A stretch of DNA of 39,621 nucleotides, from positions 1-39,621 of the forward strand of contig JAJRUL010000158.1 of assembly GCA_024277795.1 (NCBI GenBank), in the 5' to 3' direction. Positions 1-39,621 of this stretch are shown here, one piece after another (the stretch's first letter is position 1; each line of letters begins with the position of its first letter). Source of the DNA: Candidatus Zixiibacteriota bacterium. GTDB taxonomy: Bacteria; Zixibacteria; MSB-5A5; GN15; FEB-12. Below the pieces are notes generated by a model. It had not been told where the DNA came from. It worked only from the letters and a program-made list of their open reading frames with translations, and ran no database searches. A program made the translations under genes and the position numbers.

Positions 1-114
1 AATCAGTGAGAAGCCTCGATTATCCCATATAGCAATACCCATAGGAAGTAAGAGGACGACTCCCATCACCTGGAACAATTTACCTAATGCGTACCCGACG
101 GCAGTTTTATGCAT
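1..114 (-). CDS. trkH: TrkH-like K+ transporter subunit (N-terminus only)
   Basis: The first 38 codons of a minus-strand gene run off the left edge. The start ATG is at 114-112, only six bases after the trkA stop codon. The visible peptide begins MHKTAVGYALGKLFQVMGVV and continues as a hydrophobic first membrane segment. This fits the start of TrkH/KtrB, the K+-translocating membrane subunit that works with the cytoplasmic TrkA regulator. The identification rests mainly on the trkA-trkH gene order and the hydrophobic N-terminus, since the pore motifs lie outside the window. No strong Shine-Dalgarno is seen, so translation may be coupled to trkA. Confidence 0.6.
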   Translation of the reverse strand, partial: MHKTAVGYALGKLFQVMGVVLLLPMGIAIWDNRGFSLI

Positions 115-120
115 AATGAA

Positions 121-1491
121 TTAGTTCTTTTTACCCGATTTTGGTTTGAAGAGCTTACCGATTGTTGGCAGGTTCTTGTGACGTGTTATCATAATAACAT
201 GATCTCCTGTTTCCAACACAGTTTCCCCATCAGGGAGAATCATCGTCTCACTACGAACAATCACACCAATTATCGAACCTTTTTTCAGTTTGCGAGCCAT
301 CTTCTTCACCGACATTCCTGCGACATCACAGTCCTCTTCAACAGTGAAACGAATCGCCTCAATATCAACATTTGAGAGCTTTACTACTGCTCCTATATGA
401 CCTCTTGAGATATTCTCCAAGATTTCACGGGCAGTAATACTTCGCGGATTTACCACATGATCTATACCGATTGATCTGAATAGTTTTTCATGACGTGACT
501 CAGGAGCTATTGCAATTACCTCCTTCGCACCTTCAGCTTTAGCCAATAGTGCGGAAAGCATATTGTAGTCAGGTTCATCAGAAGCAGAAACAAAAAATGA
601 AGCAGTATCAACATTCAATTCACGCAACAGATCAGCATCTGTACAATCACCATGGAGTACTTCAACTGAATCAAGGACCTCCGCCACCTTTTCTGCATGC
701 TCTATACTTGGATCAACAAGTGTTACATGGTGCTCAGTTTTATCTAACTGTCTAATTAATTCAAGGGTTGAGAAAGAGTCGCCTGTTATGATTATTTTTC
801 TATTCTGTTTATGTTCTTGCCCGACTAAGGAAAGGAATCGTGGCATCGACTCACGAGGGAAAAGAGTATACACAATGTCTCCCGCTTCAAAACGAGTATC
901 ACCATCAGGAATCATCCCTTCCCCACGTCGTACTAAAGCGGCAAAAAGGACAACATTGGGAGTAATTGCTTCACGGATCTCGCGAGGAGTTTTACCAGTT
1001 AATTCCATCTCTTCGGTAATCTGATACCCTCGCATCAGAATTCGTCCCTGCTCAAAGTTAGCTGATTCAATAGCACCCGGAGTTTCAATGTATTGAATAA
1101 TCTGATCGACCAGTGCTTCCTCTGGATGAATGACTGATGTTACGCCGAGACGAGCAAGATCAATCAACCCACCCGTTTCGGAAAACTCATTTCCGCGAAG
1201 TCTGGCGATTCTTCGAGGAACATCAAATTGAGCCGCAATCGCACAGGTTATCAGGTTGACTTCATTATTAGGCGTAACTGCAAGGACCATATTGGCATCC
1301 TGTATGCCTGCGAGATGAAGAATATCAGGGGATGACCCTGAGCCATTGATTATCTGAAGATCAAGTTTTTCACCAATTAGTTGACAGAGTTTTGCATCCT
1401 GTTCAACCAGAGAAAGGGTGTGGCCGTCTCGTAACAATTGCTCTGCAAGACTCGAACCAACAACTCCACCACCAATCAAGATTATTCGCAT
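121..1491 (-). CDS. trkA: Trk system potassium uptake regulator TrkA
   Basis: This 456-residue protein has the duplicated RCK layout of TrkA. The first NAD-binding Rossmann half (about 1-120) opens with IILIGGGVVGSSLA, a GxGxxG-type loop, and a first RCK_C domain follows (about 140-225, ending in DGDTRFEAGDIVY). The second Rossmann half (about 232-350) starts ITGDSFSTLELIRQL, where the glycine motif is degenerate, and the last RCK_C domain ends DGETVLETGDHVIMIT. Full-length E. coli-type TrkA is also about 458 residues. It gates K+ uptake through TrkH in response to NAD(H)/ATP. It is the first gene of a trkA-trkH operon. The weak second glycine motif suggests that only the N-terminal half binds nucleotide tightly, which is an inference. 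Confidence 0.93.
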   Translation of the reverse strand: MRIILIGGGVVGSSLAEQLLRDGHTLSLVEQDAKLCQLIGEKLDLQIINGSGSSPDILHLAGIQDANMVLAVTPNNEVNLITCAIAAQFDVPRRIARLRGNEFSETGGLIDLARLGVTSVIHPEEALVDQIIQYIETPGAIESANFEQGRILMRGYQITEEMELTGKTPREIREAITPNVVLFAALVRRGEGMIPDGDTRFEAGDIVYTLFPRESMPRFLSLVGQEHKQNRKIIITGDSFSTLELIRQLDKTEHHVTLVDPSIEHAEKVAEVLDSVEVLHGDCTDADLLRELNVDTASFFVSASDEPDYNMLSALLAKAEGAKEVIAIAPESRHEKLFRSIGIDHVVNPRSITAREILENISRGHIGAVVKLSNVDIEAIRFTVEEDCDVAGMSVKKMARKLKKGSIIGVIVRSETMILPDGETVLETGDHVIMITRHKNLPTIGKLFKPKSGKKN

Positions 1492-1530
1492 CGTACTTTA
1501 TTTGCTTCCAATTTTCTGTTTTTCATATCA

Positions 1531-1544
1531 GGAGATTAATCTCC
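1531..1544. promoter_or_regulatory. 14-bp perfect palindrome upstream of trkA
   Basis: GGAGATTAATCTCC is a perfect dyad 40 bp upstream of the trkA start codon. Its length and place suit an operator for a dimeric regulator, but no regulator gene lies beside it and it could be chance. Confidence 0.3.
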
Positions 1545-1581
1545 GCTTAATTTGGTCGTTTAGGGTTGACTAATCAAACAG

Positions 1582-1607
1582 AAAAAAAGGGGACTACCCC
1601 CTTTTTT
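1582..1607. terminator. Terminator-like hairpin between divergent genes
   Basis: An A-run plus GGGG pairs with CCCC plus a T-run around a short ACTAC loop, giving a symmetrical terminator-like hairpin. It lies between trkA (minus) and the small gene at 1770 (plus), about 90 bp upstream of trkA. It would therefore act on readthrough or attenuation rather than at a gene end. The GC part is only four or five pairs. Confidence 0.35.
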
Positions 1608-1769
1608 GATACTAAATTATGGCTGTTAGTATCAAAAAATCTCATTTGTTTCAGAAAACCTATTCTTCAGCCATTCTTTGGGTATGGGGATGATTCACCG
1701 GTTGCCATCTCTGGTACGCTTTTGTACTATGCTTGTGTAGAGATTACTAATAGTAAAGAGTGATTACCA

Positions 1770-1988
1770 ATGGTGAGTGACAACAAAGAAGAGAGCCGAT
1801 CAAACTCCGAGGAGCCTGAAGTAAAGAAACGGCGACGGTTCCTTAAATTTCCACGATCTTGGAAGGAAGTACGTGCAATGGGCTGGAAAGCGATTGCTCT
1901 GTTTATCATATTCTATCTTATCCGTGATACTATTCTCTATATTTTGATTCCCTATTTGATTTATGAGGGAATAATCGGCAATAATTAA
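1770..1988 (+). CDS. Small membrane protein, unknown function
   Basis: The gene encodes 72 residues. The first 35 or so are highly charged (acidic, then KKRRR). They are followed by one or two hydrophobic stretches (about residues 41-69, AIALFIIFYLIRDTILYILI) and a very short tail. AAAGAG lies about 10 bases before the ATG. A strong intrinsic terminator lies immediately after the stop. These signals support a real gene although the family is not recognised. The positive-inside pattern suggests a cytoplasmic N-terminus and an inner-membrane anchor or hairpin. It is transcribed divergently from trkA; a functional link is not shown. Confidence 0.6.
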   Translation: MVSDNKEESRSNSEEPEVKKRRRFLKFPRSWKEVRAMGWKAIALFIIFYLIRDTILYILIPYLIYEGIIGNN

Positions 1989-1989
1989 A

Positions 1990-2023
1990 AAAACCGGCAA
2001 TAATGATAACTGCCGGTTTTCTA
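1990..2023. terminator. Bidirectional intrinsic terminator
   Basis: A ten-pair stem AAAACCGGCA/TGCCGGTTTT encloses an 11-base loop. It has an A-run on the left and a T-run on the right, so it can end both the small plus-strand gene and the M32 peptidase gene on the minus strand. Confidence 0.85.
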
Positions 2024-2048
2024 TATTTACAGAGATTTATGTACTAAG

Positions 2049-3560
2049 CTAAAAGCCGTAGATATCTCCGTATTTCTTGTTCATATATGTTACCAATGGC
2101 TTATGATCCAAGCCTGACCCTGTGATTCGTTTACAGAGATCATTTGCCCTGTAACGTTGGCCATGTTGATGAATCTTTTCTCTTAGCCATTCTCTCAAGC
2201 CAAGATACTCTCCTCGACGGAATTGCCCTTCGAGATCATCAAGCTCTTTGTCTGCCTGATTGAAGAATTGTGCAGAATAGAGATTCCCGAGCGTATAGGT
2301 CGGAAAATATCCGACCAATCCAGCCGACCAGTGCACATCTTGCAAACATCCGTTGGAATCTTTGTCTACTTCAATACCGAAATACTTTTTGAATCTGCTA
2401 TTCCATTCACCTGGTACATCAGCAGGTTTCAAATCACCGTTGAGGAGCGCACGCTCCATCTCAAAGCGAAGAAGAATATGCAAGTTGTATGTCGCTTCAT
2501 CAGCTTCTACTCGAATATACGATGGACGTACATCGTTGATTGCACCATAAAACTCATCAAGAGTGACCGAACCGAGTGAGTCACGGAATAGCCTTTGTGC
2601 TTGTGGGAAGAAGTATTCCCAAAACGGTTTTGATCTGCCGACTTGATTTTCCCACATACGTGACTGTGATTCGTGAATTCCCAAGGAGATCGACTGACTC
2701 ATAGGAAGGCCAAAGTATTTATCTTTTGGCAATCCCATTTCATACAGCCCATGTCCAGCTTCGTGCATTGTGCCAAAAAGAGCATCATTAAGACGATTCG
2801 GATTGTAACGAGTGAGAATACGTGTATCTCCAATTCCGATTCCAGTGCAGAATGGATGAGTTGTAATATCGAGTCGTCCCGAATCAAAATCAAAACCCAT
2901 AGCCAAGGCAACAGATTTGCCGAAGATCTCCTGTAGTTTGACATCGTAGGGGCGTTCGACTATCGATTTATCAGGTTGCTTAGGTGCGTCCTTGATTTTT
3001 TGAAGCAAGGTAACTAGTTCATCGCGAAGTGATGCGAAGACATTTTCAACATCGGTAACTGTCGCACCCGTTTCATAATCATCTAACAACGCATTATATC
3101 TCTCCCCTTCAAAACCATACGCATCAGCTTTCTGTTGCATAAGGTTTATCACTTTAGCGAGCCATGGTTCAAACTGGCTGAAGTCTGATTCTTTGCGCGC
3201 TTTTGCCCACGCTTCATGAGCCATCGATGTTGTCTTTGTGATCTCTTCGACGAGTTCAGTCGGTAGTTTAGTTTGTTTATCGTAGGCATGGCGAAGCTCT
3301 CGAATATTAGCAGATTCGGGGGTGTCCCCTTTGGCTAAATCCGACTGCTCGAGATTCGAGAGGAGATCGCCAACTTTCGGATCGGTAAATTTTTTATGAC
3401 CGGTACTTGAGAGCATTCCAAGTTGTTCTGCTCGGAAGCTAATGCCTGCTGGTGGCATATAAGTATGTTGGTCCCAACTTAATACGGCATAGCTCGAGTA
3501 GATGAGAGCAACTTCTCTGCAAATGCGTGTCAGTTCATTGTATGATTCCTGTGCGGACAT
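2049..3560 (-). CDS. M32 family metallocarboxypeptidase
   Basis: This 503-residue cytoplasmic enzyme is of the Taq/Pfu carboxypeptidase family, which trims C-terminal residues from peptides with a bound metal. The zinc motif HEAGH is at about residues 266-270 within MHEAGHGLYEMG. The family HESQSR motif follows and supplies the third ligand (about E297). The C-terminal part carries the usual AEATYNLHILLRFE-type segment, here EADEATYNLHILLRFE. The length is normal for the family (about 500) and no signal peptide is present. AGGAGG sits seven bases before the ATG. A candidate promoter, TTGCGT-17 bp-TATGTT, lies upstream on the minus strand (3593-3621). The gene stands alone and probably serves peptide turnover. 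Confidence 0.95.
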   Translation of the reverse strand: MSAQESYNELTRICREVALIYSSYAVLSWDQHTYMPPAGISFRAEQLGMLSSTGHKKFTDPKVGDLLSNLEQSDLAKGDTPESANIRELRHAYDKQTKLPTELVEEITKTTSMAHEAWAKARKESDFSQFEPWLAKVINLMQQKADAYGFEGERYNALLDDYETGATVTDVENVFASLRDELVTLLQKIKDAPKQPDKSIVERPYDVKLQEIFGKSVALAMGFDFDSGRLDITTHPFCTGIGIGDTRILTRYNPNRLNDALFGTMHEAGHGLYEMGLPKDKYFGLPMSQSISLGIHESQSRMWENQVGRSKPFWEYFFPQAQRLFRDSLGSVTLDEFYGAINDVRPSYIRVEADEATYNLHILLRFEMERALLNGDLKPADVPGEWNSRFKKYFGIEVDKDSNGCLQDVHWSAGLVGYFPTYTLGNLYSAQFFNQADKELDDLEGQFRRGEYLGLREWLREKIHQHGQRYRANDLCKRITGSGLDHKPLVTYMNKKYGDIYGF

Positions 3561-3746
3561 TCTTTCCTCCTGATTATAATTTCAAGTCCGATAACATAAT
3601 CTGCAAAGCGGTAAAACGCAACAGCTTACTACATATATACGACATGATAATGTCACATTTCTGAGTATAGAAGATTACACACGAATTGTCTGGCGGAATT
3701 ATCAATACGATCTATACGACCTAAAGGTATTGTCGTTTTTTGTCGA

Positions 3747-3752
3747 TATAAT
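3747..3752 (+). promoter_or_regulatory. Perfect -10 hexamer of a putative small-RNA promoter
   Basis: TATAAT at this position matches the sigma-70 -10 consensus. No good -35 hexamer is present 16-18 bases upstream (AAGGTA at 17). It lies about 90 bases before a plus-strand terminator. Confidence 0.3.
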
Positions 3753-3758
3753 TGTTAC

Positions 3759-3848
3759 AAGCAGTTAAGCACTTTGCTATCGGCTGTTAGTGCTATCGAC
3801 TTGGTGAAAAGGGGTCTATAGAAACCCTGGTTTAGGCCGGGGTTTTTT
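3759..3848 (+). ncRNA. Candidate small RNA ending in intrinsic terminator
   Basis: Between two minus-strand genes lies a plus-oriented terminator: stem AAACCCTGG/CCGGGGTTT at 3822-3845, six-base loop, then T6. A TATAAT box lies about 90 bases upstream. The interval holds a second stem, AGCACT (3768-3773) with AGTGCT (3789-3794), and a direct repeat of TGCTATCG (3775, 3791). No open reading frame of note is present. On the minus strand the same hairpin has only TTT behind it, so it could act as a poor terminator for the phosphoribosyltransferase gene instead. No known RNA family is recognised. The rest of the 353-bp gap (3561-3746) shows nothing further. Confidence 0.35.
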
Positions 3849-3913
3849 ATGTCTAAATGATCATATAAAAAATTAATCAAAGAGAGTACTTTAGGCAGGT
3901 AAAAGCGATATCA

Positions 3914-4822
3914 TCATCTGTTGTCATGATCACTCCATGTCTTTTCACATACGAGGGCGTGTACAGAAGCCGCACCAAGACTTTTTAAGAGTCTGGCATA
4001 CGACCAAAGAGTCACACCAGACTGATAAATATCGTCAATGATAACAACATCACATCCACTAATTGAATCACCTAACAACACACCATTATTCTGATAGAGT
4101 TCTTCCCACATCTTGATTTTTTCCTCAATTTTAAGATCTCTGAATTTGGGAATTCTCTTCAGGAGTTGTGGATGGACGATCATATCTGTCGGCAAAACAG
4201 GGTTCTCATTATACAAACGCTCCGCTATTGTTTGTGTTAGGTAGCGAGCAAGATCATACTTTCTACTTGTGTAAGTTGGTACATATGTCAACCGCAAGCT
4301 CTTTCGGATTGTTAATTCAGGTAGTCGTGGCAGAGCCTTTGACATTTTGACCGACAGCGTATCAGCTGAAGAAATATCTTTTTTGAATTTTGCCTGATAT
4401 TTAAGTTCTCCAACATTGGTTCGTATTCCCCAACGTTGGTTGCAAAAGTCATAATCAAGCGCTATAATTGAATCTAATTCATTACCAAACAGAGGTTCGA
4501 TAGAACAGCTTTTCCCAAGAAGTATAAACTGTTTATAATCTGAAATAAATTGCTCTATTCTCAGAATATCTTTAGCTTGTAATTTGTCAAAGATGATTAG
4601 TTTCGTTCCCCCGCTTCGTGATTGAAGCCAGCTTGAAGTTTGTCCCGTAATAATGTCACTCAGCTTTGAATCAAAAAGCTCAGCATACAATGGAGTTAGA
4701 ATCAGTTTCCATTGTTTTTCTCCAATCTGTTCAAAAACAAAGAATCGTAATCGTGAACGACTTAACATTGGCACTATCCCCTTTTCTGTAAGGTATCCCA
4801 CAACCTGTCTCCCTTTCTTCAT
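3914..4822 (-). CDS. ComF-like phosphoribosyltransferase domain protein
   Basis: The protein has 302 residues. The PRPP-binding loop of type I phosphoribosyltransferases is clear near residues 259-273 (VVIIDDIYQSGVTL). Upstream, GELKYQAKFKK and LTYVPTYTSRKYDLARYLTQ resemble the positions of LKY-G and the PVP-R-GFNQ segment in ComF/GntX proteins. The N-terminal 120 residues are not recognised, and the zinc finger typical of ComF is absent. The family transfers or binds phosphoribosyl groups; ComF is linked to DNA uptake, but many relatives are uncharacterised. It stands alone on the minus strand, with thyX divergent. The substrate cannot be told from the sequence. Confidence 0.65.
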   Translation of the reverse strand: MKKGRQVVGYLTEKGIVPMLSRSRLRFFVFEQIGEKQWKLILTPLYAELFDSKLSDIITGQTSSWLQSRSGGTKLIIFDKLQAKDILRIEQFISDYKQFILLGKSCSIEPLFGNELDSIIALDYDFCNQRWGIRTNVGELKYQAKFKKDISSADTLSVKMSKALPRLPELTIRKSLRLTYVPTYTSRKYDLARYLTQTIAERLYNENPVLPTDMIVHPQLLKRIPKFRDLKIEEKIKMWEELYQNNGVLLGDSISGCDVVIIDDIYQSGVTLWSYARLLKSLGAASVHALVCEKTWSDHDNR

Positions 4823-4995
4823 CTAAGTTTTTGCTATATAACTTGTTGAAAACAAACCTGTTGCCATCACGTAGAGTAGAATTACTTTGTTATCACGCTT
4901 TTACATACGTACAGAGATTGCTTCCTCCGTTCGTGATGACGATTCAGCTTTCTATTTTTCAACTAACCGAATATAGAATGGAAGACTGACAGATC

Positions 4996-5931
4996 ATGTC
5001 AGCAGAACTTGCGGGTTCTCAGATTCCTGACTATATTCTGCACTTAAACCAGCAAATAGACAGGACAGGCATGGATAGCGATATAGATAAGCAAGCCGAA
5101 GGTCTTATCGGCAAAGAGTTTCCGGTGCTCGATCATGGATTTGTGCGCCTTGTTGATTATATGGGTAGTGATTCTGCGATTGTACAAGCCGCACGAGTTA
5201 GTTATGGCGATGGGACCAAAAAGGTATCAGAAGATCGAGGTTTGATTCGATATTTGATGCGTCACCGTCATACTTCTCCGTTTGAAATGGTCGAATTTAA
5301 GTTTCATGTTAAGCTACCTATTTTTGTCGCACGGCAATGGATTCGCCATCGTACGGCCAATGTCAATGAATACTCAGGTCGCTATTCGGTGATGAAAGAG
5401 GAGTTCTACTTACCTAAGAACGAGGATATCCGCTTTCAATCGACTGTGAACAAACAGGGACGTTCTGAAAAAGAGGTGCCACAGGAGTTGAAAAACGAAC
5501 TTCTCGGCTACTTGCAATCATCTCAGAAAGATTCATACGCCAACTACGACAAGTTTGTTGAAACTGGATTGGCACGTGAGTTGGCAAGAATCAATTTACC
5601 ACTTTCGATGTATACTGAGTGGTACTGGAAGATAGATCTGCACAATTTGTTTCATTTTTTACGTTTGCGGATGGACTCACATTCACAGATGGAGATTCGT
5701 GTTTATGCTGATGTTATAGCTGACATTGTAAGGCAGATTTGTCCGATAGCGTATGAAGCATTTTATGATTACACGTTTAGTGCGATGCACTTTTCAGGTC
5801 TTGAATTGAAAGCAATACGATCACTGTTCTTAAATTGTAATCTGTCTGTTGAAGACTTAGTAACTCAAGGGTTGTCTAAACGTGAAGCGAAAGAACTCGT
5901 TGAAAAGATAAAGAAGTTGAAAGAGTTGTAG
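4996..5931 (+). CDS. thyX: FAD-dependent thymidylate synthase ThyX
   Basis: This 311-residue enzyme makes dTMP from dUMP with methylene-THF, FAD and NADPH. The ThyX signature RHRTANVNEYSGRYS (residues 117-131) is intact and is preceded by the conserved HTSPFEMVEFKFHVKLPIFV-type segment. The recognisable domain begins near residue 42 (FPVLDHGFVRLVDYMGSDSA), so about 40 residues of N-terminal extension are unusual. An in-frame ATG at 5071 is an alternative start, although neither start has a strong ribosome site. The downstream gene starts 22 bases after the stop, suggesting cotranscription. ThyX usually replaces ThyA; no thyA is in view. Confidence 0.95.
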   Translation: MSAELAGSQIPDYILHLNQQIDRTGMDSDIDKQAEGLIGKEFPVLDHGFVRLVDYMGSDSAIVQAARVSYGDGTKKVSEDRGLIRYLMRHRHTSPFEMVEFKFHVKLPIFVARQWIRHRTANVNEYSGRYSVMKEEFYLPKNEDIRFQSTVNKQGRSEKEVPQELKNELLGYLQSSQKDSYANYDKFVETGLARELARINLPLSMYTEWYWKIDLHNLFHFLRLRMDSHSQMEIRVYADVIADIVRQICPIAYEAFYDYTFSAMHFSGLELKAIRSLFLNCNLSVEDLVTQGLSKREAKELVEKIKKLKEL

Positions 5932-5953
5932 TTATAAGTGCGGGGAGCAAGGC

Positions 5954-8026
5954 TTGGCAGGGAAAAACCGAATCAATAATACTGATAAAGGAGGCCGGAG
6001 TTCCGAAAAAAGGGTCTTCACAGGTTATCTTATAATCATTTTATTAGTAACTGCAGGATCGTTTTTTAACGGGCTTCATTTGTGGGGCATAAACTGGTGG
6101 TTGTACCTTTCTCTTACAGCTAAGATCACGCTTCTTCTCATAACAGCGGTTTCAGGCTTACTTGTCATATTATACCCAACAAGAATAGGGATACAATTAT
6201 CAGCTTCAAGTGATGTAGAAGAACCTGCTGAAAAAATACCCGTCCTTTTCTACATAATCGTGACTTTCCTATTCTTGATTGCGTTTGTAGTAGGCAGAAC
6301 AGAAACACATTTTCTCGGTGATGGTTATGAGCTTCTTTCAAGGTTGTCCAATAATATTGACCCAGTCAAGCAATGGGATGTTGGTGCAACCTATATTCAA
6401 AAGATATTGTATGAATTCGTTGGTGGGAATGGGATTGTAGATGCACTGTTCTCGTATCGGATCACTGCTGTTTCTAGTGGATTGATTATTATTCTTGTGA
6501 CTTTTCTATCTGCCCAAAGGCTTTTTGATGATAATGTGCGACGACTTTTCTTTACTTGGGGAGTGCTTTCTGCGGGCTATATGTTACTTTTTTTCGGATA
6601 TGTCGAAAATTATGCGCTTCTCATGTCTTTTGTTGTGATCTGTACGCTATTAGGGGTTTTATCTTCGTTGAAGAAATTCACTTCAGTATACCTCATCCCA
6701 ATTGTTATTCTTGCAGTTTTTTTTCATATCTTTGGTCTTTTGCTCACACCCGGGCTATCTTATCTCCTCTTTTCTGACTTAGCACTTGGCAAGAAACTTA
6801 AACACGTTCGAACAAGAACAAAGATTCTGATTTACAGCACCATTCTTGTCATTGGAATTCTATGTTACATAATAATTCGGCAGTCTGACTATTTTTTCAC
6901 GTTTGTATTATTGCCGATCATCCCTGATCAATTCACAGTCGACAATGATTGGTTGTTTTCAAAAAAACATTTTGCCGGTCTCTTCAATTTATTGATCCTC
7001 TTGTTTCCCGGGATAGCTATTTTCATATTCCAACTTCGTTGGGCAGAGCTCTCAAGCTTTCTTAAGAGTAGAGTAGGGACATTTCTTTTTATCCAATGCA
7101 TTGTTGCACTTTTGACAGTATTTGTTTTGAATCCTGGTATTGGTATGCCCAGAAACTGGGATCTCTTTTCTATTGTCGGGGTCCCAATTGCTATATTTAT
7201 CTTCATTTACTTGTTGAGGGGGAAAGTGTTAAGGAGAACTCAAATCACATCAGTTGTTCTAATACTAGTAGTAAATACAATAATCTTGGGAAGCAGGGTT
7301 TATGTATTTGCTTCTCCGAGGCAAAGTATACGTCACTTTAAGGATTACCTCGAATTGGATAAAGCGCGAAGTCGCAATGCTTGGCACCTTCTCGTTGAAT
7401 ATTATGAACAGAAATGTGACTCAATAACTGCATTGGCCACCATACATGAACGTGATAAGCGATACCCAGAAAAGCTTCTTAATGATAATGCCCTGTCACT
7501 TATCACTCAAGGAAAAGCAAGGCAGGCAATACCAATGTTAGAGCGAGCTATAGCAATCAATCCAGTCTATTGGAGTGCATATGTGAATCTTAGCTTAGGA
7601 CACCTTCAATTAAGACAGATTGATACTGCACTAGTACTATTGGATATAGCAAACGGTTTGAACCCAAATAATGCCCAAATACTTGATAATATGGGATCAG
7701 CTTTGTATTTGAAAGGGGAGTCTAACAAAGCCAAAGAGCTTCTTCTTCGTGCTATTGATATTGATAGTACCCAAACAAATGCTCTAGCAGGTGTGGCCAC
7801 GATTTATTTGTCCGAAGGGGATGTATCGCATTCAATGCAGTATCTTGAAAAGCACTTCTCTATAGCAAAGAGTGATTACCTGATTTATCTCAATTTTGGA
7901 GATCAGTATCTTGATTCTCAACAGTACAAAGCGGCACGACGCGCATATCAAATGGCCCTAGAAAAGGGGATGGATTCGTCATATTATTATGAACGGTGCA
8001 GAGTTCACCCTTTACTAAGCGAATAG
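5954..8026 (+). CDS. Polytopic membrane protein with C-terminal TPR repeats
   Basis: The protein has 690 residues. About a dozen hydrophobic helices occupy residues 22-450. A periplasmic-type loop after the third helix holds the acidic TETHFLGDGYELL motif, and FFGYVENYALL follows. The C-terminal 200 residues form at least four TPR units (for example ALYLKGESNKAKELLLRAID). The architecture resembles GT-C type glycosyltransferases and oligosaccharyl-transferase-like proteins, which carry an acidic residue in the first large loop and sometimes a TPR tail. A glycan-transfer role is therefore possible but unproven. The start is TTG at 5954, with GGGGAG nine bases before it; no better ATG is near. 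It follows thyX closely but is unrelated in function. AGGAGG occurs right after the stop without any start codon. Confidence 0.7.
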   Translation: MAGKNRINNTDKGGRSSEKRVFTGYLIIILLVTAGSFFNGLHLWGINWWLYLSLTAKITLLLITAVSGLLVILYPTRIGIQLSASSDVEEPAEKIPVLFYIIVTFLFLIAFVVGRTETHFLGDGYELLSRLSNNIDPVKQWDVGATYIQKILYEFVGGNGIVDALFSYRITAVSSGLIIILVTFLSAQRLFDDNVRRLFFTWGVLSAGYMLLFFGYVENYALLMSFVVICTLLGVLSSLKKFTSVYLIPIVILAVFFHIFGLLLTPGLSYLLFSDLALGKKLKHVRTRTKILIYSTILVIGILCYIIIRQSDYFFTFVLLPIIPDQFTVDNDWLFSKKHFAGLFNLLILLFPGIAIFIFQLRWAELSSFLKSRVGTFLFIQCIVALLTVFVLNPGIGMPRNWDLFSIVGVPIAIFIFIYLLRGKVLRRTQITSVVLILVVNTIILGSRVYVFASPRQSIRHFKDYLELDKARSRNAWHLLVEYYEQKCDSITALATIHERDKRYPEKLLNDNALSLITQGKARQAIPMLERAIAINPVYWSAYVNLSLGHLQLRQIDTALVLLDIANGLNPNNAQILDNMGSALYLKGESNKAKELLLRAIDIDSTQTNALAGVATIYLSEGDVSHSMQYLEKHFSIAKSDYLIYLNFGDQYLDSQQYKAARRAYQMALEKGMDSSYYYERCRVHPLLSE

Positions 8027-8121
8027 GAGGACTAAGAAGAAGAATCTTAACCGTCCCGCTCTAAAATCTCTCTGTGTGTCGTCTGGGATTGATCTCACGT
8101 TTAGTATAGAAGAGCTTTATT

Positions 8122-8155
8122 GTACCCCACCACAAGGTCTCTTGGTGGGGTACAG
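8122..8155. terminator. Strong 12-bp hairpin without T-tract
   Basis: TGTACCCCACCA pairs perfectly with TGGTGGGGTACA around a 10-base loop, about 95 bases after the TPR-protein stop. No T-run follows on either strand, so it may be an RNA-stabilising 3' structure or a Rho-assisted end rather than a canonical terminator. Confidence 0.4.
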
Positions 8156-8159
8156 TTGT

Positions 8160-8201
8160 GTGTCATGTCACAATCTGTCAAGGCAGATCAAGACATGACA
8201 C
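8160..8201. repeat. Stem-loop repeat module (right-half type)
   Basis: The arms GTGTCATGTC and GACATGACAC enclose an inner ATCTG/CAGAT stem. The same module (GTGTCAGGTCACAAT...) forms the right half of the dispersed element found at 16300 and 35927, so this is a detached copy. Confidence 0.55.
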
Positions 8202-8227
8202 AATATTGATGTTTTCGTCATCATTGT

Positions 8228-8308
8228 CGTCATCGCGAGGAGCGATAGCGACGTGGCGATCTCGTAGATCGTAAGGGATGAGATTACTTCGCTCCGCTCG
8301 CAATGACG
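8228..8308. repeat. Palindromic GTCATTGCGAGG-type repeat
   Basis: This 81-bp imperfect palindrome starts CGTCATCGCGAGGAGCG and ends CGCTCCGCTCGCAATGACG, with GATCTC/GAGAT toward the middle. This motif is a widespread short palindromic repeat seen in intergenic DNA of many bacteria (Rickettsia, Wolbachia, Chloroflexi and others, from general knowledge). It is probably a MITE-like or REP-like non-autonomous element. It interrupts the run of the other repeat modules here. Confidence 0.75.
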
Positions 8309-8315
8309 TGAATTA

Positions 8316-8430
8316 GATAGTTGCGACGGGTCTTGCAAAGTTGCTTTAGCCACTTTATGTGACCTGTCGCCTTTTCTTTTATACGTTATTGTGTCAGTGT
8401 TGTCACAGGTCCGCAAGCGGACAATTCTGA
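8316..8430. repeat. Dispersed intergenic element, copy A (5'-truncated)
   Basis: Copy A carries the GCGACGGGTC (8323-8332) and GACCTGTCGC (8361-8370) arms with an inner AAAGT/ACTTT stem. It then has a diverged right half with a perfect GTCCGC-AA-GCGGAC hairpin (about 8408-8422). It lacks the TTGTTGAAAA left end seen in copies B and C. The whole gap 8027-8540 contains only hairpins and repeats; no gene is seen. Confidence 0.7.
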
Positions 8431-8540
8431 TTATTTTTTTGATTTACCTGTATAAATTGAGTTACTTCTGAAGCAAAAGTTCCGTATAAGAATAGACAAC
8501 TGAGAAGCATTTCCCTTTTGATAGGCAAGGCATTCGACGA

Positions 8541-9734
8541 ATGAGAAATTTTATTCCGCTTCTGTTTGCAACAATAGTGATGCTTTTCTTCGGTGGTATA
8601 GAACTATTATTACTACGGTTCCTGAATAAGAGTTGGTGGGAGAAAACCGCTGTTCGTAGAACTGCTTATCTTTTGCCTCTATTAGGAACGTTATCGGTCT
8701 TGCTATGGGGATTGAGTGAATACTATCAGATCAACTGGCTAACTTCAGCCTCGGCTATCTGGGCAATCGTCATGACTGTCATGTTGGTTGCTTTGATGGC
8801 ATCTCTCCCTCTATCAGGTGTTGTGCATTTCATGCGTTGGATAGCTGAGCGTTTCGATTCGAAGCGTCAAAGAGTAAACGGCGCAGTCAATGGAGAAAGA
8901 AGGATATTTCTCAAAGGAACAGCAGTTGCTCTCCCATTGATTACAACATCTACTGCCTTAGGCGGAGTAACTCGTGCTTTTGCAGGCGCGAGGGTCGAGA
9001 AGAAAAAGCTGTTCTTTGAACACCTGCCCAATGAATTCGATGGACTTCGTATTCTTCATCTCTCAGATATACATTTGCGTCATTATGTAACTCTAGGGGA
9101 TCTGGAAGAAACACTTTCGAAGGCATCTTCATTTTCTCCTGACATGATTGTTCTTACGGGCGACATTGCCGATGATACCAGTCTGCTTCCTGATGCGTTG
9201 GCTATGGTCGATCAACTCGGCGCGCAATACGGGTGCTTCGGTACTCTGGGGAACCATGAATACTTTCGTGGAGTAGCCAGAGTGAGGCAGGTATATGACC
9301 GATCACCAGTCAGACTTTTGGTAAATGAGGGACTTACTCTTCAATCGGGGACTGCATGCTTCTATCTTGGCGGTTTGGATGATCCGAGATTCCTTGGTGG
9401 AAATGGTCCCGAGTTTTACCAAAAAGGTATCGACAAGACATTAGCAGGAGCGGGCAACGATATATTTACACTCCTCTTGAGTCATAGACCTGATGCACTT
9501 GATTATGCATCATCGGTAGGGGTAGATATGACTCTTGCAGGGCATACGCATGGAGGTCAAGTCGGGTTTATGGGACGTTCAGCGTTTGAACAGATCTGGC
9601 CTCATCGCTATCTCTGGGGACATTATTACATAGGGAAATCACAGTTGTATACGTCATCGGGTATGGGGCATTGGTTTCCATTTCGACTTGGTTGTCCACC
9701 CGAAGCACCTCTTATCGAATTGAAAAAAGTCTGA
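8541..9734 (+). CDS. Membrane-anchored metallophosphoesterase (YaeI/YkuE-like)
   Basis: The protein has 397 residues. Three hydrophobic helices (about 4-25, 41-60, 70-98) are followed by a twin-arginine-like motif, RRIFLKG (R120-R121), and another hydrophobic stretch. The catalytic domain then carries all calcineurin-like metal motifs: LSDIHL (D176, H178), LTGDIAD, GNHE (N238-E240), SHRPD and AGHTHGGQ (H335, H337). Relatives (YkuE, YaeI, YkuE-like cell-wall enzymes) hydrolyse phosphodiesters such as UDP-diacylglucosamine, or act at the envelope. The domain is predicted to face the periplasm. The gene is monocistronic, with repeats upstream and a separate gene 219 bp downstream. The substrate is unknown. 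Confidence 0.88.
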   Translation: MRNFIPLLFATIVMLFFGGIELLLLRFLNKSWWEKTAVRRTAYLLPLLGTLSVLLWGLSEYYQINWLTSASAIWAIVMTVMLVALMASLPLSGVVHFMRWIAERFDSKRQRVNGAVNGERRIFLKGTAVALPLITTSTALGGVTRAFAGARVEKKKLFFEHLPNEFDGLRILHLSDIHLRHYVTLGDLEETLSKASSFSPDMIVLTGDIADDTSLLPDALAMVDQLGAQYGCFGTLGNHEYFRGVARVRQVYDRSPVRLLVNEGLTLQSGTACFYLGGLDDPRFLGGNGPEFYQKGIDKTLAGAGNDIFTLLLSHRPDALDYASSVGVDMTLAGHTHGGQVGFMGRSAFEQIWPHRYLWGHYYIGKSQLYTSSGMGHWFPFRLGCPPEAPLIELKKV

Positions 9735-9953
9735 TGCGACCAAATGTACCTCTGAATATCAGCTTTTTTCATAGGGGAAAAGTTGTTTTTTTTCTTCCTA
9801 AACTGAAAATTTTTCTTGCACAAATAATTCTAATACCTGTATTTCATAGGTGTAAGAGGGATGTTTATCGAATGATAAATATCAAAAGTGAATTTCAATG
9901 AACATAGAAACGCATAGCAGCATACACAAACCTTAACGTTAAAGGAGCAACAA

Positions 9954-10544
9954 ATGGCTGCGAAGAAGAAAACGGCGAAGAAAAAAGCGGCACCAAAAAA
10001 GAAAGCCGCCGCCAAGAAGAAGGTAACTAAGAAAGCCGCGGCTAAGAAGACCACTCGTAAGGCTGCGACAAAGAAGAAAACGACTCGTAAAGCTGCGACG
10101 AAGAAGAAGACCACTCGTAAGGCTGCGACAAAGAAAAAGACGACTCGCAAGGCCGCAACGAAAAAGAAAACGACTCGTAAAGCCGCGACGAAAAAGAAGA
10201 CTACTCGTAAAGCTGCAGCAAAAAAGACCACTCGTAAAGCGGCTACCAAGAGAAAAGTCACAAAGAAAAAAGTCGCAAAGAAGAAGGCTAAGAGAAAACC
10301 TAATGCCGCTTTTATGCGTCCGATGACTCTATCTGAATCATTGGGAGCGGTCGTTGGTAACAAGGCGATCCCGCGCACTGAAGTAACTAAGAAGTTGTGG
10401 CTCTATATCAAGAAGCACAAACTTCAAGACTCAGTGAATCGTCGCATGATCAATGCCGATGACAAATTGAAGAAGATCTTCGGTGGTAAGAAGAAAGTGT
10501 CTATGTTTGAGATGACCAAGTTGGTCTCCAAGCATATGAGCTAA
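9954..10544 (+). CDS. Histone H1-like lysine-rich protein with SWIB domain
   Basis: The protein has 196 residues. Residues 1-117 are almost only Lys, Ala, Thr and Arg. They include about seven tandem copies of a ten-residue unit, TTRKAATKKK, encoded by an approximately 30-bp DNA repeat between 10048 and 10255. The C-terminal 80 residues match a SWIB/MDM2 domain (RPMTLSESLGAVVG, LWLYIKKHKLQD, MINADDKLKKIFGGK, MFEMTKLVSKHM). The basic tail should bind DNA non-specifically, as H1 and chlamydial Hc do. SWIB is a eukaryote-like chromatin-remodelling fold also found in Chlamydiae and FCB bacteria. AAAGGAG lies seven bases before the ATG and a clean terminator follows. It is likely an abundant nucleoid protein. 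Confidence 0.9.
   Translation: MAAKKKTAKKKAAPKKKAAAKKKVTKKAAAKKTTRKAATKKKTTRKAATKKKTTRKAATKKKTTRKAATKKKTTRKAATKKKTTRKAAAKKTTRKAATKRKVTKKKVAKKKAKRKPNAAFMRPMTLSESLGAVVGNKAIPRTEVTKKLWLYIKKHKLQDSVNRRMINADDKLKKIFGGKKKVSMFEMTKLVSKHMS
10048..10255 (+). repeat. In-frame ~30-bp tandem repeat within H1-like gene
   Basis: Five near-identical 30-bp units (ACTCGTAAAGCTGCGACGAA... type) and two shorter ones code for TTRKAATKKK. Variation is mostly synonymous, as expected of repeats held in number by slippage and in sequence by selection. Unit number probably varies between strains. Confidence 0.85.
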
Positions 10545-10567
10545 TTCCTTACTCGCTTTCAAGCATG

Positions 10568-10597
10568 AAAGGGTCAACAGCATGTTGGCCCTTTTTC
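10568..10597 (+). terminator. Intrinsic terminator after H1-like/SWIB gene
   Basis: AAAGGGTCAACA pairs with TGTTGGCCCTTT (one G-U pair) around a three-base loop. TTTTT and C follow. Confidence 0.88.
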
Positions 10598-10713
10598 TTA
10601 TTCCTGCCAATTCTTCAGCCCAAAGATCAACTTGGCAGTGTCGTGATTGTCATTTATATTCCCCATCAAACAATACTCTATCTGTGTGAACAGTTATATA
10701 TATTGAGGTCAAT

Positions 10714-12822
10714 ATGTTTATAAGACGAACGATCTGCTTTGTGCTATCTATTGCATTAGTTTTTCCTTCACTCCTGATCGCAGGAGAGCCACCTGTTACA
10801 CGAGCCGATAATGTCATTGATACCTTGCATGGTGTCCCGATTGCAGACCCATATCGCTGGCTTGAAGATAACGAATCCGTGGAGGTCAAATCTTGGACAG
10901 ATGCTCAGAATAAATACTTCCAAGATTGGGTGACACAATTCCCAGGTAGAGAGAAACTCCAAAAGAAAATGAAGCACTTTTTATCATTTAGTACGTTTGG
11001 AACTCCTTTTCAGTATGGAAAATTCTATTTCCAAACTCGCCGTCAGGCGGGACAGAATCATTCTGTTTTATTTGTTACAAAAGGAAGCGGTAAGCCCGAA
11101 GTGCTGTTGGATCCCAATACTTTTTCTGAGGATGGCACAGTTGCTCTTGATTGGTGGTATCCGTCAACAGACGGTGCTTTCGTAGCGTTCGGAAAATCAT
11201 CATCAGGATCGGAGCGATCGACACTCTACATTATCAATTCTGAAACGAAAGAATTGTTAGCTGATACAATTCCATATACGCGTGCCGCTTCGATTGCATG
11301 GGTACCAAACAACAGAGGATTTTACTATACTCGTTTTGCTACTCCCGGTGAAGTACCTGAAGGGGATGAAGACTACTACCGTCGAGTTTACTATCATCAG
11401 ATAGGTGGGGGTTGGGAGGATGATCCGCTTGTCTTCGGAGAAGGACAGGATAAGGCGGCTTGGTGCTCTGTGGCACTGTCTCCAAACGGAAAGCATATGA
11501 TCGCATCGGTATTTTTAGGATGGTCGAAAATGTATCATTACTACAAAAGCCTTACCGATTTTTCATCTGAGTTTATCCCGCTTAATGAGAATCAGGAAGC
11601 GGCTTTTGATATTATTCCTCTCAACGACCGATTTATTATTCGTACCGATCAGAATGCACCGCGCTATCGTATTATGGTAGGTGCGTATGCTCATCCGACT
11701 TTTCAATATTGGCAGGAACTTATTCCTGAGCGAGAATCAACAATTGATGAATTTATCGTCGCAGGAAACAAGATAGTGACAAATTCACTCACAAATGCAT
11801 ACTCTACGGTTGAGGTTTTCTCATTGGAAGGAACTGGGCGTAAAGAAATAACTCTGCCTGCATTAGGCTCGGTACATGCAATTCATGGCGAGATCGATTC
11901 AGACTTGCTCTATCTGAACTTCTCTACATTTAATATGCCGACAACAATCTTTAGTTATAATCTGACAACAGGGGAATTGAAACAGATTGATCAGATCGAA
12001 GCAGGGATTGACATTGATGATATTGCGGTGCAACAGGTATGGTATTCCTCCAAAGATTCTACAAAAATACCGATGTTTGTTATTCATCGCAAAGGGATGC
12101 CTTTAGATGGTAATAACCCAACATATTTATATGGATATGGCGGTTTCAACTCAAATTCGACACCTTTTTTCTCTCGTACGATCGGTTATTTCCTCAGTCT
12201 TGGGGGAGTTTTTGCCTATCCCGCAATCAGAGGTGGAGGGGAGTTTGGAGAAATGTGGCATAAGGGCGGAATGCTAGCCAATAAGCAAAACTGCTTCGAT
12301 GATTTTATTTCGGCAGGGGAATACTTGATCGAAAAGGGATATACAAGCAAAGAGAGGCTCGTTATTTCTGGTGGTTCCAACGGTGGACTATTGATCGGCG
12401 CGGTAGTGACTCAACGACCTGATCTTTGTGTAGCGGCGGTCTGTTCGGTACCGTTGTTGGATATGATTCGGTACCATAAATTCCTGATAGCAGAACTTTG
12501 GATTCCTGAGTATGGTTCCTCTGATAATGCCGATCAATTCAAATATATCTATGCCTACTCACCATATCATCATGTTGTCAACGGAGTAAAATATCCTTCA
12601 GTATTGTTCAAAGCATCGGAGTCGGATGGTCGCGTTCACCCTCTTCATGCACGAAAAATGACTGCCATAATGCAAGCACGGACAGGCTCGAAAAACCCGA
12701 TTTTCCTCAGGTTGGAAACAAAAGCGGGACATGGTCAGGGAAAGCCAGTATCCAAGCGAATCGAGGAACTGGTGGATACGTGGAGTTACATTTATGATAT
12801 GCTTGGAGTTGAAATCAGATAG
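10714..12822 (+). CDS. Secreted prolyl oligopeptidase family serine peptidase
   Basis: The 702-residue S9A enzyme begins with a signal peptide (RRTICFVLSIALVFPSLLIAG). The mature part starts with the family segment VTRADNVIDTLHGVPIADPYRWLED. A seven-bladed propeller region (about 75-430) precedes the alpha/beta hydrolase domain. The catalytic triad is visible: S555 in SGGSNGGLL, D638 in SESDGRVHP and H673 in KAGHGQGKP. It cleaves short peptides after proline, here probably in the periplasm. GAGG lies seven bases before the ATG. The gene stands alone between the SWIB gene terminator and the DUF1015 promoter region. Confidence 0.96.
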   Translation: MFIRRTICFVLSIALVFPSLLIAGEPPVTRADNVIDTLHGVPIADPYRWLEDNESVEVKSWTDAQNKYFQDWVTQFPGREKLQKKMKHFLSFSTFGTPFQYGKFYFQTRRQAGQNHSVLFVTKGSGKPEVLLDPNTFSEDGTVALDWWYPSTDGAFVAFGKSSSGSERSTLYIINSETKELLADTIPYTRAASIAWVPNNRGFYYTRFATPGEVPEGDEDYYRRVYYHQIGGGWEDDPLVFGEGQDKAAWCSVALSPNGKHMIASVFLGWSKMYHYYKSLTDFSSEFIPLNENQEAAFDIIPLNDRFIIRTDQNAPRYRIMVGAYAHPTFQYWQELIPERESTIDEFIVAGNKIVTNSLTNAYSTVEVFSLEGTGRKEITLPALGSVHAIHGEIDSDLLYLNFSTFNMPTTIFSYNLTTGELKQIDQIEAGIDIDDIAVQQVWYSSKDSTKIPMFVIHRKGMPLDGNNPTYLYGYGGFNSNSTPFFSRTIGYFLSLGGVFAYPAIRGGGEFGEMWHKGGMLANKQNCFDDFISAGEYLIEKGYTSKERLVISGGSNGGLLIGAVVTQRPDLCVAAVCSVPLLDMIRYHKFLIAELWIPEYGSSDNADQFKYIYAYSPYHHVVNGVKYPSVLFKASESDGRVHPLHARKMTAIMQARTGSKNPIFLRLETKAGHGQGKPVSKRIEELVDTWSYIYDMLGVEIR

Positions 12823-12910
12823 GGAGAAGCAAGATATTTTTTAGGGACAACGGAGAGCAGGTGGTACTCAGTATGAGTATGTAATTTGTTGTCAAACTGT
12901 CCGAAATCTG

Positions 12911-12938
12911 TTGGTTTTTTTAGCTTAATCTGTATATT
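12911..12938 (+). promoter_or_regulatory. Candidate promoter of the DUF1015-serA-serC operon
   Basis: TTGGTT and TATATT are separated by 16 bp, ending about 37 bases before the DUF1015 start codon. The -10 is good and the -35 is partial. Confidence 0.35.
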
Positions 12939-12975
12939 TCCGCGTTGTGAAAATAGTCACATAACGGAGATATAT

Positions 12976-14220
12976 ATGTCTTTAATACGTCCATTTCGTG
13001 GTTTGCGACCCCACCCTGATTATGTCGCGGAGGTTGCATCTCCACCCTATGATGTGCTCTCAAGTGATGAAGCACGTGAATTAGTTAAGAGGAACCCGAA
13101 CTCTTTTCTGCGTGTGAATAAACCTGAAGTTGATTTTGAGCAGGGCGTATCTCTCTATAGTGATGAAATCTACTCAAGAGGGAAAGAAAATCTCGACAAC
13201 ATGATCAAACAACAGGTTATGTGTCAGGATAAGACAGATTGTTTCTACTTATACCGATTATCGTGGCGTGGAAAGAGTCAGACAGGATTGGTAGGACTTA
13301 CTTCAGTTGATGAATACAAGCAAGGGCTTATCAAAAAGCATGAGCATACACGACCTGAAAAAGTATCTGATCGTGCAGATCATATTGAAAAAGTTGGTGC
13401 ACAAGTCGGCCCTGTTTTCTCAATCTTCAGACAACAGGATGAGATAAAGTCACTTTTTGATGCAATTACTTTGCAGGTCCCTGAGTATGCTTTTGATGAT
13501 GATACTGCAGTGCGACATGAATTTTGGATTGTCAATGATGATGAGCAGATTGCAAGTGTGATATCGACTTTTGGTAAACTGCCCGCCATATATATTGCCG
13601 ACGGGCATCATCGGTCTGCAGCCGCAGCAGAAGTTGCGGATCGTATGCAGAAGAGGAATGCAAATCACACAGGAAATGAGTCGTACAACTATTTTCTCAA
13701 TGTTATATTTCCTGATGATCAACTTCGTATTCTTCCTTACAATCGAGTAGTAAGTGGTTTGAACGGGATGGATTGTGATGACCTTGCCAATGTTATTTCA
13801 AAAACATTTACCTTGACAAAGTCTGACAAACAGATTGTTCCATCCAAACAGTATCAATTTGGTGTGTACTGTAACAAACAGTGGTTCATTGCAGAGTCAA
13901 AAGAAGGTTCATTTGATAGTAATAGCCCTGCGGGTTCGATTGATTCGGCTGTATTGACAGCAAACTGGCTGGAGCCTTTACTTGGAATTGAAGACCTAAG
14001 GACGGATAAGAGAGTTGGTTTTATCGGTGGGATACGAGGTGTCGAAGAGTTAGTGAGGCTCGTTGATTCAGGCAGATATGATATTGCTTTCTCTCTCTAC
14101 CCAGTTTCTGTCGAACAATTGCTTTCAGTTGCCGATTCGAACGAGGTAATGCCTCCGAAATCAACATGGTTTGAACCAAAACTGCGAAGTGGAATGGTTG
14201 TAAACCTACTTGAAATATAA
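12976..14220 (+). CDS. DUF1015 family protein
   Basis: The protein has 414 residues from ATG 12976. This start is chosen because CGGAG lies upstream and the family begins exactly here with SLIRPFRGLRP. An open frame extends 30 codons further upstream, but that peptide looks non-coding. Family motifs visible are VASPPYDVLSSDEARE, HEHTRPEKVSDR and YIADGHHRSAAA. The molecular function of DUF1015 is not established. It is often encoded beside serA/serC, as here: serA starts 18 bases after its stop. A role in serine or phosphoserine metabolism is therefore inferred from context, for example a kinase- or phosphatase-like step complementing the absent serB. Confidence 0.88.
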   Translation: MSLIRPFRGLRPHPDYVAEVASPPYDVLSSDEARELVKRNPNSFLRVNKPEVDFEQGVSLYSDEIYSRGKENLDNMIKQQVMCQDKTDCFYLYRLSWRGKSQTGLVGLTSVDEYKQGLIKKHEHTRPEKVSDRADHIEKVGAQVGPVFSIFRQQDEIKSLFDAITLQVPEYAFDDDTAVRHEFWIVNDDEQIASVISTFGKLPAIYIADGHHRSAAAAEVADRMQKRNANHTGNESYNYFLNVIFPDDQLRILPYNRVVSGLNGMDCDDLANVISKTFTLTKSDKQIVPSKQYQFGVYCNKQWFIAESKEGSFDSNSPAGSIDSAVLTANWLEPLLGIEDLRTDKRVGFIGGIRGVEELVRLVDSGRYDIAFSLYPVSVEQLLSVADSNEVMPPKSTWFEPKLRSGMVVNLLEI

Positions 14221-14238
14221 GATGAAGGGACAGAGAAG

Positions 14239-15135
14239 ATGGTGATATTGATTTCGGATGCTTTTGATGACCAGCTCAATGAAACGCTCAAAGCGTTTGG
14301 AGAGGTGACTACCGATAAGAGCCGTCAGTCAGAAGCTGAGATTATTCTTATTCGCAGTAAAACGAAGGTTACTCGCGAGTATATTGATGCCTCTCCGAAT
14401 CTGAGGATGGTAATTCGAGGAGGAGTCGGGCTCGATAATGTTGATCAAGTGTATGCTTCTGAAAAGGGGATTATTGTAAAAAATACTGCAGAAGCCTCAA
14501 CAACAGCTGTTGCTGAATTGGCCTTTGCACTTATGATAGCTCTGCCGAATCATATTGCCCGTGCTGATCTTTCTATGAAAGAGGGGAAGTGGCTTAAAAA
14601 AGAACTGAAGAGGACTGAGTTATTTGGCAAAACGCTCGGGATTCTTGGCTTAGGTAGAATCGGGTTGGGAATGGCTCTTCGGGCCAGAGCGTTTTTTATG
14701 AATGTCGTGGGTTGGAACCCTCACATTCAAGGTTCTGAATTTGTAGAACTCTGCCCGACACTTGAAAATATGCTCAACAGGTCTGACTATGTTTCGATAC
14801 ATCTTCCATTGCAGGAGTCAACCAAAGGGATAATTAACAAAGAAACACTCAAGTCCTTCAAGCATGGTGCTTACCTGATCAATACTGGTCGTGGCGGTTG
14901 TATCGTTGAAGATGATGTTGTTGAAGCTCTCAAAAGCGGACAGTTGGCAGGTTATGCTACTGATGTTTGGAATACTGACCCTCCCGAGAATTCACCTTTG
15001 ATCAATGCTCCAAACTGCATATTTACTCCTCACATTGGTGCCTCTACAAAAGAGAATATGGGGCGGATCGGGAAAATTGTAGAACGACTAATAGGTAATT
15101 ATATAAACGAAATGCAAGAAAAGCCTGTATCTTGA
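14239..15135 (+). CDS. serA: D-3-phosphoglycerate dehydrogenase (short type)
   Basis: The 298-residue NAD-dependent 2-hydroxyacid dehydrogenase carries the dinucleotide loop GILGLGRIGLGMALRAR (about 134-150). Also present are the conserved HLPLQESTKGIINKE segment, NTGRGGCIVEDDV, and the catalytic His in FTPHIGAST (about H265). It lacks the C-terminal ACT/ASB regulatory domains of long SerA, so it would not be inhibited by serine through ACT. Its place between DUF1015 and serC argues that it oxidises 3-phosphoglycerate in serine synthesis rather than another hydroxyacid. The downstream gene starts 27 bases after the stop, with a GTGAGGGAAG ribosome site. Confidence 0.88.
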   Translation: MVILISDAFDDQLNETLKAFGEVTTDKSRQSEAEIILIRSKTKVTREYIDASPNLRMVIRGGVGLDNVDQVYASEKGIIVKNTAEASTTAVAELAFALMIALPNHIARADLSMKEGKWLKKELKRTELFGKTLGILGLGRIGLGMALRARAFFMNVVGWNPHIQGSEFVELCPTLENMLNRSDYVSIHLPLQESTKGIINKETLKSFKHGAYLINTGRGGCIVEDDVVEALKSGQLAGYATDVWNTDPPENSPLINAPNCIFTPHIGASTKENMGRIGKIVERLIGNYINEMQEKPVS

Positions 15136-15162
15136 ACAGCTTACAGATAGTGAGGGAAGAAG

Positions 15163-16248
15163 ATGTCTAAGAGAGTATGTAACTTTAATGCAGGGCCGAC
15201 GGGGATTCCTCTTGCAGTATTGAAAACCATTCAAGAAGAATTGCTCGACTATCGCGGTTCAGGAATGTCGATTATTGAAAGCTCACATCGTGCGGTAGAG
15301 TATGATGAAGTTAATGAAACAGCTATTTTATTGACGAAAGAGATATTTGGTCTAAATGACGACTATCATGTTTTGTTCATGACAGGTGGGGCCTCATCAC
15401 AGTTTGCATTCATCCCCCTCAATTTCCTTGCAGAGGGAAAGAGAGGCGTGTATATCGACACAGGGACGTGGTCAAGTAAAGCAATCAAAGAAGCAAAGAT
15501 CATTGGAGAAGCTCATGTTGCATATAGTGGCAAAGAGTCTGACTATTCACACATCCCTGGAGATGATGAATTGGATATTCCGTCTGATGCTACTTATCTG
15601 CATTATACATCAAATAATACAATCAAAGGTACCCAGTTTCATCGTCTGCCAGATTCAAAAGGATTACCATTGATATGCGATATGTCATCTGATATTGCCT
15701 CTCGAAAGCTCGACTTTACAAAGTTTTCGATGATTTATGCAGGTGCTCAGAAGAATATCGGACCTGCAGGGATGACTTTGGTTATTATGCACAAAGATAT
15801 GCTTGAGAAAGCAAATGATGATTTGCCGACAATGTTTAAGTATAAAACACATGCGGATTCAAAATCTCTCTATAACACACCTCCCGTTTTTGGTGTTTAT
15901 GTCTATAAGTTAGTTCTTGAGTGGATCAAGAGTCTTGGAGGTTTGGAAGGGATCGAAAAGATTAATATAGCCAAGAAAGAACGCATCTACCAGTTGATGG
16001 ACCTCTATCCTGATTACTATCGGGGCACAGCGGAATCGGAGAGCCGTTCATGGATGAATATCACAATGCGTTTGCCAAATGAAGAACTTGAAAAGAAGTT
16101 GATTAGTGAGGCTAAAACAGCAGGTTTTGTCGGGTTGAAAGGTCACCGCTCAGTTGGTGGTATCCGTGTTTCAACGTACAATGCGGTCAGTTTAGAGGCT
16201 GTTGAAAAACTAGCTGGGTTTTTGGAGGACTTTAAGAAGAACAACTAA
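15163..16248 (+). CDS. serC: Phosphoserine aminotransferase SerC
   Basis: The 361-residue PLP enzyme is of fold type I and converts 3-phosphohydroxypyruvate with glutamate to phosphoserine. It opens with the family motif NFNAGPTGIP. The GGASSQFAFIP loop binds PLP phosphate, and the Schiff-base lysine is K197 in YAGAQKNIGPAGM. HRSVGGIRVSTYNAV near the C-terminus is also typical. Length is normal. It is the third gene of the DUF1015-serA-serC operon. A weak hairpin (ACAGGGAG/CTCTCTGT) follows the stop. No serB phosphatase is present in the window. Confidence 0.96.
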   Translation: MSKRVCNFNAGPTGIPLAVLKTIQEELLDYRGSGMSIIESSHRAVEYDEVNETAILLTKEIFGLNDDYHVLFMTGGASSQFAFIPLNFLAEGKRGVYIDTGTWSSKAIKEAKIIGEAHVAYSGKESDYSHIPGDDELDIPSDATYLHYTSNNTIKGTQFHRLPDSKGLPLICDMSSDIASRKLDFTKFSMIYAGAQKNIGPAGMTLVIMHKDMLEKANDDLPTMFKYKTHADSKSLYNTPPVFGVYVYKLVLEWIKSLGGLEGIEKINIAKKERIYQLMDLYPDYYRGTAESESRSWMNITMRLPNEELEKKLISEAKTAGFVGLKGHRSVGGIRVSTYNAVSLEAVEKLAGFLEDFKKNN

Positions 16249-16249
16249 C

Positions 16250-16275
16250 ACAGGGAGTATACTCTCTCTGTTATT
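16250..16275 (+). terminator. Weak hairpin after serC
   Basis: ACAGGGAG pairs with CTCTCTGT (one G-U) around a six-base loop immediately after the stop codon. Only TATTGTATT follows, so termination may be leaky. Confidence 0.4.
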
Positions 16276-16299
16276 GTATTAAATTGGACTTTAAGGAGT

Positions 16300-16445
16300 T
16301 TGTTGAAAAAGTATCGCTAGATAGTAGCGACGGGTCTTACAAAGTGGATTAGGCTACGTTGTGTGACCTGTCGCCTTTGTCTGGTAAGTATTTACGTGTC
16401 AGGTCACAATTTGCAAGAGCAAATCAGACCGAACACAACGACTCA
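16300..16445. repeat. Dispersed intergenic element, copy B
   Basis: This is a full-length copy of about 146 bp. The left end is TTGTTGAAAA. Next comes a long stem with arms GCGACGGGTC (16327-16336) and GACCTGTCGC (16365-16374), then a second stem GTGTCAGGTC/GACCgaACAC (16396-16436) capped by TTTGC-AAGA-GCAAA, and the right end ACAACGACTCA. It lies between serC and the serine palmitoyltransferase gene. The rest of the 397-bp gap holds only a possible promoter. Confidence 0.75.
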
Positions 16446-16570
16446 GAAGGTTGATCAACGCTCCCTTAAATACGTAACCCGATTTATGAAGACTGTAGTT
16501 TTAAGGTAGACAGATAAAATGATACGGCCTTGAGTAGAACCATGTTTGTCGATTGTGTCATGTTCAAACC

Positions 16571-16599
16571 TTGACAAATTAACACAAAATGATTTCTAT
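16571..16599 (+). promoter_or_regulatory. Candidate promoter of serine palmitoyltransferase gene
   Basis: A perfect TTGACA -35 at 16571-16576 is followed after 17 bp by TTCTAT, a poor -10. It lies 47 bases before the start codon. Confidence 0.35.
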
Positions 16600-16645
16600 C
16601 TAGGCGTTGTCCACAGTACAATTATTACTCTAATAAGGAGCTGGT

Positions 16646-17869
16646 TTGCAGCCCGAGCGTAAGACTGATCTCGATTTTCCTGATATTTTAGATAAGTGTC
16701 GTGCCTATACTGACCCTCAGAAGGTCCAGGCATTAGGAGTATACCCATATTTCCATCCCGTACAATCATCACCGGGTGATGAAGTTATTGTCGATGGCCA
16801 AAAGTGTATTATGGCTGGTTCAAATAATTATCTTGGGTTGGTCAATCATCCAAAGGTAAAAGAGGCCGCCGCAGAGGCGGTCAGGAAGTTTGGATCGGGG
16901 TGTACTGGTTCACGATTTCTCAACGGCACACTAGATCTTCATCTTGAGCTTGAAGATCGACTGGCGAAATTTATGAAGCGTCCCGCTGCTCAGGTTTTTT
17001 CAACGGGATTTCAAACAAATCTTGGGACTATCTCATCATTGGCTGCTAAAAGTGATGCGATTATTCTTGATCGACAAGATCACGCCTGTATAGTTGACGG
17101 GGCACGGCTTTCCTACGCGAAAGTATATAAGTTTTTGCATAACGATATGGATGACCTGAGAAAAGTGATCAGTCGGGTTAGAAATATCGTTAGTGGTGGT
17201 ATATTGATCATAGTTGACGGTGTCTTCTCGATGGAAGGGGATATTACCAATCTGCCGGAGCTTGTGAAAATAGCTGAAGAATATGGTGCACAAATCATGG
17301 TTGATGATGCACACTCGGTCGGCGTATTGGGAGAACATGGCGCTGGTACAGCGGAACACTTTGGTCTGATTGACAAAGTTGCAATAACAAGTGGAACATT
17401 TTCGAAGTCATTTGCTTCTTTAGGGGGATTCATTGTTGGCGAGAAGGAAGTTATAAATTTCGTTAAACATAAAGCACGAGCATTGATTTTCTCAGCATCA
17501 ATTCCGCCATCAAACGCCGCGGCTGTGATTGCCGCTCTTGATATTATTGAAGCTGAACCGGAACGAAGAGAAAGACTCTGGGAAAATGCTAGGAGAATGC
17601 AGAAGGAATTTCGTGACTTAGGATTTGATATCGGTCATACTGCTACTCCGATAATACCTATTGTTGTAGGTGATGACATGGACGCTTTTGTTTTCTGGAA
17701 AGCATTGTTTGAGAATGGTGTATTTACAAACCCTGTGATATCTCCTGCTGTTCCACCTGGAAAGGCTATGATACGTACATCGTTTACAGCGACTCATACC
17801 GATGAGCAACTTGACAGGATTGTTGAGGCTGTGGCTCGTGTCGGTAAGCAAAGAGGATTAATATCATAA
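16646..17869 (+). CDS. spt: Serine palmitoyltransferase-like alpha-oxoamine synthase
   Basis: This 407-residue PLP enzyme belongs to the KBL/AONS/SPT family. Signature segments are GSNNYLGL, GSGCTGSRFLNGTLDLHLELE, DRQDHACIVDGARLS (PLP-stacking His), VDDAHSVGVLGEHGAG and the Schiff-base lysine K254 in TSGTFSKSFASLGGF. The GVYPYF start, FSMEGDITNLPELV and the FTATHTDEQLD end match my recollection of Bacteroidetes serine palmitoyltransferases better than KBL or BioF. The reaction would join serine and an acyl-CoA to 3-ketosphinganine. The start is TTG with AAGGAG six bases upstream. A GNAT acyltransferase gene begins six bases after the stop, and serine biosynthesis genes lie upstream. KBL remains the alternative. 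Confidence 0.8.
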   Translation: MQPERKTDLDFPDILDKCRAYTDPQKVQALGVYPYFHPVQSSPGDEVIVDGQKCIMAGSNNYLGLVNHPKVKEAAAEAVRKFGSGCTGSRFLNGTLDLHLELEDRLAKFMKRPAAQVFSTGFQTNLGTISSLAAKSDAIILDRQDHACIVDGARLSYAKVYKFLHNDMDDLRKVISRVRNIVSGGILIIVDGVFSMEGDITNLPELVKIAEEYGAQIMVDDAHSVGVLGEHGAGTAEHFGLIDKVAITSGTFSKSFASLGGFIVGEKEVINFVKHKARALIFSASIPPSNAAAVIAALDIIEAEPERRERLWENARRMQKEFRDLGFDIGHTATPIIPIVVGDDMDAFVFWKALFENGVFTNPVISPAVPPGKAMIRTSFTATHTDEQLDRIVEAVARVGKQRGLIS

Positions 17870-17875
17870 AGGCCT

Positions 17876-19021
17876 ATGTCTACAGTTGAAATTATCGAGG
17901 TTGAATCTTCCTCGCAACAGAAAAAGTTCATTGAATACCCGAATCGACTTTATCGGGATGATCCGAACTACGTTGTTCCATTAGTTTCGGAACGTGTAGA
18001 GTTTCTTGACAAGAAAAAAAATCCTTTTTACCGCTCATCACGAACAAAACTATTTTTGGCAATGCGCGGGCGTGAGGTGGTCGGTAGAGTTGCCACTTGT
18101 GTCAACTTTACACACAATGAATGCCATAATGAAAAGGCAGGATTCTTCGGGTTCTTTGATTGTGAAGATGATTTTGAAGTAGCTTCAAAGCTTCTGAAGG
18201 TAGCGATGATCACTCTGAAGAAGGAGGGGATGGAGATTATGCGGGGGCCGATGAGCTTCTCCACCAATCATGAGTGTGGCTTTCTTGTTGAAGGTTTTGA
18301 TTCGCCACCTGTTGTGATGATGACATACAACAAACCGTATTTACCGAAATTGGCTGAAAGGTTCGGGTTGAAGAAAACAATGGACCTTCTCGCTTATAAA
18401 ATAACAGAAAACGATCAGATCCCTGAACGCATCCAACGAGTAGTCAGCAAAGTTGCGAAACGTAGTAATATTACGTTACGGACTATGAATATGAAAGATT
18501 TTGACAATGAAGTGATGCGGATCAACACTATTTATAATGAAGCATGGGAACACAACTGGGGTTTTGTGCCGATGTCTGAAGATGAGTTTGCACATACTGC
18601 AAAAAACTTAAAGCAAATTGTCGATCCTGATCTTGTTTTTATTGCTGAACATGAAGGAAAACCTGTTGCATTCCTGCTTGCGCTACCGGACATAAATCAG
18701 GCTTTGATTCATCTTAACGGCTATCTTTTCCCAACAGGATTGTTAAAGCTTCTTTGGCATACAAAAGTGAGTAACAAGATCGATGGTTTGCGTATTATCA
18801 CAATGGGGGTTGTGCCGAAATTCCAAAAACGCGGAATAGATTCTCTTATGTATATGGAGGTATTCAACCGCGGTTTGGAAAAAGGGTATAAGTGGGCTGA
18901 AATCTCTTGGGTGTTAGAAAGCAATGAACTTATGCGGGCTATGGCAGAGCAGATTGGGGCCAAGATATATAAACGGTACAGAATTGTTGAAATGCCACTT
19001 GGGAAAAGTGTTGAGACGTAA
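17876..19021 (+). CDS. GNAT-fold acyltransferase, bacterial ceramide synthase-like
   Basis: The protein has 381 residues. It belongs to a family with an N-terminal half containing DDPNYVVPL, KNPFYRSSRTKLFLA, GFFGFFDCEDD and GPMSFSTNHECGFLVEGFDSPPV. The C-terminal half has a GNAT acyl-CoA site (MGVVPKFQKRGIDSLMYME, where the Q/R-x-x-G/A loop is QKRGI) and ends in a fold-completing YKRYRIVEMPL. Proteins of this type are encoded with serine palmitoyltransferase in sphingolipid-making bacteria. The Caulobacter bacterial ceramide synthase is, from memory, a member of the same superfamily. It would N-acylate the long-chain base. It is translationally close to spt upstream and to a lipoprotein downstream. 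Assignment to ceramide synthesis is by context and resemblance. Confidence 0.65.
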   Translation: MSTVEIIEVESSSQQKKFIEYPNRLYRDDPNYVVPLVSERVEFLDKKKNPFYRSSRTKLFLAMRGREVVGRVATCVNFTHNECHNEKAGFFGFFDCEDDFEVASKLLKVAMITLKKEGMEIMRGPMSFSTNHECGFLVEGFDSPPVVMMTYNKPYLPKLAERFGLKKTMDLLAYKITENDQIPERIQRVVSKVAKRSNITLRTMNMKDFDNEVMRINTIYNEAWEHNWGFVPMSEDEFAHTAKNLKQIVDPDLVFIAEHEGKPVAFLLALPDINQALIHLNGYLFPTGLLKLLWHTKVSNKIDGLRIITMGVVPKFQKRGIDSLMYMEVFNRGLEKGYKWAEISWVLESNELMRAMAEQIGAKIYKRYRIVEMPLGKSVET

Positions 19022-19023
19022 AG

Positions 19024-19584
19024 ATGTCCTTTCGATTTTATAATTCACTAAATACGTCTGTTCTATTTGCTCTTGCGATTATACTCCTGACGATGGTTGG
19101 TTGTACCAGTCGTTATCGTATGAATTTATTTGTTTATAATAATGAGGGGCAATCAAAGGTTAAGGTTACAAACACGCAATACTATCCCGGGAGCCTGCTT
19201 GGTGATGCGTTTACTGATGCGAAAATAGTTAGTGGTGACGGTTCGGTTGCTGTTATCACAACAGGCTTCAGAGGGAAGAAGATCGATGGAGTTGAAAAAT
19301 TCGGGTTAGGGCTTGATGAATATAACAAATATCGCCTATTTCTTGAGTTTGATGATGTCCCAAAACCAACAAGTTTTGAGCTTGCTGGGAGATCATTTAT
19401 TCAATTGATGGAAAAGTATAATCTTGCGGTAGAAGATAAGATTTTCAAACCTATCTCAGGTGCTTGTGTGATCGACTCGTTGCATGGAAACAAAGTGTTT
19501 TGTACTATAGATGGTGCTTATGATAATCACAAAGGGGAGGTTATTACGATGAAAGGACGTTTCAAATTCAAAATCTCTTGGTAA
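19024..19584 (+). CDS. Small lipoprotein in the spt operon, unknown function
   Basis: The 186-residue product has a hydrophobic signal and the lipobox TMVGC (Cys at about residue 27). The mature domain of about 160 residues is probably a beta-rich periplasmic domain. It is not recognised. It starts two bases after the stop of the GNAT gene, so it is almost surely cotranslated with it and may handle the product lipid or act in the envelope. Its 3' end overlaps the convergent macro-domain gene by 17 bp, so neither gene has a terminator of its own here. Confidence 0.7.
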   Translation: MSFRFYNSLNTSVLFALAIILLTMVGCTSRYRMNLFVYNNEGQSKVKVTNTQYYPGSLLGDAFTDAKIVSGDGSVAVITTGFRGKKIDGVEKFGLGLDEYNKYRLFLEFDDVPKPTSFELAGRSFIQLMEKYNLAVEDKIFKPISGACVIDSLHGNKVFCTIDGAYDNHKGEVITMKGRFKFKISW

Positions 19585-20089
19585 GTGCTCTTTGGAGAGC
19601 TTCATTGAAAAGCACTTCACCCATTCGATCAAAAACACGGAATTGAATTCGCTGTAAATTGTTAGCCATCTCATTATATCCAAAAACAGTATTCATCATT
19701 AATCGAGCACAAGCAGGCATTGGAAACCCTCCAACACCCGTACCAAAGGCAGGGAAGGCCAAAGATGTCAATTTCAATTTTTCTGCAAGATTCAAAGAAG
19801 ATACAGTTGCTTGCCTAATATATTTGTCTGTCGTTCGTAGGTCTTGACCCATAACTGCGGCGTGAATCACGTAGTGGTATGGTAATTTTCCTGCAGTAGT
19901 TGCGATTGCCTCTCCCGGCATGACAATCCCATTTTTCATCGCCTCATCTTCAATAATTGCTCCGCCTGCTTCTTTTATCGCTCCTGCCACTCCCGATCCC
20001 ATCCAAAACTTATTGTTCGCGGCATTGACAATCGCATCGGTGTCTGCTTTTGTAATATCTCCTAGTACTACTTCAATATTGAGTGACAC
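19568..20089 (-). CDS. Macro domain protein (ADP-ribose/O-acetyl-ADP-ribose hydrolase type)
   Basis: The protein has about 173 residues. The macro fold is shown by VVLGDITKADTDAIVNAANN, GSGVAGAIKEAGG, GEAIATTAGKLPYHYVIHAAV and FPAFGTGVGGFPMPACARLM, close to the MacroD/YmdB-type active site. Such enzymes remove or bind ADP-ribose. The GTG start at 20089 is preferred because GGGAG lies six bases before it. An in-frame ATG at 20107 has no ribosome site and would overlap the PAP2 gene more deeply. It is the last gene of the five-gene minus-strand operon and ends inside the convergent lipoprotein gene. Confidence 0.9.
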   Translation of the reverse strand: MSLNIEVVLGDITKADTDAIVNAANNKFWMGSGVAGAIKEAGGAIIEDEAMKNGIVMPGEAIATTAGKLPYHYVIHAAVMGQDLRTTDKYIRQATVSSLNLAEKLKLTSLAFPAFGTGVGGFPMPACARLMMNTVFGYNEMANNLQRIQFRVFDRMGEVLFNEALQRALTKRF

Positions 20090-20090
20090 A

Positions 20091-20663
20091 TTACTCTCCC
20101 ATTTCATTTGGAGTGTTTATAGTTACTTCGGGACGCAGTTGCAAAAACAAACGAGCAACAATCCAACCGATTACTCCTCCGAGTATTGAGCCAACTATAA
20201 CATCAAGTGGATAGTGCACACCAACAAATACACGGCTTATGGCAATTAATGTTGCCAATGGCAACAACCATATCTTAGTTCGAGGGATTGTTACCGCAAA
20301 CAATATCGCTTGTGCAAAAGCATTGGCCGAGTGTGAGGATGGCATCGACCAGCCCGCACCGCAATTGACAAGCAAGTTAATGTGTGACAAGGTATGACAT
20401 GGACGAGGTCGTTCAATTAAAGGCTTAAGAAGGTGGGAAGATATTTGGTCGGCGAGAAGAAGGGCGAACAATGACGTAAGTACAAGCCATTTTGTACGCT
20501 TCGAACCAAAAATAAGTAGTGAAAACATACTCAAAGCATAAGCAATTCGAAGAAGCATATCAGATGTAACGATCGGCATTATGAAATCGGTTACAACATT
20601 ACTTATGGTCATGTTGATAAACATAAAGAACCAAAGGTCACATGATTGTAGAGCTTCAAGCAT
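20091..20663 (-). CDS. PAP2-family membrane phosphatase
   Basis: The 190-residue protein has about five membrane helices. The three phosphatidic acid phosphatase motifs are intact: KPLIERPRP (about 80-88), PSSHSANAFA (about 108-117) and SRVFVGVHYPLDV (about 144-156). Family members dephosphorylate lipid phosphates such as phosphatidate or undecaprenyl diphosphate at the membrane surface. The ATG overlaps the end of the pfkB-type gene by eight bases, and the stop abuts the macro-gene GTG. Both point to coupled translation. The substrate is not determinable; a sphingoid-phosphate substrate is conceivable given the nearby spt genes, but that is speculation. Confidence 0.92.
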   Translation of the reverse strand: MLEALQSCDLWFFMFINMTISNVVTDFIMPIVTSDMLLRIAYALSMFSLLIFGSKRTKWLVLTSLFALLLADQISSHLLKPLIERPRPCHTLSHINLLVNCGAGWSMPSSHSANAFAQAILFAVTIPRTKIWLLPLATLIAISRVFVGVHYPLDVIVGSILGGVIGWIVARLFLQLRPEVTINTPNEMGE

Positions 20664-21576
20664 AAACTGACGGTAACTTTTTCATGAAATGGTTAATTTG
20701 TCGTTTGGTCGGCATTCCTGTTCGCGCACCCGCTTTAGTACACTTCAGTGCAGATACAACAGCACCATAGAGGAGTCTTTCTTCGATATTTCCTCTATGC
20801 AATAAGCTGTGGATATATCCGACATGAAACGCATCCCCTGCTCCCGTTGTATCAACTGTTTTTACCTTGTACGCCGATTGAGAATAATATCTTCCATGAA
20901 TAAACGCAGTTGATCCTTTCAGACCTTCAGTAATAACGATTGTCCCGTTACAGAGTTCTGATAGCCGTTTTAAGGCTGATGTAACATTGTTGGATCCTGT
21001 GTATGGAAAAGCAAAACTGTCGGCGACGATCAGATGATCGATCAATGGGAGGAGCGAAGTTACATCGTTACGAATTGATCCAATATCGAAAGTCAGGGTT
21101 GCTCCGATTTTTTTACCCCATTGAGCTACTTTCATGTTGGCTGAAACATCACGGCCATCCAAATGAATGATCTTGGGGATTGGGAGCCGAGAAAGAACAA
21201 TATCTGCAGGTCGCAGAGAACTTGAACGATGAAACGCTATTGTTCGCATTCCTGTGTTCTCTTGGATGAATCCGAAAGCAGTTGCCGATTCCTTACCTCT
21301 TGTGACAAGCAAATTATCGCTAACCCCGTCCTTACGAAGCTCTTCACGAGTGAATCTGCCGTTGTAATCATTACCGATCAAGGCGATAACAGATGTTTTC
21401 CATCCAAGACGTGAAAGTCCGACCATACAATTCGGTACTGGCCCTCCTCCTTGAATGATAACATTGGAGGCATCGACTTTCCCTCCATTGGGAGGGAAGA
21501 ACGGGACGGTATAGAGGTAGTCTACTGGTATTATACCGACTCCCAGACAATCGATTTGTTGATTAGCCGAGTTCAT
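20656..21576 (-). CDS. PfkB-family carbohydrate kinase
   Basis: This 306-residue ribokinase-like enzyme has the N-terminal GGG-PxN substrate motif (IIQGGGPVPNCMVGLSRLG, about 42-60). The C-terminal catalytic motif is VDTTGAGDAFHVGYI (base Asp at about 248). The lid and sugar-specific residues do not tell the substrate; ribose, fructose, adenosine and others are possible. The ATG lies inside the last codons of the yigZ-like gene (14-bp overlap), and its own end overlaps the PAP2 gene. Confidence 0.9.
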   Translation of the reverse strand: MNSANQQIDCLGVGIIPVDYLYTVPFFPPNGGKVDASNVIIQGGGPVPNCMVGLSRLGWKTSVIALIGNDYNGRFTREELRKDGVSDNLLVTRGKESATAFGFIQENTGMRTIAFHRSSSLRPADIVLSRLPIPKIIHLDGRDVSANMKVAQWGKKIGATLTFDIGSIRNDVTSLLPLIDHLIVADSFAFPYTGSNNVTSALKRLSELCNGTIVITEGLKGSTAFIHGRYYSQSAYKVKTVDTTGAGDAFHVGYIHSLLHRGNIEERLLYGAVVSALKCTKAGARTGMPTKRQINHFMKKLPSVYA

Positions 21577-22177
21577 CGATAATTGCTTTCCCTGAACTGA
21601 CTTGTTCTATTTCGTCTTTAAGCTGAGCCAATTTGGAGGCTCGAATTTTGATTGTCAGCTTTACTCGGTCAGAAAAATCAGAAGCGGTCTGTACAGCCCC
21701 TATTTTATGCAGTAAGCGTATGATTTGGTCATAAAGTGAGAAATCAATTACAACTTGTATCTGCTTCTTTATGAAATTCTCTTTCGTCCCTGCTTGTTCA
21801 AGTACGAGTCGTGTCGTTTCGCTATAAGCCTTGACCAATCCGCCTGTACCCAATTTTGTCCCACCGTAGTACCGTGTTATGACTACAATCAGATCACGAA
21901 TATCTCTTCCCGTGATAAGGTCATAAATGGGACGACCGGCTGTCCCCGATGGTTCGCCATCATCGGAGTATTTGAAAACAGGGGTGCCTGTTTTTCCAAT
22001 TTGATATGCATAACAATGATGAGTTGCTGCATGCTCACGTGATCGTACTGCTTCCAACACACTTTGGGCTTGCTCGACAGTTGAAACTAAAGAACATTCT
22101 CCAAGGAACCGTGAACCTTTGATTTTTAACTCTGCCGTAGCAGAAGATGCAATAGTGATATAGCGATCTTCCATCAT
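21563..22177 (-). CDS. yigZ: YigZ/IMPACT family protein
   Basis: The 204-residue UPF0029 protein has the N-terminal KGSRFLGECSLV start. It also has the invariant DDGEPSGTAGRPI motif (about 72-84) and IVVITRYYGGTKLGTGGLVKAYS, followed by the C-terminal ferredoxin-like DUF1949 domain. The bacterial family is linked to translation and stress, but its biochemical role is not firmly known. The stop of the dprA-like gene lies nine bases upstream, so the two are cotranscribed. ATG codons at 22177 and 22174 are both possible starts. Confidence 0.93.
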   Translation of the reverse strand: MMEDRYITIASSATAELKIKGSRFLGECSLVSTVEQAQSVLEAVRSREHAATHHCYAYQIGKTGTPVFKYSDDGEPSGTAGRPIYDLITGRDIRDLIVVITRYYGGTKLGTGGLVKAYSETTRLVLEQAGTKENFIKKQIQVVIDFSLYDQIIRLLHKIGAVQTASDFSDRVKLTIKIRASKLAQLKDEIEQVSSGKAIIDELG

Positions 22178-22186
22178 ACAATTAAA

Positions 22187-23092
22187 CTACACTAGTGATG
22201 TAAAAATATCGGAGATTTTGTCTAATCCACTAATAGGGATGCACCCGTACTCACCCAATTTATCCAAAGTTTCATTGTCTGATAACGCTCCAGTAGTTGG
22301 GTTGATCAAGAGGAAACTCAGTTTTCCAATTTCGTTACAGAATGAGATAATATCGAGTACTCTTTGCGAATCTTTGTATGCCTCTGTAACAACAACAGCT
22401 TGTGAGAGCCCTGCAATCAATCGATTTGATGCTATAGCATATTCACTATGATATTCTGTCTCAGGGGAGTATTCAGAAATAACACCACCTGACTGAGCTA
22501 TATCGATTGCAACAGGCATCTGTTCTTTCAACTCGATATGGTCGAGACCATGTTCCAGAACGGCAAATGATCGGCCATTTTCTGAACGTGCACCTACATG
22601 AGCGGCAGCATCAATGCCACGATGGAGCGACGAGACAACCTGGATACCTTCTCTCCCACATTCCTCAGCGAGACGAACAGTAAGCTCTATCCCCTCTGCA
22701 GATGCATCAGCGGACCCGATTATTGCAACGGATTTTTTTTCAGTTCGTGGGAGTTGTCCCCGAAGGTAGAGCAGAGGTGGCGGGTCATTTAGTTCATCGA
22801 GTATTCGAGGATATGTACTGTCCGTAAAACCAACTAGCTCGATCTCCCTCGATTTATAGAGTTGTGCCTGCTCATGTGCTTCTTCAAGTCGACCTACTGT
22901 CGCGACTATGCTTTCTGCAAGACCTTGATCAATCCCATCTAACTCCAACAATTCTTCTGTCGTTGCTTCCTGTATTCGTGATGGTTCACCGAAGTGCCCA
23001 ATAAGTGCGCGGAATTGCCTAGGACCTAATTCTGAGTAGGAGTAGAGAGCTAAAATATGTTCGACCGTTGTATATGCTTTGGTTGCAACCAT
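22187..23092 (-). CDS. DprA/Smf-like protein, divergent Rossmann domain
   Basis: The protein has 301 residues from ATG 23092. An N-terminal helix-hairpin-helix region (LLELDGIDQGLAESI) precedes the DprA Rossmann core VAIIGSADASAEGIELTVRLA, SSLHRGIDAAAHVGA, VISEYSPETEY and SNRLIAGLSQAVVVTEA. Canonical DprA has GSR, GLARGID and PRRNRIIAGL at these places, so several signature residues have changed. DprA loads RecA on incoming ssDNA; this divergent copy may have another role. The start is chosen because a TTGACA-16-TACATT promoter on the minus strand ends five bases before this ATG. A longer frame to 23167 would contain the promoter. Confidence 0.8.
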   Translation of the reverse strand: MVATKAYTTVEHILALYSYSELGPRQFRALIGHFGEPSRIQEATTEELLELDGIDQGLAESIVATVGRLEEAHEQAQLYKSREIELVGFTDSTYPRILDELNDPPPLLYLRGQLPRTEKKSVAIIGSADASAEGIELTVRLAEECGREGIQVVSSLHRGIDAAAHVGARSENGRSFAVLEHGLDHIELKEQMPVAIDIAQSGGVISEYSPETEYHSEYAIASNRLIAGLSQAVVVTEAYKDSQRVLDIISFCNEIGKLSFLLINPTTGALSDNETLDKLGEYGCIPISGLDKISDIFTSLV

Positions 23093-23097
23093 ATCGC

Positions 23098-23125
23098 AAT
23101 GTAAGGGCAGGAGGCCTATTGTCAA
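23098..23125 (-). promoter_or_regulatory. Promoter giving a probably leaderless dprA-like mRNA
   Basis: On the minus strand, a perfect TTGACA (23125-23120) and TACATT (23103-23098) are spaced 16 bp. The ATG at 23092 lies five bases downstream, about where transcription should begin, so the mRNA may lack a 5' leader. No Shine-Dalgarno precedes this ATG, which agrees. Confidence 0.6.
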
Positions 23126-23278
23126 CAAGCAGAATATACAAGGTAAAAGAGACGTATATGTTCGCACATAACTCTGTAACGAATCAGAATAGACACAGAA
23201 ACTCGATAGATGTATAAGGAAATATGTGAGAATAGTAGTGGATGTAGCCCCCTCTGTGCAGGAGATAGCTGAGGCTAC

Positions 23279-23307
23279 TTGAAATTGTGTCGTGAATCAT
23301 ATATATA
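23279..23307 (+). promoter_or_regulatory. Promoter of the TPR lipoprotein gene
   Basis: TTGAAA and TATATA are spaced 17 bp, ending 26 bases before the lipoprotein ATG. The match to sigma-70 hexamers is good. A GTAGCC/GGCTAC hairpin (about 23244-23276) lies just upstream. Confidence 0.55.
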
Positions 23308-23333
23308 TGTCTAAATAGTATTTGAGGATTTCT

Positions 23334-24179
23334 ATGTATAAACGATTGTTGGTCATTGTGCTGTTTCTTTTGGTAGCCGGTTGTACATCAGAGCCGAAGA
23401 CCGACGAAGAATTCATTGTCACCGGGACAGAAGCCTTTACAAAACAGGAATTTTCTAAGGCTCGTGATTATTTAGGTACTGCCGTAAGCAGAAAACCGTC
23501 AGATCGTCAAGTCTTGTTCTATCTCGGATTATCATACTCTCGTGACTATCTGTATGATTCTGCATATTACTATCTGCAACGTCTGAATCTATTGTACCCA
23601 AAGGATATCGAGGCTAATCGAGAAATCTACAATCTTGCTATTGAATTGAAAGAATGGGAAGGTGCTATGGATGCTCTTAGTACTCTGATTGAGGCTGGTG
23701 ATGAACCTTCACAGTATTGGGATGAACTTTCAGAGTTAAACAAACGTGTCGGGCGGTATGAGAATGCTTTTACTTTCAAAAAACTGCTTCTTGAAAAGGA
23801 ACCTGAAAACCCGACAAGGTATCTTGAGTTGGCAAATGTTGCCGCACTTATTGACTCGGTTGATTTGGCACTCGATATAATCGAGAGAGCAACAGAAAAA
23901 TTTGGCGAACGGCAAGAACTTTTGGTAAACAAAGGGCTCTATCTTGCTGTTGCACAACGGTTCACTGAATCTGAATCGATTCTTCGTAAACTCGTTCTTG
24001 ATGATAGCACGTTCATACCTGCACGCTTGAATCTTGCTCACACTTTGGCAAGCCAGAAAGATATAGCAAAGAAACGAGAAGCGTACAACCTGTACTTACA
24101 ATTGGAGCCTATAGCAACAGGAAATCTTTCAATTGATTCGATGCTTGTAGTTCTAAAAGATGAGCTTTCGATCAAGTAA
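23334..24179 (+). CDS. TPR-repeat lipoprotein
   Basis: The 281-residue product starts at ATG 23334, with GAGGA upstream; a TTG 12 bases earlier overlaps that ribosome site and is rejected. The signal peptide ends in the lipobox LVAGC. The rest is built of about six TPR-like helical pairs (for example AFTKQEFSKARDYLGTAV, LYLAVAQRFTESESILRKLV), so it is probably a periplasmic protein-protein scaffold of the outer or inner membrane. It is divergent from the dprA operon and stands alone. The partner is unknown. Confidence 0.85.
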   Translation: MYKRLLVIVLFLLVAGCTSEPKTDEEFIVTGTEAFTKQEFSKARDYLGTAVSRKPSDRQVLFYLGLSYSRDYLYDSAYYYLQRLNLLYPKDIEANREIYNLAIELKEWEGAMDALSTLIEAGDEPSQYWDELSELNKRVGRYENAFTFKKLLLEKEPENPTRYLELANVAALIDSVDLALDIIERATEKFGERQELLVNKGLYLAVAQRFTESESILRKLVLDDSTFIPARLNLAHTLASQKDIAKKREAYNLYLQLEPIATGNLSIDSMLVVLKDELSIK

Positions 24180-24240
24180 TTCTACAAATTCTATTACCTG
24201 CGATCGTATTGAATCCTGACACCTGTTAGTTGGAAATTCT

Positions 24241-24334
24241 AAAAAAAGAAGGGCAGGATTAGTAAATAATCCTGCCCAACGCAGGGCTGTCTCGGTAAGA
24301 GACAGAGGGGGGTTTTTCTGATCTCTAAATCTTA
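24241..24334 (-). ncRNA. Candidate small structured RNA (minus strand)
   Basis: On the minus strand, a TTGCAG (24369-24364)-17 bp-TACATT (24346-24341) promoter is followed by a C6 run and a CTGTCTC/GAGACAG hairpin (24305-24287). A perfect ten-pair GGGCAGGATT/AATCCTGCCC terminator stem (24277-24251) with TTCTTTTTTT completes a transcript of about 94 nt. A competing GCCC-TGCGTT-GGGC pairing overlaps both stems. It could instead be the long 3' UTR and terminator of the lipoprotein gene ending at 24485. The 305-bp gap contains nothing else evident. Confidence 0.4.
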
Positions 24335-24484
24335 TAACAAAATGTATACCCTATAGTTCCATTCTGCAAGAAAAAAATTGTCATTTTTTTGTCAAAGATT
24401 ACTGTAAAATACACTTAAACAGAAGCTCCCGACCCACTTCAAGAGCAGATCGAGAGCATTTTGCAGGCGGGGATTCTTTCCCTC

Positions 24485-25642
24485 TTAGAACCCTTCTTCT
24501 GTATCAGATTGTACATCGCCTGGCTGTGAACAGTGAACTTTCCAACGGCCTTGGAAGAAGCCTTTTCTACCATCATCAGCATTGCGGTATCTTCCTTTGA
24601 GTACACCGATTGGGCGACGGTCAGCATTGTAGATTCTGCCAGTATACCAACCACCAGCATTCTGCATTCCGTTCCCGTGGGAGTTCATATTCGGACGGGC
24701 ACCATAGGTCCCACGCAGGAACCCTTCAAAGTTACCAGATTTATCAATCCACTTACCAAAAAAGACTGGAAGACTGTCAGAGTTAAGACCGAAGTGACCC
24801 GTCAGATATCCGTCGATACGTCCGTTACGAGACATCCATATACCTCTGAATACACCATTCCCTTCTTCATCATATCCCCAGTTACCTGAGAGGAACCCAC
24901 GTGGGCATGGCAGGCGATCGAGTTTGAAGGCATGAAATGCAACGGCATTGGAGTCATCAAGATAGGTGATAGTATCTAAGCTCATTAGTTCGGACAGGTC
25001 AAATGTGCGACTGTATGGTCCCGTTTCAAAAGCGACAGTTATCGGTGTTGGATCTGGATATACTGTATCAATCACTTGAGACCATGTCGTATCACCGAGA
25101 GAGTCGACAACTGCGACATCTGACGTATCATATGTTGTATATAGAGGGGGGACAAAGAGATCAACTGCTATACCGTCATTGTGAACAGTAGTTATTGAAG
25201 TCCATTCCAATATTTGGCGATCTGTACGAGTGAGGATTTCGTCTTGCCCATCCTCGAAGTGGATCACCCGACGAAGTACTTCCGCTCCGCGTGAGATAGT
25301 AAGCGAACCGCTCCAGTCTGTTGCGGTTGTAACTGTGGAATCATAACATAAGCGACCCCAAACTATGCGAAGATGATAGACTCCCGCATCAGGATCTGAA
25401 ACAAGCGAATCAACTACTGGTACAAACAAAATCGGATCATCATATTCTACATTTGCTCCTTCTTCATCTGTAAGAGAAGCATCACCAAAACCGGGAGTTT
25501 CAACAGAAGCTGTGTATCCTCCAAATTCACTGTCAAGGTTAAGATCAGTTGATCCGTTTTCATCAACGGGGTTCTCAGAGCATCCTATGCCCCAGAAAAT
25601 TGTCGCTACAACTGCTAGCGGGAAGAAAAGTTTTCTTACCAT
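24485..25642 (-). CDS. Lipoprotein with glycine-aromatic repeats
   Basis: The product has 385 residues from ATG 25642, with AAGGAG about ten bases upstream; the 17 codons before it are not signal-like. The signal peptide ends in the lipobox WGIGC. Residues of about 40-240 are an acidic, probably beta-sheet domain. The last 130 residues hold eight or nine units of the pattern G-x-[FLY]-x-G-x-[WFY], for example GFLSGNW, GVFRGIW, GYLTGHF, GFLRGTY, GFFQGRW, recalling MORN-like beta-hairpin repeats. The function is unknown; a surface or periplasmic stacking or binding role is possible. It is transcribed alone. Confidence 0.75.
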   Translation of the reverse strand: MVRKLFFPLAVVATIFWGIGCSENPVDENGSTDLNLDSEFGGYTASVETPGFGDASLTDEEGANVEYDDPILFVPVVDSLVSDPDAGVYHLRIVWGRLCYDSTVTTATDWSGSLTISRGAEVLRRVIHFEDGQDEILTRTDRQILEWTSITTVHNDGIAVDLFVPPLYTTYDTSDVAVVDSLGDTTWSQVIDTVYPDPTPITVAFETGPYSRTFDLSELMSLDTITYLDDSNAVAFHAFKLDRLPCPRGFLSGNWGYDEEGNGVFRGIWMSRNGRIDGYLTGHFGLNSDSLPVFFGKWIDKSGNFEGFLRGTYGARPNMNSHGNGMQNAGGWYTGRIYNADRRPIGVLKGRYRNADDGRKGFFQGRWKVHCSQPGDVQSDTEEGF

Positions 25643-25903
25643 AATGTTACCGCTCCTTCTTAAGAGTCTGTTCTCAGGTTTGCTGTCTTGCACGGAGTAG
25701 TATCAAAGATTGTGCCAAAAGTTTGATGGCGGACGTAAGTGATTGTACTGCAATTATATACAAGAATGGTTCACTCTCATATTGCACGCATTATACGTAC
25801 CAATAGGTACAAACGTAATACTCGAAGGACCAGATGGGACAGGGCATACAGGAGAAGAGGTATAGAAGTGTTTAAGAAGGTTATAATCTGAGAGTTATAG
25901 CTC

Positions 25904-25941
25904 AAAAGAAAGTTCCCTCTGATCTAAACCGGAGGGAACTT
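25904..25941 (-). terminator. Intrinsic terminator of the murQ/haem-protein operon
   Basis: AAGTTCCCTC (25910-25919) pairs with GAGGGAACTT (25932-25941). On the minus strand CTTTCTTTT follows, so it ends the haem-binding protein gene, 31 bases after its stop. Confidence 0.85.
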
Positions 25942-25972
25942 GAAACGTTGTCAGGAATTTGGCTCTATTCTA

Positions 25973-26596
25973 TCAGTCGTCGTCATCATCATCATCATCT
26001 TGGTTGGACTGATTCCCCTCATAATGGGCAACACCATGTGGAATCCTACTTCTTTCTGCTTGAAAGTACTGAAGAATCCTTTGGGTAGATCGATCAATCC
26101 AATTAAACAAGGAGTCTCTCGGAGCACCTTCAATAGCAGTTCCCCAGTGGATCATGCGGTAGCCGAACAGTGGCATTTCCCCTTCTTCAATTTCTTCTTT
26201 AATTTCTTCAAGCAGTTTTAATGTATTTCCTTTGCCCGTAAAGGGGAAATCATTTGAGAGTTCGAGGTGTTCTCTCCCTTCTTCAATATGATCATCAAGC
26301 ATCCCTTTTATCCCCGGTATTTTGTGATACCACGGATATTTTGTGAATCTGCTGTGGCAGTCAAAACAACTCTTTTCCACAATAGGTTTGACCGATTGGT
26401 AATCGGCATTGATTAGCGTATACAGAATTGCCGCTTGCGGTGTGTTTTCAAACTGATCGAGGAATCGCGTGTAATTCTTGTTTCCGAAATCTGAATTTTC
26501 GGCATTGAGCAGAGTACCAAAGAGGATCAGCAAGATCATTGGGAGTATTATCCCAGTAATGTTTCTTTTTCTCATAGTTTTACTTATTTTTTTCAT
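25973..26596 (-). CDS. Membrane-anchored haem-binding domain protein
   Basis: The product has about 207 residues from ATG 26596, with GGGAG just upstream; ATG codons at 26611 and 26575 are alternatives. A single N-terminal membrane helix (IILPMILLILFGTLL) leads to a periplasmic domain with one CxxCH haem site, CFDCHSRFTKYPWYHKIPG, followed by DDHIEEGREHLELS and GEMPLFGYRMIHW. This matches the Haem_bd family (PF14376 from memory), usually seen in redox or carbohydrate contexts in FCB bacteria. The C-terminus is eight consecutive Asp residues. Its start overlaps the end of murQ, so the two are coupled, although a shared function is not obvious. Confidence 0.85.
   Translation of the reverse strand: MKKISKTMRKRNITGIILPMILLILFGTLLNAENSDFGNKNYTRFLDQFENTPQAAILYTLINADYQSVKPIVEKSCFDCHSRFTKYPWYHKIPGIKGMLDDHIEEGREHLELSNDFPFTGKGNTLKLLEEIKEEIEEGEMPLFGYRMIHWGTAIEGAPRDSLFNWIDRSTQRILQYFQAERSRIPHGVAHYEGNQSNQDDDDDDDD
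25976..25999. repeat. Trinucleotide microsatellite encoding poly-Asp tail
   Basis: Eight repeats of TCG/TCA triplets (minus-strand GAT/GAC) encode the terminal Asp run. Such tracts can change length by slippage without changing the frame. Confidence 0.8.
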
Positions 26597-27524
26597 GATC
26601 TCCCTCATCACTTATGACTTTCACAAGAAACCCGTTATATTTGTCAATAAGCCGTACTGCTTCACTATAATTACATTTTCGTAATGACATAACAATTGCT
26701 GTTTTTACTGATCCTTTAGCTTGAGCAAGAAGTTTGTCTGCCTCTTTCAGCTCTATATTGAGCAAGTCGATTAGGATTTTCCTTGAGCGTGCTGATAGTT
26801 TTTCAGATCGAGCCTGTAAGTCGACCATGAGATTACCATAGGTTTTTCCAAGTAAGACCATTGCTGTAGTAGAGATCATATTCAATGTCATTTTTTGTGC
26901 TGTGCCCGACTTCATTCTTGTAGAGCCTGTTATTACTTCCGGTCCTACTGGAAGTTCTATGATTATATCAGGTGGTTCGCTTAAATGCTTTGCTCTGTTG
27001 CAGATGATAAAAGCAGTTTTAGCACCTATTTCTTTGGCGTAGGAAAGTGCGGTTCTGGTGTAGGGAGTTCGTACTGATGCCGCAATTCCAATTACAAGGT
27101 CATCTGAACTCAAGTTCTCTGCTTTTAGGTCATCTATTGCCGCTTGCCTGTTGTCCTCTACTCCTTCTTGTGACATTATCAATGTCTCATATCCACCTGA
27201 TATAATCCCTTTGATCTGTTTTGGGTCGGTGCCAAACGTTGGTGGACATTCCGCGGCATCAAGCACACCCAATCGCCCTGAGGTCCCTGCTCCGACATAA
27301 AAGATGCGTCCACCAGATCTGATAGTTGATGCGAAAAGCGTTGCTGTGTCTGCAATCTGTTCAAGTTGAGTAGAAACGACTTCTGCAACAGTTTTATCCT
27401 CAGCACTTATCTTTTTTGTAATTTCAAGTGGAGTGAGTGTGTCAATATCTACCGTATTTGGATTGATCTGCTCAGTTTCAAGTTGCTGGAGTTGATCTAT
27501 GAGATTGGCATGATTTATTATCAT
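26580..27524 (-). CDS. murQ: N-acetylmuramic acid 6-phosphate etherase MurQ
   Basis: The product has 314 residues from ATG 27524. The frame stays open 23 codons further upstream, but that stretch contains the terminator of the preceding gene, and the family starts here (TEQINPNTVDIDTL). The SIS-fold motifs are clear: VGAGTSGRLGVLDAAECPPTFG, QEGVEDNRQAAIDDL with the catalytic Glu, and PEVITGSTRMKSGTAQKMTLNMIS. It removes lactate from MurNAc-6-phosphate to give GlcNAc-6-phosphate during cell-wall recycling. No murP, amgK or anmK is adjacent. The haem-protein gene downstream overlaps its 3' end. Confidence 0.95.
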   Translation of the reverse strand: MIINHANLIDQLQQLETEQINPNTVDIDTLTPLEITKKISAEDKTVAEVVSTQLEQIADTATLFASTIRSGGRIFYVGAGTSGRLGVLDAAECPPTFGTDPKQIKGIISGGYETLIMSQEGVEDNRQAAIDDLKAENLSSDDLVIGIAASVRTPYTRTALSYAKEIGAKTAFIICNRAKHLSEPPDIIIELPVGPEVITGSTRMKSGTAQKMTLNMISTTAMVLLGKTYGNLMVDLQARSEKLSARSRKILIDLLNIELKEADKLLAQAKGSVKTAIVMSLRKCNYSEAVRLIDKYNGFLVKVISDEGDHEKNK

Positions 27525-27559
27525 ATATATATAATCTCTTCGAGACACTATAGACGCAA

Positions 27560-27586
27560 CAAAAAAAGGAGCTATTAGCTCCTTAG
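27560..27586 (-). terminator. Intrinsic terminator of the 260-aa lipoprotein gene
   Basis: AAGGAGC/GCTCCTT with a five-base loop is followed on the minus strand by T7. It separates the lipoprotein gene from murQ. Confidence 0.85.
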
Positions 27587-27615
27587 GTTGCAAATCTGTC
27601 GATTGTACAGATTAT

Positions 27616-28398
27616 TTATGGTGAGGCTACAACTTCTACTGTGACTGGTGCCGAAACAGTAATCAATCCAGAAAATGCCTTATAGTCAGGTTTTGTCACA
27701 TTTGCTGTTAACTGAGAAGGGAGAGGCACAGGAAGTTTTAGCGACGATAATGCAGAGTCGGGGGATCCATTAAGAGCATAGATATAGATATTATAGATGC
27801 CAGGGTTTGGTTCTGCACCTTGAAGGGTAGTAATTGTAAATGCTGAATCGTCAATAGTTTCAGATGTCGACAAGCTGGTAACATATTGGCTGAATCCGAT
27901 CCCAATGTATGCAGAATCTTGTTTAACTGCTGCTATGACATACGTTTCTGCACCTGCAGACCCATTCCAGTCGACAAAGACTCGATCTCCAGGTCCTTTA
28001 ACGGGAGGGAGTACAGAGGCTATTGCAAAATTCGCTGGGGCAGTAAGTGTTGTTATATCGGAAAAACTGTTCCAATTGGTTGTTATGAGAATCGAGCCCG
28101 CAGGAATAGAATCTACTGACACTTTTTCAAGCAGATACTGAGAGCCTAAGTATGGGAGCGTGTCGTTTCCTGCAGTTATGACTGCATCTGTGATTATACT
28201 ATCATTATGCCGAAAGTCAGCGACACCTGTCGATCTATTCATCCCGATATCCCGAATCAGACCGAAGCCCAATCTGAAACCACTAGTGAGATCAGAATCA
28301 TTAGTGTTTAGCGTGCCTCCGTTACATCCGAACAAAGAGATTATTGAAATGAGCACTATAACTGTGCAAACTGTGATTGTCTTGCTTGCTGTTTTCAT
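27616..28398 (-). CDS. Lipoprotein, unknown function
   Basis: The 260-residue product has a signal peptide ending in lipobox SLFGC (Cys at about residue 25). The mature protein is Ser/Thr/Pro-rich and probably all-beta. The segment APANFAIASVLPPVKGPGDRVFVDWNGSAGAETYVIAAVK looks like one fibronectin type III-like domain, and a second beta domain ends the protein (LITVSAPVTVEVVAS). No catalytic motif is seen. It has its own terminator and is flanked upstream by another terminator, so it is monocistronic. Confidence 0.7.
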   Translation of the reverse strand: MKTASKTITVCTVIVLISIISLFGCNGGTLNTNDSDLTSGFRLGFGLIRDIGMNRSTGVADFRHNDSIITDAVITAGNDTLPYLGSQYLLEKVSVDSIPAGSILITTNWNSFSDITTLTAPANFAIASVLPPVKGPGDRVFVDWNGSAGAETYVIAAVKQDSAYIGIGFSQYVTSLSTSETIDDSAFTITTLQGAEPNPGIYNIYIYALNGSPDSALSSLKLPVPLPSQLTANVTKPDYKAFSGLITVSAPVTVEVVASP

Positions 28399-28432
28399 AT
28401 ATGTATTATATCGACGTAATCGGGTAAGAAGT

Positions 28433-28478
28433 TCACAAAAAAAACAGCCACTGAAATTTAGTTTTCAGTGGCTGTTTT
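28433..28478 (-). terminator. Strong intrinsic terminator after DUF2892 gene
   Basis: A 16-pair stem (AAAACAGCCACTGAAA with TTTCAGTGGCTGTTTT) has a six-base loop. On the minus strand it is followed by T8, so it ends the long operon coming from the right. Confidence 0.92.
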
Positions 28479-28519
28479 CCTAAACAGGAAGCGGGTTTTA
28501 CACCTGAAGGAAGTATATT

Positions 28520-28705
28520 CTACTTGGAGGAGAGTTTCTGAAAAATTTTCTCCGCAGGGCAAAAGCCCGTTATTGATGATTGAAAGAGGTTTAATCCGAC
28601 AAATGCAGTCAGAAGCGTCCACCAAGGGGACACATAATGTGTCAAGGCGAGAGATATGAGTATCATACTGCCAGCCATCATCCGTACTTTTCGTTCAATA
28701 GACAT
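28520..28705 (-). CDS. DUF2892 small inner-membrane protein
   Basis: The product has 61 residues from ATG 28705, with GGAG nine bases upstream. It matches the DUF2892 (YgaP transmembrane-like) pattern: MSIERKVRMMAGSMILISLAL, a second helix WWTLLTAFVGLNLFQSSITGFCP, then a cytoplasmic end with FCPAEKIFQKL. Two membrane helices are predicted. In other proteins this module is fused to rhodanese domains and its single Cys may matter for sulfur or redox chemistry. It starts 15 bases from the outer-membrane gene end and probably belongs to the same transcript. Confidence 0.85.
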   Translation of the reverse strand: MSIERKVRMMAGSMILISLALTHYVSPWWTLLTAFVGLNLFQSSITGFCPAEKIFQKLSSK

Positions 28706-28734
28706 AATGTATATCTCCAATTTTTTTATTTCAG

Positions 28735-29982
28735 TTAGAATCCGTATGTCAACCGCATGTATATATTATCATTTAACATGAATTGTCCAAAATCAGTAGC
28801 TTGATTCTTGCCGTCAAAGACATTTGCACCAACGGTCAATTCTATTTCATCAGTATATTTGTATGCACCTGAAATGCGAAGATACATATCTTCATCAGAA
28901 GGTGAATAGAATCCGAAGAAAGAGAGTGTAATGAGTTCAGAGTTTAGGAGTTTCGTCCAACGTGTCGTCAAAAGATGCTTTGCTTCATCTCGTATATAAG
29001 CTGTTGGAGAGAGCTCGACTAGATAGAGGTCATAATCAAGCATATAATCGACCTGCCATTGTATGTTGGCAGTAAGGTTAGTGGCAATCTGTCGTTCAAA
29101 ACCAATCATGCCATTTATACTTGAATTCGGCATAAAGGGATCGTTCCCGTCAAGGTCGTCACGAGAATCAAAGTACCCGCCCTCGAGCCAAAGAACTCCT
29201 CCCAAGAGTGCCCCTCTGAGGGTTGCCCCATAGACATTCAATCGTGGGTAGACAGGCAACATTGCTGTTTGATCAAAGCCGATAGGATTCTTATAGAATC
29301 CTTTGTAAAAATACGCTGATCCTTTGAAGTTGCCAATTCTCCTACTCAAGCGAGTGGCAACTTCGCTGTTTTCAAATTTCGGGTCAGGTAAGTTTGCTTC
29401 GGCATAACTGGAGTTTGATACAATAGACTGAGTCATCGGATTAAAGAAACTAAGCCGAGTTCCATCAGGAAGTCTATTAGGTGTGAATCTTGGTGTCCAG
29501 ACAACTGTCAACTCACCTATCGGATTGTAGTAACCAATTCGTATAGCATTCTGAGGAGCTTTCAGATATTGGTCTTCTCTTCCCAAGAAGAACGACTTAT
29601 AGTCTTTTGAAAAGACATCGTTGATGAAAATCAGGTCACCGGTTCCCCAGTTGAGAATCTGACGGCCAGCTTTGACATCAATTGAATTTCCAAGCCTGAA
29701 TTTGAAATATCCCTCTCGTAATTCCCATTCGGTAGTCGGAACTTCACCTGCCCCATCATAGACAAAATCAAGTCGTGCAAAGGCCTGTCCACGATCTCCC
29801 CAGTGTTGTGCTCTCAACTGAAAACGAGATTCAGAAACAGGGAACTCAGTCATAACGGGGTTTGCCTGATCGAGCCTTGCTCCAAAAAGTCCCTGAAGGA
29901 AGCCATCGAATTCAACTTCAGTTCTTGCCGAAGTGGCTAAAGTGACAATAGTAACGAATATGTAAAGTAGTATGTGTCTCAT
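28735..29982 (-). CDS. Outer-membrane beta-barrel protein (porin-like, RND-associated)
   Basis: The 415-residue product has a signal peptide ending at about residue 20 (LATSARTE). It has many amphipathic strands of alternating aromatic and polar residues and a C-terminal Phe (YMRLTYGF), the usual barrel-assembly signal. The segment AGRQILNWGTGDLIFINDVF resembles the DUF1302 and related RND-associated barrels that occur beside MMPL transporters and LolA-like proteins. That same pairing is found here: the LolA-like gene ends 17 bases upstream. It is probably the outer-membrane component or acceptor of a three-part envelope transport system. No substrate is indicated. Confidence 0.75.
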   Translation of the reverse strand: MRHILLYIFVTIVTLATSARTEVEFDGFLQGLFGARLDQANPVMTEFPVSESRFQLRAQHWGDRGQAFARLDFVYDGAGEVPTTEWELREGYFKFRLGNSIDVKAGRQILNWGTGDLIFINDVFSKDYKSFFLGREDQYLKAPQNAIRIGYYNPIGELTVVWTPRFTPNRLPDGTRLSFFNPMTQSIVSNSSYAEANLPDPKFENSEVATRLSRRIGNFKGSAYFYKGFYKNPIGFDQTAMLPVYPRLNVYGATLRGALLGGVLWLEGGYFDSRDDLDGNDPFMPNSSINGMIGFERQIATNLTANIQWQVDYMLDYDLYLVELSPTAYIRDEAKHLLTTRWTKLLNSELITLSFFGFYSPSDEDMYLRISGAYKYTDEIELTVGANVFDGKNQATDFGQFMLNDNIYMRLTYGF

Positions 29983-29999
29983 AGTAACAAATGCTTTCT

Positions 30000-30797
30000 C
30001 TACTTGATGTATTGTGCCGGTGGATTTGTGAGATACCGTTCAGTAAATAGTTCATCAGTCATACCAACATTGTAGTCAATCGATTCAAATCTGACATGAG
30101 TGATGCGGTTCTTTTTAATATCTTTCATTGTTCTATGTGTGATTGTCAGAAATCCCTCTATCTCTTTGATCTCCACAGATCTCATCTCTTTTATGAATTT
30201 GTCTTTTTTGTTATAGTATTCTTCTTTCAACGGAAGAAATGTCTCTTTATCGATATATGAAACTTTTCGTGCAAAGCCTTTATCTTTCTTTTTCGGGATT
30301 GATTCGATAACCCAGACAGCCTTGCCATCAAGTTCCGACTCAGATTTGATTGTGTGGTTGTCTTCTGTCCAAGGTCTTCCCGACACATCTTCATAACTGA
30401 AATCAGAGCCGACAAAACTCGAGTTTTTATCATCAGCAGATATTTGCTTCACAAGATCTACAGAAGGGATATAAATCCATCGAGCATCATTACCGTCGAC
30501 TTTTTTATGAACCATAAAGCTGATCCTTGACACATCTGACGGTTTCAAAAAATATGTATAGTACTTTTGATTTCCACCGTCAGATTCGTCGAGACGAAGC
30601 ATAACAAATTCTCTTGAACGTTCTCGTCCCTTCTTGTCAATAATAGTCATATTCACAGTTGCCAGCCCGTCATCGCCGGCATAGTAATATGCAAGGTGAG
30701 ATTTTTTCATGATCTCGGTAGCGTCCTGAGCTGTAACAGGAATACCGAGGGCTACGATAAAGAGTGCTGTTAGTAGTAGAGATGTTAGTTTTTGCAT
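30000..30797 (-). CDS. LolA-like outer membrane lipoprotein-sorting protein
   Basis: The product has 265 residues from ATG 30797, chosen for AAGGAG seven bases upstream; the 14 codons before it do not look like signal sequence. The signal peptide is ALFIVALGIPVTAQ. The domain is the LolA/LolB-type half-barrel of the outer membrane lipoprotein-sorting family (MTIIDKKGRERSREFVMLR, YYTYFLKPSDVSRISFMVHK, DARWIYIPSVDLVKQISADD, SDFSYEDVSGRPW). In many genomes it sits between an MMPL/RND transporter and a barrel protein and probably carries a lipid or lipoprotein across the periplasm. It is cotranscribed with both here. Confidence 0.88.
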   Translation of the reverse strand: MQKLTSLLLTALFIVALGIPVTAQDATEIMKKSHLAYYYAGDDGLATVNMTIIDKKGRERSREFVMLRLDESDGGNQKYYTYFLKPSDVSRISFMVHKKVDGNDARWIYIPSVDLVKQISADDKNSSFVGSDFSYEDVSGRPWTEDNHTIKSESELDGKAVWVIESIPKKKDKGFARKVSYIDKETFLPLKEEYYNKKDKFIKEMRSVEIKEIEGFLTITHRTMKDIKKNRITHVRFESIDYNVGMTDELFTERYLTNPPAQYIK

Positions 30798-30852
30798 CGC
30801 TATACTCCTTGTACTATTTATAAATGTTTTATTTTTCATAATATGTCATCCT

Positions 30853-33153
30853 TTATTTGTTCTTTGGGAATAAACTCTTTTGAAAGACATTTGAGATAGC
30901 AGGTAAGAGTAACATTGTTACTAATCCTGAGACGATCATAATTGCAAGGAAGAATGTACCAACCGTTATGTACGGTACCAATGTTGAGAACATCATTGGG
31001 ATAAATCCGATTGCAATTACGAGAACGTTTCTGCTGATTGCTCGTCCAACTCCTTCAAATATCTCATGGAATGATTTTGAAAAATCGTTTGTTTTCTTCT
31101 GTAACTCTCTAATACGTTGAATGAAGTGAATAGCAAAGTCAATTGAGAGGCCGAGGGTTAAAGAAGATAATACCGCAACAGGCATATCATACGGTTTGCC
31201 GATGTAGCCGATGAAGGCATAAATAGCCATGACAGTAATTGTCAATGGAAGCATTGAAACGAGACCCCATAGGAATGAACGGAAGAGGAAGATCATCATA
31301 ATAAGTACAACTATATAGGAGCCCATCAATGAATCACGCATTCCGGCGACCATTTTTTCTTGCCAGATAATGTTGATATATGGCAGTCCTGCCCATTGCG
31401 CGTGAACCCCGTCTGGTGGAGGATTGTCAGCCATGAATGCATCAGCATGAGACACTACTTCTTGTACTGCCACGTTGTCACCGGATTTTAACTGTACCCA
31501 GAGATTTACTTTGTCATAATCAGATGTAACCATCTTAAAAAGATCATCAGAGTCTCCACCTGACATTTCAAAAACAAAGAGCAGCTGAGCAATTTCATCT
31601 TTTGTGTCAGGTATAAATGCTTCAGATGAATCCGCTTCAAAAAGTCCATAGCGGATCTTCTTGATTATATCTGGCAGACCTGTCGTTGCTCCAACTGTTG
31701 GATTCTTCGAAAGTTCTTTCTGGACAGATTCAATGTACTTGACAACTTCAGGGCTTTTCATGCGATCTTGCTCGTCAGATTCAAATACAAGATAATTCAT
31801 ATATGTCCCTGCGAGATGATCGTTCATCACTCTATCGGCGATGCGTATCGGATGTGATTTCTTGAACCACCGAACAGGGTTGTCATTGACGATAATGAGT
31901 GTAAGCCCGTAGCCTGCAACAATCATAATGACAACACTTGCGACTATTATTGCTTTGCTATACTTGCGAGACACATTTCTAAAGAGATGCATGATCTTTG
32001 CAAGGATACCATGCTTATCATCACTAGCACCAAAGTTACTGAGTGTTTTCTCAGATATAAGTGTTGATAGTGCAGGATTCAATGTGAGGGAGAGAAGCCA
32101 TGCAACGCCAATACCAAAAGCGACAAAAATGCCAAAAACCTGTACAGGAGGTATTGGTGTTAAAGCGAGTGAGATAAATCCTGCTACTGTTGTCAAAGAG
32201 GTAAACAGCATAGGCATAAACAACGTATTCAAAGAATGCCTGAAGGTCTCAGCTTTATTGTTGTATTTCTTGTAGTTATCGTGGAACTCACTAATAATAT
32301 GAATTGAATTGAGAACTGAGATAGGGATCAGGAAAATCGGTATCATTGATGACATGATATGGACTGTATTTCCCGTTACTATCAATAGCCCCATTGACCA
32401 GATGACGGACATCATGGCAACAACCATAGGAGCCAATATGATCTTAACTTTTCTAAAGAACAGGAGAAGCAGAAGGAAAATAATCAGCATTGCTGCAGGT
32501 GCAGAGAAAGCCATTTGAGAAAACATCTCAGCTCCAAAAGAGTCTTCTGCCATAGGAAGTCCCGCAATATAATAGGTCTCACCCTTACTATATTTTTCTG
32601 TGATCTTATATATCTCTGAGGCTACATAGGCTGATTTATCTTTTGATTCGATCGGTACAAATAGGGCAATAGCCTTCCCGTCTTTAGATGCCAATTTTCC
32701 ACGAAGCATCGGATTGTCCATAATGCGAGAAAAAATATAGTCAGCTTCTTCTTGTGTTTCGATCTCATCTTCCATCAATGTGCCAATGACAATAGAGCCA
32801 CCTGACCCCTGTTTTATATCATCTACATTATTAGGGGCGAGAACATCTTCGGCTATCACACCGTCAATATCCTCAAGTTCAGAAGAGATATTATAGATGC
32901 GGTTGAGTATGTCAGGCTTGAAAGCCCCATCCTCATAAACTACACCTACTGCTATGAAATCATAGAGAGTGAAGTCTTCAGTTGTCATGTGGTGGAAAAG
33001 CCGTGCCGGTTCATCGGCAGGTAACATATTTTCAGGATCAGTATCAATCTTGATCTTTGGGAACTGTAGTCCGAAGAAGATTGTAATCGCGAGTGCAATT
33101 CCGATGACAGCCCATGGCTTCTTGATTGCTAGCTCAGTAAGTATTCTTTTCAT
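30853..33153 (-). CDS. RND/MMPL family transporter
   Basis: The product has 766 residues from ATG 33153, with AAAGG upstream. It has two repeats of one plus five membrane helices with large periplasmic loops (about 30-215 and 430-600), the layout of MMPL/HpnN-type RND exporters. DPENMLPADEPA near residue 40 is typical of the lipid-exporting subgroup. The charged residue of helix four is present only in the second half (LSIDFAIHFIQR). The first half has SVLNSIHII, with Asn where Asp is usual. With the LolA-like and barrel genes it forms a likely lipid or lipoprotein export set. Short size (770 rather than about 1,030) excludes AcrB-type HAE1 pumps. Confidence 0.9.
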   Translation of the reverse strand: MKRILTELAIKKPWAVIGIALAITIFFGLQFPKIKIDTDPENMLPADEPARLFHHMTTEDFTLYDFIAVGVVYEDGAFKPDILNRIYNISSELEDIDGVIAEDVLAPNNVDDIKQGSGGSIVIGTLMEDEIETQEEADYIFSRIMDNPMLRGKLASKDGKAIALFVPIESKDKSAYVASEIYKITEKYSKGETYYIAGLPMAEDSFGAEMFSQMAFSAPAAMLIIFLLLLLFFRKVKIILAPMVVAMMSVIWSMGLLIVTGNTVHIMSSMIPIFLIPISVLNSIHIISEFHDNYKKYNNKAETFRHSLNTLFMPMLFTSLTTVAGFISLALTPIPPVQVFGIFVAFGIGVAWLLSLTLNPALSTLISEKTLSNFGASDDKHGILAKIMHLFRNVSRKYSKAIIVASVVIMIVAGYGLTLIIVNDNPVRWFKKSHPIRIADRVMNDHLAGTYMNYLVFESDEQDRMKSPEVVKYIESVQKELSKNPTVGATTGLPDIIKKIRYGLFEADSSEAFIPDTKDEIAQLLFVFEMSGGDSDDLFKMVTSDYDKVNLWVQLKSGDNVAVQEVVSHADAFMADNPPPDGVHAQWAGLPYINIIWQEKMVAGMRDSLMGSYIVVLIMMIFLFRSFLWGLVSMLPLTITVMAIYAFIGYIGKPYDMPVAVLSSLTLGLSIDFAIHFIQRIRELQKKTNDFSKSFHEIFEGVGRAISRNVLVIAIGFIPMMFSTLVPYITVGTFFLAIMIVSGLVTMLLLPAISNVFQKSLFPKNK

Positions 33154-33322
33154 CCAATAACCTTTCAAATTCTTGAATCAGTAGCTTTCATGTTTAGATA
33201 GGGGTGCGTTGAAAATGATTCAAAATATTTTCACACTATATATATGATATATAAATTTACATGGAAAAAGAGATAAAAAGATCAACTAAAAGGGAGATAT
33301 GTAATTATCAACAATATGAATC

Positions 33323-33571
33323 TTATTTACCGAATTTCTCTTGCCAGCGTTTGCTAAGCAGATCAGTGAGTTTATTCTCAATTGAGTTGGGAAGCTTCTC
33401 AGAATTGCCTTCACGGCAAAGACTTACAGTTTTTTTAAGGGTGTCGATCATAATACGGCAATTTTCACATTGTCCGACATGATTTTCTATCTCTTTGCAT
33501 AGCTCTTCAGAAAGCTCTCCATCGAGAAAATCATTGAGGTCACTGAGGTATTCTCTACACTTCCTGGCCAT
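33323..33571 (-). CDS. Zinc-finger anti-sigma factor
   Basis: The product has 82 residues from ATG 33571, with GAGGA upstream. The N-terminal zf-HC2 anti-sigma domain has the zinc ligands H-x3-C-x2-C (HVGQCENC) plus an upstream Cys (ELCKEIEN). No membrane helix is present, so it would be a cytoplasmic, redox- or metal-sensing type like RsrA/ChrR rather than a RseA type. It overlaps the ECF sigma gene by 17 bases and would bind its product. Confidence 0.88.
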   Translation of the reverse strand: MARKCREYLSDLNDFLDGELSEELCKEIENHVGQCENCRIMIDTLKKTVSLCREGNSEKLPNSIENKLTDLLSKRWQEKFGK

Positions 33572-34154
33572 AGGAATCCTCAAATAGTTTTGCAAGTGAG
33601 TCTCTGATAGCAAGTCGAGCACGCATGACACGTGATTTGGTCGCGGCAACAGATTCTCCAATGAGTTTTGCTACTTCTTTGATTGGCAATTCTTCATAAT
33701 ATCTCAAAAGAAATGCTTCTCTGTATTGTATAGGCAGGTTGGCCAAAGCTATATTTATTTGTCCTCGTAGTTCGCTCTGCTCGAGTAATTTGTGAGGGTC
33801 TTTCCATTCGAATAACTTTCCGCTAGCTTTATCGGAATCATTCGAAGAATGGTCAGGTGGCAGGTATGCTTCGACTGGTTTTAGGTCCGAATGTTTCTCC
33901 TTTGAAAGGATTGCTCGTGTTTGGTTTAGTGCAATTGAGTACAACCAGGTACCAAAAGCTGATTCACCACGAAATTGATCTATTTTATCAATCGCTTTCA
34001 AGAGGGTCTCCTGCACAACGTCTTCGGCGTCTTGTGCATTTCCAGTCATCTTCAGAGCGAGATGGTAGATTTTCGACTGCTGATCGGCTACTAGCGTCAT
34101 GAAGGCTTCGAAATCTCCAGACTTCGCTCTTTGTATTAATTCTCTTTCATTCAT
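33555..34154 (-). CDS. ECF RNA polymerase sigma factor
   Basis: The product has 199 residues from ATG 34154 (MNERELIQRAKSG); the upstream 26 codons are hydrophobic junk. Region 2 is at about residues 20-90 (ALKMTGNAQDAEDVVQETLLKAI, FRGESAFGTWLYSIALN). Region 4 is at about 130-190 (LPIQYREAFLLRYYEELPIKEVAKLIGESVAATKSRVMRAR). A linker of about 35 residues separates them. The anti-sigma gene overlaps its end. It is likely to direct its own operon and perhaps the RND/LolA-like/barrel genes downstream. The 170-bp spacer between anti-sigma and RND genes may hold the target promoter. Confidence 0.93.
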   Translation of the reverse strand: MNERELIQRAKSGDFEAFMTLVADQQSKIYHLALKMTGNAQDAEDVVQETLLKAIDKIDQFRGESAFGTWLYSIALNQTRAILSKEKHSDLKPVEAYLPPDHSSNDSDKASGKLFEWKDPHKLLEQSELRGQINIALANLPIQYREAFLLRYYEELPIKEVAKLIGESVAATKSRVMRARLAIRDSLAKLFEDSYGQEV

Positions 34155-34295
34155 TGGATGGAAATATACACTAAAATGATTCAGAAAAAAACTCAACAAT
34201 AGAAAGAATCGATACGTGCAACATTTTTTCATTTTCTGAAATAATTAATGCCTACGTGAGGAATCTTGTGAACTATTGCCGGCTATATTGTGTTA

Positions 34296-34403
34296 AAGCG
34301 GTTAGCAAAAGATACGGTGACCTACTATGGCAACTTGCACGACGTATCGGTCACAATACGCACCCCATGTCGAAAACCCTCCCCTCTGTCATGGGGTGTT
34401 TTT
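34296..34403 (+). ncRNA. Candidate small RNA between minus-strand genes
   Basis: A plus-oriented terminator (CACCCCATG 34361-34369 with CATGGGGTG 34390-34398, then TTTTT) lies where both neighbours are on the minus strand. The minus version has no T-run. Upstream are a GTGACC/GGTCAC pairing (about 34318-34355) and a TATATT box (34284-34289) without a good -35. No known family is recognised. Confidence 0.35.
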
Positions 34404-34439
34404 GTATCAGCAGACTATCAGATCATTCAAAAAATAGTG

Positions 34440-35267
34440 TTAGATTGCTTGCCAAACAGACTGGACAATAGAAATTCTCTGTTCTTTAATGTTCTTGATT
34501 ACATTATTTGCTTTTCCCGTCATGTCTTCACCAACAATAACTGACATACTCAGAGGTTTCGGGACGTTCGTATCACTTTTCTTTTGTAAATCCTCAAACC
34601 ATGCTAATGATCGTTGGGTTCTGTCTTCCCAACATAGCTGATTGAAGTGTTGCATAAGTAGTGCTCGCCATTTCTTTTCACCTGTCATAAGGCTCAATGA
34701 CGGAGAATCTGCCCAAAAGACAGGGTAGTGGAGTTCGGCAGGATTGTCTGATAATATCTCGTGAAAAGCAAGCTTTCCCTTAGGTTTTAACAGGCGTAAA
34801 ACCTCTTTGAGGAGTTTTTCTTTGTCTCCAATATTCATAGACATATGCTGGAGCCAGATGATATCGAAAGAATCTGATTGTAGAGTTGTGTCAGTTGCAT
34901 CTGTACAAACGAAACTCACTTTATCACTTAAACCGACTTTATCTGAAAGAATTGTTGCAGTACGGCAATACTCCTCAGTAAGATCAACTCCAGTTACCGT
35001 ACAGCCATATTCAAGTGCAAGGGTGCGAGCAGGCCCTCCAATGCCAGAGCCGAGGTCGACTACTTGGCAGGATTGATCTACACCTGCTAAAGTGGCAAGA
35101 TTCATTGTTTCGATCTTACCACCAGTATGAAACTGTTCAAATGAAGCAATATCAGTAGGGGTCAGGTTTTCAATATCTTTGCCTGCATCTGCGAGAGCCT
35201 TGAGAACTCTCTCTGAGAGATTTTTACGTCCGTAGTGTTTGTTAATTGCCTCACGATAATTGTTCAA
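34440..35267 (-). CDS. SAM-dependent methyltransferase (class I)
   Basis: The 275-residue product has motif I VVDLGSGIGGPARTLA (about 69-84), an acidic end of beta2 (VTGVDLTEEYC), motif IV region FDIIWLQHMSMNI and the post-motif LRLLKPKGKLAFHE. The first 60 residues (YREAINKHYGRKNLSERVLKAL) and overall length resemble sarcosine/dimethylglycine and related small-molecule or lipid methyltransferases rather than rRNA enzymes. The start is TTG with GAGG six bases upstream; no ATG fits better. The methyl acceptor is unknown. It stands between two intergenic terminator-bearing regions on the minus strand. Confidence 0.85.
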   Translation of the reverse strand: MNNYREAINKHYGRKNLSERVLKALADAGKDIENLTPTDIASFEQFHTGGKIETMNLATLAGVDQSCQVVDLGSGIGGPARTLALEYGCTVTGVDLTEEYCRTATILSDKVGLSDKVSFVCTDATDTTLQSDSFDIIWLQHMSMNIGDKEKLLKEVLRLLKPKGKLAFHEILSDNPAELHYPVFWADSPSLSLMTGEKKWRALLMQHFNQLCWEDRTQRSLAWFEDLQKKSDTNVPKPLSMSVIVGEDMTGKANNVIKNIKEQRISIVQSVWQAI

Positions 35268-35311
35268 AGTATACCTCTTAATTTGTTATGATCAGATGCA
35301 AATACAAATCT

Positions 35312-35872
35312 TTAAGCAGGCCAAAGCCAACCAAAGATTCCCGCTGTAACAAGTCCATACAGAAGTCCGTCAAACATCGATTTTAGTGTTGAGGACCACT
35401 TTCTCTTATACCAGATAGATCCTTGCAATAATGCGAGGTAATATCCCATAAATGCCGTACAGCTTACAATCTGAAACAGACGGATATATTCAGTCCCGTG
35501 TTCTAATACTCGTCCAACAATATAGGCAACAAATAGACTAACTACAATACTGTAGAGAAACCATTGGAGAAGACTCATCCCCATTGAGTACTGTCCGTTG
35601 GGGATTATGGTGAAAAATGCATTTGGTCCCTCTTTCTGTTTCTCGATAAACTCATCAGATCCCATCTCCTGCATTGAACCTGCACGTGGAATTGCGTAAT
35701 CATCAGGTGGAATATTGAATTTGCCAAGAGCTTTGCGAACTGCGTCTTCTTCAGGGACTTTTTTGAAATCTGAAGCATGATACTTAAGAACCATATGGAT
35801 CAACGAGCTAACAACAAACACTGATACTGCTGAAAGCAGTATTGGTAACCATAAGGAAAAGACGGAAATCAT
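35312..35872 (-). CDS. Conserved-looking membrane protein, unknown function
   Basis: The 186-residue product has an N-terminal helix (about 6-28, ILLSAVSVFVVSSLIHMVL) and a soluble loop containing FNIPPDDYAIPRAGSMQEMGS and KEGPNAFFTIIPNG. Three further helices run to the C-terminus (about 100-185). AAAGGAG lies seven bases before the ATG. The P-x-x-Y-x-x-P loop is reminiscent of hypothetical proteins of FCB-group genomes, but I do not recognise a named family. The methyltransferase gene begins 44 bases downstream, so they may be cotranscribed. Confidence 0.65.
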   Translation of the reverse strand: MISVFSLWLPILLSAVSVFVVSSLIHMVLKYHASDFKKVPEEDAVRKALGKFNIPPDDYAIPRAGSMQEMGSDEFIEKQKEGPNAFFTIIPNGQYSMGMSLLQWFLYSIVVSLFVAYIVGRVLEHGTEYIRLFQIVSCTAFMGYYLALLQGSIWYKRKWSSTLKSMFDGLLYGLVTAGIFGWLWPA

Positions 35873-35926
35873 GATTTATCTCCTTTCAACATAAACGCTC
35901 TGTACAGAGTAGTATGACTGTGGCAC

Positions 35927-36073
35927 TTGTTGAAAACGTTTTGATAAATAGTTGCGACTGGTCTTGCAAAGTTGCTTTAGCTACTTTGTGTGACTTGTCG
36001 CTGTTGTTTCATAACAAGTTACGTGTCAGGTTACAACCCGCTAAGGAGAATCAAGACCTTACGCAATGACTCA
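35927..36073. repeat. Dispersed intergenic element, copy C
   Basis: This is a full copy of 147 bp, with left end TTGTTGAAAA, arms GCGACTGGTC (35954-35963) and GACTTGTCGC (35992-36001), inner AAAGT/ACTTT stem, GTGTCAGGTTACAA and right end CGCAATGACTCA. The remainder of the 385-bp gap has a terminator for asnS and no gene. Confidence 0.72.
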
Positions 36074-36202
36074 ATTATTTGTTTCCTTGAGGCATAAACC
36101 TCTACACAAGTAAAGTGTTCAAGGTGATCTATCCCAATAGAGTTGATGAGTTACGTATCTGGTTCAACTTTACATATTACGGAGTGAGTACGACAAATCG
36201 CA

Positions 36203-36236
36203 AAAAAACCTCCCACAGGTGAGGGGGAGGTTTTTT
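36203..36236. terminator. Bidirectional intrinsic terminator after asnS
   Basis: A twelve-pair stem AAAAAACCTCCC/GGGAGGTTTTTT has a ten-base loop and lies 22 bases after the asnS stop. The symmetrical A and T runs allow use from both sides. Confidence 0.9.
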
Positions 36237-36257
36237 CGAGATATGAGCTGTTACCTA

Positions 36258-37655
36258 CTAAAACTTTGCCCAGCGTGGTACACGTGGGAAAGAAATAACA
36301 TCTCTGATATTTGACATACCTGTTATATACATGATAGCTCGCTCAAATCCGAGTCCAAAGCCCGAATGAGGACAGGAACCATATTTGCGAATATCGAGAT
36401 ACCATTGATAATCTGCACTACCAGTTAATCCTTTTGATTTCATCCGCCGTTGTAAAACATCGAGACGCTCTTCACGTTGGCTCCCGCCGATAATTTCACC
36501 GACACGGGGAACGAGTACATCCATTGCTCGAACTGTCTTGCCGTCATCATTCTCTCGCATATAAAACGCCTTGATCTCATCGGGATAATCATAGACGATA
36601 ACTGGTTTCTTGAATTTCTTTTCAGTAAGATAGCGTTCATGTTCAGTTTGTAGGTCGCTACCCCATTTTACAGGGTATTCAAATTTCTCGTTACTTTCTT
36701 CAAGAATTTTGATTGCGGAAGTATACGAGATTCGTTCAAATTCAGATGACACCACTTTTTCAAGTGTATCAATAACTCCCTTGTCTACCCATTTGTTAAA
36801 AAATTCCATTTCATCACTACACTCATTGAGGGCAAACTTGAGCAGTTCTTTGAGAAAATCTTCCGCAAGATCCATATCATCTTCAAGCTCTGCCCACGCC
36901 ATTTCTGGCTCAATCATCCAAAACTCAGAAGCATGACGCGCCGTATTGGAATTCTCTGCACGGAAGGTAGGGCCGAAAGTGTAAATATCACCTAAAGCGG
37001 TAGCCATTAGCTCACCTTCTAACTGCCCGGATACTGCTAAAAAGGCTTCAGTAGCAAAGAAGTCTTTGTCCCAGTCAATTTTTCCGTCAATCATCGGCGG
37101 GTCTAACGGGTCAATAGTGGAAACCCGAAAGAGATCTCCCGCACCCTCACAGTCAGAGGCGGAGATAATCGGTGTATGGATATAAATAAAACCGCGATCC
37201 TGATAATATGTATGAATCGCATACGCCAGTTTTGAGCGAATGCGGGTGACTGCACCGAACGTATTTGTGCGAGCACGCAAGTGGGCTATATCACGGAGAA
37301 ATTCAAAGCTGTGACGTTTTTTCTGAAGAGGATAACTTTCGTCTGCCTGCCCGATCAGGTCAAGTTCATGAATCTCTATCTCGTATTTTTGGCCTTTTCC
37401 TTGAGAGGGGATCAGCTTTCCTTTCATACGTACAGAAGCACCCGTCAGTATCTCATCAAGAACGGGGAAAGCAGACTGATCACCAATAACACCTTGCAGG
37501 TTGTTCATACAGGAACCGTCATTGACCTCAACAAAGCCGACATTTTTAGAGCTTCGCACAGTTCGCACCAGCCCTAAGATTATTACATCACTATTGACTT
37601 CGACTTGATCGTCTACGACGATAGATCGAATCTTTGTCCTCTTGCTATAATCCAC
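36258..37655 (-). CDS. asnS: Asparagine--tRNA ligase AsnS
   Basis: The 465-residue class IIb synthetase charges tRNA-Asn. The N-terminal OB-fold anticodon domain (about 15-105) contains VIILGLVRTVRSSKNVGFVEVNDGS. Motif 2 is TFGPTFRAENSNTARHASEFWMIEPE and motif 3 is GFGLGFERAIMYITGMSNIRDVISFPR. The IRDVISFPR ending, with FERAIMYIT, separates AsnS from AspS. Length agrees with bacterial AsnS. The start is GTG at 37655, with TGGAG nine bases upstream. It ends at a strong terminator. Presence of AsnS suggests that asparaginyl-tRNA is made directly. Confidence 0.97.
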   Translation of the reverse strand: MDYSKRTKIRSIVVDDQVEVNSDVIILGLVRTVRSSKNVGFVEVNDGSCMNNLQGVIGDQSAFPVLDEILTGASVRMKGKLIPSQGKGQKYEIEIHELDLIGQADESYPLQKKRHSFEFLRDIAHLRARTNTFGAVTRIRSKLAYAIHTYYQDRGFIYIHTPIISASDCEGAGDLFRVSTIDPLDPPMIDGKIDWDKDFFATEAFLAVSGQLEGELMATALGDIYTFGPTFRAENSNTARHASEFWMIEPEMAWAELEDDMDLAEDFLKELLKFALNECSDEMEFFNKWVDKGVIDTLEKVVSSEFERISYTSAIKILEESNEKFEYPVKWGSDLQTEHERYLTEKKFKKPVIVYDYPDEIKAFYMRENDDGKTVRAMDVLVPRVGEIIGGSQREERLDVLQRRMKSKGLTGSADYQWYLDIRKYGSCPHSGFGLGFERAIMYITGMSNIRDVISFPRVPRWAKF

Positions 37656-37785
37656 GTAATCGACTCCAGTATTAGTTGCATTCTATTTTTCAGATCGGTT
37701 TTGTTGGCTGACAATTAAGCGATAGCTGTGAATTATTGCAAGTCGAAAGGTTCAAATCAAAAAAAGCGGAGAAAACTCAGCTCAC

Positions 37786-37816
37786 TTGAAACAATGTGAG
37801 GAGGTTCGAGTATAAG
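37786..37816 (+). promoter_or_regulatory. Candidate promoter upstream of plus-strand small RNA
   Basis: TTGAAA (37786-37791) and TATAAG (37811-37816) are near-consensus but spaced 19 bp, one or two longer than ideal. Confidence 0.3.
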
Positions 37817-37822
37817 ACAGTG

Positions 37823-37920
37823 AGAGTTTTGATGAACAGACAAAATAGCACATTACGAGAACGTCAACGTTCCCGACCTATCATTATGAATCCGACTTGC
37901 TCCGGTCGGATTCTTTTTTT
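37823..37920 (+). ncRNA. Candidate small RNA antisense to gene orientation
   Basis: A textbook plus-strand terminator (GAATCCGAC 37888-37896, eight-base loop, GTCGGATTC 37905-37913, T7) ends a region preceded by a TTGAAA/TATAAG promoter. Both neighbouring genes (asnS, tRNA-Lys) are on the minus strand, and in that direction the hairpin has no T-run. A short GTG-initiated frame crosses the hairpin, so coding is unlikely. The rest of 37656-38013 shows nothing. Confidence 0.4.
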
Positions 37921-38013
37921 GGCTAACTGTCTATACTCGCATGAAATAGCACTACATCTGCTATCTATTCCTCTTTAGACTGTGCTTGATACGTTTTTCA
38001 GGTAGGGAAAAAA

Positions 38014-38085
38014 TGAGGGCGGATGGACTTGAACCATCGACAGCCTGCTTAAAAGGCAGGAGCTCTACCACTGAGCTACGCCCCC
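38014..38085 (-). tRNA. tRNA-Lys (UUU)
   Basis: The minus strand reads GGGGGCGTAGCTCAGTGGTA..., with seven-pair acceptor arms (GGGGGCG/CGCCCTC, one G-U) and a D-arm AGCTC/GAGCT. The anticodon arm is CCTGC-CTTTTAA-GCAGG, giving anticodon UUU. The T-arm contains GGTTCAAGTCC. The discriminator base is A, and TTTTTT follows directly, so CCA is not encoded and must be added by CCA transferase. Confidence 0.96.
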
Positions 38086-38117
38086 ATTATACTTTACGGG
38101 GCCTTAAGATCGGCTCC

Positions 38118-38145
38118 AAAATAGGTCTTGAGCCGAGTTTGTCAA
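38118..38145 (-). promoter_or_regulatory. Promoter of tRNA-Lys
   Basis: On the minus strand, a perfect TTGACA (38145-38140) and TATTTT (38123-38118) are spaced 16 bp, and the tRNA 5' end is 33 bases downstream. Confidence 0.65.
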
Positions 38146-38208
38146 TCGGTTTTTACTCAACAACCAAGAGGAAACATTATCCTCGCAGTTGGGTGTAAAA
38201 ACTTTGTC

Positions 38209-38631
38209 TTATTTCGCTGAGAGTACTTCTACTTCAAAATCCAATGTTGCACCGGGAGGGATAACTCCGCCTGCACCACGATCACCATAGCCAATCTCAG
38301 GTGGGATGATCATCTCACGTTTACCACCGACTCTCATTCCGACCATGCCTTCTGTCCAACCTGCTATGAGCGGAGTGACACCGAGTTGAAAAGCGAATGG
38401 CCCACGTTCTACCGAGCTGTCGAATTGTTTTCCACGTTTACCGTCAACAAAAAGCCATCCAGTATAGTGAACCTCAATAGACATACCATCTTTTACTTCT
38501 GTTCCTTCGCCAACAACATGATCGAAGTATCGTAATCCAGACTCTGTAGTCACCCAGCCTTCCTCACATGACATAAACACGCCTCCAATACAAATAATGC
38601 AGATTGTAAGAATAATTGTTGATCGTAACAC
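38209..38631 (-). CDS. FKBP-type peptidyl-prolyl isomerase lipoprotein
   Basis: The 140-residue product begins with a GTG that has AAGGAG about nine bases upstream. A hydrophobic signal ends in a lipobox-like FMSC (Cys at about 22), so the protein is probably anchored in the periplasm. The FKBP domain (about 32-139) has the characteristic VHYTGWLFVDGK, FDSSVERGPFAFQLG, LIAGWTEGMVGMRVGGKRE, GYGDRGAGGVIPPGATL and FEVEVLS. It accelerates prolyl cis-trans isomerisation in exported proteins. It starts 12 bases after purA ends and is likely cotranscribed with it. Confidence 0.94.
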   Translation of the reverse strand: MLRSTIILTICIICIGGVFMSCEEGWVTTESGLRYFDHVVGEGTEVKDGMSIEVHYTGWLFVDGKRGKQFDSSVERGPFAFQLGVTPLIAGWTEGMVGMRVGGKREMIIPPEIGYGDRGAGGVIPPGATLDFEVEVLSAK

Positions 38632-38643
38632 AGATAGTTCTCC

Positions 38644-39621
38644 TTAACAAAGTATTGTTTCTTCACGTTTGGCACCCGTCGAAACTAATCCGATTCGTAC
38701 ACCAAGATCATTGGCAATTCGGGATAGATAGTTTTGTGCCGCTTCAGGTAATTCATCAAAATGTGTTATTCCTGTTGTTTCAGTCATCCAACCTGGCATC
38801 GATTCATATTGCGGTTCTGCTTTTGTGAGAGTCGCAAGATCAAGAGGTACTTCGGTATGGATATCTCCATCGATTATATAGGATGTACAGAGTTTGATCT
38901 CTTCAAAATTGTCTAAGACATCAAGTTTGGTAACACAGATAGTTTCAACTCCGTTAATCCGTATTGCATGGCGAAGCGAGACCAAATCTATCCATCCGCA
39001 TCTGCGAGGACGACCCGTAGTTGCTCCGAATTCATCACCGAATTTTCTCAATTTTTCTCCGTCATCACTAACCAATTCTGTTGGGAATGGACCAGATCCA
39101 ACACGAGTTGTATAGGCTTTGACAATTCCAACTACCTCACCGATCATCTGCGGACCAATACCCAAACCTGTCAACGCACCACCAACTGTCGTGTTAGAGG
39201 ATGTTGCAAACGGATAGGTGCCGAGATCGACATCGAGCATAGTTCCTTGTGCACCTTCGAAAAGGATCGATTTGCCCGCACGATTATATTCATGAAGTGC
39301 AAGTGAAACATCAGTAACCATAGGCTCAAAAATAGGAACGAGTTTTAAGAGTTTGTCGTACGTTTCTTCTATATTGGCACGTTCATCATCTGATCCCATT
39401 AGATACTGCTTCTTGATCGTCTGTTGATACTCAAGGCGTTTCTTGAGTCGTTCAGGTGCAAATAGGTCGGCAATACGGATACCATTGCGTGCAATTTTAT
39501 CGATATAAGCAGGACCGATTCCTCTTTTAGTTGTTCCCAAAGATTCTGTTCCACGACTCTTTTCTTGAATATCATCAATGAGCTTATGATATGGTAACAC
39601 AAGGTTTGCTGCCGCGGAGAT
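38644..39621 (-). CDS. purA: Adenylosuccinate synthase PurA (5' part outside window)
   Basis: The frame remains open to the right edge, where it reads ISAAANLVLPYHKLIDDIQE, which is internal PurA sequence. The GTP-binding N-terminus lies beyond the window. Visible hallmarks are TTKRGIGPAYIDKIARNGIR, ILFEGAQGTMLDVDLGTYPFATSS, RVGSGPFPTEL, GRPRRCGWIDLVSLRHA and the C-terminal IGLVSTGAKREETI. It condenses IMP and aspartate using GTP in AMP synthesis. About 325 of the usual 430 residues are seen. The FKBP lipoprotein gene follows after 12 bases. Confidence 0.96.
   Translation of the reverse strand: MSAAANLVLPYHKLIDDIQEKSRGTESLGTTKRGIGPAYIDKIARNGIRIADLFAPERLKKRLEYQQTIKKQYLMGSDDERANIEETYDKLLKLVPIFEPMVTDVSLALHEYNRAGKSILFEGAQGTMLDVDLGTYPFATSSNTTVGGALTGLGIGPQMIGEVVGIVKAYTTRVGSGPFPTELVSDDGEKLRKFGDEFGATTGRPRRCGWIDLVSLRHAIRINGVETICVTKLDVLDNFEEIKLCTSYIIDGDIHTEVPLDLATLTKAEPQYESMPGWMTETTGITHFDELPEAAQNYLSRIANDLGVRIGLVSTGAKREETILC

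Follow-up and report, generated by a model that had tools for sequence, protein, structure and literature searches.

Bacterial sphingolipids have long been considered rare. In Caulobacter and the Rhodobacteria, the ceramide genes comprise spt (CC_1162), cerR (CC_1164) and cerS, also termed bCerS (CC_1154), together with acpR and aasR (PMC11087976, PMC11324152), and the proteobacterial cerS is reported never to share an operon with spt and cerR (PMC11324152). In metagenome-assembled genomes from the Black Sea, Spt-like proteins have been described in 38 bacterial phyla, with co-located bCerS or CerR genes in many uncultivated phyla, a pairing resembling the one described herein (PMC11334938); the main text of that report does not mention Zixibacteria by name. 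In the present study, a stretch of 39,621 nucleotides from Candidatus Zixiibacteriota bacterium (assembly GCA_024277795.1, contig JAJRUL010000158.1), hereafter the window, was analysed together with the rest of its genome and with related genomes. It is highly probable that the genes of this Zixibacterium encode the central steps of bacterial ceramide (sphingolipid) biosynthesis, with the same three predicted core activities as in Caulobacter and the Rhodobacteria, namely Spt, a GNAT-type CerS and a CerR of the extended short-chain dehydrogenase type (PMC11087976, PMC11324152). The best reading of the results is a pathway of a known kind, in which the gene layout and a few accessory candidates are unusual.

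Three open reading frames on the forward strand, found at the positions and with the spacing given in a preliminary description of this DNA, form the putative operon. They encode an Spt-like alpha-oxoamine synthase (16646..17869, 407 aa, TTG start), a bCerS-like tandem-GNAT N-acyltransferase (17876..19021, 381 aa) and a lipoprotein (19024..19584, 186 aa, lipobox Cys27), and they are separated by only 6 bp and 2 bp, respectively. An RBS-like AAGGAG, read from the sequence, lies on the same strand at 16635..16640, 5 bases upstream of the TTG. Outside the operon, a serA-like (phosphoglycerate dehydrogenase-like) gene (14239-15135) and a serC-like (phosphoserine aminotransferase) gene (15163-16248) precede it on the same strand. 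A terminator-like hairpin after serC (16250..16271, forward strand, from a consensus scan only) and the gap of about 0.4 kb between serC and the synthase gene suggest that the Spt operon begins anew at the synthase. On the opposite strand, a macro-domain-like gene (recognised by eye) and a PAP2 phosphatase gene (19568-20663) run convergently with the operon and overlap the end of the lipoprotein gene by 17 bp. These neighbours are kept in many relatives and form a convergent unit that is probably unrelated.

First, the synthase was assigned to Spt, in agreement with the SPT-like features noted in the preliminary description. The best NCBIfam model was SerpalmtaseCFB (550 bits), followed by a BioF/Kbl-related model (420 bits), and with 550 bits the enzyme falls short of the 640 bits set as the curated threshold for NF047600, the Bacteroidetes Spt equivalog, so that it is not placed in this narrower group. 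The best PDB match was the Spt of Sphingobacterium multivorum (437 bits), and by score the Bacteroidetes-type Spt (S. multivorum 8guh and the Bacteroides BT_0870 orthologues) is the closest characterised synthase. In a maximum-likelihood tree of 45 rows, from which HemA was left out, the synthase falls inside a 29-row clade (support 100/99) with the crystallised Spts of S. multivorum (8guh) and Sphingomonas wittichii (2x8u) and with orthologues of Bacteroides, Parabacteroides and Prevotella, and E. coli KBL, BioF and their kin fall outside it. By motif and spacing, the Spt catalytic residues N60, H146, D220, H223, K254 (the PLP lysine) and R377 are present. Clade and residues thus support an Spt, which would form 3-ketosphinganine.

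Three other functions were weighed for this enzyme. A genome-wide search found no second alpha-oxoamine synthase in the window's own genome. This agrees with the Spt assignment, but it also makes a housekeeping role imaginable, in which the enzyme would serve as KBL (glycine C-acetyltransferase) or BioF beside an unrelated GNAT acyltransferase. However, KBL and BioF lie outside the Spt clade, their models score far lower (336-399 bits for KBL and 389 for BioF, with ALAS at 257), a further alpha-oxoamine synthase accompanies Spt in many relatives, and the pairing with the GNAT gene described below is nearly constant, all of which leaves this explanation very little room. A sulfonolipid pathway, known from Alistipes as a parallel pathway with its own alpha-oxoamine synthase, would require a SulA-type cysteate acyltransferase, with the GNAT protein N-acylating capnine. 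The fold and enzyme superfamily are common to both, and the cysteate C-fatty acyltransferase in the PDB is a relative (270 bits), but the Spt match is far better. Moreover, the essential Lys281 of SulA, proposed to discriminate it from Spt (PMC9304779), corresponds to alanine here, as in Spt (Ala284, thirty residues past the PLP lysine), which largely refutes this pathway and makes it very improbable. The third alternative is an enzyme that takes a different amino acid, such as alanine, glycine or lysine, followed by the same GNAT and CerR steps and yielding 1-deoxyceramide-like or lysine-ceramide-like lipids. The similarity to characterised Spts is only moderate, and according to the Black Sea report Spt can accept alanine, and environmental Spt-like proteins have been hypothesised to use other amino acids (PMC11334938). 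Against this stand the Spt-type catalytic residues and the serine-synthesis genes directly upstream in most near relatives: the sequence ahead of Spt was long enough in 19 near-kin loci, of which 14 have serC there and 13 also have a phosphoglycerate dehydrogenase gene. This neighbourhood agrees with L-serine as the presumed substrate, and the use of a different amino acid is considered unlikely, if less so than the two preceding functions.

Second, the GNAT protein is supported as a bCerS-like enzyme that would N-acylate the long-chain base. It matches Pfam Acetyltransf_1 and is homologous over its full length to the N-acetyltransferase of the Sphingomonas parapaucimobilis sphingolipid cluster (34.6% identity over 93%, E 5e-57), which is used herein as a stand-in for Caulobacter CC_1154, so that the assignment to bCerS is based on homologues from such clusters. 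The order of the Sphingomonas cluster is cerR-acpR-spt ... lptF-lptG ... N-acetyltransferase, and the numbering of Caulobacter cerS beside lptG2/lptF2 (CC_1155, CC_1156) agrees with this layout (PMC11324152). Using tblastn against plasmid records, the GNAT family was located within spt clusters of S. parapaucimobilis, Roseomonas and Klebsiella. Compact Spt-GNAT-dehydrogenase operons with the same family were found in Rubrobacter, Streptomyces, Hyalangium and Nitrospinae, and spt-linked members also occur in named genomes of Planctomycetota, Myxococcota, Nitrospinota and Actinomycetota. The AlphaFold2 model (pLDDT 90.8) was matched by Foldseek to tandem GNATs, with E values down to 1.9e-14, and no relative was found among PDB sequences. 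No NCBIfam model for bCerS or CerR matched any cluster protein scanned, and thus family scans could not settle the identity of either the GNAT protein or CerR. The likeness to ceramide synthases proposed in the preliminary description is borne out by this homology to proteobacterial sphingolipid-cluster enzymes and by co-conservation with Spt.

The association of the two genes was examined across the phylum. Among 133 Zixibacteriota genomes, synthase matches, a few of them weak, were observed in 129 and GNAT matches in 126. Within the window's order, the two genes stand next to each other in the same direction in 70 of 71 genomes, which speaks against a chance arrangement; in the sister orders, this applies to 31 of the 45 genomes carrying both, and to 38 of the 45 when gaps of up to 3 kb are allowed. 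In two sister-order genomes (G116, locus L193:4988-5653, and G115, locus L196), a different lipoprotein-like protein of 221 aa, with no Pfam match, is encoded between spt and the GNAT gene.

Other arrangements of the GNAT family were also encountered. In Cloacimonadota, two to three tandem copies occur with no spt nearby (L093:7646-11128, L098:8911-11116, L103:8891-11946); in the first of these genomes Spt lies on a different contig, and the Black Sea report found no bCerS or CerR within 10 ORFs of spt in this phylum (PMC11334938). A second, conserved cluster of four genes was observed in two Zixibacteria that belong to different families (G033 contig 146, L223:1490-8018; G072 contig 43, L224:3242-9746). 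It encodes a bCerS-family GNAT, a B12-binding radical SAM protein, a fusion of about 950 aa that joins a B12-radical-SAM domain to an alpha-oxoamine synthase, and a FemAB/GNAT-like protein. This cluster looks like a candidate aminolipid pathway in which a methylation step would depend on cobalamin.

Third, a candidate for the missing reductase was located. The preliminary description correctly stated that no ketosphinganine reductase is adjacent to this operon and left the reductase open; a CerR-like gene is now found elsewhere in this genome (contig 46; G000:C46:8684-9646). With the third gene of the Rubrobacter operon as the query, the encoded dehydrogenase matched over its full length at 3.5e-42, compared with 2e-8 for the next dehydrogenase of this genome, and it belongs to the extended short-chain dehydrogenases of the NAD-dependent epimerase family (Pfam Epimerase, 6.9e-36). 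In the sister orders, a cerR homologue (30-44% identity) divergently adjoins spt at a distance of 102-276 bp in 37 of the 42 genomes carrying both; in the window's order, cerR is adjacent to spt in none of 62 genomes. In the CerR tree, from which four rows of long-branched dehydrogenases were removed after a first tree was blurred, the CerR set is split from five other dehydrogenases of the window's own genome with a support of only 94/95 and with long branches, and the neighbourhood evidence for CerR is stronger than its placement in the tree.

Downstream of cerR on contig 46 lie genes for a 142-aa membrane protein and then for a class-V aminotransferase-like PLP enzyme. This arrangement recurs at each of 10 loci from the window's order, and at most spt-linked loci of the sister orders cerR is likewise followed by the PLP enzyme gene. 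The class-V PLP enzyme and a membrane protein of about 140 aa are thus partners of both the moved and the spt-linked cerR copies (L113:7078-9697 on the window genome's own contig 46, L213-L222 and L194-L211). The simplest history is an ancestral locus in which the genes for the PLP enzyme, the membrane protein and cerR stood divergently to spt and cerS, and which was split in the window's order. In one genome that is 97% complete (G051 contig 48, L212), the CerR operon is present, and Spt, the GNAT protein and the lipoprotein were not found, with a weak alpha-oxoamine synthase match only. This case tells against the CerR assignment: the dehydrogenase may serve a different function, unless the assembly has a gap.

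Fourth, the lipoprotein is a plausible new pathway player by its gene position, as the preliminary description had suggested. It carries a lipobox-like ...TMVGC27, and 28 relatives align over the full length, with a nearly invariant lipobox cysteine and a conserved C-terminal G...DS...G motif. The AlphaFold2 model (pLDDT 92.8) is all-beta with long strands. No significant match to the lipoprotein was found in Pfam, PDB sequences, or the Foldseek PDB or viral libraries; weak hot-dog, lipocalin-like and TbpB-like fold matches were rejected as noise, with query TM-scores of at most about 0.3. The lipoprotein profile matched 64 of 81 genomes of the window's order and nothing outside it. In 53 of these genomes, from four families, the lipoprotein gene immediately follows the GNAT gene, at a median gap of 52 bp. 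One genome has a second copy (G083:C1:581007-581721), ahead of which 36 aa of the GNAT C-terminus survive, a trace of a partial operon duplication.

The distribution of the lipoprotein gene leaves a substantial chance, somewhat short of even, that its product stands outside the pathway and that the gene is merely riding behind the GNAT gene in one order. The profile search did not find it in any of the sister orders, despite their Spt, GNAT and CerR; it lies elsewhere in 11 of the 64 genomes and is missing from some genomes carrying Spt and GNAT; and it evolves rapidly (30-42% identity among near kin). On the other hand, the position behind the GNAT gene recurs at short distance across the four families, and the lipoprotein was not found in G051 or G044, two genomes of the window's order in which the searches also gave no GNAT gene and no good Spt match. 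The predicted lipid anchor and the gene position together suggest a role in lipid binding or transport.

Herein, we propose a ceramide pathway for this organism, whose activities, serine substrate, step order and lipoprotein role we infer from the computed homology, clade, catalytic residues, operon conservation and reductase locus. First, the Spt-like enzyme would condense L-serine with a fatty acyl thioester to give 3-ketosphinganine. The bCerS-like GNAT enzyme from the same operon would then attach a second fatty acid to the amine, and the CerR-like extended short-chain dehydrogenase encoded on contig 46 would reduce the keto group, either before or after N-acylation. The lipoprotein probably acts in the periplasm or at the outer membrane, where it would bind, transport or anchor the completed lipid. 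To our knowledge, no lipid from any Zixibacterium has been described. A wider version of this pathway, in which the gene set extends beyond Spt, CerS and CerR to a lipid-carrying or lipid-anchoring all-beta lipoprotein and a CerR-linked PLP enzyme and membrane protein that tailor the amine or the head group, is rather doubtful at present; if true, such an extended sphingolipid gene set is not described for other bacteria.

The arrangement differs from those of the known systems in several respects. In contrast to Caulobacter and the Rhodobacteria, cerS lies inside the spt operon and cerR lies apart, and it is this layout, together with the lipoprotein and PLP-enzyme candidates, that is unusual here. 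The dedicated AcpR and AasR next to spt of the Rhodobacteria-type cluster had no counterpart here: no homologue of either was found in 60 named loci, from Zixibacteria and others, that contain a GNAT-family gene. In Bacteroides, the synthase and a GNAT homologue are encoded at separate loci with other neighbours, whereas they are paired in the window. The spt-cerS-cerR operons of Rubrobacter, Streptomyces, Hyalangium and Nitrospinae come closer, with Spt followed by the same GNAT family as in the window, but their third gene is cerR and that of the window encodes the lipoprotein. Neither the lipoprotein nor a relocation of cerR is described in the available part of the Black Sea report (PMC11334938).

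The near-universal Spt-CerS pair across an uncultivated phylum, together with the located reductase, makes ceramide production by Zixibacteria testable by heterologous expression. Whether reduction or N-acylation comes first is debated, and the relocation of cerR inside the phylum offers a natural contrast for this question. Moreover, the later steps of bacterial sphingolipid synthesis are poorly known, and the lipoprotein, the class-V PLP enzyme and the small membrane protein are candidates for these later steps, for transport and for the head-group chemistry of bacterial sphingolipids.
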